IMG/VR virus record: IMGVR_UViG_3300036985_004744
Location: 1 to 34,070 of that record
Length of the DNA stretch: 34,070 bases
Source: a virus
Direction: 5' to 3' (one strand)
Notes under the pieces: model-generated
The model's input: the letters and a program-made list of their open reading frames with translations, nothing else
Databases searched by the model: none
What the model was told of the DNA's origin: nothing
Shown here: one piece after another, positions 1 to 34,070 of the stretch
Layout of the letters: the number at the start of each line of letters is the position of its first letter
Position numbering within the stretch: position 1 is the stretch's first letter
Program-made: the position numbers and the translations under genes

Positions 1-127
1 ACCTGTATGAGCTGCTCGCCCAGCGCCTGACCCAGTACGTCGAACCGTCGTTCGTCTCCGACGACATGCTGAGGGGGCACACCGACGAGGGTGAGGCACT
101 CGACATTTACGAGGAGAACTATGCGCC
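1..127. repeat. Left copy of 127-bp terminal direct repeat (circular-assembly overlap)
   Basis: These 127 bases are identical to the last 127 bases of the window. The length is an odd number typical of the largest k-mer used by common short-read assemblers, and merging the copies restores one continuous gene. I therefore read it as the overlap of a circular or circularly permuted molecule and not as a physical terminal repeat. Confidence 0.95.
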
Positions 128-539
128 TATCGAGAGGGTGGGTCTCATCACCAACGACCGCTGGGGGTTTGCCATTGGCTACTCTCCCGACGCCCTCGTC
201 GGCGCCGACGGGCTCGTCGAGGTCAAATCACGGAGAGGGAAATACCAGGTACAGACCATCCTCGCGAATGTGATGCCCGACGACTACCTGCTGCAGGTAC
301 AGACCGGGCTCCTCGTCAGCGAGCGCAGCTGGTGCGATTTCGTTTCGTTTTCCGCCGGTCTGCCCATGCTGACGCTGCGCATCCACCCAGACCCAGTCAT
401 CCTCGCCGCTATCGTCGACGCCGCCGCTGCGTTCCATGCTCGCCTCGACGAGGAGTATCAACGCATCGTCGAGGCAATGGCGTCGCCCGACTTCCGCCTG
501 ATTCCCACCGAGAGGAGAGACGACGGCATCAATATCTGA
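3..539 (+). CDS. YqaJ-like viral recombinase / exonuclease, C-terminal part (gene cut by window edge)
   Basis: Probable 5'-3' DNA exonuclease of the YqaJ (lambda-exonuclease-like, PD-(D/E)XK) family, which makes single-stranded ends for recombination. This piece is open from the window start in frame 3; its N-terminus lies at 33799-34070, and across the circular junction the whole protein is 227 residues, normal for the family. Visible motifs are GHTDEGEALDIYE (a conserved acidic helix), GYSPDALVGADGLVEVKS (the catalytic D...ExK core) and YLLQVQTGLLVSERSW (the glutamine-containing motif near the active site). The internal ATG at 66 is not the start. The next gene begins 43 bp downstream behind an AGGAGCAC leader, suggesting one early operon. 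Family assignment is strong; its role in this phage is inferred. Confidence 0.93.
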   Translation: MYELLAQRLTQYVEPSFVSDDMLRGHTDEGEALDIYEENYAPIERVGLITNDRWGFAIGYSPDALVGADGLVEVKSRRGKYQVQTILANVMPDDYLLQVQTGLLVSERSWCDFVSFSAGLPMLTLRIHPDPVILAAIVDAAAAFHARLDEEYQRIVEAMASPDFRLIPTERRDDGINI

Positions 540-582
540 GCACCGAGACAGCACACACCAACGACCACCAGGAGCACGCACC

Positions 583-1206
583 ATGACCACCAGCATCGAC
601 GTCGGGGCCACCATCGCCCCCAAGTCCGACCAACTCAATGCCGACGACCTCATCGTCGGACCGCGCGCCATCACCCTCACCGCCGTCAAAGCCCGCGCCA
701 GCACCGGGCAGGGAGACCAACCCATCGCGTTGTGCTTCGAGGGCGACAACGGAAAACCGTACCTGCCGTGTAAGTCGATGCGCCGGGTCCTCGTCCACTG
801 CTGGGGCCGCGACGGCGCCGCCTACGTCGGGCGCTCCCTCACCCTGTACCGCGACGAGACCGTCGCGTTCGGTGGCGCCACTGTGGGCGGTATCCGCATC
901 AGTCATATGAGCCACATCGACCGCGCGGTGACGATGTCCCTCACCGCGAGCAAGGCCTCGCGAAAGCCCTTCACCGTCAAACCGCTGGCGACGACGGCGC
1001 CGACGACAAAGAAGGCCGCGAGCGCTGAGGAGAAGGCCGCGAAAGCCCAGGCCGCGCTGGCCACCATCCTCGCCGACTTGGAGGGCACCGAGGACGTCGA
1101 CGCCGCCCTCGCCCGGCATGCCGACATGATTGCGCGCATCGCCGGTGTCATCCCCGACGCCCGCGCCATCGTCGACGCTGCCGTCGCTGCCCGTATCGCC
1201 CGCTGA
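583..1206 (+). CDS. Conserved-looking phage protein, possible recombination partner of YqaJ
   Basis: 207 residues, start ATG behind the leader ACCACCAGGAGCAC. The N-terminal ~130 residues look like a compact beta-rich domain: DDLIVGPRAITLTAVKA, then GDNGKPYLPCKSMRRVLV, YVGRSLTLYRD and GGIRISHMSHID. From memory, proteins with this pattern often sit next to YqaJ exonucleases in phages of high-GC Gram-negatives, but I know no proven function. The C-terminal ~70 residues are Lys/Ala-rich and helical after a TTAPTTKK linker. Its place directly after the exonuclease is where a single-strand annealing protein or ssDNA-binding partner is usually encoded, and no Erf, RecT or Rad52-like gene is visible elsewhere. 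A recombination role is inference from context. Confidence 0.85.
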   Translation: MTTSIDVGATIAPKSDQLNADDLIVGPRAITLTAVKARASTGQGDQPIALCFEGDNGKPYLPCKSMRRVLVHCWGRDGAAYVGRSLTLYRDETVAFGGATVGGIRISHMSHIDRAVTMSLTASKASRKPFTVKPLATTAPTTKKAASAEEKAAKAQAALATILADLEGTEDVDAALARHADMIARIAGVIPDARAIVDAAVAARIAR

Positions 1207-1230
1207 CACCTACCACCAGGAGCACACATT

Positions 1231-2130
1231 ATGACCGAGTCAATGTTCCCTATCGTCACCCATGACGCAGACCGCGAGCGCATCCGCGCCCGGGCCCGCC
1301 TCGCCCGCGATGTCCTCGCCGACCTGGAGGAGGCTGCCATCAGCGCCGCGAGTCGGCACGGCCACCAGGTCGACGCGCTGAAAACCGAGCTGGCCGAGGC
1401 TCAGCGTCAGCTGGCCACGCCCTCGCTGCCCTTCCCGGCCTCGATGGCCGTCGGCCTCGATGATATCCGCACCATCCTCGAGGAGGAAAAGCGCGGGGTC
1501 ATCGACGACCTCGTCGTCGTCGAGGACGGGCAGGTGCAGGTTATCGACACCATCCATCAGCTGCTCGCGCACATCATCGCCGTCGACACCGCATGGCCCG
1601 CGAGCGAGATGGAGTCGCTCCGTCGCCAGTTGCAGTTTGCGCAGGACGAGTTGCGCAAGGCCAACGCCGCCGCGCTGGCCAATGCCGAGGCCGAGGCCGA
1701 CCACCTCGCCGACATGGACGGGGACCTGCGACAGGCCGTGACCGAACTGATTGACAGCATGCGCTCCGTCGACGTGGCAGCTGCTCGCCTCGCCGACAAC
1801 GCCAACCCCACCGCCGCCATCATCGTCGTCGCTGAGGCCCTGCGAGAGCTGACCGGCCAGATTCTGGAGGACGGGGAGGGCGAGACGATGCGCGCGCTTG
1901 CCCTGGCCCGCGCTGACGCTGACCGCCTGGAAACCGAGCTTCATGCAATCGAGGCCGCATGCGAGGCCGCCGGCATGGCCGCGACGGTGGAGCGCGAGGA
2001 CATTCCCGCGTGGCTTGCCCTGCATCTCACCCCGCGAGCGGGGAAGGCCAAAGCCAAACGCAAGGCGAAGGAGCCCGCCGTCGAGGACGAGGCCGGTGAC
2101 GTCGCAGACGCAGGGGACCTCGATGCCTGA
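1231..2130 (+). CDS. Hypothetical coiled-coil protein
   Basis: 299 residues, ATG preceded by the same ACCACCAGGAGCACACA leader as the gene before it. Almost the whole protein is predicted by eye to be helical: long runs of Ala, Glu, Leu and Arg with heptad spacing, for example LKTELAEAQRQLA near residue 50 and SLRRQLQFAQDELRKA near residue 130. The C-terminus is a Lys-rich then acidic tail (KAKAKRKAKEP followed by EDEAGDVADAGDLDA). No enzyme motif is visible. The stop overlaps the next start. Being in the early operon with the exonuclease, it may act with DNA metabolism, but I do not recognise it. Confidence 0.8.
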   Translation: MTESMFPIVTHDADRERIRARARLARDVLADLEEAAISAASRHGHQVDALKTELAEAQRQLATPSLPFPASMAVGLDDIRTILEEEKRGVIDDLVVVEDGQVQVIDTIHQLLAHIIAVDTAWPASEMESLRRQLQFAQDELRKANAAALANAEAEADHLADMDGDLRQAVTELIDSMRSVDVAAARLADNANPTAAIIVVAEALRELTGQILEDGEGETMRALALARADADRLETELHAIEAACEAAGMAATVEREDIPAWLALHLTPRAGKAKAKRKAKEPAVEDEAGDVADAGDLDA

Positions 2131-2386
2131 GCAACTCACCCTTGACAATCGCGTGCTGCCCCCGCAGCTCGTCGTGACACTCGCCGCCCTGGAGCTGCGC
2201 GCCGGCCTGCGAGGCAGCATCCTCAGCGCGACCAACGTGGTGCGCGGACCAACGGGTAAATGGTGGATTCAGCTGCTCGTCGACGGACGCCGGCCGCTGG
2301 CCCTCATTGACCGGGTCGACCTCGAAGTCGCGGCGCAGGACCTTTTCCACCTCATCCACCACCGAGCACCACCGGGTGACGCATGA
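2123..2386 (+). CDS. Hypothetical small protein
   Basis: 87 residues. I chose the ATG at 2123 because it overlaps the end of the preceding gene; the reading frame is open further upstream, but that stretch only shadows the coiled-coil gene. The sequence reads as a small alpha/beta domain (LELRAGLRGSILSATN, then GPTGKWWIQLLVDGRRPLALIDRVDLE) with a His-rich C-terminal end. No known motif. Its stop overlaps the start of the next gene, so it is probably translated in the same early operon. Function unknown. Confidence 0.65.
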   Translation: MPEQLTLDNRVLPPQLVVTLAALELRAGLRGSILSATNVVRGPTGKWWIQLLVDGRRPLALIDRVDLEVAAQDLFHLIHHRAPPGDA

Positions 2387-2634
2387 GCCCCCGATGGGTT
2401 CTCGTGTGGGATGACGACGACACCCTCCGCCCGCCGGCGCTGCCCGTCCGGTGCTTGGAGGACGAGCTCGTCGGGCCAGCGCTGGACTTGAACCTCGCCG
2501 CAGAGAAGGAACGGGACAAGCAAAAGGCGGAGCGTCGGCGCTTGCTCGATTCGCGCAGACTGAGGCAACGCGCCGCCGAGCGTAGAGACGAGATCCGGCG
2601 CGCAATGCTCGCTGAGAAGATTGCGCAGCCATAG
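2383..2634 (+). CDS. Hypothetical small basic/acidic protein
   Basis: 83 residues, ATG overlapping the previous stop. The first third contains an acidic VWDDDDTL segment; the second half is a highly charged Arg/Lys/Glu helix (EKERDKQKAERRRLLDSRRL and on), likely a single long helix or coiled coil. No family recognised. It is the last gene before the hairpin terminator at 2660-2690, so it appears to end the early operon. The biased composition makes homology by eye impossible; coding status rests on the tight overlap and frame. Confidence 0.6.
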   Translation: MSPRWVLVWDDDDTLRPPALPVRCLEDELVGPALDLNLAAEKERDKQKAERRRLLDSRRLRQRAAERRDEIRRAMLAEKIAQP

Positions 2635-2659
2635 CGCAACAGACAGCGACGGAACAAAG

Positions 2660-2690
2660 GACGGGGCGTTGCGCTAGACGCCCCGTCTTT
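2660..2690 (+). terminator. Intrinsic terminator ending the early operon
   Basis: A perfect 10-bp stem, GACGGGGCGT / ACGCCCCGTC, encloses an 8-base loop and is followed at once by TTT. It lies in the 132-bp gap between the last small early gene and the primase gene. The U-tract is short, so some readthrough into the primase gene is likely. Confidence 0.8.
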
Positions 2691-2766
2691 CGTCCGGCAG
2701 TAGACTCCCCGCCACACACCCACCAGCGCGCTGCCCCACGACTGCAGCGCGCATCGAGGCCGACCA

Positions 2767-5076
2767 ATGAGATTCACCAAGCAGTCCGTCGACGACGTCA
2801 AAAGGGCCGCGAGCATGGCTGCAGTGGCGCGAGTGTTCTGCGCGCGCGTCAAACATGAGCACGGGGCGCATTATTCGGCGGTGTGCCCGTTCCATCAGGA
2901 TAGCAACCCGTCGCTGGACATCGACGAGGCGAAGGGCCTGTACATCTGCAGGGCATGCGGGGCCGGTGGCGACGCCCTGGTGATGATTGAGAAGCAGCGG
3001 GGCGTCGGGTTCGCCGAGGCCATCATGGAGCTGTCGACGATGACCGGCATCCCCCTCGTCGAGGTGGCCGACGAGGCCCCTCGCGTCGTCGCTGAGTGGC
3101 ACTACGTCGACGACGCTGGGCGCAAGGCCTACACCATCAAACGATGGGAACCGGGCAGGGGGCGCGACGGGAAAAGCAACGGCAAGCGAAAGTCCTACTC
3201 CCAGCACCTCGCCGACGGCATGCCGGGCAAGGCGCAGACCCAGCTGCCCTATCGCCTCCCTCAGCTCATCGAGGCTCGCAAGGCCGGGGCGTTCGTCGTC
3301 CTCGTCGAGGGCGAGAAGGCAGCAGACGCGGTCGTCGCCCTGGGCGTCGTCGCCACGACGTGGGCCGGTGGCACTGGTGCCGTCGGAGAGGGTGAGCGGA
3401 CGACGTGGACGCCTGCTTTCGCCGAGCATTTTCGGGGCGCGCACATTGCCCTGTGGCCCGACAACGACGAGGTTGGCAAGGCCGCGATGGGGCGCATCAT
3501 GCAAGTCCTCGACGGGGTCGCTGCCGAGGTAGTGCTCATCGAAACGAGCATGAACATGAAGGGCGCCGACGCCTGCGACTGGGTGAGCGCAGGCGGGACT
3601 CGCGATGCCTTGCAAGGGCTCATCCTCGAAGCCCGCAAGGCAGCAACCTCGCGCGTCGTCACGCCTGCCCCACCACCCACCAGTGGCCATGCCGACTACC
3701 TCACCGACAGCGGCAATGCCGAGCGCTTTGTCCGCATGCATGGGCAGGACTTTCGCTTCCTCGTCGACGCTGGCCGGTGGATGCACTGGACCGGGTCATG
3801 CTGGGACCTCGACGGCGACGCCGCTGCATTGCATGCGACCAAACTTGTCGCACGCAGCTGGCGCGTGGACTCCGTCGCCGAGGCCGACCAGACCGAGGGG
3901 TTGAAGCTGCGCCGCCATGCCGACCGCAGCGAGGCCGCGCCCAGGCGGGCCGCAATGCTGACGCTGGCCGCAAGCGAGGAGGGCATCGCGGTCTCGTCCG
4001 CCGACCTCGACAAGGACCCCGAAATCCTGAACGTCCTGAACGGCACCATCGACCTACGCACCGGCACCCTCCGAAAGCATGACCGCCGGGACCTATGCAC
4101 CAAGATAGTGCTCGTAGACTTCGACCCCGCTGCGCAGTGCCCGGTGTTCGACGCATTCCTCGCTGAGATTCTCCCCATCGAGGAGACCCGCGAGTACCTG
4201 GGGAGGTGCGTCGGGTACGCTGCCACCGGCGTCATCCGCGAACATTTTTTTCCGGTGCTGTGGGGTCAGACCGGGCGCAATGGCAAGGGCACGTTTATCG
4301 AGGCCGTTTTCGCCTCCCTGGGCCCCTATGCCACCGCCCTCCCCAACGACGTCATCATCGAGTCGAGGTCTGACCCACATCCCAACATGTTTGCCCAGCT
4401 CAAGGGGGTGAGGATGGGCGTCGTGGCCGAGCTCAGGCCGACGGACAAACTGAACGAGGGGATGCTGAAAAAGCTGAGCGGCGGGGACAGCATCCGCGCG
4501 CGCTACATGGGCGGGGAGTTTTTTACGTTCACGCCCAGCCAAAAGATGTTCCTGCAGACCAACTACAAGCCCAGGGTTCGAGGTGGGGACCCGGCGTTGT
4601 GGGCACGGATGCGCGTGATTCCGTTTGGCGTCTCGTTCGTCGGCCGCGAGGACCTCGGGCTCAAGGCCCGCATCCACGCCGAGCTGCCCGGCCTCCTCGC
4701 CCGTATCGTCCGGTGGTCCCTCGACTGGCGGCAGCTGGGCCTCACCCCCCCGCAGGAGGTCGTCGACGCCACTGCCGAATACCGCGAGGAGTCCGACCGG
4801 GTGGGCCAGTTCCTCGAGGAAAGGACCGAGAAGGCCCCCATGGCCCGCTGCCCAGCCGGTGCGCTGTGGCGCGCGTTCCGCACCTGGTGCGAGGAAAGAG
4901 GCGAAAGCGCAGGGGGCCAAAATGCTTTCTTTGTGGAAGTCAAGTCGCGCGGTTTTTCGGCCGTCAAAGTCAGTGGCGAGCGCCGCTACCAAGGGCTGCA
5001 GCTGCGTTCGGGGGTATCGTCCGATGGGTCGATATCGCCCTCGGGGAGCGTGAACGTAGAAGATCCATGGGCTTAG
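2767..5076 (+). CDS. P4-type primase-helicase (zinc finger, TOPRIM, D5-type ATPase)
   Basis: 769-residue replication initiator combining primase and helicase. The CHC2-type zinc finger is at residues 40-64 (C40, H43, C61, C64). The TOPRIM core follows, with VLVEGEK (E181, E183) and the acidic pair in WPDND (D232, D234). A D5_N-like segment carries LNVLNGTIDLRTG at ~421-433, and the superfamily 3 helicase ATPase has Walker A GQTGRNGKGTF (500-510), Walker B-like GVVAEL (551-556) and the sensor LQTNYKP around N599. This order matches phage P4 alpha and its relatives, which bind iterons at their origin, prime and unwind DNA. The iteron array begins 23 bp downstream, a strong contextual match. No phage DNA polymerase is present, so host polymerase would be needed. 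The C-terminal ~100 residues (LWRAFRTWCEE) look like the usual winged-helix DNA-binding end. Confidence 0.95.
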   Translation: MRFTKQSVDDVKRAASMAAVARVFCARVKHEHGAHYSAVCPFHQDSNPSLDIDEAKGLYICRACGAGGDALVMIEKQRGVGFAEAIMELSTMTGIPLVEVADEAPRVVAEWHYVDDAGRKAYTIKRWEPGRGRDGKSNGKRKSYSQHLADGMPGKAQTQLPYRLPQLIEARKAGAFVVLVEGEKAADAVVALGVVATTWAGGTGAVGEGERTTWTPAFAEHFRGAHIALWPDNDEVGKAAMGRIMQVLDGVAAEVVLIETSMNMKGADACDWVSAGGTRDALQGLILEARKAATSRVVTPAPPPTSGHADYLTDSGNAERFVRMHGQDFRFLVDAGRWMHWTGSCWDLDGDAAALHATKLVARSWRVDSVAEADQTEGLKLRRHADRSEAAPRRAAMLTLAASEEGIAVSSADLDKDPEILNVLNGTIDLRTGTLRKHDRRDLCTKIVLVDFDPAAQCPVFDAFLAEILPIEETREYLGRCVGYAATGVIREHFFPVLWGQTGRNGKGTFIEAVFASLGPYATALPNDVIIESRSDPHPNMFAQLKGVRMGVVAELRPTDKLNEGMLKKLSGGDSIRARYMGGEFFTFTPSQKMFLQTNYKPRVRGGDPALWARMRVIPFGVSFVGREDLGLKARIHAELPGLLARIVRWSLDWRQLGLTPPQEVVDATAEYREESDRVGQFLEERTEKAPMARCPAGALWRAFRTWCEERGESAGGQNAFFVEVKSRGFSAVKVSGERRYQGLQLRSGVSSDGSISPSGSVNVEDPWA

Positions 5077-5456
5077 CGGTTTTTGGCTTTTATATACATG
5101 GACAGACTGGACAGACTGGACAGATGTCAAAATATGAGTCTGTCCAGGCTAAACCGGCATCAGGGAGCCGTTTTGGACAGGCTGGACAGACTGGACAGAC
5201 TTTTACAGGTTTTTGCTGCGTAGAGAGCGCGAGAAGTGTCTCACCCCACCTCCGTTTTGGGGCTCTTTTTCAGAGAGCGACTTTTTGGGAAAAGTCTGTC
5301 CAGTCTGTCCAGAACAAGAAAATAAAGGCTTTGCAAAGCGCTAGAACCGTGGACAGACTTTGAAAAACCGCCCTGTCCAAGTCTGTCCACCTGTCCAGCG
5401 CCGTCGCGGCAAAGCACCACATGAACAACCACTGAACAAAACGAGGGCCGTAACGC
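5077..5456. other. 380-bp non-coding region with iterons: candidate replication origin
   Basis: This is the only gene-free stretch longer than 300 bases. It is visibly richer in A and T than its surroundings and holds direct and inverted copies of a 9-bp word (listed separately), plus the perfect 12-bp palindrome GCTTTGCAAAGC at 5328-5339. A TATATA run lies at its left edge (5091-5096). One + strand frame stays open across part of it but runs out of phase through the primase gene and shows no protein-like composition. Adjacent to a P4-type initiator, an origin is the best reading; an operator array controlling the flanking genes is the alternative. Confidence 0.7.
5099..5397. repeat. Iteron array, ~13 copies of TGGACAGAC in both orientations
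   Basis: Forward copies (TGGACAGAC, last base or two variable) start at 5099, 5108, 5117, 5174, 5183, 5192 and 5350. Reverse copies (GTCTGTCCA or a close variant) start at 5138, 5294, 5303, 5371, 5381 and about 5389. The two triplets at 5099 and 5174 and the pair at 5294 are exactly head-to-tail at 9-bp spacing. The last copies are degenerate. I noticed only isolated partial matches to the word elsewhere in the genome. Confidence 0.9.
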
Positions 5457-5741
5457 ATGACCGCACCCCTGACCGACTACCAGCTCCGCCACCTGCGCAG
5501 CCTCATCGAGCGCGAGCGCACCAGTTCCGGCGAGACCGCCGCCGGAATCCTGCTTGCCGCTGCCCTCGCCCGCCTGCAGCACTGCGAGCGCAGGCTCGCC
5601 CAGGCCGAGGGTCTGGCGGTGGCGCTGCGCTACTATGCTGCCCGCGAATACAGCAGCCGCACCGCGCCGGACTCCGCTATCCAATGGCACGCAGACAAAG
5701 CCCTCGCCGCCTGGGCCCGCATCGAGGGGCAGGAGCCATGA
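5457..5741 (+). CDS. Hypothetical helical protein
   Basis: 94 residues. It begins right after the iteron region with a weak GAGGG ribosome site about 12 bases upstream of the ATG. It reads as a three-helix domain: LTDYQLRHLRSLIERE, then TAAGILLAAALARLQHCERRLAQAEG, then a third helix ending in HADKALAAWARIEGQ. No recognisable motif or membrane segment. The stop overlaps the start of the zinc-ribbon gene, opening a chain of overlapping small genes that runs to the RusA-like candidate. Function unknown. Confidence 0.7.
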   Translation: MTAPLTDYQLRHLRSLIERERTSSGETAAGILLAAALARLQHCERRLAQAEGLAVALRYYAAREYSSRTAPDSAIQWHADKALAAWARIEGQEP

Positions 5742-5986
5742 CCGACGACAATATGCCCAGGTGGGTCCACACCTGCTCGCGGTGCGGGGTGACCGAGCCG
5801 ACCGACCGCTGCGAGGAGGAGTGCCCGGTGTGCCAGGTGGCGATGGCCGCCGACAAGCTGCAGCCCCCGCCGGACGCCGACGAGCTGGCCCGCAAGCAGC
5901 GCGTCGTCGATGCCATTGGGGTCTACATGAGCAAGCCCGCCAAGCCCATCATCCCCCGCCGGTGGCGCCGCCCGGGGTTCCGATGA
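5738..5986 (+). CDS. Small zinc-ribbon protein
   Basis: 82 residues; the ATG at 5738 overlaps the previous stop. Two Cys pairs, CSRC at about residue 13 and CPVC at about residue 30, form a likely four-cysteine zinc ribbon, with an extra Cys (RCEEEC) between them. After a Pro-rich turn comes a helix (ADELARKQRVVDAIGVYMS) and a basic end, RRWRRPGFR, which could contact nucleic acid. Small zinc-ribbon proteins of this kind are common in phage replication regions and rarely have known roles. The zinc site is seen; DNA binding is inferred. Confidence 0.7.
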   Translation: MTDDNMPRWVHTCSRCGVTEPTDRCEEECPVCQVAMAADKLQPPPDADELARKQRVVDAIGVYMSKPAKPIIPRRWRRPGFR

Positions 5987-6132
5987 CCCTCGGACTCATC
6001 GCCCTCGTCGGCGCCATCGCCATCGGTGGTGCCCTCGGGGTCGTCGCCGCCTGCGAGGCCGTCGACGATGCCCTCCGCTCCCGCCGCCGCCAGCGCGCCC
6101 TCGACTCCTTCACCCCCCGCGAGGACCGATGA
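5983..6132 (+). CDS. Small single-pass membrane protein
   Basis: 49 residues, ATG overlapping the previous stop and its own stop overlapping the next start. Residues ~3-24 (LGLIALVGAIAIGGALGVVA) form one hydrophobic transmembrane helix, followed by a charged, Arg-rich cytoplasmic-type tail (RSRRRQRALD). It is far from the lysis genes, so a holin role is not suggested by position. It may anchor replication proteins or alter the membrane, but nothing in the sequence decides this. Confidence 0.6.
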   Translation: MTLGLIALVGAIAIGGALGVVAACEAVDDALRSRRRQRALDSFTPREDR

Positions 6133-6776
6133 GCACGACACACCCGACTCTGACCGCCCGCATCGACGTCACCCTGCTGCGAGGCCAGAACAACCGCGAG
6201 CACCACCGGGTCCGCGCGGCGAGAGTCGCCGCCGAGCGCCTGGCCACCCTTGCCGCCCTGGCTGCTGGTGACTGGCGAGGTGACCCGGTGTCGCTGCGCA
6301 GGCCTGAGCTGGGCGCGCGCGTCACCCTCGTCCGCCCCTTTGTGTCCACGCCCCTCGACGGCGACAACCTGAGCGCAGCCTTCAAGGCCCCGCGCGATGC
6401 CGTCGCCCAGTTCCTCGGGGTCGATGACGCAAGCGACCGGCTGCATTGGGTCTACCTGCAGTCCCCCGCCGTCGTCACCGGCAAGTCGAAGAAACCGGGC
6501 CGGACCCGCGCGAGCACCGACCACGACACCCGCCCCCTGCTGCGCATCGAGGTGATGCCCGTCGCGAACATCGACCCGCAGGCCGAGGCCCTCGCCCAGG
6601 CCGAGGACCGCGAGTGGGCCCTCGGGGTCCAAGTCGTCGCGCAGGCCGCGAGGCTGAAGCTGGCGGAGGCTGTCGTCGACGAGGCCCGCTATGGACAGCC
6701 GACGCTCGCTATGCGCCAAGTTCTCGCCGCCTGGGACGCGGTGCCGGGTGATGCCGCCCCCGTTGACCTCGGGTGA
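6129..6776 (+). CDS. RusA-like Holliday junction resolvase candidate
   Basis: 215 residues, ATG overlapping the preceding stop. The central segment has the RusA-type pattern: PLDGDNL (D77, D79), then K86 and D90 within FKAPRDAV, and GVDD (D99, D100) followed by a beta strand LHWVYLQ. In RusA the equivalent acidic residues bind metal and cut four-way junctions, and the conserved lysine is also needed. Spacing between DNL and the lysine is three residues longer than in E. coli RusA, so this would be a divergent branch. The C-terminal third is helical. It ends the replication region just ahead of a terminator and the terminase genes, a usual place for a resolvase that clears branched DNA before packaging. 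Confidence 0.5.
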   Translation: MSTTHPTLTARIDVTLLRGQNNREHHRVRAARVAAERLATLAALAAGDWRGDPVSLRRPELGARVTLVRPFVSTPLDGDNLSAAFKAPRDAVAQFLGVDDASDRLHWVYLQSPAVVTGKSKKPGRTRASTDHDTRPLLRIEVMPVANIDPQAEALAQAEDREWALGVQVVAQAARLKLAEAVVDEARYGQPTLAMRQVLAAWDAVPGDAAPVDLG

Positions 6777-6821
6777 CGGCGCTGTCACCGTCGAGGTGCG
6801 CAGCCTAAGCAACAGCGTGTG

Positions 6822-6866
6822 GGCCTCGCCTCTGCAATTCCGCAGGGGTGGGGCCTGGTCTTTTTT
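6822..6866 (+). terminator. Intrinsic terminator between replication and packaging genes
   Basis: A 14-bp stem with three G-U pairs (arms GGCCTCGCCTCTGC at 6822-6835 and GCAGGGGTGGGGCC at 6842-6855) closes a 6-base loop and is followed by TGGTC and six T residues. It lies in the 132-bp gap before the small-terminase candidate and separates early or middle transcription from the late genes. Confidence 0.8.
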
Positions 6867-6908
6867 GGCGCCGCGACATGCCGCGCGCAATGTGGCAGCA
6901 TCGGCAGA

Positions 6909-7295
6909 ATGGCGTCACGACGCGACATCTTTGACCTGGGCGCGAAACCCGCACCCAAGGGCCGACCCACCGCCGATGTCCCCGGCGACGCATGGACGCC
7001 GCGCGCGCCCGTCGTCGACGACGATGAGGACGGGCGCTCTTTCGACGAGGCCGCCGACGACATCCAGCGCCTGGCCGCCGGCAACCGCGCACACTACGTC
7101 CATGAGCTCGAGCTGCTCGCGGTAGCATGGCGCACCGACCTCTCCCTCGCCGCGACCTCCGCGCGCGCGGTGATGCACCTCCTTTCGCTGGCCGGCGGCG
7201 GACCTGAGAAACGACCACGGCCCCCGGTCGAGGTCGAGGACGGGGCCGACACCGACGTTCCGGACTGGACGCCCAGGGTGAAGCGTGACGGCTGA
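6909..7295 (+). CDS. Small terminase subunit candidate
   Basis: 128 residues from the ATG at 6909; an upstream ATG in frame (6819) lies inside the terminator hairpin and is rejected. N-terminus MASRRDIFDLGAKP, then an acidic stretch (DDDEDGRSFDEAADD) and a helical core with HYVHELELLAVAWRTDL and ATSARAVMHLLSLAGG, ending in an acidic, Pro-rich tail. No clear helix-turn-helix can be scored by eye. The assignment rests on size and on direct overlap with the large terminase gene, where the DNA-recognition subunit is normally encoded. Confidence 0.45.
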   Translation: MASRRDIFDLGAKPAPKGRPTADVPGDAWTPRAPVVDDDEDGRSFDEAADDIQRLAAGNRAHYVHELELLAVAWRTDLSLAATSARAVMHLLSLAGGGPEKRPRPPVEVEDGADTDVPDWTPRVKRDG

Positions 7296-8658
7296 GGTCA
7301 AGCGCGCGAGCCTGGAGTTGAACGACGGGCAGATAGCAATCGTCGACGACGTCACCTCTCGAATCATCGTGGCCGAGGGTGGGTATCGAGGAGGCAAAAC
7401 CTTTGGCCTCGCTTGCAAAGCGCTGGACCTCGCCAGGCGGAACACCCGCCCGGTGGTGTTTGGTGCCCCCACCTGGCCCATGGTGGAGCAGGTATTCGTC
7501 GAGACCCTGCGCGAGGTGTGCGGGCTGATGGGTATCGCGTTCTCGTGGAACGCCTACCACAAGACCGCGACTGTCTACCGGCGGCACCCTCGCCGCATCA
7601 TCTGCCGGTCTCTCGACAACCCTCGCAGCGCCGAGGGCCTGACCTCGTCATCGGCCATCGTCGACGAGTGGGAGCTGTGCCACCCGCAGGCCATCAAAAC
7701 CATCAACGCCCGCATCACCGCCGGCGCCGTTACCCAGCTCGTCCTCGGTGGCACGCCTGAGGGGTTTGGCCCGGCCTATGACCTCATCCTGAAACACCCG
7801 CAGCCGTCGACGACGGTGGTAAAGTTGCCGACCTCGGGCAACGCGCACCACCTGCGCGAGGACTACCTCGACTCCCAGCGGGCTGTCCTCGACGAGACCG
7901 AGCAGGCGGAGAAGCTGGACGGGGTGAGGCAGCAGAAAGGCGGTCTGGTGTACCGGCGGCTCCATCGCCCGACCACGTTCGGCACTCGCTGCATCCACCC
8001 CGACGAGCCCGTCGACCTCGAAATGTGGTGCGACTTCAACGTCGGGGCGCAGTGTTGGTACCTCGTCGAGGTGCATCGCTCCACCCGCCGGTTCCACGTC
8101 GTCCTCGAGATGGTCGGCTATGACGTCGACACCGACCAGCACGCTGCCCGGGTGACCTCTCACATCGCCGACTACCTCACCCGCCGCAGCCGTCATCGCG
8201 AGCGCGTCGACGCCGACGACGTCCGCCGCATGCATCTGTCCGCACCCTGCGACGCAAGCGGTCGAAACCGGGGCGCCCTCGGGTCACATGCCACCGTGCT
8301 CACCTCCCACGGGTTCCGCCCCCGCTACAGCACCAGGGGCAACCCCGACGTCGAGGACCGGGTGCTCGCAGTCAACGTCGCCCTGGGCCAGCGCCCGACC
8401 CGGCTCACCATCGACGAGGCCGCCTGCCCGTTCCTTGCGCGCGCCATCACCCAACAAGGCCGAGACCCATCAGGCGCACCCTCAAAAAACAAGGACCCGC
8501 GCAACGACCTGTCGGGCCCGGTCGACGCCCTCGGATACGGGGTTTTCTGGCACTCCCCGGTGTTCCGCTACCGCGTCAACGCCACCACCGACCCCGCCGT
8601 CGCGTTCGCTGTCGAGGTCAAGGAGCGCGAGGAGCGGCTGTCCGACGTGCTGCGCTAG
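7285..8658 (+). CDS. Terminase large subunit
   Basis: 457-residue ATP-driven DNA packaging motor with nuclease. Starts at GTG 7285, overlapping the previous gene by 11 bases. ATPase: Walker A EGGYRGGKT (31-39), Walker B AIVDEWE (124-130), coupling motif GGTPEG (155-160). Nuclease (RNase H-like): first acidic residue in MWCDFN (D250), then PCDASGRNRG (D323) and the closing NDLSGPVDALGYG (D408, D414). Length is normal. It acts at the portal to cut and pump DNA; whether packaging is headful or cos cannot be settled here, although a circular assembly without a defined end fits circular permutation. Confidence 0.95.
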   Translation: MTAEVKRASLELNDGQIAIVDDVTSRIIVAEGGYRGGKTFGLACKALDLARRNTRPVVFGAPTWPMVEQVFVETLREVCGLMGIAFSWNAYHKTATVYRRHPRRIICRSLDNPRSAEGLTSSSAIVDEWELCHPQAIKTINARITAGAVTQLVLGGTPEGFGPAYDLILKHPQPSTTVVKLPTSGNAHHLREDYLDSQRAVLDETEQAEKLDGVRQQKGGLVYRRLHRPTTFGTRCIHPDEPVDLEMWCDFNVGAQCWYLVEVHRSTRRFHVVLEMVGYDVDTDQHAARVTSHIADYLTRRSRHRERVDADDVRRMHLSAPCDASGRNRGALGSHATVLTSHGFRPRYSTRGNPDVEDRVLAVNVALGQRPTRLTIDEAACPFLARAITQQGRDPSGAPSKNKDPRNDLSGPVDALGYGVFWHSPVFRYRVNATTDPAVAFAVEVKEREERLSDVLR

Positions 8659-8691
8659 GCCGTTGACAGCTGGGCTGCTATTGTGCTGGGC

Positions 8692-10230
8692 ATGGACCTC
8701 TTCTCCTCGCAGTCTGACACCCTCGTCGCAGCTATCCGCGCCGCCGCTGCCCAGTCCGCCGAGGCCATGGGCGTCGACGCCTGGGTGCGAGTACCCCTAC
8801 AAGAGGTGCTGAAGGCCGAGAAGGAACGCCGCCCCCCGGGCCAGATGGCCGACTCGCGAGCGTTCGCTCAGCGGTACCTGGGCAACCAGGGCGAAGTCAT
8901 CCGCGCGGCCCTGCGCGAGCGCTACCCCCTGTCGTTCGCGCGCATGCCCATCGCCCCGCTGCCCTACATCCGGCAGTGGGCGCGCGCTGACTCGGGCTGC
9001 TATCAAAACGAGGCGACCCGCTCCCTCATTCTCCGCGCGACGCGCGAGGTGCTGCCCGACACCGACCCCCGCGCGGTGGCATTCCCGCTGGCCATCGACG
9101 ACGCCCGGGTTTCCGAGGTGGCCCCTGAGTGTGAGCGACGCGCGAGGACGGGCGTCAAATCCACCGCCATCCATGTCGTTTGGATGCCACCTATCGGCGA
9201 CGCCGACGGGCGCGCGGTGGCTCAGCACTACTGGCCCCACGACGTGCTGGCGCTGTCGCATCCGTCCTACCCCACCGAGGACGAGGCCCTGATATTCGTC
9301 GCGCTGAGACAGGCCGACGGGGGGTGGCTGGGATACCGCCGGCTGTTCACCGAGGTGGACGGCATCGTCGACGTGTGGGGCCCGTGGGAGTTGGGGCACT
9401 GGGTCGAGGGGTACGAGGAGCGCGCAGTGTGGCGCGAGTATGATGGCACGGTGCTGCCGGTGGTCCTGCTCCGCCTGGAGCCCGGCGACGGTGGTGTGTG
9501 GCCTGCTGCTGAGCGCGACAGCTACCTCGTCGCAGACCAGCTCAACACCTCGCGAGCCAACCTTGAGCACGTCACCGACCTGCAGGGACACAGCAACCTG
9601 CTCGTTGCAAGCGACACCATGGATGAGGACGACGTCGGCGTCGCCCCCGACAGCCTCATCAAGCTGCGCAGCGGTGACACCGCGTCGTGGATATCCCCTG
9701 CCCCCGCCCTGGAGCAGATGCGGGTCAGCATCGAGGAGAAACAGGGCGCGGTGGCCGTCGCGCGAGGCAATGACGCAAGCGCCTACAGTGCGACCCCGGG
9801 CCCTGCCGAGAGTGGCATCGCCCGCATCGTCGCCAAGTTCCCGCACGAACTCGCGCTGCGCGAGAGTCGCGAGGCCGTCCGCCGTTTCGATGAGCGCCTC
9901 TGTCGACTTGTCCTAGACGTGGTTGACACATGGGGCGATGGAGCGTTCGGCGATGCCGTCACTCCCCGCACCGTCCTCGCCCCCTCGGTCGTCTTCGAGG
10001 ACCCCACCGCCAAGCAGCAAAGGGCAATGACCAACCTCGACGTCGGCGCCATCAGCCCTGCCCAGTACGTCGTCGAGATTGGCCTGTATCCATCCGTCGA
10101 GAAGGCCGGCGAGGCAGGCTACTCCATGCTCGCCGCTATGCAGGCCCCGCCGGCGCCGAGGGCCTCGGTCTCGTCGTCCATTGCCGTTGCTGCGCCTGTC
10201 GACCTGGTGACCGATGCCGCAGGGGAGTGA
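8692..10230 (+). CDS. Portal protein
   Basis: 512 residues from ATG 8692; an in-frame GTG at 8683 is an alternative start. Portal proteins form the dodecameric ring at one capsid vertex through which DNA passes. Supporting features are the position after the large terminase, the length, and a C-terminal half typical of portals: DQLNTSRANLEHVTDLQGHS, LEQMRVSIEEKQGAVAVARG and FPHELALRESREAVRRFDE, the long crown/stem helices after a beta-rich wing containing GVAPDSLIKLRSGD. The 3' end overlaps the MuF-like gene by 17 bases. A 33-bp gap upstream holds a TTGACA with no fitting -10. Confidence 0.88.
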   Translation: MDLFSSQSDTLVAAIRAAAAQSAEAMGVDAWVRVPLQEVLKAEKERRPPGQMADSRAFAQRYLGNQGEVIRAALRERYPLSFARMPIAPLPYIRQWARADSGCYQNEATRSLILRATREVLPDTDPRAVAFPLAIDDARVSEVAPECERRARTGVKSTAIHVVWMPPIGDADGRAVAQHYWPHDVLALSHPSYPTEDEALIFVALRQADGGWLGYRRLFTEVDGIVDVWGPWELGHWVEGYEERAVWREYDGTVLPVVLLRLEPGDGGVWPAAERDSYLVADQLNTSRANLEHVTDLQGHSNLLVASDTMDEDDVGVAPDSLIKLRSGDTASWISPAPALEQMRVSIEEKQGAVAVARGNDASAYSATPGPAESGIARIVAKFPHELALRESREAVRRFDERLCRLVLDVVDTWGDGAFGDAVTPRTVLAPSVVFEDPTAKQQRAMTNLDVGAISPAQYVVEIGLYPSVEKAGEAGYSMLAAMQAPPAPRASVSSSIAVAAPVDLVTDAAGE

Positions 10231-10975
10231 GCAGGCCGACGCTGTGGCTGCCCGGCTGCGCGACATTCTCGCCGCAGCCGAGGGTGAGGTGCGCCGGCTG
10301 CTGCTGAAAATGGAGACCCGCCCCGGCGAGGCCACGCTGGCCGCGACGCAGAACAATCAGGCGGTAGTGAGCCAAATCCGCCGGCGCATCGCGAGCCTGG
10401 GCGGACTCATCACCGAGGAGGCAGCCAAGGCGAGCGCCGCCGCCGCGACGGGAGAGTCTCGCCGCCTGGGCATCACTATGGAGCCCGACGTCCTGCGCGT
10501 TCTCGATGCGATCACCGAGGACCGCATCAAGGAGATATCCGCGACGTGGGCCGCTGCAGCCGACGAGGTGGCCCGTGCTGCGCGAGTCGCCACCACCTCG
10601 GGCGCCGACCTGTCTCGCCTCATCGACGACGTGCAGCTGAAACTGGGTGGGGCGCGCGCGGGCTCGCTATCCGCCGTCGACTCGATGACGATGGCAGCGG
10701 GACGTCAAATCACCATCCTCGACGCCGAGATGAGCGGGGAGGACATGGTCTACGCCTACGGTGGGCCCGTTGACGCAATCACCCGCCTGTTTTGCCGCGA
10801 GCATCACTCGCGCCTTACCTCGCAGGTGTACACCGTCGAGGCCCTCGACCGCCTCAGCAACCCCGGGCAACCGACCCCGGTGTCCGTCTACCTGGGGGGG
10901 TTCAACTGCCGGCACAACCTGCAGCCGATGACCCGCGCCATGGCCATCGACCGAGGGTATAGGGTGGTCGAGTGA
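10214..10975 (+). CDS. MuF-like minor head / head morphogenesis protein
   Basis: 253 residues, start overlapping the portal gene. The N-terminal two thirds is helical. The C-terminal domain carries the conserved pattern of MuF / SPP1 gp7-like proteins: AYGGPVDAITRLFCREHHSR, then VYTVEALDRLSN and YLGGFNCRHNLQPM, with the paired Cys and His residues (CREHH...NCRHN). Such proteins follow the portal gene, bind the portal or incoming DNA, and are packaged in low copy. No toxin domain is fused, unlike some MuF proteins. The stop overlaps the next start. Confidence 0.8.
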   Translation: MPQGSEQADAVAARLRDILAAAEGEVRRLLLKMETRPGEATLAATQNNQAVVSQIRRRIASLGGLITEEAAKASAAAATGESRRLGITMEPDVLRVLDAITEDRIKEISATWAAAADEVARAARVATTSGADLSRLIDDVQLKLGGARAGSLSAVDSMTMAAGRQITILDAEMSGEDMVYAYGGPVDAITRLFCREHHSRLTSQVYTVEALDRLSNPGQPTPVSVYLGGFNCRHNLQPMTRAMAIDRGYRVVE

Positions 10976-11469
10976 GCCTGACCAAATCCCCATCCCCTCC
11001 TCGTCCGCGCGTTGACAGAGTAAAGGTCGCCGAGCTGCTGGCCTCGCTCGTCATCGGGCACATCCGCGAGCGCTGCGAGGCCGGCATGGATACGGACAAC
11101 CGCCCCTTCGAGGGCTACTCCCAGCAGTATGAGAAAACCCGCGCGGCGCTTGGGCGCAACCCATCGCCCGTCGACCTGCTGATGACCGGCGGGATGGTGG
11201 GCGCCGTCCAAGTCGTCGAAAGGACCGACGACTACGTCGTCGTCGGCGTCGGCACTGGTACCTCCTCGCGTCGACGAGCCCCTACAAGGCGACGCCGCCG
11301 CAAGCGCGCGGGTGAAAAACGCGCGCCCCCGCACAACCTCCTCGGGGAGTGGCACCAGTTCGGCGCCGGCAAAAACCCTCGCAGAAAATGGTTCGGTGTC
11401 TCTCGCCCCGGCGAAACTGCATTGCGCCGCGAGGCCGCGCGCCGCCGCCCCCCGTTGCTCAATGCCTAA
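10972..11469 (+). CDS. Head completion / virion morphogenesis protein candidate
   Basis: 165 residues, starting at GTG 10972 with overlap to the MuF-like gene. The layout resembles virion morphogenesis (neck) proteins: a phosphate-like strand segment FEGYSQQYEKTRAALG, then VDLLMTGGMVGAVQV, a strand DDYVVVGVGTG, and a C-terminal HQFGAGKNPRRKWFGVS, matching the common '..L..TG.M..' and '..H..G....R.ff..' pattern. Between strands lies an unusually basic insert (RRRAPTRRRRRKRAGEKR), possibly DNA-contacting. Assignment is by pattern and position, not by a diagnostic motif. Confidence 0.6.
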   Translation: MSLTKSPSPPRPRVDRVKVAELLASLVIGHIRERCEAGMDTDNRPFEGYSQQYEKTRAALGRNPSPVDLLMTGGMVGAVQVVERTDDYVVVGVGTGTSSRRRAPTRRRRRKRAGEKRAPPHNLLGEWHQFGAGKNPRRKWFGVSRPGETALRREAARRRPPLLNA

Positions 11470-11489
11470 CCCTCGCATTGCGACGCCAT

Positions 11490-11518
11490 TTGACAGCCGT
11501 TACATAGAAGGTTACCGT
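11490..11518 (+). promoter_or_regulatory. Candidate promoter upstream of the scaffold/capsid genes
   Basis: A perfect -35 TTGACA (11490-11495) is followed after 17 bases by TACCGT (11513-11518), which keeps only the TA...T of the -10 consensus. It lies in the 56-bp gap before the next small gene, one of few gaps in the head region, and could boost capsid expression. The weak -10 limits confidence. Confidence 0.4.
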
Positions 11519-11525
11519 TGCGACT

Positions 11526-11714
11526 ATGGAACACGACATGTCTCCCGAAGCGCAGCTCGTCATCGACGACGCCGCAGCCGTTGTCGCCGCCGTCGCCGAA
11601 GTCGACCCCGACCTCGCGGAGGCCGTCGCCTCGGTCATCGAGGACGCCCTCGCGCTCGCCGAGCCTGCCGCTGCTGAGGGCTCGCCCGACGTTGACGTCG
11701 AGGTCAGCGCATGA
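11526..11714 (+). CDS. Small acidic hypothetical protein
   Basis: 62 residues, strongly acidic and Ala-rich (IDDAAAVVAAVAEVDPDLAEAV and on), with one likely amphipathic helix and no membrane segment or known motif. The ATG lies 8 bases downstream of the candidate promoter -10, so its leader would be very short if that promoter is real. The stop overlaps the start of the scaffold candidate. An accessory to capsid assembly is possible from position only. Confidence 0.55.
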   Translation: MEHDMSPEAQLVIDDAAAVVAAVAEVDPDLAEAVASVIEDALALAEPAAAEGSPDVDVEVSA

Positions 11715-12313
11715 GTGAGGCCGTCGCTGCGCCAGTCGTCGAGGGTGCCGAGCCCAGCTCACCCGCGAGCGCCACACCGGCGCCTGCTGCCTCGCGCGCC
11801 CAGGGGGCGCTGGCTGCGTTCCGCGCGCGTCGTGCGTCTGTGGCTGGAGCACCAGCTGGTGCGCCTGCTGCTGCAGCTGAGGCGGCTCCATCGGCATCCC
11901 CCGCCGCAGCTCCCCCCGCCCCTGCAATCCCCGCCGACATTGCCGACGGGGCGAAGCGCTGGGCCCAGCACCTGAAGGCCGAGAGCGCGCGCATCAGCGC
12001 CGCCGCCGAGGGCCTGGGCGAGGACGACCGCGCGCTGCTCGATGGCATCACCGATGTCGGCCTCCGCGCCAAGGTGTTGGACCGGCTGAAGTCCTCGCAG
12101 GGTGAGGCACCAGCCAAAACGCGCGCCACCCCTCGGGCTGCAGGTGGTCCGCCGTCGGCCTCGTCGGTCGATTTCGCCGCCTCAATCAGAGACCCCCGCG
12201 CGATGGCCGAAGCCAAAGCCAAAGACCCCGCCGGATTCGCAGCTTTTTTTTCCTCCGCGCTGAAAAGTGCGGGGCGTAAGTCGACCCTCGACGGCGCAAA
12301 ATCGCGCAACTGA
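11711..12313 (+). CDS. Scaffolding protein candidate
   Basis: 200 residues directly upstream of the major capsid gene. The first ~75 residues are low-complexity Ala/Pro/Ser/Glu. The middle is helical and charged (KRWAQHLKAESARISAAAEGLGEDD), and the end is basic (LKSAGRKSTLDGAKSRN). Scaffolds are typically helical, low-complexity proteins with a basic C-terminal capsid-binding tail and are encoded just before the capsid gene; this one fits all three. No Ser or Cys protease signature is seen, and no separate protease gene was found. A run of eight T residues (12244-12251) lies inside the gene. Confidence 0.55.
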   Translation: MSEAVAAPVVEGAEPSSPASATPAPAASRAQGALAAFRARRASVAGAPAGAPAAAAEAAPSASPAAAPPAPAIPADIADGAKRWAQHLKAESARISAAAEGLGEDDRALLDGITDVGLRAKVLDRLKSSQGEAPAKTRATPRAAGGPPSASSVDFAASIRDPRAMAEAKAKDPAGFAAFFSSALKSAGRKSTLDGAKSRN

Positions 12314-12331
12314 CGAGAGTCGCATACCCCC

Positions 12332-12338
12332 AAGGAGG
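12332..12338 (+). promoter_or_regulatory. Perfect Shine-Dalgarno for the major capsid gene
   Basis: AAGGAGG sits 5 bases before the ATG at 12344. It is the best ribosome-binding site I noticed in the genome and fits very high expression of the capsid protein. Confidence 0.85.
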
Positions 12339-12343
12339 TTGCC

Positions 12344-13357
12344 ATGGGCACCACAAACGTCGCATCGGTCTCGAACCACATTCTCACCGAGCTCATGGGC
12401 AACGCCCTGGCTCCCTTGTTCCGTCGCTACATGGCGCTGCGCTTGCTCAATCGCAGCAACATCGACGGCGGTGCATCCCTCACCCGCAAGATCCCGACGC
12501 AGGAGGCCATTGCCGCCGCCTATGCTGACGTCGAGGGCGTGGAGCCCGGCGACCCCGCCGGCATTGCCTACGGTTCCACCGTGAGCGTCACCCCCGCCGC
12601 CATGGTCCAGTTTATCCGACTGACCATGAAGGCGATCCGGCGCATCATGCCCGGCGCGACGCGCGAGTCGGTCATCGCCGCCGTCGAGAGTGGCAACCCT
12701 GAGAGCCTTGCCCTCATCGCGCATGCCGTGCAGCTCAGCCTCGACGCGCACTTCCGCGCTGCCGAGGTCGAGGCCCTTGACATGGCCAACGACTTCACCC
12801 GCACCAGCGGCACGACCAACACCGTGCTGTCCGCCGCCGCCATGCTCGATGCCGTGACCAACTACCGCGCCGGCACCGTGACTGCGCTCGCTACCTCGGG
12901 CGCGCCGAGCAACATGAACGCCGCTTTCGTCCTCGACGACATCGGCGTCGGTCAGCTCATCAACGTGCTGCAGACGGGCACGGGTACCGGCCTCGCCGCG
13001 CTGTGGTCCAACCCCGCCATCGACGTCACCCTCGGGGATGCGTCGGTCATCTCGCAGGCCGACGGTCTGCGCGGCTACTGGATGGGCGTGCCCGTCCTCG
13101 CCTGCGACAGCGCGCTGCAGGCCCAGGACGGCACCGACCGCTACGGCATGCTCGTCGCCATCGGCAGCGGTGAGACCGGCGAGCCCGGCAGCATCCGTGG
13201 CGCTGGCGAGTTCTGCGAGGGCCACACCCCCTCCGTCGAGTTCGCTCGGCACATCGAGAACGACATCATCAATGTCGTCTCGCGCTGGGAGTGGGTCGTC
13301 GCCAAACACACCGACCTGCATGGCCTGCGCATGCGCTACAAGAAGACGCTCAGCTGA
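12344..13357 (+). CDS. Major capsid protein
   Basis: 337 residues, identified by position after the scaffold candidate, a perfect ribosome site, and a terminator of its own downstream, all expected for the most abundant virion protein. The protein reads as an HK97-type capsid subunit: a helical N-arm (HILTELMGNALAPLFRRYMALR), LTRKIPTQEAIAAAYADVEGVEPGD, a long helix region through LIAHAVQLSLDAHFRAAEVEALD, and a C-terminal P/A-domain ending with EFARHIENDIINVVSRWEWVVA and LHGLRMRYKK. The fold is inferred, with no diagnostic single motif. No obvious cleavage site for a prohead protease is visible. Confidence 0.8.
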   Translation: MGTTNVASVSNHILTELMGNALAPLFRRYMALRLLNRSNIDGGASLTRKIPTQEAIAAAYADVEGVEPGDPAGIAYGSTVSVTPAAMVQFIRLTMKAIRRIMPGATRESVIAAVESGNPESLALIAHAVQLSLDAHFRAAEVEALDMANDFTRTSGTTNTVLSAAAMLDAVTNYRAGTVTALATSGAPSNMNAAFVLDDIGVGQLINVLQTGTGTGLAALWSNPAIDVTLGDASVISQADGLRGYWMGVPVLACDSALQAQDGTDRYGMLVAIGSGETGEPGSIRGAGEFCEGHTPSVEFARHIENDIINVVSRWEWVVAKHTDLHGLRMRYKKTLS

Positions 13358-13368
13358 GAGCGTCGTCG

Positions 13369-13399
13369 ACGACGGCGCCAACCCCGGCGCCGTCGTTTT
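13369..13399 (+). terminator. Intrinsic terminator downstream of the capsid gene
   Basis: A perfect 11-bp stem, ACGACGGCGCC / GGCGCCGTCGT, with a 6-base loop is followed by a short T run (four T including the last stem base). It starts 11 bases after the capsid stop codon. It probably attenuates transcription so that capsid mRNA exceeds that of downstream genes, or stabilises the capsid mRNA 3' end. Confidence 0.75.
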
Positions 13400-13414
13400 C
13401 CTCGAGGACGAACG

Positions 13415-13840
13415 ATGGAACGACCTGGACCTGGTGGCCGATTGCTCAAGTTCTTTTGCGTGAACGATGACGGGGTGCGCATCAAGCGTGACCTGGGCCT
13501 CGACCGCAACGGCGAGAAAACCTCGCAGCGCCAGGCAATCGAGCGCATCCTCGACGAGGTGGTCTACCTCGACGGCAGGAAAGTCGCCGCGTTCTCCCTC
13601 GCTGAGCCACCGACCAAGGCATGGCCCAACGACAAATTTGACGACAACGTCCTGTGTGGGCGCACCGGCAAGTGGCAGTTGGCCAGCGAGGAGTGGCTCG
13701 CACTGCGAGCCAAGCAAGTCGCCCAGCGTAACAGCGAGCACGAGGCCCAGGAGAACAAGGCCCGCATGCTCGCCTCGCAGAACCTCGCCTCGCAGCTAGA
13801 GTCCCTCGCCGCCCGCTCAGGAAAGGCCGCCCGCCAATGA
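13415..13840 (+). CDS. Hypothetical protein after the capsid gene
   Basis: 141 residues, ATG 13415, 16 bases after the terminator. The N-terminal half is alpha/beta (LLKFFCVNDDGVRIKRDLGLD, then LDGRKVAAFSLAEPP), followed by FDDNVLCGRTGKWQLASEEWLALRAKQVAQRN and a long charged helix to the end. No family recognised. Its place among head genes suggests a virion or head-assembly role. The stop overlaps a 55-codon gene. Confidence 0.7.
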   Translation: MERPGPGGRLLKFFCVNDDGVRIKRDLGLDRNGEKTSQRQAIERILDEVVYLDGRKVAAFSLAEPPTKAWPNDKFDDNVLCGRTGKWQLASEEWLALRAKQVAQRNSEHEAQENKARMLASQNLASQLESLAARSGKAARQ

Positions 13841-14004
13841 GTGAGCCAAAACCCCCTCCGCCGGTGACGACTCGCGTCGTCGACATCGTTGCAGCCGACA
13901 TCAAGAAATCCTCCCCCTCCATGTCCTCCGAGCAAGCCCGCTCCATTGCCATCGAAAGCGCTCGCCGGGTTGACCGGCAGCAGCGCGAAAGGAAGTCACC
14001 ATGA
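13837..14004 (+). CDS. Small hypothetical protein (55 residues)
   Basis: A 55-codon reading frame bridges the only gap between two accepted genes with ATGA overlaps on both sides (13837-13840 and 14001-14004). It starts MSEPKPPPPVTTRVVD, continues with a short helix (IVAADIKKSS), and ends in a charged helix with SSEQARSIAIESARRVDRQQ. The double overlap is the main evidence. The Pro-rich start and helical end resemble small head-associated proteins, but the function is unknown. Confidence 0.6.
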   Translation: MSEPKPPPPVTTRVVDIVAADIKKSSPSMSSEQARSIAIESARRVDRQQRERKSP

Positions 14005-14486
14005 CCGTCTCTCAGGCTCCCAACCCGTTTTTCCAGGCCGCCGTCGACGATGCCACCGGCATCACCACCACTGTCGCCACCGCCGGCACGCCCGTCGCCC
14101 TCGTCGGTGCGTTGTTCACGCAGCGCCAAAACAACATCCCCAGCGCCGGCGGTTCGCCCGGTTTCTTGTTTGTCCCCGCGACGGGCAAGCTGACCGTCGT
14201 CGGCCCCCTGATGGCCGGCAGGTATCGCATCGGGTTCACCCCCTCGCGCGTCACCGGCACCAACGCTGGCGTCAAAATCTTCCAAATCGCCAAGGGTGGC
14301 GTGGTGCAGGGCTTCAAGTCGACGGACACCTCCCACGCGACTGCAGTCGACGCCTCGATGGGCCCTGCGCTCGCCGTCGTTGACCTCGTCGCCGGCGACG
14401 AAATCACCGTCGTCTGCGACGCCGGCACCAGCGCCCACACCGTCATCGTGAAAACGGGCGTCCTCGAGTGTGAGCGTATCGCGTGA
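14001..14486 (+). CDS. Probable capsid decoration / beta-sandwich virion protein
   Basis: 161 residues, nearly all beta strand by eye: FLFVPATGKLTVVGPLMAGRYRIGF, then GVKIFQIAKGGVVQGF, ALAVVDLVAGDEITVVCDAG and HTVIVKTGVLECERI. This order (strand, 'aGrYrIgf', 'vdLvaGDeItv') resembles the C1q/TNF-like jelly-roll seen in virion surface proteins. With its position shortly after the capsid gene, a decoration or cementing protein is likely. No catalytic motif. The stop TGA overlaps the GTG start of the next gene. Confidence 0.55.
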   Translation: MTVSQAPNPFFQAAVDDATGITTTVATAGTPVALVGALFTQRQNNIPSAGGSPGFLFVPATGKLTVVGPLMAGRYRIGFTPSRVTGTNAGVKIFQIAKGGVVQGFKSTDTSHATAVDASMGPALAVVDLVAGDEITVVCDAGTSAHTVIVKTGVLECERIA

Positions 14487-15391
14487 ATGTGATTCTCAGG
14501 GCTGTGTCGTCGACGGTTGTCAGCTTCCCGCGTCTACAGACGACCGGGCCGCTGCCCTTGTCGGCGCCGTCCAGCCCTGAGTATCGGTTCTCGACCGCCG
14601 CCACACCATGGGTCGACGAGTTGCTGGCTTGGTCGGTGGGCACGGTCGACTCCCTCTCCCTCGTCGTGGCTGCTGCAGCCGAGGAGGGTGACACCGAGCT
14701 GGACCTCACCACCACCAGCAACGTCGTCGTGGGTCGTCGGTATCTGCTCCTCGATGCCGATGCTGTCCAGGTGGTGAGCATCGCGCGCAAGGACGCCGAG
14801 CGCGTCTACCTGGGCGAGCCCCTGCGCCGCAACGTAAGCGACGCCGCCGTCCTCACCGGCTGGGCCATCACCGCCGCCCTGACTGCGGCAAACACCGACC
14901 TCGTCGGGCCCGCCATCGTCCAGTTCCGCTGCATCCTCGGTGGCGTGACTGTCAGCTGGACCGAGAGTCTTCGCATCGCGCGCCGGCTGCCGGTGGTCCC
15001 CCTTACCGCCGACGAGCTCGTCCGCGTCTACCCAGAAATCAAGTCCCTCCATGCGCGGCAGGACGAGACCCTCGAGGACCTCATCCTCTCAGCGTGGGAC
15101 CACGTCCTCCTCCCTCGCATCCTGCGCCAGGGGTACTACCCTGAGGACGTGGTCAACGCTGACGTGTTGCGCCCAGCCCTGGCCCTCGCGTGCCTGCTGC
15201 ATGTCGTCCGCCAGTCGCGCGCCGTCGACGCCGCATACATCGACCGCATTATGTCCGACTTCGATAGGCTTCTCGATAACACCACCGCCTCGCTGCTGTG
15301 GCACACCGAACCGCAGACCGGCGGCACCATCGGGCGCGAGCCCAGCCCTGAGGCTCGCGACGCTGCGCGCTATCGCATGCTGCGCCGCTGA
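14483..15391 (+). CDS. Head-tail connector (adaptor) candidate with beta-rich N-terminal domain
   Basis: 302 residues, GTG start at 14483. Residues ~1-165 are beta-rich: EGDTELDLTTTSNVVVGRRY, LDADAVQVVSIARKDAERVYLG and IVQFRCILGGVTVSW. The C-terminal ~135 residues are helical and adaptor-like: LTADELVRVYPEIKSL, LEDLILSAWDHVLLPRIL, VLRPALALACLLHVVRQSR, resembling the gp6/gp15-type head-tail connectors that dock under the portal. A fusion of a beta domain to an adaptor is my reading. It is the last clear head-completion gene before the surface-protein block. Confidence 0.55.
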   Translation: MNVILRAVSSTVVSFPRLQTTGPLPLSAPSSPEYRFSTAATPWVDELLAWSVGTVDSLSLVVAAAAEEGDTELDLTTTSNVVVGRRYLLLDADAVQVVSIARKDAERVYLGEPLRRNVSDAAVLTGWAITAALTAANTDLVGPAIVQFRCILGGVTVSWTESLRIARRLPVVPLTADELVRVYPEIKSLHARQDETLEDLILSAWDHVLLPRILRQGYYPEDVVNADVLRPALALACLLHVVRQSRAVDAAYIDRIMSDFDRLLDNTTASLLWHTEPQTGGTIGREPSPEARDAARYRMLRR

Positions 15392-15404
15392 GCGCTGAGG
15401 CCCA

Positions 15405-16337
15405 ATGTCTTTTGACCGCGTTCGGGAATCATCGACGACAACGGGCACCGGCGCGCTAACCCTCGCCGGTGCGCCTGCTGGGTTCCGTGGGTTCAACACG
15501 GTGTATGCGCCCGGTGGTGGTGTGCCAGTGTACTACGTCGTCGAGGGCGTCACCGTCGACGGGCTGCAGACTGGGCAGTGGGAGATTGGCGTCGGCGCCC
15601 TCGCTGGTGACGGCACACTGACGCGCGGCAATATCGTCGCATCCAGCAATGCCGGCGCCCTGGTGGTGTTTGCCGCAGGGACCAAGCGGGTATTTGACGC
15701 CGCTACCGTCGGGGCCGTCGACGCAATGATAGCGGCAGGGGCGGGGGGAGCTGCGGCGGGGGACCGTGCTGGTGTGCGTGCTGATGGCGGGAATGACTGG
15801 GGGTACCCGGGGGTGGAGTGGTTCCTTCAGGGTGAGTCGGCTCAGGCGCTGGCAACCAACGACATGGAGGTGCTCCCGTTCACCTGTCACGCGAACCTGA
15901 CACTGACGGACCTGATGGTCGACGTCACAGCGCCATCGGTGTCTGGGTCAGGCCAGTTCGCTTTGTACGCGGCCAGCATCGTCAACGGAGAGTTTGTTCT
16001 CGGCGCCCGCATCGCCATCCTCGGCACAGTGAGCACGGTTGGGGTGGGACTCAAGTCGCTGACAGGCCTCTCGCAGGCGCTAACCAGGGGCACCGTCTAC
16101 GCGCTGGCATTCGCCGTCAACGATACCGTGACGATGCGCAAGCCCTGGTACAAGTCGGCCTTCTCGCGGCACCGGCGAAACGCCAGCAATGCGACCTACG
16201 GCATCTTCATCGTCAAGTGGTTCGCCGCGGCATCGTACCCGCCGCCAAGCACCGGCCCGACTGTTACAGCGGTTGGCGTCATCACGGCAACGCAAGGCGT
16301 CTGCTGCTCAATCATGACGAAATGGACGACGCCATGA
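15405..16337 (+). CDS. Tail fiber / surface protein with common phage fiber N-terminal module
   Basis: 310 residues. Residues 1-~100 carry a module often seen at the N-terminus of phage tail-fiber or virion surface proteins: DRVRESSTTTGTGALTLAGAPAGFRGF, YYVVEGVTVDG, QWEIGVGAL, TLTRGNIVASSNAGALVVFAAGTKRVF. A Gly/Ala hinge (MIAAGAGGAAAGDRAGV) follows, and then a ~190-residue beta-rich domain (FALYAASIVNGEFVLGARIAILG) that may bind the host surface or a partner. Attachment by the N-terminal module is general knowledge of such proteins. What this C-terminal domain binds is unknown. It sits upstream of the tail genes, not after them. The stop overlaps the next start. Confidence 0.7.
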   Translation: MSFDRVRESSTTTGTGALTLAGAPAGFRGFNTVYAPGGGVPVYYVVEGVTVDGLQTGQWEIGVGALAGDGTLTRGNIVASSNAGALVVFAAGTKRVFDAATVGAVDAMIAAGAGGAAAGDRAGVRADGGNDWGYPGVEWFLQGESAQALATNDMEVLPFTCHANLTLTDLMVDVTAPSVSGSGQFALYAASIVNGEFVLGARIAILGTVSTVGVGLKSLTGLSQALTRGTVYALAFAVNDTVTMRKPWYKSAFSRHRRNASNATYGIFIVKWFAAASYPPPSTGPTVTAVGVITATQGVCCSIMTKWTTP

Positions 16338-16777
16338 TTGAGGTTGCCGTCAACGAGGTCCACGACGTCCGCACGGGCATCACCACCCGCACCCCCATCC
16401 TGCGCCCCCTCATTGACGTCCAGGCCGAGCGCGCCGCTGTTCTCACCGCCGAGGTCGAGGCAGCCGTCGACGCTGCATACCCTGGGCGCGAGCAGACGCT
16501 GCTGACCATGGACCTCGCCGAGCTTCAACAGGCGATGCGCCCCGACAGTGGGGCCGACTTCTCCCTCGTTGACGGGGACGTGTTCTCCCGCCTCGTCGGC
16601 GCGGTAGAATGGGTCAAGGCTGCGCGCCGTCTCGGTGCCGCTGCCGAGGAGGCATGCGAAGCCGCGACGACCATGGACGCGCTGCAGGCCATCACCGTCG
16701 ACATCGCCTCACTCGGTCCCCCGCCTCTCGTTCGCAGTCGCGAGACCCGCCGGGCTCTCGACCTCATCTCACTGTAG
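16334..16777 (+). CDS. Hypothetical protein following the fiber gene
   Basis: 147 residues; ATG 16334 chosen for its overlap with the fiber stop, because the frame upstream shadows that gene. N-terminal part is beta-like (MIEVAVNEVHDVRTGITTRTPI); the rest is helical and acidic (LDVQAERAAVLTAEVEAAVDAAY; RLGAAAEEACEAATTMDALQ). Position directly after a fiber gene and a helical composition are what a fiber chaperone or assembly factor would show, but no motif confirms it. Confidence 0.6.
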   Translation: MIEVAVNEVHDVRTGITTRTPILRPLIDVQAERAAVLTAEVEAAVDAAYPGREQTLLTMDLAELQQAMRPDSGADFSLVDGDVFSRLVGAVEWVKAARRLGAAAEEACEAATTMDALQAITVDIASLGPPPLVRSRETRRALDLISL

Positions 16778-16786
16778 GAGCACACC

Positions 16787-17191
16787 GTGGCCGTCCGCAT
16801 CGCAGACAGTGTCCGCAACACGCGCGTCGATGCCATCCGCATCGCCATCGACGCAGGCGCCGGCGCTGGCCTGCTGCACATTTACGCAGGTGCCAAGCCC
16901 GGAACCAAGGGCGCTGCGCCGGCGGGGCTGCTCCTCGCCGAGCTGGTCTGCGCTGACCCCTGTGGCTCGTCGACGGGTGGGGTTTTCACCCTCACCGTTC
17001 CATTCTCCGACACCGCCGCAAACAACACCGGCACCGCGTCGTTTTTCTATCTCGTCGACTCCACCGGGGCCTACGTCTGCGAGGGTGACTGCGCTACCTC
17101 GGGCAGTGATTTGAACCTGACCACCCTCAGCATCGTCAGCGGTCAACCCGTCCAGGTGACCTCGATGACCATCACCGACGGGAACGTCTAA
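16787..17191 (+). CDS. Beta-rich virion-associated protein
   Basis: 134 residues from GTG 16787, with AGGAGCACACC directly in front. It reads as an all-beta domain: RVDAIRIAIDAGAGAGLLHIYAG, GLLLAELVCADPCGS, VFTLTVPFSD, GTASFFYLVDSTGAYVCEGD, then LNLTTLSIVSGQPVQVTSMT. This 'LhIYaG..p......G.LL..l' followed by 'g.a.ff...d..G..v.eG.v...' layout recurs in structural regions of phages, in my memory as virion-associated proteins without assigned function. It forms a set with the next two genes. Confidence 0.6.
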   Translation: MAVRIADSVRNTRVDAIRIAIDAGAGAGLLHIYAGAKPGTKGAAPAGLLLAELVCADPCGSSTGGVFTLTVPFSDTAANNTGTASFFYLVDSTGAYVCEGDCATSGSDLNLTTLSIVSGQPVQVTSMTITDGNV

Positions 17192-17634
17192 TGCCAGATA
17201 ACGTCGGCTATACACCCGGCAGTGGCGCCATCATCGCTGCCGACGACATCGGTGGCGCACTGCATCAACGCATCAAGGTCGTCGTCGGCGCCGACGGCGT
17301 CAACGATGGCGACGTTTCGCTGGCCAACCCGATGCCGATTCAAGGCGTGGGTGAGCTCGTCGAACAACTGGCCGCGATTCGCATGCTGCTGCAGTCGATG
17401 ACGCGCACCGTCGGGCAGGCGATGCCTGATGCGTTCGGGCGCCTGCTGGTCAATATCACCGGTCAAACGGTCACTGTTGCAGGTACCGTCGCGGTATCGT
17501 CGCTGCCAACGCTGGCGGCGGTCACGACGCTGACCAACCAAACGCAAATCGGCGGTCTCCCCGCTACCGAGCAAATCCCCTCACTGATGCGCATGGGTGC
17601 TGATTCCCTGCGCAGAAATATCGTGGTGACCTGA
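17191..17634 (+). CDS. Virion-associated protein with ADDIGG-type N-terminus
   Basis: 147 residues, start overlapping the previous stop. The N-terminal motif ADDIGGALHQRIKVVVGADG followed by NDGDVSLANPMPI is a recurrent phage structural-gene signature; it may mediate attachment. The middle is a helix (GELVEQLAAIRMLLQSMTRT) and the end a beta-rich, Thr/Val-rich segment, perhaps trimeric as in fibers. Function not known. The stop overlaps the kelch-like gene. Confidence 0.6.
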   Translation: MPDNVGYTPGSGAIIAADDIGGALHQRIKVVVGADGVNDGDVSLANPMPIQGVGELVEQLAAIRMLLQSMTRTVGQAMPDAFGRLLVNITGQTVTVAGTVAVSSLPTLAAVTTLTNQTQIGGLPATEQIPSLMRMGADSLRRNIVVT

Positions 17635-19076
17635 TGGCGACGACAAACGGCAATCGCAAACTGTTGGACCTGAAACGCTGGGAGTTCTGCAGCCCAGCCC
17701 CTGTCGCGACGACGGCGGGCTCGTTCGTCGTCTCGTCGCGACACTTCAAACAGGGTCAACTTTTCATGTCGAGTGCAACGGCGCACTACCTATACAATCC
17801 ACAGGAAGATGGATTCGTTCAGATTCCGTCGGGCGCTTTGGCTGGTGCGTTCGGCGCCGGCGCTTGTGGCGTCGCCACTTCTGTCGGTCCGTCGGGTACT
17901 GCAACAGCGGGGACGACGTCGACGATTACGACGGGGTTGAATCTCCAGCGTGACCTCCGAGGATATTCCATCCACATCACCGGCGGCCCAAACGCTGGCG
18001 TGACGCTGACGATTGCGAGCAACACTCTCGGTGCTGCTGCCGTCATCACGGTACCGGTGCAAGCGTCGGCATTCAGTGCGTCGACGACGTTTCGCCTGTT
18101 GACCCCCCGATGGTATGTGCTCAATGCAATCGGGTCCCTGGGCACGACGACAGCCAACGTGTTCAAGTTTTACGATTTGGCACTCAACACATGGACCGCT
18201 GCCGAGACGGGCGCTACCGACGGCATCGCGCCTGCCGCCGTCATCGGCACCGACGGAAAACTCATTGGCACCCCGTCGTGGGTCGGCTCAAGCTACACGC
18301 AATTTGCAACGGGCACGGCAACGGCTGGCGGCGCGTCGACGTTGACCAATGCGGTCAAAACATGGGCCGTCAATCAGTGGGCGCAATCGCAAGTGCGCAT
18401 CGTGTCGGGCACTGGCGCCGGCCAAATCCGCACCATTGCGAGCAACACGGCGACGGTGCTGACGACGTCGGCGGCGTGGACCACCGCGCCTGACGCGACG
18501 TCGGTCTACTCGTTGGAAGGCAACGACGACTTCATTTATTACATGGGCTCCGCCGCCGTCACGCTGTTTCGCTATAGCATCACCGCTGGCACATGGACGA
18601 CGCTGTCGCCCGCTGCTGCACGCGCTGCTGCGCCTGCTGTCGGCATGTCGGGTCACTGGATATTTGAGTCAGCCGACGCCGCATGGACGAACGAAAGCGC
18701 CATTCAAAACGGCCGCTACATCTACTCGTTCCGGGGTGGTGCTGGCGCCGTCTTGGACCGCTATGACATCGCCGGAAACACATGGCTGTCTGCTGTGGCC
18801 TATTCGCCTGCTACCGAGGTGTTTGGCGTCGGTAGCAAGTACAACTACGTCGGCGACTATATCTATTCGCAGAAGGACGCGACAGGCCGGTTTTTTCGGT
18901 ACAACGTCGTCACGGGTGAGCAGATCGGCTGGACGACGATGACGTACACTCAAGGCGCCGCAATCGCTGGCGACACGATGTTCGATGCGAGCTACGTCGA
19001 CGGCGCTACCAACATCACGTTTCTGTACATGATCCTCAATACCAGCAATATCATGCTGCGCTGTATGGTGGTGTGA
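17634..19076 (+). CDS. Kelch-like beta-propeller virion protein with duplicated insert domain
   Basis: 480 residues. Repeats of the form 'YIYS....vlyRYdi.tntW' mark propeller blades: VFKFYDLALNTWT (~176-188), FIYYMGSAAVTLFRYSITAGTW (~300-321), YIYSFRGGAGAVLDRYDIAGNTW (~362-384) and YIYSQKDATGRFFRYNVVTGE (~409-429). Two ~69-residue inserts align with each other, 88-156 and 226-293, both opening GTATAG..ST and both containing a TIASNT core. The second has 'IVSGTGAGQIRTIASNT', a module known in other phage surface proteins. Likely a tail or capsid-exposed adhesin; no enzyme motif is visible. Several rare-looking AT-rich codons occur compared with its neighbours, which may indicate more recent acquisition. 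Confidence 0.65.
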   Translation: MATTNGNRKLLDLKRWEFCSPAPVATTAGSFVVSSRHFKQGQLFMSSATAHYLYNPQEDGFVQIPSGALAGAFGAGACGVATSVGPSGTATAGTTSTITTGLNLQRDLRGYSIHITGGPNAGVTLTIASNTLGAAAVITVPVQASAFSASTTFRLLTPRWYVLNAIGSLGTTTANVFKFYDLALNTWTAAETGATDGIAPAAVIGTDGKLIGTPSWVGSSYTQFATGTATAGGASTLTNAVKTWAVNQWAQSQVRIVSGTGAGQIRTIASNTATVLTTSAAWTTAPDATSVYSLEGNDDFIYYMGSAAVTLFRYSITAGTWTTLSPAAARAAAPAVGMSGHWIFESADAAWTNESAIQNGRYIYSFRGGAGAVLDRYDIAGNTWLSAVAYSPATEVFGVGSKYNYVGDYIYSQKDATGRFFRYNVVTGEQIGWTTMTYTQGAAIAGDTMFDASYVDGATNITFLYMILNTSNIMLRCMVV

Positions 19077-19240
19077 TGACAATCGACCAACTGATAGCAA
19101 TGGCTCAGGCCCGCGTCGCATACCTCTCGCAGCTGCGTTCGTCGGCGCTGGCGATTGGCGACCTTGCCCAGGCCGCGAGCGTCGACGCCGAGATTGCGAC
19201 GACACAGAACACGCTGAATCAACTGCTGTCGCTGAGGTGA
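19076..19240 (+). CDS. Small helical phage protein (54 residues)
   Basis: A 54-codon frame whose ATG overlaps the kelch-like gene's stop. The sequence MTIDQLIAMAQARVAYLSQL, then IGDLAQAASVDAEIATTQNT and a closing LNQLLSLR, forms a helical hairpin. I recall near-identical small proteins beside tail or surface genes of other phages, function unknown. It is short, but the frame, overlap and conserved look make it a confident gene. Confidence 0.7.
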   Translation: MTIDQLIAMAQARVAYLSQLRSSALAIGDLAQAASVDAEIATTQNTLNQLLSLR

Positions 19241-19244
19241 CCCC

Positions 19245-19955
19245 GTGCTGCTGACGCTGCTCCAGTCCGGCGGCGTTGCGGCGGTGACGGGCTCGGGGGC
19301 GATTACCCTCGACTCCGTCTCTGTCGATGGGGCAGGCACGTCCGTCATTCAGGCGTCGGGCGCGGTCTCCCTTGCATCAGTATCCGTCGCTGGCGCTGGC
19401 ACCTCGACGATTCAGGGCACCAGCGCAATCACGTTGGCCGGTGCTGCCATCGCTGGCTCCGGCACCTCGACCGTCCAGGCGTCGGGCTCCATCGTGCTGG
19501 GCTCCGTCTCAGTCGCAGGGGTGGGCACCTCGACGATTCAGGCCGCCGGCGCCGTCACGCTGGGCAGCGTCTCCGTTGCGGGCACCGGGTCCCCAGTCGC
19601 CCAGGCCGCCGGCGCGATTGCGCTGGGTGGTGTCCTCGTCGCTGCATCCGGCGCCCAGCTGTTCCCCAAGATATGGGCCGAGGGCTGGGGCACGGTCGCA
19701 TGGGGCACCACCGATGACGCCCTGGGCGCGGGTGGACCGCTGCTGCCGGGCCCTCTCGTCGGGCAGCTCGCCTGCGTCGCCCCCTCGGTCGTCGGTTTGG
19801 TGTTCACGGTGTCCGGGTCTGCGTCGCTCGCCTGCGTCGCCCCGTCAGTAGAGGACCTGGTATGCACCGTCGCTGCTGATGCTACTCTCGCCTGCGTCGT
19901 CCGCAGCACCTGGGCATTCCCCGCCGTCTCTTTTACAAGGGCCTCACCGACATGA
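19245..19955 (+). CDS. Repeat-built beta-rich surface protein
   Basis: 236 residues from GTG 19245, 4 bases after the preceding stop. Residues ~31-135 are five head-to-tail 21-residue repeats of the form GTSTIQAAGAVTLGSVSVAG, with a partial unit before them (~13-30). After a Trp-rich linker (WAEGWGTVAWGTTDDA) a different 20-residue repeat occurs twice and then partly: LACVAPSVVGLVFTVSGSAS (175-194), 195-214, and LACVV from 215. The regular alternation suggests a beta-solenoid or stacked beta fiber. Position among surface proteins suggests a fiber shaft or adhesin. No catalytic residues. Its stop overlaps the next start. Confidence 0.65.
   Translation: MLLTLLQSGGVAAVTGSGAITLDSVSVDGAGTSVIQASGAVSLASVSVAGAGTSTIQGTSAITLAGAAIAGSGTSTVQASGSIVLGSVSVAGVGTSTIQAAGAVTLGSVSVAGTGSPVAQAAGAIALGGVLVAASGAQLFPKIWAEGWGTVAWGTTDDALGAGGPLLPGPLVGQLACVAPSVVGLVFTVSGSASLACVAPSVEDLVCTVAADATLACVVRSTWAFPAVSFTRASPT
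19276..19649 (+). repeat. 63-bp coding repeats (about six units)
   Basis: The coding repeats correspond to the 21-residue units. Full units start at 19335, 19398, 19461, 19524 and 19587, with a partial unit upstream. The copies keep the phase exactly but differ at many third positions, so this is an old array under protein-level selection and not a recent slippage product. Confidence 0.8.
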
Positions 19956-20272
19956 GCGATATCAGATTGAAACGAGGGCAGACCGGCTCCGCCACGTTTA
20001 CGCTCCTCGATGACGCAGGCGCTGCCTTCGACCTCGACGGGTTCACCGTGACGCTGTGCATCGCAAGCCGGCAGCGGTTCGAGCGTGTCGCCACCATCAA
20101 CGCCCCGACGACGCTGGGCACCGGGTCCTTTGAGTTCACCGAGGCCGACTACGAGAAGCTGCGCCCCGGCGAGTACGTCTTCGAGGTGTGGGCCACCGAT
20201 AGCACCAACAACCTGCCGGTGTTCTCGGGCACCCTCGCCGTCGTCGACGTGCCTCAGCTGGCCGCGCCATGA
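19952..20272 (+). CDS. Ig-like / baseplate-type structural protein
   Basis: 106 residues, start overlapping the previous stop. One beta-sandwich domain: DIRLKRGQTGSATFTLLDDAGAAFDLDGFTVTL, then GTGSFEFTEADYEKLRPGEYVFEVWAT, and FSGTLAVVDVP. The pattern 'kRGdt..f.ftl.d..G.a.dLtg.tv.l' and 'D...l.pG.Y.fev' is that of small BppU-N or Ig-like modules in phage baseplate and fiber proteins. It may join the repeat protein to the virion. Confidence 0.55.
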   Translation: MSDIRLKRGQTGSATFTLLDDAGAAFDLDGFTVTLCIASRQRFERVATINAPTTLGTGSFEFTEADYEKLRPGEYVFEVWATDSTNNLPVFSGTLAVVDVPQLAAP

Positions 20273-20727
20273 GCCTCACCACGGTCAAAGCCCAGCTGTC
20301 ACGCATCCTCGAAGGCACCACCCCGACAACGAAGGCGCGCGGGCTCCCCTCGTCGTTTCGTCGGGTCTCCATCGCCGAGGGGCAGGACCCTCTCGACGGG
20401 CGCCGCTTCTACTTTCGCCTCGATTCCCTGTCGGTCCTGGGCCCCCATATCCAAGTCGACGGGGGTTTCACCCGCAGCGTCGACGCCCTGGTGCTCGTCG
20501 TCTGCTACCCTGAGGACCTCGGTGGTGACGAGGTGGACGACCACATCCATGCCGACTATCGCGTGCTGATGGCCGACCTCCTCGACCAAACCAACTGGCG
20601 CCCTGAAAAAAGCGGGCTCATCAACGTCCTCGCCGAGTCGGGCTCACTCCTCGCAACGTCGACAATCGAGCGCGAGCCCGGCATCATCCGCCTCGTCATC
20701 CCTCTCACCGTGGAGCACACACAATGA
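20269..20727 (+). CDS. Tail terminator / tail completion candidate
   Basis: 152 residues, with overlaps on both sides. Immediately upstream of the tail tube gene, where the tail terminator is usual. The layout agrees: an N-terminal helix (LTTVKAQLSRIL), strands including DGRRFYFRLDSLSVLG and DALVLVVCYPED, a helix YRVLMADLLDQTNW, and C-terminal strands TSTIEREPGIIRLVIPLTVEH. Terminator proteins are ~130-150 residue alpha/beta proteins that cap the finished tube. No sequence-specific motif proves this. Confidence 0.5.
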   Translation: MSLTTVKAQLSRILEGTTPTTKARGLPSSFRRVSIAEGQDPLDGRRFYFRLDSLSVLGPHIQVDGGFTRSVDALVLVVCYPEDLGGDEVDDHIHADYRVLMADLLDQTNWRPEKSGLINVLAESGSLLATSTIEREPGIIRLVIPLTVEHTQ

Positions 20728-21953
20728 CCGCCCTACTCCGTCAGCTCGATGTCCAGTTTGGCCTTCACGCCGACGTCAACGATTTTACCACCGCGCCCGT
20801 CACGTTTCGCCGCCTGCAGGTGACCGGTGGGGCCGAGTCGCTGATGCCTCGCCGCCTGATGGAGATATCCCGCAACGATATCGCGTCGCTCGATGGCCGA
20901 GGATTCGTCCACCTGTACGGCCCCCTCGACCTCGCCGACCTCGCGCCGGTGACCGAGTTCAAGGGCGTCAACACCAACGACGGCGCCGCCGTGGCTGCTG
21001 CCGGGTGGGCCGCCAAAATGGAGCAGGCCGATCTGCTCACCTCGATGTTTGGTTCGCTGCCAGTGGCGACGACGAGCGCAGCCCCGACTGTCGCAGCCTC
21101 GGGCCACACCACGACGACGCTGACGACCGCCGGCACCGCCCCAGTCGCCGGTGAGTTTTTCCTGTTCCAGACCTCCGCAGGCCCGGTCATCCGGCAGGTG
21201 TTCAGTGTCGCCGGTCAAGTCGCGACGTTCGACCGCAGCTACGCCGGCACGCCGACGAGCGCGTCCACCATCATCCGCGCAGCCCGCTGGGTGTGGGATG
21301 CGTCGGTGCGCAACCACATCCACATGGGAGCGAAAGTCGAGGTGGTCGGCTCACTCCTCGCCACGTTCCTCGGTCTCGCCCCGGTGTCCTGCGCAATCGC
21401 AATCCCCACCGGCGGCAAGCTGACCGCCACCTGGGCGTTCTCGCCGTCCGACGTCGACGGGTTCGCTGCGCCTGCTGCGCCAACCCCGACGCCGCCCACC
21501 GCCGGCACGCCCATCGTCGGGCTCAATGCCGTCGTAATGATTGGCAACGAGAGGTTTTTCGCTGACAGCATCAGCCTCACCATCAACACGGGCAACGAGG
21601 CCCGTACCACCCCGGCGTCAGAGAACGGCGTCGCCGGTGGCATCCAGGCGGAGAAGCGCGGCAACGGTTTGCAGCTGACATTCAGCATCCGCAACGAGAG
21701 CAACCTGCGCGGCGGTGTGGAACGCAACGCAGGCAGCGAGACGCTGCGCACGCTCGCCGGTGACACCCTCGGGGCCGGTGCCCTGTCGACGTCGCGCGAC
21801 GTCCTCCTCGTCGTGGGTCGCAGCGCTGGTGCCGCCCTCGCCCTCAGGATTGGCTCAGCCGACACGCAAGTCACAATGGCCACGGTGGGTGCCACCCAAG
21901 CCATCACCGTCACCTGCACCGCCACTGACAGCGCCTCCCTCGGGGTGTTCTGA
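20724..21953 (+). CDS. Major tail tube protein candidate
   Basis: 409 residues, start overlapping the preceding gene. It is beta-rich and placed directly before the two-frame chaperone and tape measure genes, the standard place for the tube protein. N-terminal part: LDVQFGLHADVNDFTTAPVTF. A small insert resembling the 'aGefFlfqt..GpvIRqv..v.G..atfdRsyaGTp' phage module is at ~147-185, and C-terminal strands include AVVMIGNERFFADSISLTINTG and GNGLQLTFSIRN. It is larger than the ~200 residues of many siphoviral tubes, which fits fused decoration or insert domains. Tube assignment is by context and composition. Confidence 0.6.
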   Translation: MTALLRQLDVQFGLHADVNDFTTAPVTFRRLQVTGGAESLMPRRLMEISRNDIASLDGRGFVHLYGPLDLADLAPVTEFKGVNTNDGAAVAAAGWAAKMEQADLLTSMFGSLPVATTSAAPTVAASGHTTTTLTTAGTAPVAGEFFLFQTSAGPVIRQVFSVAGQVATFDRSYAGTPTSASTIIRAARWVWDASVRNHIHMGAKVEVVGSLLATFLGLAPVSCAIAIPTGGKLTATWAFSPSDVDGFAAPAAPTPTPPTAGTPIVGLNAVVMIGNERFFADSISLTINTGNEARTTPASENGVAGGIQAEKRGNGLQLTFSIRNESNLRGGVERNAGSETLRTLAGDTLGAGALSTSRDVLLVVGRSAGAALALRIGSADTQVTMATVGATQAITVTCTATDSASLGVF

Positions 21954-22579
21954 TGTCGTTCCTCGTCGTCATCCCCGGCACGGTCCTCCCGATGCGGCCT
22001 CTCGTCGAGGTGCTGCGCGAGGACCATGAGGCCCGCGCGAGCGAGTATGCGATGCGCAGGGCATGGCGCGAGCAGCAGGGCATCCCGTCGACGCCCGATA
22101 TCGACTGGGCGGAGGAGCGTCGGCGGCTCGCTGCGATGCTCACCGTGGTCGACGCGGAAAACCCCGACGGCGCCATCGTCGCCCTCGGGCACCAGGCCGG
22201 GCTGATGGCCATGGCGCCGGCTCCCCGCGACCCCGGTGATTGGGTGAGGCCCGATGGCCTCGATGGCATTCAACTTGCGCCGCGCGCGCTGTCTGCGAGG
22301 GCACGCAACGAGCTCCGCGACGCATGGCGCGCGGTGGTGTCTGGTGGTTTCGACTCTCGCCCAGCCGCTGATGCGCTCATCTGCGCGAGCATCCAGGCCA
22401 TCGAAGGCGTCGAGGTGTACGGGGCTGCAGCGCCGGCGCCGATTGTCCTCGATGTCGCCGGCATGGGCCCGCTGTGGGAATGCGGGCTCGCCCCTTACCT
22501 CCTCGCCGCAGCCCTGTTCCTGACGAGCCTCGACCCAAAAAAAGCGCTGCGCTCTGGCGTGCTGCAGCTGCCGACCTGA
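21953..22579 (+). CDS. Tail assembly chaperone, short (0-frame) form
   Basis: 208 residues between the tube and tape measure genes, the usual site for lambda gpG-like chaperones that coat the tape measure during tail assembly. Its ATG overlaps the tube gene stop. It is mostly helical (ARNELRDAWRAVVSGG; APYLLAAALFLTSLD). Near its end it carries the heptamer A_AAA_AAA (22537-22543), in exactly the frame needed for a -1 shift; translation without a shift ends at the stop 22577-22579. The extended product is listed separately. Confidence 0.75.
   Translation: MSFLVVIPGTVLPMRPLVEVLREDHEARASEYAMRRAWREQQGIPSTPDIDWAEERRRLAAMLTVVDAENPDGAIVALGHQAGLMAMAPAPRDPGDWVRPDGLDGIQLAPRALSARARNELRDAWRAVVSGGFDSRPAADALICASIQAIEGVEVYGAAAPAPIVLDVAGMGPLWECGLAPYLLAAALFLTSLDPKKALRSGVLQLPT
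22537..22543 (+). promoter_or_regulatory. Programmed -1 ribosomal frameshift site
   Basis: Seven A residues read CCA AAA AAA GCG in the upstream frame, i.e. the ideal X_XXY_YYZ slippery heptamer A_AAA_AAA. A -1 slip leads straight into an open frame that continues to 22905 and has no convincing start of its own. GC-rich sequence downstream could form a stimulating structure, but I could not define one stem with certainty. Confidence 0.8.
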
Positions 22580-22905
22580 GCGCGTTCGTCTGTGACAGCT
22601 GCCCGTCCTCAAGGCGCCCTATGCTGGGCTGCCACGGGGGAGGGGCAAGCCTGCATTTTGCCGACCGGCCTGAGCAGACCGACACCTGCCCCCGCCGATG
22701 GCTGCGCAGGCACCCCGACCTGGGCGCTGCGTTCGAGCTGTGGCGCTTGCACGGTGGTGTTCCGACGTCTGGGCTGGGTGTCCTAGAAACGCTGACTGGT
22801 GATGCCCTGGATGCGCTGTGGGTGGTAGACTCCGCGCTGGGATATCGACGAGAAAAAGAACAAGAGCAGCACGCGGCTGAGGCCGCAGCGAGGGCGTCAT
22901 CATGA
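22543..22905 (+). CDS. Tail assembly chaperone extension (-1 frame; gpGT-like fusion product)
   Basis: Read after a -1 slip at 22537-22543, this frame adds 120 residues (SAALWRAAAADLSAF and on) to the first 197 residues of the upstream product, giving a ~317-residue fusion equivalent to lambda gpGT. The extension contains CPRRWLRRHPDLGAAFELWRL, GVPTSGLGVLETLTGDALDAL and a charged end YRREKEQEQHAAEAAA; this resembles chaperone T domains that recruit tail tube subunits. The in-frame ATG at 22474 has no ribosome site and lies within the upstream gene, so fusion is preferred. The stop overlaps the tape measure start. Confidence 0.75.
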   Translation, partial: SAALWRAAAADLSAFVCDSCPSSRRPMLGCHGGGASLHFADRPEQTDTCPRRWLRRHPDLGAAFELWRLHGGVPTSGLGVLETLTGDALDALWVVDSALGYRREKEQEQHAAEAAARASS

Positions 22906-24482
22906 CCGACCTGAAATACAGTATCGCAGTCGACGCCAACCAGGCCGACGCCGAGCTCGCGCGGCTGCATCAGTCAGCGACGACGCTGGCCGGGTCCGAG
23001 GACAAACTTGCCTCCTCGACAAACGCAGCGACCACGGCACTGGTGAAACAGGGAGACGCCGCCGGCGCGAGCGCAGGCAAGCATGAGACGCTGCGTCAAC
23101 GCATTGGGAAAATGCCCGATGTACTGGGCAAACAGGCCGCAGCTATCTCGCTCGTTTCGTCGTCGATGGAAGGCCAAAACGGGGAAGTCGGCAAGCTCGT
23201 CGCGGGTGCTGGGCAGCTGGCTGCTGCGTTTGGCGCGGGTGGTCCTTATGGGTTGGCCCTCGTCGCAACGATGGGTCTAGTGGCCAAGCTGACCGAACAC
23301 TGGGAAGCGCAAAACGCAGCTGAAGAGGCCGCGATTGCGCTAAAATATGCGGCCATCGACGCCGCAAGCGCTGAGAAAAACCGTCTGCAGACGGACCTCG
23401 TTGCACTTCGGCGCACTGCCGACCCAGAGGCCGCAGTCAAGGCGGACCGAGAGTCCGCAGTAGCCAAGATACAATCGCTACGCGCGCAGACTGCCGGCCT
23501 GAGAATCGCCGCCATGCAATACGGGGTGAGCAAAGAGGACGCGACGGCGATGAACGCAAAGGTTGGCCTTCAGAAAGACCAGCTCGCCCTCCTCGAAGAG
23601 GAGCTGACGCTGCGCGACAAAATCGCCGCCAAAGCAGCAAAACCAGTAGGGGCAGGCGACGCGCCAAAAAAACCAAAAGCCGCGAGAGCTGCGAAAGGCG
23701 ACTCGTTGCGCGACAGCGACGCCGCTGCGCGGATGCAGGAAAACGCCGACCTTGCGCAAAACCTCATTGACGAGGCCAGCCGCGCGCAGGCTGCCATCAA
23801 CGAAATCGAAAACGATGCAATCGCAAAAGCCGACAAGCGCGACCAACTGGCGGAGGATAAGGCGGAGGATGCAGCCGACGCCGCCATCAAGCGCGCAAAG
23901 CGAATTGCAGACAATAATGAGGCGTTCGCGGTCCAAAATGGAGAGCAACGAAAAGCCGCCAACGCGGCACTCCTTGCCGCCGAACAAGGTTTTGCGGACG
24001 CCGCCATCGGGATATTCGCCTCCTCGACCACACAGCTGATGACCGACGTCATCGGTGGGCAGGAAAAGGCGTTGGAGCGAATGGGCGCAAACATCCTTTC
24101 GCAGGCAGGAACATTCGTTGTCGGTGAGGGCATCAAGGTGGCCAGCCTGGGCGCTGGCCGATTGCTGGGTGGTGACGTCACCGGTGCCGTCCCCCTGGCC
24201 GGTGGCCTCGCCCTGGTGGGCCTGGGCGCGAGCATGGGAGGAGCGGGCGCCGCTTGGGCGACTCAGCTGGGCGGAGGTGGTGCTGGCGGTGGTGACCGTG
24301 GGCCCAGTTCGCGCGGGGTACCCAGTGGGCCAGCGACCGTCGGCAATGGGTCGACGTCCAATAACGTAACGATAGTCTACGCCGGTGCCTCGGGACCAAC
24401 CGCCGACCATGGCGCGCGCGCTGTCACCGATGCGCAGCAGCGCGCTAACGACCGCCAACTCCGTCGCCCTGAGGTCCGATGA
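22902..24482 (+). CDS. Tail tape measure protein
   Basis: 526 residues, directly after the chaperone. It sets tail length and is ejected with the DNA. The N-terminus (DLKYSIAVDANQADAELARLHQSATTL) is typical of tape measure starts. A hydrophobic Gly/Ala stretch at ~105-128 (GAGGPYGLALVATMGLVA) and another near ~420-460 may be membrane-active. Between them are long charged coiled-coil segments (EKNRLQTDLVALRR; AINEIENDAIAKADKRDQLAEDKAEDAADAA). At about 0.15 nm per residue this predicts a short tail, near 80 nm. No peptidase domain is visible. Confidence 0.85.
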   Translation: MTDLKYSIAVDANQADAELARLHQSATTLAGSEDKLASSTNAATTALVKQGDAAGASAGKHETLRQRIGKMPDVLGKQAAAISLVSSSMEGQNGEVGKLVAGAGQLAAAFGAGGPYGLALVATMGLVAKLTEHWEAQNAAEEAAIALKYAAIDAASAEKNRLQTDLVALRRTADPEAAVKADRESAVAKIQSLRAQTAGLRIAAMQYGVSKEDATAMNAKVGLQKDQLALLEEELTLRDKIAAKAAKPVGAGDAPKKPKAARAAKGDSLRDSDAAARMQENADLAQNLIDEASRAQAAINEIENDAIAKADKRDQLAEDKAEDAADAAIKRAKRIADNNEAFAVQNGEQRKAANAALLAAEQGFADAAIGIFASSTTQLMTDVIGGQEKALERMGANILSQAGTFVVGEGIKVASLGAGRLLGGDVTGAVPLAGGLALVGLGASMGGAGAAWATQLGGGGAGGGDRGPSSRGVPSGPATVGNGSTSNNVTIVYAGASGPTADHGARAVTDAQQRANDRQLRRPEVR

Positions 24483-25267
24483 GCTACCCACTGATTCGTC
24501 GCGCCGTGACCATCACGACAGCCAACCAAGCCATCCGCGTCAACGAGGGCGGCACCGCATACACCGCCCTCGTCGCGCCCGGTGTCTACTGGGTGCGCGA
24601 TGCCGGGGCCAACTCGCTGAACCTCGCGGTCAAAACCGCCATCGAGGCCATCACCCCGACGAACACCTACTCGGTGACGACGGTGCCGAGCATCAACCCG
24701 GCGACGAGCAACGCCACGACGACCATCACCAGGCTCACCGGCGCCGCAACGTTCGGGATCCTCGCTGCCAGTTTCCTGACCACGTTCCCCATGCATGCAC
24801 TCGGGTTCGCCGTCGACACCGCCGTCGACGCAACGCCGAAGGTCAGCACCAAGTCCGCATCGGGGCTGTGGGTGTCCAATGACATGCTGACCTTTGACGA
24901 GCCCGACGAGACCGGCGAGGTGTTTGGCGACCTTCCGACGCGAGGGGGTGTCATCCTCCCCGGCTCGCAGTCCGACGAGTGGCAGCTCTATCGCTGGGCC
25001 GTGGCCTACGTCGCGCGCAATCGGACATGGACCGAGGCAAACACCTCCGACCCTAACGCAACGTGGCAAGCGTTCTGGCGTCATGTCCGCGCGGGGGCTG
25101 TCCTCGAGCTCGCGCGATTGAACGCGACCACATTCGTCGAGACCGCCCTCGCCGGGCAGTGGGTCGCTGACAAGCCGACGCGAGCCAACGTCGGGCCTGT
25201 TCGTCGCTCCGCAGGCTCGCCGATTTACAGCTGGCCCATGGTTTTTCAGAAGTACGTGACCCCATGA
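24479..25267 (+). CDS. Tail tip protein candidate (distal tail position)
   Basis: 262 residues, start overlapping the tape measure stop, in the position of a distal tail protein. Beta-rich N-terminal half (TITTANQAIRVNEGGTAYTALVAPGVYWVRD; TNTYSVTTVPSINPATSNAT), then mixed structure with LPGSQSDEWQLYRWAVAYVARN, and a C-terminal FRRSAGSPIYSW-like region (VRRSAGSPIYSWPMVFQ). No recognised motif. Overlap with the large tip gene that follows supports one tail-tip unit. Confidence 0.6.
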   Translation: MSYPLIRRAVTITTANQAIRVNEGGTAYTALVAPGVYWVRDAGANSLNLAVKTAIEAITPTNTYSVTTVPSINPATSNATTTITRLTGAATFGILAASFLTTFPMHALGFAVDTAVDATPKVSTKSASGLWVSNDMLTFDEPDETGEVFGDLPTRGGVILPGSQSDEWQLYRWAVAYVARNRTWTEANTSDPNATWQAFWRHVRAGAVLELARLNATTFVETALAGQWVADKPTRANVGPVRRSAGSPIYSWPMVFQKYVTP

Positions 25268-27531
25268 CGTTCGCCTCTCGCATTCTCTCAGCGTCGTCAA
25301 AGGCCCTCCGCCTTACGGTCTCCATCGACGGGGTGCCCCTCGACCTCACCGCTGCGTTTCTCACGACGGCGCCGACGGCACCGGCCCTCGATGGTCGAGG
25401 CATGCTGGTGTCCGTCGACGAGAGCACCACGACTCTCGACCGACAAAAGCGCATCCAGACCGGCGGGGGTTTCACCGCCGTCATCCAAGACCGCGCTGAC
25501 ATCCTGCGCGGCCTGTTTTCCACCAGGTCGTTTCGCGTGACCTGGGTGACAGCCAATACCAGCAAAAGCGCCACCACTATCTCGGTCAACAGCACCACCC
25601 CACTGCCGTCGTCGGGTGTCATTTACGTCGCTGGCGAGACCATCCAATACACCGGCAAAACCACTGGGCCCGACACCCTCACCGGATGCACTCGCGGGGC
25701 CTATGGCTCACCGGCGCAGTCACATCGAGGAGGTGCCGACCAGGGCGCGTCGGTGTTCCTCGTCCCTCCATCATTCCTGGGCCGGCGGGTCCGCCTGGTG
25801 GGGACCTTTGACGACGACGACGGCAACCCCGACACCTCGACGACCGAGACGCTGGGCACCTATCGCCTGGAGCGCGCACCAGTCGAGGACGGGCAGGGCC
25901 GCTGGGAGCTGCGCTGCTCCCACCTGAGCGATGAGTTTGGAAAACGCAAAATCGGGACCGGCATCAAGGAAATCAAAACCCCCGGCAGTCGGGCGCAGTA
26001 TTCTGTTGACGCCGGCGGCGTCCAAATCATCACCATTGTCACCCTCGACGGGGTGGCAAAACTCCTCACGCAGGGCGCCTACCCGACGCACCTGATGGTG
26101 CAGTCCGCAGGCGCAGGCCGGACCATCCTCCCCATTCGCACCATCACCGACGGGGCCACCGGCGACATCATAGAATGCTATGCGATTGCCCTCACCGAGC
26201 AGGGCCGTCGTCTGCTCAGTGACGCCTGGTGGGTCGACGACAGCGGAGGAAACGCGGCTGCGCTCGAGCGGCTGGAAATCGAGTGGGTCAAACACATTGT
26301 CCTGCTGGAGGGTGGGCTGCCGTCGGCGCTGCTGAAATACGCGCTGACGTCGATTGTGGGAGACGGGGCCAACGGGGCCAACGATGTGCTGGGTGGGCTC
26401 ACCCCGACGACGCTGGGTGGGCCTGGGTTCCGTATGGGCGCCGGCATGCCCGGCAGCGAGATAGACACCGCGTCTCTGACGCAGACCAGCATCCCCAGCA
26501 GCTGGACCTGGGTCATCGACGAGGAGCTGCCTGTCGCCGACATCGTCCGCGACTACTGCCGCGACAGCAACACTGCCGCCGTATTTACCCCCGCCGGGCT
26601 GCTGACATTCAAACCGCTGGTGGAGCAACGCGCCACGGCTGTCGCTGCCATTGTCGAGGACGACGTTATTGGGCCCATCAAGGCCAGCATCGCGGAGGAA
26701 AACATATTCGGCCGCGCGCGCATCGACTGCGGATACGACCCCATCGACGGGGAGTATGAGGCCAGCATCGACGTCATCGACGAGGAGATAGCTGCTACCT
26801 ACGCGCCTGCCGAGGGTTCGCTCGTTCTCGAGTCTCGCAGCATCATGATTGACCCAATCCCCACCGGTGGGGAGGGTTCGCTGATTCGACCTACGATGAT
26901 GATTGACGAAATCTTGCCCGATCTGCGCCGGTCAATGCTCGATAACCGGGGCGGGTCCCTGTACCTGCGTTTCGTCGTCGACGCCCGACACATGCTGCGC
27001 AACCTGGGCGACCTACTGAGCCTGTCGTTTCCATCGGTGAGCGACTTTCGAGGTGGCAACTGTGGGGCCGTCCTCGGGCGCGTCATGGAGCGAACGCCAA
27101 ACTGGACCGACCTGACGATGGAGGTCTCGGTCATCGTCGAGGAGGCGGCTTACCATTTTGCCCCGTTCGGCGTCGCCACCACCGTCGACGCCCCCTCCGC
27201 CGGGCTGCAGGTGCTCCACCTGTCTACGACAGATTTTGGCCATGGGTCGACGCCGGCTGCGTCGTTTCGCGTGGGCGACGCATTGAATGTCTACAACCCG
27301 ACGACCAACGTCATGCGCGCCAATAACATCAAGGTGACGGCGACCAACAACGTCGGGGACATCACCGTCGAGGACCTATCCGGCGCCGTCCTGCCCGTCA
27401 TCGCTGGCGAGGTGGTGCAGTATGTGTACTCTACCGTTTTCGTGGCGAGCAACGACGGCTTTGAACCCGATGACCTTGCTATGCTCGATGGCCTCACCGA
27501 CTGGAACAATGCCCGCACGAGGTGGCGCTGA
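25264..27531 (+). CDS. Large tail tip / baseplate hub protein candidate
   Basis: 755 residues, the second largest gene, after the distal-tail candidate. Residues ~97-175 hold a common phage tail module: ISVNSTTPLPSSGVIYVAGE, then TIQYTGK, TLTGCTRGAYGS and SHRGG. The middle contains hub-like alpha/beta sequence (VIDEELPVADIVRDYCRDSN; LLTFKPLVEQRATAVAAIVEDD), and after ~600 it is beta-rich again, with FHVGDALNVYNP-like text (FRVGDALNVYNPTTN). The layout suits a Tal/hub protein at the tail end that contacts the host; no peptidase or lysozyme motif is seen. Confidence 0.6.
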   Translation: MTFASRILSASSKALRLTVSIDGVPLDLTAAFLTTAPTAPALDGRGMLVSVDESTTTLDRQKRIQTGGGFTAVIQDRADILRGLFSTRSFRVTWVTANTSKSATTISVNSTTPLPSSGVIYVAGETIQYTGKTTGPDTLTGCTRGAYGSPAQSHRGGADQGASVFLVPPSFLGRRVRLVGTFDDDDGNPDTSTTETLGTYRLERAPVEDGQGRWELRCSHLSDEFGKRKIGTGIKEIKTPGSRAQYSVDAGGVQIITIVTLDGVAKLLTQGAYPTHLMVQSAGAGRTILPIRTITDGATGDIIECYAIALTEQGRRLLSDAWWVDDSGGNAAALERLEIEWVKHIVLLEGGLPSALLKYALTSIVGDGANGANDVLGGLTPTTLGGPGFRMGAGMPGSEIDTASLTQTSIPSSWTWVIDEELPVADIVRDYCRDSNTAAVFTPAGLLTFKPLVEQRATAVAAIVEDDVIGPIKASIAEENIFGRARIDCGYDPIDGEYEASIDVIDEEIAATYAPAEGSLVLESRSIMIDPIPTGGEGSLIRPTMMIDEILPDLRRSMLDNRGGSLYLRFVVDARHMLRNLGDLLSLSFPSVSDFRGGNCGAVLGRVMERTPNWTDLTMEVSVIVEEAAYHFAPFGVATTVDAPSAGLQVLHLSTTDFGHGSTPAASFRVGDALNVYNPTTNVMRANNIKVTATNNVGDITVEDLSGAVLPVIAGEVVQYVYSTVFVASNDGFEPDDLAMLDGLTDWNNARTRWR

Positions 27532-28904
27532 TGGCTGTCCTGAAAAATACCACCTATGAGGGCTCGCCCATTTTCGACATCGACCCGGGCTCAGAAACCT
27601 GGAAGCGCACCCTCGCCAACGCCCAGGGCGACGTGGCCGGCGCCCTCGCCCTGCTGACCGACAACGCCGAGGCCGACCACATCGACCATAGTGGGAGCGG
27701 GAGAGGTGCGCTGCTGGGAGTCCCGTGGGTGAACCAGGCCATGGGCATCGGGCTGGGCCTCGACACTGGCGGGGCGAAAAACGGCGGGGTCGTCGCTGGC
27801 GACCTGAAAAACTTTTTCTTTTTTTTGCGCATCGAACCGGGCGAAACCGAGGTCGTCGTCGACGTCACGATTGCCAACCTCCTCGACGGGTTCAACCCTC
27901 GCGTCCGGCTGTCATCGACGTCAAACATTGCCACAGCTGTCGGCGCTGACCTTGAACTTGACCTGCAAGGCACACCCGCCGCTGGGCAGGTGACCTATGA
28001 GGCCACATTCACGGGGTGCGCTGCCGGCCTCGCCCTGCTGACAATCATTCTCGACTGCGAGCGCGACAGCGACATGACTGTCCTGAGTGACAGCACCGAG
28101 CTGTCCTGCGTTGTGGTGCGAAAAAACAGGGCAGGGGTGGCGAAACTGCAGCCGACTCGCGACGCAAGCAACCCCGTCCCCGTCGTCGCCCCGTCGGCGA
28201 CACAGGCGTTATTTTTTCAACAGATGGACTCCGCCGTTTTTGCGCTGACGTTTGGCTACTCAGGGATGACGGGCTGGCAGACGTCGCGCGTAGACCGCAA
28301 CATCAACGGGCTGCTGGAGTTTTTGACGGGCATGCCGGCGGGCACAAACCGGACCTATACCCACACCGAGAGTGCGCTGGTTTCCCCGACGCGCGACCGG
28401 TTCCGCGCATTCACCCGCAAGACATTCGCCGCCGAGCCCATCCCCATCATCCCCATCATGTCCCTCTGTTTTGGTGGCATCAAGGACGACGGGGGCTATC
28501 TGGTGAACCCATCCTCGACGCCCTCGAAGGCTGCGCGCCGAGCCTATGCGCCCTTCCCGACATCCGCCACCTCGCAGCAGCTGGGCACCGCGCGGTGTCG
28601 CATGCCCGACGTCCCCGATGGTGTGTCCTCGGTCCTGCGCTGGGCCGTCCTTGCCGGGCAGTCCTCGGTGGCTGGCTGGACCGACGTCCGCGCCCAGGTG
28701 CAGATGGGCAGCGAGACCGCCTCGACTGCAGCAGCCCTCACCCCGGTGACTGGCGCGACGCACTTGGCCGTCCTCACCGGGGTCGCCCTCGACATGCGCC
28801 GCGACGAGCGAGACAAGCTGCAGGTTTTCTTCTCTCAACCCGCCGGGGTCTTTGCCGACACCAACTACTGTCTGCTCGCCGCAGCAGTCTGGATCGAACC
28901 ATGA
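27531..28904 (+). CDS. Tail tip-associated structural protein
   Basis: 457 residues from ATG 27531, which overlaps the previous stop; an in-frame GTG at 27522 is an alternative. Beta-rich throughout, with VVVDVTIANLLDGFNPRVRLS, YEATFTGCAAGLALLTIILDCE and LQVFFSQPAGVF. A striking run of Phe codons (LKNFFFFLRIE) contains eight T residues in the DNA, 27819-27826. No family recognised. The gene lies within the tail-tip run and shares its stop/start overlap with the next gene, so a virion role is likely. Confidence 0.6.
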   Translation: MAVLKNTTYEGSPIFDIDPGSETWKRTLANAQGDVAGALALLTDNAEADHIDHSGSGRGALLGVPWVNQAMGIGLGLDTGGAKNGGVVAGDLKNFFFFLRIEPGETEVVVDVTIANLLDGFNPRVRLSSTSNIATAVGADLELDLQGTPAAGQVTYEATFTGCAAGLALLTIILDCERDSDMTVLSDSTELSCVVVRKNRAGVAKLQPTRDASNPVPVVAPSATQALFFQQMDSAVFALTFGYSGMTGWQTSRVDRNINGLLEFLTGMPAGTNRTYTHTESALVSPTRDRFRAFTRKTFAAEPIPIIPIMSLCFGGIKDDGGYLVNPSSTPSKAARRAYAPFPTSATSQQLGTARCRMPDVPDGVSSVLRWAVLAGQSSVAGWTDVRAQVQMGSETASTAAALTPVTGATHLAVLTGVALDMRRDERDKLQVFFSQPAGVFADTNYCLLAAAVWIEP

Positions 28905-29566
28905 CCGCGCGCGTGTTCTCTCGTCGATTCCTCTCTGCCGCTGCGACCCAGACGCACGCACACGCCTATTCCGAGACCGCTCAGTCGCTCGTCGGGCGCA
29001 CTCGGTTCGCTTGGGAGCTGGCCACCGGGGCCAGCGCAGTTACCGGTGAGCTCCCTATGGTCGAGGTCAACCCGCAGGGGCAGATAGGCTGCGACATGAG
29101 CGGGCCCCCGTTTGGTCCCGCCCTGCTGCTGCCGGTGTGGGAATGGGTGGGGCAGCCTGATGGGGGCGTCTCGCCAAGCAACTACCTCAGCGCCATCGGT
29201 ACGACGACGGTGAGGCTGCCCCAGTTCTCGCTGTGGAATCGCCCGCATGCAGTACGCCCCGACGGGCTCGCCCCGCTGCAGCAGATGGTCTTCTCTCATC
29301 GCACCCAGGCCGGCGCAGGCACGTCGACGGTGCTCACCATCACTTTCCGCAACATCACCAACGGCACCGAGGTGGTCTACACCCGCACTATCAACACGAC
29401 GTCGACGGTGGACTACACCGAGACCGGCTACGTTCCTCTCGCGCCCGGCCTAAACAGCCTGCAGATATCCGCGAGGTCCAGCGTCGGTACGCGCGTTTTC
29501 AACATCCGCTCCATGCTCCTCGCCGTTGGCGCCAAGCGCCGCGTCGACCTCTCTTTCCCCGGGTGA
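28901..29566 (+). CDS. Beta-rich tail-associated protein
   Basis: 221 residues; ATG 28901 chosen for its overlap with the previous stop. An N-terminal segment (RVFSRRFLSAAATQTHAHAYSE) precedes a beta-sandwich-like domain: VLTITFRNITNGTEVVYTRTIN, TVDYTETGYVPLAPGLNSLQISAR and TRVFNIRSMLLAVGA. This looks like a carbohydrate-binding or jelly-roll fold, but no binding residues can be named. It is the last structural gene before the patatin and lysis genes. Confidence 0.55.
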   Translation: MTARVFSRRFLSAAATQTHAHAYSETAQSLVGRTRFAWELATGASAVTGELPMVEVNPQGQIGCDMSGPPFGPALLLPVWEWVGQPDGGVSPSNYLSAIGTTTVRLPQFSLWNRPHAVRPDGLAPLQQMVFSHRTQAGAGTSTVLTITFRNITNGTEVVYTRTINTTSTVDYTETGYVPLAPGLNSLQISARSSVGTRVFNIRSMLLAVGAKRRVDLSFPG

Positions 29567-29571
29567 CCTCG

Positions 29572-30432
29572 ATGGCCTCCTCCCCTATCGCCGGCTCCTC
29601 GTCCGATGTCTCCCTCGCTGTCACCGGCGGGGGGACCAACGTCATCGCCCTCGCCGCTGCCCTGTATGCAATCGTCCGCCGACTCTCGCAGGAGCGTCGA
29701 CAGGTTCGCGCCCTGGTGGGCAGCAGCGCGGGAGGCCTGTCGGTGCTGGGCGCTGCGTTCGGCGTCGACGAGGAACGATTGCAGGCCCAGCTGGAGGGCG
29801 CCTGCAGTCGCAACAGGCTCATCGACGGGGGCCCGCACAACATCATCATGTTCGGGGCATGGGCCTCCATGGCTGAGTTCCGCCGCAACGCCGCCCTTGT
29901 CCTCGGGGCAGACGCCCGCCTGGGCGATGCGCGCACCCCCGTGGCCTGCATGGTGAGCGACCAATGGACCGGGCGCCCTCGCATCATCTCGTCCTGGGAA
30001 CACCCCGGGGCCAGCGCCGTCGACCTCGCCTGCGCCACTGCCGCCATTCCCTACGTTTTCGAGCGTCAGAAAATCAGGGGCCTCGACGACCATCACTACG
30101 TCGACGGCGGTGTTGCAAAAAACCTTGCCTCCGACGAGCTGGACCGGTTCCGCTGCCCGGTGGTGTCGCTGCGACTGCAGTCCCCAGCTCGCGCGCCGGC
30201 TGAGCCTAAGGGCCCGCTGGGCAGGCTGCTCGCCAACGCCGAGCTGCTGATGCATGCGAGCAACAACGCATGGGAGAGCGACCACCCCGACAGCGTCGTC
30301 GTCGACGTTCCCGGTGAGAACGGTCTCGATTTTGACCTGTCGCGTGGGGACTGCATGCGCCGCCGAGGGGCTGGGCAGATGGCCGGCGACGGATGCCGCC
30401 TGCCCCCACCCGGGCAGCCCGCAAGGAGATAG
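29572..30432 (+). CDS. Patatin-like phospholipase
   Basis: 286 residues from ATG 29572, 5 bases after the previous stop. All patatin landmarks are present: the glycine-rich oxyanion loop LAVTGGGTNV (G19-G21), the nucleophile elbow ALVGSSAGG (G-S-S-A-G, Ser52), the ACATAAIPYVFE block (~153-164) that matches the family's 'S.A.P..F', and the dyad aspartate in YVDGG (D178). Patatins are Ser/Asp lipid acyl hydrolases, so it probably cleaves phospholipids. There is no signal peptide or membrane helix. It lies just upstream of the holin candidate and cysteine peptidase, so a lysis or envelope-disruption role is likely by context. A virion entry role or a defence-related role is possible. The enzyme family is confident, the biological role is not. 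Confidence 0.88.
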   Translation: MASSPIAGSSSDVSLAVTGGGTNVIALAAALYAIVRRLSQERRQVRALVGSSAGGLSVLGAAFGVDEERLQAQLEGACSRNRLIDGGPHNIIMFGAWASMAEFRRNAALVLGADARLGDARTPVACMVSDQWTGRPRIISSWEHPGASAVDLACATAAIPYVFERQKIRGLDDHHYVDGGVAKNLASDELDRFRCPVVSLRLQSPARAPAEPKGPLGRLLANAELLMHASNNAWESDHPDSVVVDVPGENGLDFDLSRGDCMRRRGAGQMAGDGCRLPPPGQPARR

Positions 30433-30500
30433 CCTCAGCACCATCGGGGCGATACAGTGTGAGGCATGCGCGCACCCCTCACCCTCACCCTGGACGGCAC

Positions 30501-30896
30501 ATGACCGCAGGCATCGCTACCGTCCTCGCCGACCACACCGGCGCCGTCGTCGCGGGTGGGGCCAGCTCCCTCGGGGCCCTCGCGTTCGCCGCCGGGCAGG
30601 TGCCGATACCACCGGGGGTGCCCGTCGAGGTGGTGTGGGCAGCGGTTACGTTCGGGCCCCCGCTCGCCTGGCTGGGTGTGGCCATCCTCCGCGCGACCGC
30701 GAGCTACCACGTCACCCGCCGACTGCGCGCGCAGGAGCGGGCCGACAAGTTGCTCGCGGCTGGGCATGCCGTCGACGATGACGACGTCGAGAAACACCTC
30801 GACGCTGCCGACCGGCACGCGAGTTGGGCCAGCGCCCTCGGGCAGGCGAGTACCGACGTCGCACCCTCGCCCGTTCGTCCTCGGAAGGTCTCTTGA
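30501..30896 (+). CDS. Holin candidate
   Basis: 131 residues from ATG 30501. Two hydrophobic segments, about residues 14-30 (AVVAGGASSLGALAFAAG) and 39-62 (EVVWAAVTFGPPLAWLGVAILRA), are followed by a long charged cytoplasmic-type tail (RRLRAQERADKLLAAGHAVDDDDVEKHL). This is a plausible holin or pinholin shape. It sits between the patatin and cysteine peptidase genes. A 12-codon frame (ATG 30466) ends with a TGA overlapping this start and could couple translation. The hydrophobic segments are seen; pore formation is inferred. Confidence 0.6.
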   Translation: MTAGIATVLADHTGAVVAGGASSLGALAFAAGQVPIPPGVPVEVVWAAVTFGPPLAWLGVAILRATASYHVTRRLRAQERADKLLAAGHAVDDDDVEKHLDAADRHASWASALGQASTDVAPSPVRPRKVS

Positions 30897-31528
30897 GCCT
30901 CCGTCGCATCGGCCACCTTGACCCTTCCCGGGTCCTCCACCAGGGGGCCACGTCTTGGCGCGACCACCTCGTCGGGTTGTCTCGCGACAAGAAGCAGCAC
31001 ACCTTTGGCCGGGTGGGGTGCGCGGTGACCGCCGTCGCCCAGGCCGTGCTGCTGCTCAGGCAGGAGCTCGCGACACCCCTCACCGTCCAGAGTCGAGGCA
31101 TCGCCGCAACGCCCGCAGTGTGGACGCAGGACCGCCCTGCCGCTGCTCGCCTGGGCCGTCTCGTTCGAGCGCAAGGCCTGCGCTGCGACGACGCCCCCAT
31201 CGGCGACAACGGCGACGACGTCTACGACGACATCGACACTGCGAGCCACCGCACTGCCATCCTCGACACCCTCGCCGCCGGCGGGGCGTGCCTGCTGTGG
31301 GTGGACACCGACCTGAGCGACGCGAGCACCGCTGGCCGGCACTGGGTCCTCGCGCATGCAGTCCTCGTCGACGACAGCGCCAAGGGCATCGTCGGGGTGG
31401 TGCATATCTGCGACCCTGCCACCGCGCGCGTCGAGGGCCTGGACCTGCGCACCCTGTCCGGCTGCATCATGTGGGGCGAGCGCCCTCGAGCCTACGCCGT
31501 CCGCGCTGTTCGACCCATCCGTCGTTGA
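30893..31528 (+). CDS. C39-like cysteine peptidase, probable endolysin
   Basis: 211 residues from TTG 30893, which overlaps the holin stop and has GGAAGG 6 bases upstream; an ATG at 30824 in frame would overlap the holin by 73 bases and is less likely. A papain/C39-type triad is visible: C43 in FGRVGCAVTAVAQAV, H150 in GRHWVLAHAVLVDD and D174 in VVHICDPATARV. Such folds serve as bacteriocin-processing peptidases and as phage peptidoglycan or cell-wall hydrolases. Beside a holin candidate, an endolysin is the best reading. There is no signal peptide and no recognisable wall-binding domain. No spanin-like gene follows; the next feature is a terminator. Confidence 0.7.
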   Translation: MSLRRIGHLDPSRVLHQGATSWRDHLVGLSRDKKQHTFGRVGCAVTAVAQAVLLLRQELATPLTVQSRGIAATPAVWTQDRPAAARLGRLVRAQGLRCDDAPIGDNGDDVYDDIDTASHRTAILDTLAAGGACLLWVDTDLSDASTAGRHWVLAHAVLVDDSAKGIVGVVHICDPATARVEGLDLRTLSGCIMWGERPRAYAVRAVRPIRR

Positions 31529-31605
31529 CGTCGTCGACACCGGTGACTACCCTGTGGCCTGGGCCGTCGTGGGCCCGGGTCCGGTCTCTCTGAGAGTGTG
31601 TGTCG

Positions 31606-31637
31606 CGCGCCATCCCCCCGGGTGGCGCGTTTTTTTT
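31606..31637 (+). terminator. Strong intrinsic terminator ending the late genes
   Basis: CGCGCCATCC pairs with GGGTGGCGCG (one G-U) across a CCCC loop, followed by eight T residues (31630-31637). It ends the late transcript after the peptidase gene. The descending arm (31622-31628, GTGGCGC) can also pair with GCGCCAC at 31640-31646, so an alternative hairpin competes with the terminator. Confidence 0.9.
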
Positions 31638-31713
31638 GTGCGCCACGTCACATCGCTTCCACGGGAAACGCTGGAATGGCGTTGCAATGCGGATGCCTGC
31701 TTGACGTTGGAAC

Positions 31714-31742
31714 TTGAAAAATAATGCAGCCTGCATTATTGT
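31714..31742 (+). promoter_or_regulatory. Candidate early promoter overlapped by a perfect palindromic operator
   Basis: TTGAAA (31714-31719) and TATTGT (31737-31742) are spaced by exactly 17 bases. The spacer and the start of the -10 hold a perfect inverted repeat, AATAATGCAG C CTGCATTATT (31720-31740), the ideal place for a repressor to block polymerase. Upstream lie two small dyads, TTCCACGGGAA (~31657-31667) and AACGC/GCGTT (31667-31683). The promoter would drive the genes from 31789 onward. The cognate repressor is not identified. Confidence 0.65.
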
Positions 31743-31788
31743 TCACTCACGGCGCACGACACACACCGCCGCAACAGGAGCCACGACC

Positions 31789-32088
31789 ATGACCACCACG
31801 ACCTCCGCCCACACCGCCTGCATCGTAATGACCGCCGCCGCGCAGATGCCGAATTCCTGCTGGGGCAAATACCGCCGCGTCGCTGTCGTCGAGGTGGAGC
31901 TCGTCGACGGCGCCCCTGTTGAACCCAAAATGATCAGCGCTCGCGCTCGCGGCGTCGTCGCTGTCCGCGCGACTTGGGAAAAACTGAACGTCGGTCACAC
32001 CGCCCGCTGCGCTTTCCAGCGTGCCGTTGCTGAGGCCGAGGAGCTGGCCGCCGAAATCAACGCCGACCGCGCCCGCCTCGCCGCCTGA
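31789..32088 (+). CDS. Hypothetical early protein
   Basis: 99 residues, ATG 31789 with CAGGAG 11 bases upstream; an upstream in-frame ATG (31714) would be inside the promoter and is rejected. Core: SCWGKYRRVAVVEVELVDGAP, then PKMISARARGVVAVRATWEKLNVG and a C-terminal helix RAVAEAEELAAEINADR. I recall similar short proteins in other phage early regions with no assigned role. It is the first gene behind the operator-bearing promoter. Confidence 0.75.
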   Translation: MTTTTSAHTACIVMTAAAQMPNSCWGKYRRVAVVEVELVDGAPVEPKMISARARGVVAVRATWEKLNVGHTARCAFQRAVAEAEELAAEINADRARLAA

Positions 32089-32118
32089 TGTGCCGATTGC
32101 GACAACCTGCCCAGCATT

Positions 32119-32135
32119 CCCCGGTCTGCCCGGGG
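32119..32135 (+). terminator. Weak hairpin between early genes (possible attenuator)
   Basis: CCCCGG and CCGGGG form a 6-bp G+C stem with a 5-base loop, followed by CTTTGG. It lies in the 88-bp gap between two early genes. The T run is short, so it would only attenuate, or may do nothing. Confidence 0.35.
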
Positions 32136-32176
32136 CTTTGGCGTGCCGGCTCACGACCCCGGCGACGGAGAACACC

Positions 32177-32380
32177 ATGCGAGACCTGCCCGATTTTGAC
32201 CGATTGCTCCCTGACCCGGCCGCGCGCCGATTCGCCGACGACGACGACGCCCTCGACGCCATCCTCGACGGCATGACCCTCGCCGAGCTCGCCGACTGGG
32301 TGCGCGACCACCGCATCGTCCGCGAAGCCTTCGAGGCCGACTACGCCGATGCCATCGCCGACTATCTGGCGGACGTGTGA
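32177..32380 (+). CDS. Small acidic hypothetical protein
   Basis: 67 residues; ATG 32177 with GGAGAACACC directly ahead, which fits a ribosome site. Very acidic: RRFADDDDALDAILDGMTLAEL, then WVRDHRIVREAFEADYADAIA. It is predicted to be helical. Small acidic early proteins of phages often mimic DNA or bind host enzymes, but that is speculation here. Its stop overlaps the GTG of the next small gene. Confidence 0.6.
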   Translation: MRDLPDFDRLLPDPAARRFADDDDALDAILDGMTLAELADWVRDHRIVREAFEADYADAIADYLADV

Positions 32381-32502
32381 TTACCCTGACGCGCCATGGG
32401 CGCATGGGCTGGGTCGTCGCAGTGGACGGTGTGGCCGTCGTCACCGGTGTCGGTTTCGCTGGCGCCCTCGCGGCGTTCGGCGCCCTGCGAGGTGCGCAGT
32501 GA
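32377..32502 (+). CDS. Very small hypothetical protein (41 residues)
   Basis: A 41-codon frame starts at GTG 32377 and overlaps both neighbours (32377-32380 and 32499-32502). The product reads ITLTRHGRMGWVVAVDGVAV, then VTGVGFAGALAAFGALRG: a strand with 'W.V.vDG..v' and a small helix. I recall the pattern in other short phage proteins. The overlaps and the pattern make it likely real; function unknown. Confidence 0.5.
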   Translation: MITLTRHGRMGWVVAVDGVAVVTGVGFAGALAAFGALRGAQ

Positions 32503-33014
32503 GCTACTCCATCGAGACCGCCCAGGGCCTCATCCGGTTGGCTGCCGGGTGGCCGCAGGTGGCAACTTCGGGCTGGGATGCCACCGCGTGGAAGACCGCC
32601 GGCGGCGCGCAACGAGCGCTCCACCGGGCACTCGATGCCATGACAGTCGCGGTCACTGAGACGCAGGGCACCGTCGCAAGCACCGCCCTGGACCTGCTCA
32701 CGGGCGCCTGCGTGGTGGCCCTCGACGACGACGCACATGCTCGCCACCTGGTGGCACAGGCCGCGAAAGGCCGCGTCGATGCTCGCCGCCGGCAGCTGCT
32801 CGCGGGCCTGACCACGGTCGTCGACACTGCCCGGCTCGTCGGGGCAGGGGCAACCATCGACGGCACCGTGTGGACGCCAAAAATGGCAGCGGCTCGCATC
32901 GAGCGGGAGATCGATTACGCGCTGTATGAGTGCCTGCGCGACCCCGAGGTCGGCGAGGGGTGGTTGACCGAGGCCGGGCTCCGTTGGTTCGTCGCCAACC
33001 TGCAGGCGAAATAA
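32499..33014 (+). CDS. Hypothetical helical early protein
   Basis: 171 residues from GTG 32499, which overlaps the stop of the preceding small gene; the frame is open further upstream but shadows other genes there. Almost entirely helical: LIRLAAGWPQVATSG, RALHRALDAMTVAVTETQG, RHLVAQAAKGRVDARRRQLLAG and IEREIDYALYECLRDP. No known motif. Followed by a 169-bp gap. Function unknown. Confidence 0.65.
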   Translation: MSYSIETAQGLIRLAAGWPQVATSGWDATAWKTAGGAQRALHRALDAMTVAVTETQGTVASTALDLLTGACVVALDDDAHARHLVAQAAKGRVDARRRQLLAGLTTVVDTARLVGAGATIDGTVWTPKMAAARIEREIDYALYECLRDPEVGEGWLTEAGLRWFVANLQAK

Positions 33015-33059
33015 CTTCACGATTTCCCGCTGATTTCGACGCGGCGGGGGAATGGCCGC

Positions 33060-33080
33060 CCGGCAGCATGTCGCTGCCGG
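33060..33080. promoter_or_regulatory. Inverted repeat upstream of the HTH gene
   Basis: CCGGCAGC and GCTGCCGG form a perfect 8-bp stem with a 5-base loop in the 169-bp gap 33015-33183. There is no following T run, so it may be an operator or RNA structure for the helix-turn-helix gene at 33184. A weaker dyad, CACCC/GGGTG (~33138-33151), lies nearer the gene. Confidence 0.4.
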
Positions 33081-33183
33081 GGTAACGACCGAAACGGGGG
33101 GTGCTTGGATTCACCGCCCGTCGACAGTCTGGGCGCACCCTACTGGGTGGGCTGTCCTGACGTGGACGCCCGAGAGGACACAC

Positions 33184-33414
33184 ATGGAAAAAAAACGAAA
33201 GCTGATGACGCTGGCCCAGGCTGGGCCCGCGCTGGGAGTGACCAGGGACACCGTCCTGCGTTGGTGCCGGGAGGGGTGCCCTCACCGGCGCGTCCCGCTG
33301 GTGACTGGCGGGGCCATCGCAATGGTCGTCCTCGAGGAGGTGCGCGCTTGGCGAGGAGACCAGACACACGGGAACACAAACAAAATCAAACCTGAGGTGA
33401 ACAATGAGCAATGA
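33184..33414 (+). CDS. Small helix-turn-helix DNA-binding protein (MerR/excisionase type)
   Basis: 76 residues. After a basic start (MEKKRKL) residues 8-30, MTLAQAGPALGVTRDTVLRWCRE, form a helix-turn-helix of the excisionase/MerR type, followed by HRRVPLVTGGAIAMVVLEEVRAWRG, the usual wing and 'helps-decide' strand of such proteins. It is the only clear sequence-specific DNA-binding protein of this class in the genome, so it may regulate the early promoter or its own gene. No integrase is present, so an excisionase role is unlikely. Confidence 0.7.
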   Translation: MEKKRKLMTLAQAGPALGVTRDTVLRWCREGCPHRRVPLVTGGAIAMVVLEEVRAWRGDQTHGNTNKIKPEVNNEQ

Positions 33415-33802
33415 AACCCGCGAAGCAGCGCACGCCGCAATCGACCGAGCCTCACCGGAGGACCTCGCGCGCGTTGCACATGACCTCGTCAACGACCTGT
33501 CCAGCGTGATTGACGCCATCGCCGCCCAGGCCGTCGCACAGACGCGAAACTACCTGTTCCCCGCTCGCCCGTCGACGTCGCCACCGCCGTCAAAGGAGAC
33601 CGAGGCCGAGCTGCTGCAGGAGCGGCAGGCGTGGGCGCTTGAGCGCATTTGCTACCTACTCGAACCTCTCGCCGTGCAGGCAAAATGCGCGCAGTACCTG
33701 GCCCTTCACGGCGAGCAGGACAACTGGTCAAAGCGTTACATGCAACAAGCCTTCGATGCCGTCGCCAAAAACAGGAAGCCAAATAAAAAGGCGTCACAAT
33801 GA
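33404..33802 (+). CDS. Hypothetical early protein
   Basis: 132 residues, ATG overlapping the end of the HTH gene. Helical N-terminal domain (EAAHAAIDRASPEDLARVA; VNDLSSVIDAIAAQAVAQ), a Pro/Ser linker (FPARPSTSPPPSKET), then a second helical part (ELLQERQAWALERICYLLEPLAVQ; SKRYMQQAFDAVAKNRK). No motif known. It shares an ATGA overlap with the YqaJ gene, so it is co-transcribed with it and may act with DNA recombination. Confidence 0.7.
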   Translation: MSNETREAAHAAIDRASPEDLARVAHDLVNDLSSVIDAIAAQAVAQTRNYLFPARPSTSPPPSKETEAELLQERQAWALERICYLLEPLAVQAKCAQYLALHGEQDNWSKRYMQQAFDAVAKNRKPNKKASQ

Positions 33803-34070
33803 CCATCACCGTTCACACCGACCTTGCCCAGGGCACGCAGGAATGGCTGCAGGCTCGATGCGGGTTGCTCACCGCGAGCCAGATGAAGCTCGTCCTTACG
33901 CCTGGGCGCCTGAAACCTGCCGACAACGACAAGAGCAGGACCCACCTGTATGAGCTGCTCGCCCAGCGCCTGACCCAGTACGTCGAACCGTCGTTCGTCT
34001 CCGACGACATGCTGAGGGGGCACACCGACGAGGGTGAGGCACTCGACATTTACGAGGAGAACTATGCGCC
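33799..34070 (+). CDS. YqaJ-like viral recombinase / exonuclease, N-terminal part (continues at window start)
   Basis: Starts at ATG 33799 with ATGA overlap to the previous stop. The N-terminus has the YqaJ entry motif GTQEWLQARCGLLTASQMKLVLTPGR (residues ~12-37, including the Q-E-W and R-x-G-L-x-T-A-S core). The frame runs off the window end and continues without a break at positions 128-539 through the circular junction. The catalytic residues lie in that other part. Confidence 0.93.
   Translation, partial: MTITVHTDLAQGTQEWLQARCGLLTASQMKLVLTPGRLKPADNDKSRTHLYELLAQRLTQYVEPSFVSDDMLRGHTDEGEALDIYEENYA
33944..34070. repeat. Right copy of 127-bp terminal direct repeat
   Basis: Identical to positions 1-127. 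Both copies fall inside the exonuclease gene in the same reading frame, which is what a redundant circular overlap gives. Confidence 0.95.

Follow-up and report, generated by a model that had tools for sequence, protein, structure and literature searches.

The gene-free region at positions 5077-5456 of the DNA analysed here is, with a probability of about 87%, a replication origin or an essential cis-acting part of one, in which the copies of TGGACAG(AC) are putative sites for the winged helix of the initiator encoded upstream. The whole stretch, hereafter called the window, is a virus record of 34,070 bases, which may be incomplete. The initial annotation of this DNA had noticed an array of short repeats beside a P4-type primase-helicase and had read it as a candidate phage origin. 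The observation is sound and the reading largely so, and such an origin is ordinary for the D5/P4 protein family. The part worth following is the layout, which is conserved in relatives with changed words.

Iteron array in the longest gene-free region

In our own gene list no other stretch free of plausible genes is as long as the gap at 5077-5456 (380 bp), which was designated as a putative origin region based on the gap analysis and the homologous layout in relatives. Its GC content is 0.51, whereas the other gaps have 0.61-0.73 and the window as a whole has 0.66, which makes it the only AT-rich gap. It had been described as the only long gene-free stretch and as AT-richer. It is indeed the longest and AT-richer, but further long gaps of 328 bp at 28905 and 271 bp at 16338 are present.

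The 7-mer TGGACAG occurs 13 times in 5099-5397, with seven forward copies (starting at 5099, 5108, 5117, 5174, 5183, 5192 and 5350) and six reverse copies (5140, 5296, 5305, 5373, 5383 and 5391). The first copy lies 23 bp past the stop of the primase-helicase gene. In a motif scan of the whole window the array was unique, as it holds 13 of the 16 copies; 200 dinucleotide shuffles of the window gave a maximum of two copies per 300 bp, and outside the array any 7-mer reached at most five copies per 300 bp. Earlier, about 13 copies of a 9-mer had been counted. This number and the division into seven forward and six reverse copies apply to the 7-mer core, whereas the exact 9-mer TGGACAGAC is present eight times within the array, in addition to two copies with one mismatch. 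Therefore, the 7-mer is the better description.

According to the motif scan, block A (5099-5125) consists of three forward iterons (TGGACAGAC, TGGACAGAC and TGGACAGAT) and is followed by a single reverse iteron A' (5138-5146). Block B (5174-5200) comprises three forward iterons, block C (5294-5311) two reverse iterons and block D (5350-5398) one forward iteron at 5350 and three reverse ones with 9-mers near 5371, 5381 and 5390. The exact 9-bp spacing claimed for three blocks was recovered in block A (5099/5108/5117), block B (5174/5183/5192) and block C (5294/5303). Between A and B, reading of the sequence and pair counts in relatives revealed a hairpin ACCGGC..AGCCGTTTT on the forward strand (5152-5172). 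A 93-bp spacer (5201-5293) with T-runs separates the opposed blocks B and C. It is moderately AT-rich (GC 0.48 vs 0.66 overall), and its composition and the distance in relatives make it a candidate melting site. The segment at 5312-5349, delimited by sequence and the alignment of relatives, comprises an A-rich stretch and the 12-bp palindrome GCTTTGCAAAGC at 5328-5339, which is present as described before.

A change in GC skew had been suggested as a check. The skew does not switch at the site (about 5 kb) and the cumulative skew falls almost steadily; the absent switch is weak evidence either way. When phages and plasmids were searched with the gap by blastn, nothing useful was obtained apart from a 23-base match in a Nitratidesulfovibrio plasmid.

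Elsewhere in the window, a YqaJ/RecE-like recombination exonuclease is encoded at 66-539, upstream of the replication gene (Pfam, PHROGs). The record also carries a terminase large-subunit match at 7285-8658 (PHROGs) and a weak baseplate-like match, and three relatives' records also carry one. Most of ten further ORFs scanned in 7285-33799 had no PHROG match.

The primase-helicase and its predicted winged helix

The gene at 2767-5076 on the forward strand encodes a primase-helicase of 769 aa, the initiator, with a DnaG-type zinc ribbon, D5_N, DUF5906 (SF3-type helicase) and Pox_D5. The assignment of the neighbouring gene to the P4/D5 family of primase-helicases was supported by Pfam (D5_N, E 5.4e-28; DUF5906, E 9e-7; Pox_D5, E 3.2e-4), and the protein matches DNA primase in PHROGs. 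Moreover, residues 501-747 match PDB chain 7ola by sequence (E 1.3e-3), which the fold search with the AF2 model of the initiator names as SaPI5 primase-helicase (TM 0.71 by target length). The species genomes scanned with the initiator protein alone yielded no relative.

Residues 652-769 were modelled by AF2 as a winged helix with a mean pLDDT of 70. Based on AF2 models, fold matches and the residues that segregate with the iteron class (see below), we propose the C-terminal winged helix at approximately residues 677-746 (4795-5004, forward strand) as the reader of the iterons, with a predicted recognition helix at about 718-727 and a wing at 732-746. RFX DNA-binding domains gave the best fold matches to residues 652-769 (Z 10.5 and 9.1). 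For 1ka8, the origin-binding domain of P4, Z was 7.7 over 78 residues, and a Z below 8 may reflect a common arrangement. Since unrelated winged helices score about as high as 1ka8, the winged-helix fold is supported but a special kinship with P4 is not.

Conserved layout and altered words in relatives

The initiators of L224-L228, L005 and L006 are 70-74% identical to that of the window, and the one of L229 is more distant. All these loci have the same layout after the stop of the initiator gene, namely block A forward, block B forward, a spacer, block C reverse and block D opposed. The iteron word is of the TGGAC type in L224-L228 (TGGACGCA or TGGACAGAC) and of the TGAC type in L005, L006 and L229 (e.g. 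ATGACGGAC or GTGACAGAG), with TGACGGAC as the word in the origin region of L006. A lack of conservation in relatives had been named as an argument against an origin; what we found is that the slot layout is kept but the word itself is altered in L005, L006 and L229. From the last iteron of B to the first of C, the start-to-start distance is about 90-103 bp in most relatives and 141 bp in L229. In the TGGAC relatives the iteron columns are slightly more conserved than the rest (0.63-0.66 vs 0.53-0.56), and this excess is smaller still toward the TGAC class. A stronger constraint on the iterons than on the spacer was thus seen weakly and not toward the TGAC class.

Slippage can expand tandem 9-bp units, and the array could in principle have no function and be a neutral or a selfish repeat. 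With copies in both orientations, slots that are kept by relatives despite altered words and the same place of such arrays in unrelated elements (see below), we regard this as extremely improbable.

The hairpin between A and B (CGGC..GCCG) is present in 8/8 aligned sequences, with 88.9% of the cells of this helix 1 paired and three pairs with changes on both sides among the aligned relatives. In close relatives it forms a T-tailed stem (AAAAAACGGC...GCCGTTTTTTT), at which the transcript of the initiator gene likely ends. A simple terminator scan did not have this conserved hairpin among its listed stems, probably because the T-run pairs with an A-run. In L006 (4221-4250) two opposed iterons (GATGACGCGG...CCGCGTCATC), followed by a T-run, make up the first stem of the terminator type downstream of the initiator gene. 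At the place of the palindrome GCTTTGCAAAGC the relatives have a GGC..GCC dyad (helix 2, 75% of cells paired). We also considered the palindrome as a conserved cruciform and rejected this, as only the GGC/GCC core is kept and no compensatory change was found.

Initiator residues that follow the iteron class

We compared initiator residues 609-747 between the two iteron classes. Residues that separate TGGAC from TGAC loci make up 13 of the 37 positions in the turn, the recognition helix (H3) and the wing compared to 6 of 102 elsewhere (p 4.5e-5), a value that is descriptive because the comparison covers a single evolutionary split and a small number of sequences and because the residues had been seen before the segments were chosen. 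In five splits within the iteron classes the residues were not concentrated in this way (p 0.43 to 1). The location of the class-split residues in H3 and the wing therefore ties the array to the C-terminus of the initiator itself.

There is about an even chance that origins were retargeted in this clade as a natural series. In this reading, initiators of around 70% identity keep the same slots, almost all sites differ jointly between TGGAC-type and TGAC-type words, and a few altered H3 and wing residues read these words. If it is true, the correspondence between winged helix and iteron would amount to a readable code, and related phages could avoid firing each other's origins. Pairs of closely related initiators whose iteron words differ exist in the clade of the window; therefore, the choice of origin by D5/P4-type initiators can be tested by domain swap.

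The class split also bears on the possibility that the repeats serve a transcription regulator as operators, be it for repression or autoregulation, and are not an origin. Intergenic short repeats of mixed orientation can be operators, and the small downstream ORFs without a family match (Pfam, PHROGs) could include another DNA-binding protein. However, the iteron class splits with the winged-helix residues of the initiator itself, many elements with unrelated initiators also have repeats at this place 3' of the gene, and a scan of 4900-5600 for promoters of the sigma-70-like type found none. Accordingly, we consider operators very unlikely.

Similar arrays at other loci

For a wider survey, initiators were taken by protein only, clustered at 60% identity and inspected over 450 bp past the stop, with control flanks taken from the remaining ORFs of these loci. 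One 7-mer was present at least five times in the 3' flank of 16/51 initiator clusters compared to 12/351 control flanks, and all 16 repeat-bearing clusters had the word in both orientations. About two thirds of the surveyed D5/VapE-type initiator clusters remained below the five-copy threshold. The words differ between clusters and include AGGTTGG, TCGGGCA, GGACCCA, TGTGACA, ATGACGG and others. A search just 3' of the primase-helicase gene for a short repeat in both orientations can serve as a rule for finding candidate origins in many uncultured phages.

Dense TGGACA arrays, defined by at least five copies in 500 bp, are present at a minimum of 24 loci in IMG/VR. Among the 24 dense arrays listed, 15 are located at the 3' end of a verified D5, VapE-like, DUF5906 or primase-type gene (L013, L025, L033, L039, L083, L090, L092, L093, L100, L107, L116, L117, L137, L138 and L139) and nine have no tie to a verified initiator. 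D5_N alone was found in 5/24 dense records compared to 1/26 comparison records. The idea that TGGACAG marks one C-terminal domain common to D5 and VapE initiators was rejected. A common word does not imply a reader shared by sequence, because the C-terminal 150 aa of the TGGACAG-type proteins are without clear similarity between most of these families.

At three of these loci the array overlaps the coding sequence and is contained in the 3' part of the initiator gene (L013, 11678-11947; L092, 4547-4738; L025, 1970-2239), and the proteins contain iteron-encoded runs such as SVQSVQSV or NLSNLSN. A TGGACA-rich stretch in L102 (57-545) is located within a gene with a PHROG portal protein match and probably consists of coding repeats. 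In L060 (5195-5493) the neighbours of a dense TGGACA array are a ParB-like gene and a DNA helicase of another kind (PHROG 16), which was no D5/VapE initiator by scan.

Iteron-like arrays also serve as parS sites or attP arms, and the ParB-like gene beside the L060 array would fit with repeats that act as partition (centromere) or integrase arm sites. For the window this is highly improbable, since neither a ParB nor an integrase family was detected among the approximately 20 ORFs scanned and the iteron word co-varies with the C-terminus of the primase-helicase.

Proposed mechanism and comparison with known systems

By analogy with the published systems described below, we propose that initiator monomers would bind the forward block B and the reverse block C, both with a 9-bp pitch, and that hexamers would assemble there so that they face one another over the AT-richer spacer (about 93 bp). 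The spacer would then be melted by the initiator, and the same protein would unwind and prime in both directions. As for blocks A and D, they probably contribute to affinity or copy control. Besides, the A-B hairpin probably stops the initiator transcript ahead of the core.

Two orientations of the iterons and their position beside the initiator had been called unusual. This does not hold, as the crr repeats of P4 and the repeats of Streptococcus phage Sfi21 are also present in both orientations, in agreement with reports on PICI and SaPI (PMC6092414, PMC7581432), and as P4 crr and the origins of Sfi21 and PICI/SaPI likewise lie 3' of the gene. With these precedents and that of SCCmec, orientation and position are ordinary for D5/P4-type origins.

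In P4 (X51522), crr is located directly 3' of alpha with a terminator between them, and the array of the window is likewise directly 3' of its initiator. The type I repeats of crr occur in both orientations with a pitch of 9-10 bp, similar to the 9-bp pitch described here, and the iteron cores TGAACAG (P4) and TGGACAG are one base apart. Both P4 alpha and the initiator of the window are P4-type primase-helicases with a winged helix, which in the window is a predicted one. However, P4 is a satellite, whereas the window record carries a terminase gene, and P4 has separate crr and ori regions, with crr as a 120-bp duplication, whereas the window has one array. No copy of TGAACAG was detected in this array.

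The actual origin of P4 lies some 2 kb past the start of alpha. Because P4 has only crr 3' of alpha, the array could be the equivalent of crr, that is, an accessory region with initiator sites for efficient replication or copy control and a melting site elsewhere. In contrast, the 34-kb record, which may be incomplete, contains no second iteron cluster, and the origins of Sfi21 and PICI do lie directly 3' of the gene. A crr-like accessory is therefore unlikely, though not negligible, compared to an origin or an essential part of one.

For Sfi21 (AF115103), the record's own annotation places an origin of 302 bp immediately 3' of orf382, a putative primase. It contains nine copies of AGTAAC in both orientations and is like the window in orientation and place but unlike it in the word. 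The Sfi21 origin is very AT-rich (GC 0.31) compared to a GC content of 0.51 in the gap of the window, and Sfi21 is a phage of low-GC Gram-positive bacteria.

The same layout of position and orientation was described for origins of SaPI and Gram-negative PICI (PMC6092414, PMC7581432), and a plasmid with the rep-ori region of a PICI replicates (PMC6092414). The C-terminal domain of SaPI Rep recognises the downstream iterons, and the C-terminal domain of SCCmec Cch2 recognises AAGTG repeats directly downstream of its gene (PMC7581432). SaPI and PICI are satellite islands, and a PICI depends on a helper phage; the window record has phage genes and extra copies in blocks A and D. Like the initiator of the window, Cch2 is a D5-type helicase with repeats directly downstream; unlike the window, SCCmec has only three short iterons and a separate primase/polymerase. 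The putative origin in the window is a further example of the arrangement known from P4, Sfi21 and the staphylococcal islands.

Follow-up and report, generated by a model that had tools for sequence, protein, structure and literature searches.

What does a patatin-like phospholipase do when it is encoded directly between a tail-region gene and the lysis genes of a phage in which no spanin is apparent? This question is raised by the IMG/VR virus record IMGVR_UViG_3300036985_004744, which was analysed over its full length of 34,070 bases and is referred to here as the window (G000). Its two ends are identical (Table 1) and an exonuclease reading frame continues across their join, so the record probably represents a whole phage genome, either circular or terminally redundant. 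Primase, TerL and tail-like genes are also present.

Table 1. Positions of the features discussed, listed by record.
Record	Feature	Positions	Strand	Remarks
G000	Direct repeat	1-127 and 33944-34070		127 bp, identical; ends of the circular or terminally redundant record
G000	Structural (tail-region) gene	28901-29566	+	221 aa; PHROG distal tail protein, weak match (E 0.013)
G000	Predicted patatin-like phospholipase	29572-30432	+	286 aa, one terminal stop; PF01734; AlphaFold2 patatin fold
G000	Codon of predicted nucleophile Ser52 (GSSAGG)	29725-29727	+	GSSAGG is residues 50-55
G000	Codon of Asp178 (DGG)	30103-30105	+	DGG is residues 178-180
G000	Antisense ORF, rejected	29428-30444	-	Longer than the patatin frame
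G000	Holin-like protein	30501-30896	+	131 aa, two hydrophobic stretches, charged C-terminus; alternative in-frame GTG start at 30459
G000	Papain/C39-like cysteine peptidase	30893-31528	+	211 aa; AlphaFold2 pLDDT 87.5
G003 (L014)	Patatin, holin-like gene and peptidase	4184-6079
G003 (L014)	N-terminal-TM gene	29314-29733	+
G003 (L014)	Lipoprotein gene	29736-29999	+
G003 (L014)	Homologues of the two tail-region genes preceding the window patatin	29996-32064		46 and 48% identical
G035 (L098)	M15 peptidase	6313-6870	reverse complement	Pfam E 3.3e-21
L090	Small TM and coiled-coil protein	3175-3411
L093	175-aa N-terminal-TM protein	4308-4835	-	No PHROG match
L132	Patatin	5800-6609
L134	Patatin	5683-6498
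L135	Patatin	5683-6498

The gene is predicted to encode a patatin-type lipid acyl hydrolase. Its product matches the Pfam Patatin family over residues 15–185 (E 2.9e-14; 54.2 bits against a curated cut-off of 27.7). An earlier note on this DNA had read the serine and aspartate motifs, a glycine-rich oxyanion loop and an A.A.P block from the sequence, and all four were recovered intact where it placed them, the loop being TGGGTN (residues 18–23, with G19/G20) and the block ACATAAIPY (residues 153–161). Ser52, Asp178 and G19/G20 are invariant in the nine phage patatins aligned, and the Ser and Asp are also invariant in 8/8 of a wider set. Structure prediction, proposed in the same note as a check of the active site, gave a confident patatin fold (AlphaFold2 model built from the nine phage patatins; pLDDT 80.3, pTM 0.83), in which the predicted catalytic residues occupy a turn and a strand end: Ser52 lies between strand 45–51 and helix 54–62, and Asp178 ends strand 175–178.

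The nearest solved folds are the CBASS lipases CapV and CapE, followed by PlpD and plant patatin. VIA Z-scores against patatins and CBASS lipases are 20–25 across 238–266 residues (24.8 for 9kh6_A, 23.3 for PlpD and 21.7 for plant patatin), with only 16–21% identity in the structural alignments. A CBASS effector was considered and rejected on the basis of the lysis context and the score against the cGAMP-activated phospholipase model NF041079, which is 34 bits against an equivalog cut-off of 200.

The window patatin has no apparent signal peptide and matches no PHROG family. A tblastn search of 50,697 phage records with the patatins of the window, G035 and G010 returned no match at E≤0.01. Escherichia coli RssA as a query matched 13 phage records, and the one examined resembles a piece of bacterial chromosome. 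This record (L130; CAKLQH020000002.1, 145581–154111) is labelled as an Acinetobacter phage, has only bacterial-type genes around its rssA patatin and looks like a chromosome contig. In the viral structure library, 39 entries matched at E≤0.001; by name, most belong to large or insect DNA viruses and one to an uncultured tailed phage.

The patatin is under purifying selection. The copy in IMGVR_UViG_3300028571_000005 (G001) is 80% identical to that of the window, and the mismatches between the two fall at codon positions 1, 2 and 3 in the numbers 47, 28 and 119. The corresponding NG86 estimates are dN 0.147 and dS 0.927, the dN being lower than that of the four neighbouring genes compared between the same records (0.166–0.234). 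Five pairs of patatins within the G007 group gave dN values of 0.022–0.027 and dS values of 0.25–0.33. A chance reading frame is ruled out by the PF01734 match, the confident fold, dN/dS and the codon-position bias of the mismatches. GC bias at third positions is weaker in the longer antisense frame than in that of the patatin, and the antisense frame was taken to be a by-product of high GC content.

The surroundings of the gene are ordered as the earlier note described, with the patatin directly upstream of a holin candidate and a cysteine-peptidase endolysin candidate. On its other side, the tail-region gene stops 5 nt before the patatin start, and the spacing is likewise 4–5 nt in the window and G001. 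The two-TM gene that follows the patatin is holin-like, an assignment made by topology only. Relatives of its product occur in G001 (78% identity), G003 (28%) and G035 (34%); it has no family match, and its N-extended form gave one PHROG at E 0.1. The cysteine peptidase is the probable endolysin. Its model is papain/C39-like, with Z-scores of 15.8 to staphopain, 13.2 to PeiR, a pseudomurein endoisopeptidase, and 13.1 to the C39-like structure 3erv. Its triad of Cys43, His150 and Asp174 is invariant in 10/10 aligned cysteine peptidases. Pfam and PHROG searches with its N-extended form gave no match, and a viral contig search with the window peptidase alone recovered no relative.

To place the locus among related phages, 40 viral records, many of them fragments, were gathered by a TerL profile search. 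Eight of these carry a patatin (2/4 plus 6/36) and 20 carry the cysteine peptidase (2/4 plus 18/36). Both genes are present in seven relatives (G001, G003, G007, G008, G009, G010 and G016), while the patatin of G035 occurs without a C39-like cysteine peptidase. The remaining 13 of the 20 cysteine-peptidase records have no patatin; one of them, G015, is cut short by the end of its contig. A gene judged by eye to be metallophosphoesterase-like directly follows the cysteine peptidase in the patatin-less records L086–L094 and, in the G007 group, directly precedes the patatin.

Scanning with nine patatins identified 14 loci, which gives 15 patatin records when the window is included. This is the search for patatins in the same place that the earlier note had suggested, and the arrangement recurs: 12/15 records have an endolysin-like gene no more than ∼0.6 kb from the patatin. 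The G007 group is nearly clonal (∼96% patatin identity), so these 12 represent about five independent lineages. The nearby gene is a C39-like peptidase in ten records (the window, the seven relatives with both genes, L139 and L140) and an M15 peptidase in two (G035 and L133). In L132, L134 and L135, no endolysin was recognised among the ORFs near the patatin, of which four neighbours were scanned against Pfam. These three records come from lower-GC phages and contain another group of phage patatins, located among tail-region-like genes.

Comparison of the loci suggests that the patatin travels with the lysis genes. The patatin, holin-like gene and peptidase of G003 are found together, away from the homologues of the two tail-region genes that precede the patatin in the window. 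Thus, the patatin cassette has moved relative to the structural genes and has been kept as a unit. The upstream neighbours of the patatin differ between lineages, and the downstream side consists of lysis genes. The type of endolysin also varies. G035 has an M15 peptidase, in convergent orientation, after the patatin and a holin homologue. In L133, a larger phage, the patatin comes first, then a small ORF, then an M15 protein in convergent orientation (Pfam E 8e-18; PHROG ‘endolysin’ E 1.1e-40). The occurrence of either a C39-like or an M15 peptidase beside the patatin is a non-homologous exchange of endolysins within one cassette. Moreover, in seven of nine junctions the stop of the patatin gene overlaps the start of the gene that follows: the overlap is 4 nt in six (G003, G007, G008, G009, G010 and G016), and a single nucleotide in the seventh (G035). 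No overlap is present in the window and G001, where 68–72 nt separate the patatin from the holin ATG. The position in G003, the endolysin exchange in G035 and L133 and the stop-start coupling all link the patatin with lysis and not with the tail.

According to the earlier note, no spanin is seen in this phage and phospholipid hydrolysis could replace spanins in breaking the outer membrane. The whole record was therefore scanned in six frames for lipoproteins using a lipobox rule, with lambda as a control, where five matches were found and, among them, only Rz1 and Bor showed the strict motif. The strict scan returned no match in the entire records of the window and G001, in agreement with the note. 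The lipobox scan gave no match in the window, G001, G003 and G010, and one 53-aa match in G007. With relaxed settings, one 41-aa match was found in the window against 0.6 expected from shuffling, two in G001 against a shuffled mean of 1.1, and three in G003 against 0.6; the counts for the window and G001 are near chance.

The same scan was informative for relatives without a patatin. A strict match was found in none of eight such records (G017, G018, G025, G030, G034, G038, G039 and G040), and two of them, G030 and G038, have one looser match each. The absence of a spanin thus does not track the patatin. Lack of a lipoprotein is a trait of the wider phage group, which counts against a simple exchange of spanins for a patatin. 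In addition, G003, which has a patatin, encodes a lipoprotein two bases downstream of a gene with an N-terminal TM segment. This cysteine-rich lipoprotein, found by the relaxed scan only, is encoded near an HTH gene, on the strand opposite the late genes and away from the cassette; the two genes may be a spanin pair lying apart or an accessory to lysogeny. The interpretation in the earlier note is therefore supported in part: an intact patatin does lie in a conserved lysis cassette, in a genome without a visible spanin. The replacement of spanins is the weaker part, given that the patatin-less relatives also lack a clear lipoprotein, that G003 has a lipoprotein gene as well as a patatin and that the host is only weakly indicated.

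Other small membrane proteins are encoded in these cassettes. The slot before the small membrane genes holds an N-terminal-TM protein of the 175-aa type in G018, G025, G038, G039 and G040, and a repeat protein in G017, G030 and G034. A homologue of the 175-aa protein of L093 precedes the patatin in G035. A small protein with a TM segment and a coiled coil, without a lipoprotein partner, occurs in the patatin-less cassettes of L090 and its relatives. The gene of this type in the G030 cassette has a weak PHROG match to Rz-like spanins (E 0.0014). Both the TM-coil type gene and the patatin are present, side by side, in the G007 group, and the window cassette contains no TM-coil gene.

A Gram-negative host is likely for the window phage. 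A search of cellular genome contigs with five aligned TerLs found nothing, while 14 aligned TerLs matched two contigs of one Myxococcales MAG (39–40% TerL identity), one of which also carries chromosomal-type genes (BatA/BatD-type, acyltransferase). This MAG was the only one of 195 Myxococcota genomes with a TerL match. Neither the patatin nor the cysteine-peptidase profile matched it; the TerL genes lie ∼5–6 kb from contig ends, so the lysis region may be missing from these contigs. The patatin subfamily was detected in 0/195 Myxococcota genomes at E≤1e-15, in a set without a positive control. Myxococcales is accordingly a hint only, derived from a distant prophage in a single MAG.

Taken together, the preferred interpretation, with roughly an even chance of being right, is that the patatin is a working part of a lysis cassette consisting of the patatin, a holin-like protein and a peptidoglycan peptidase. 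Without an apparent signal peptide, the patatin would accumulate in the cytoplasm. Once the holin opened the inner membrane, the patatin and the peptidase would exit together, the peptidase cutting the peptidoglycan and the patatin presumably stripping acyl chains from envelope phospholipids. This might weaken the inner membrane together with the inner leaflet of the outer membrane, easing virion release. By analogy, the patatin would take over, in a phage without a visible spanin, what LysB does in mycobacteriophages: a third lysis step that is lipolytic. This role is favoured by the intact family, fold and active site, purifying selection, conservation of the cassette, its relocation, the endolysin swap, the coupling and the LysB precedent. 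Counting against it, the patatin is dispensable for this type of cassette, since only 7 of the 20 cysteine-peptidase records carry one. The gap in the window and G001, the three records without a recognised endolysin, a holin assigned by topology only and the near-clonal G007 group also weigh against it. A strict version, in which the patatin acts instead of spanins, overlaps with the lysis role and is possible but rather doubtful. Equally tentative is the generalisation that, in one lineage of tailed phages that infect Gram-negative bacteria and lack spanins, the holin releases a soluble patatin that dissolves the outer membrane from its periplasmic face as a Gram-negative counterpart of LysB, in a module that pairs with C39-like or M15 peptidases and has moved with the cassette.

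Three other roles can be envisaged. The patatin could be a moron or host-modifying enzyme of the late region, which remodels host lipids or the envelope, or serves in defence or superinfection exclusion, with no direct role in lysis. Patatin-like morons have been reported in Burkholderia prophages (PMC2920897), the CBASS lipases are the closest structural neighbours, and presence in only a fifth of the TerL relatives is as expected for an accessory gene. We consider this role unlikely, given that the patatin stays joined to the holin and endolysin through both the cassette move and the endolysin swap, that its stop overlaps the start of the next lysis gene, that the CBASS model scores far below its cut-off, and that the subfamily was not found at the threshold above in the Myxococcota set, which held no positive control.

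The patatin might instead act on the inner membrane, where it would make lysophospholipids from the cytoplasmic side that trigger or help the holin. The outer membrane would then be broken by another factor, such as the Rz-like TM-coil protein of some relatives, or need no help. The lack of an apparent signal peptide is consistent with such a role, and the patatin-less relatives without a strict lipoprotein imply that the outer membrane is apparently passable with neither spanin nor patatin. The weakly Rz-like gene of G030, and the co-occurrence of that gene type with the patatin in the G007 group, point the same way, but the window cassette has no such gene, and we regard this role as improbable. 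Still less probable is an entry enzyme packaged at the tail tip that opens the envelope during infection, an alternative named in the earlier note. The short distance between the tail-region gene and the patatin in the window and G001 would suit it, and PMC8248633 mentions entry or exit for the patatin of phage WO. However, the upstream neighbours vary by lineage while lysis genes stay downstream, the patatin stands alone with no structural domain seen, and the tail-region homologues of G003 are located elsewhere than the cassette.

If the lysis role is correct, the same outer-membrane step would be served in other phages by lambda Rz/Rz1 or by unimolecular spanins; no lipoprotein was found in the window. 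Disruptin-type peptides are another spanin substitute. The window patatin differs in fold from LysB. In mycobacteriophages, LysB is a mycolyl-arabinogalactan esterase, whereas the patatin has a dyad of Ser and Asp and presumably acts on phospholipids, such that only the proposed job is alike; for phage Ms6, LysB is described as a tested lipolytic third lysis step, like that of spanins (PMC5707550). No spanin was found in 91 of 677 surveyed phages, and the way in which phages without spanins breach the outer membrane of Gram-negative hosts is called an open question (PMC6139136). An enzymatic outer-membrane step, if true, would be useful for opening Gram-negative cells.

The earlier note regarded phospholipid hydrolysis as a lysis strategy not well described. 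A putative patatin-based lytic cassette was, in fact, already proposed in 2022 for Wolbachia phage WO, which is described as lacking the canonical set of endolysin, holin and spanin and whose cassette includes an ankyrin protein (PMC9203015). In both WO and the window, the gene for a patatin-like phospholipase adjoins a small holin-like gene close to the tail module, and lysis is proposed where no spanin was found (PMC9203015, PMC8248633); the holin of the window is recognised by topology only. No ankyrin match was detected in ten neighbouring window proteins, the rest of the genome having been scanned in part. No paper describing a patatin adjacent to both a holin and a peptidoglycan endolysin was found in the open-licence literature. 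That the patatin persists beside a holin and an endolysin in several lineages, two of which have exchanged the endolysin, turns the WO proposal into specific proteins for a lambda spanin-defect assay. The window thus differs from WO in that a probable peptidoglycan peptidase follows the patatin, the ankyrin protein belonging to WO. The pairing of a patatin with such a peptidase, the swap of that peptidase and the movement of the unit are what these comparisons add to the known systems.
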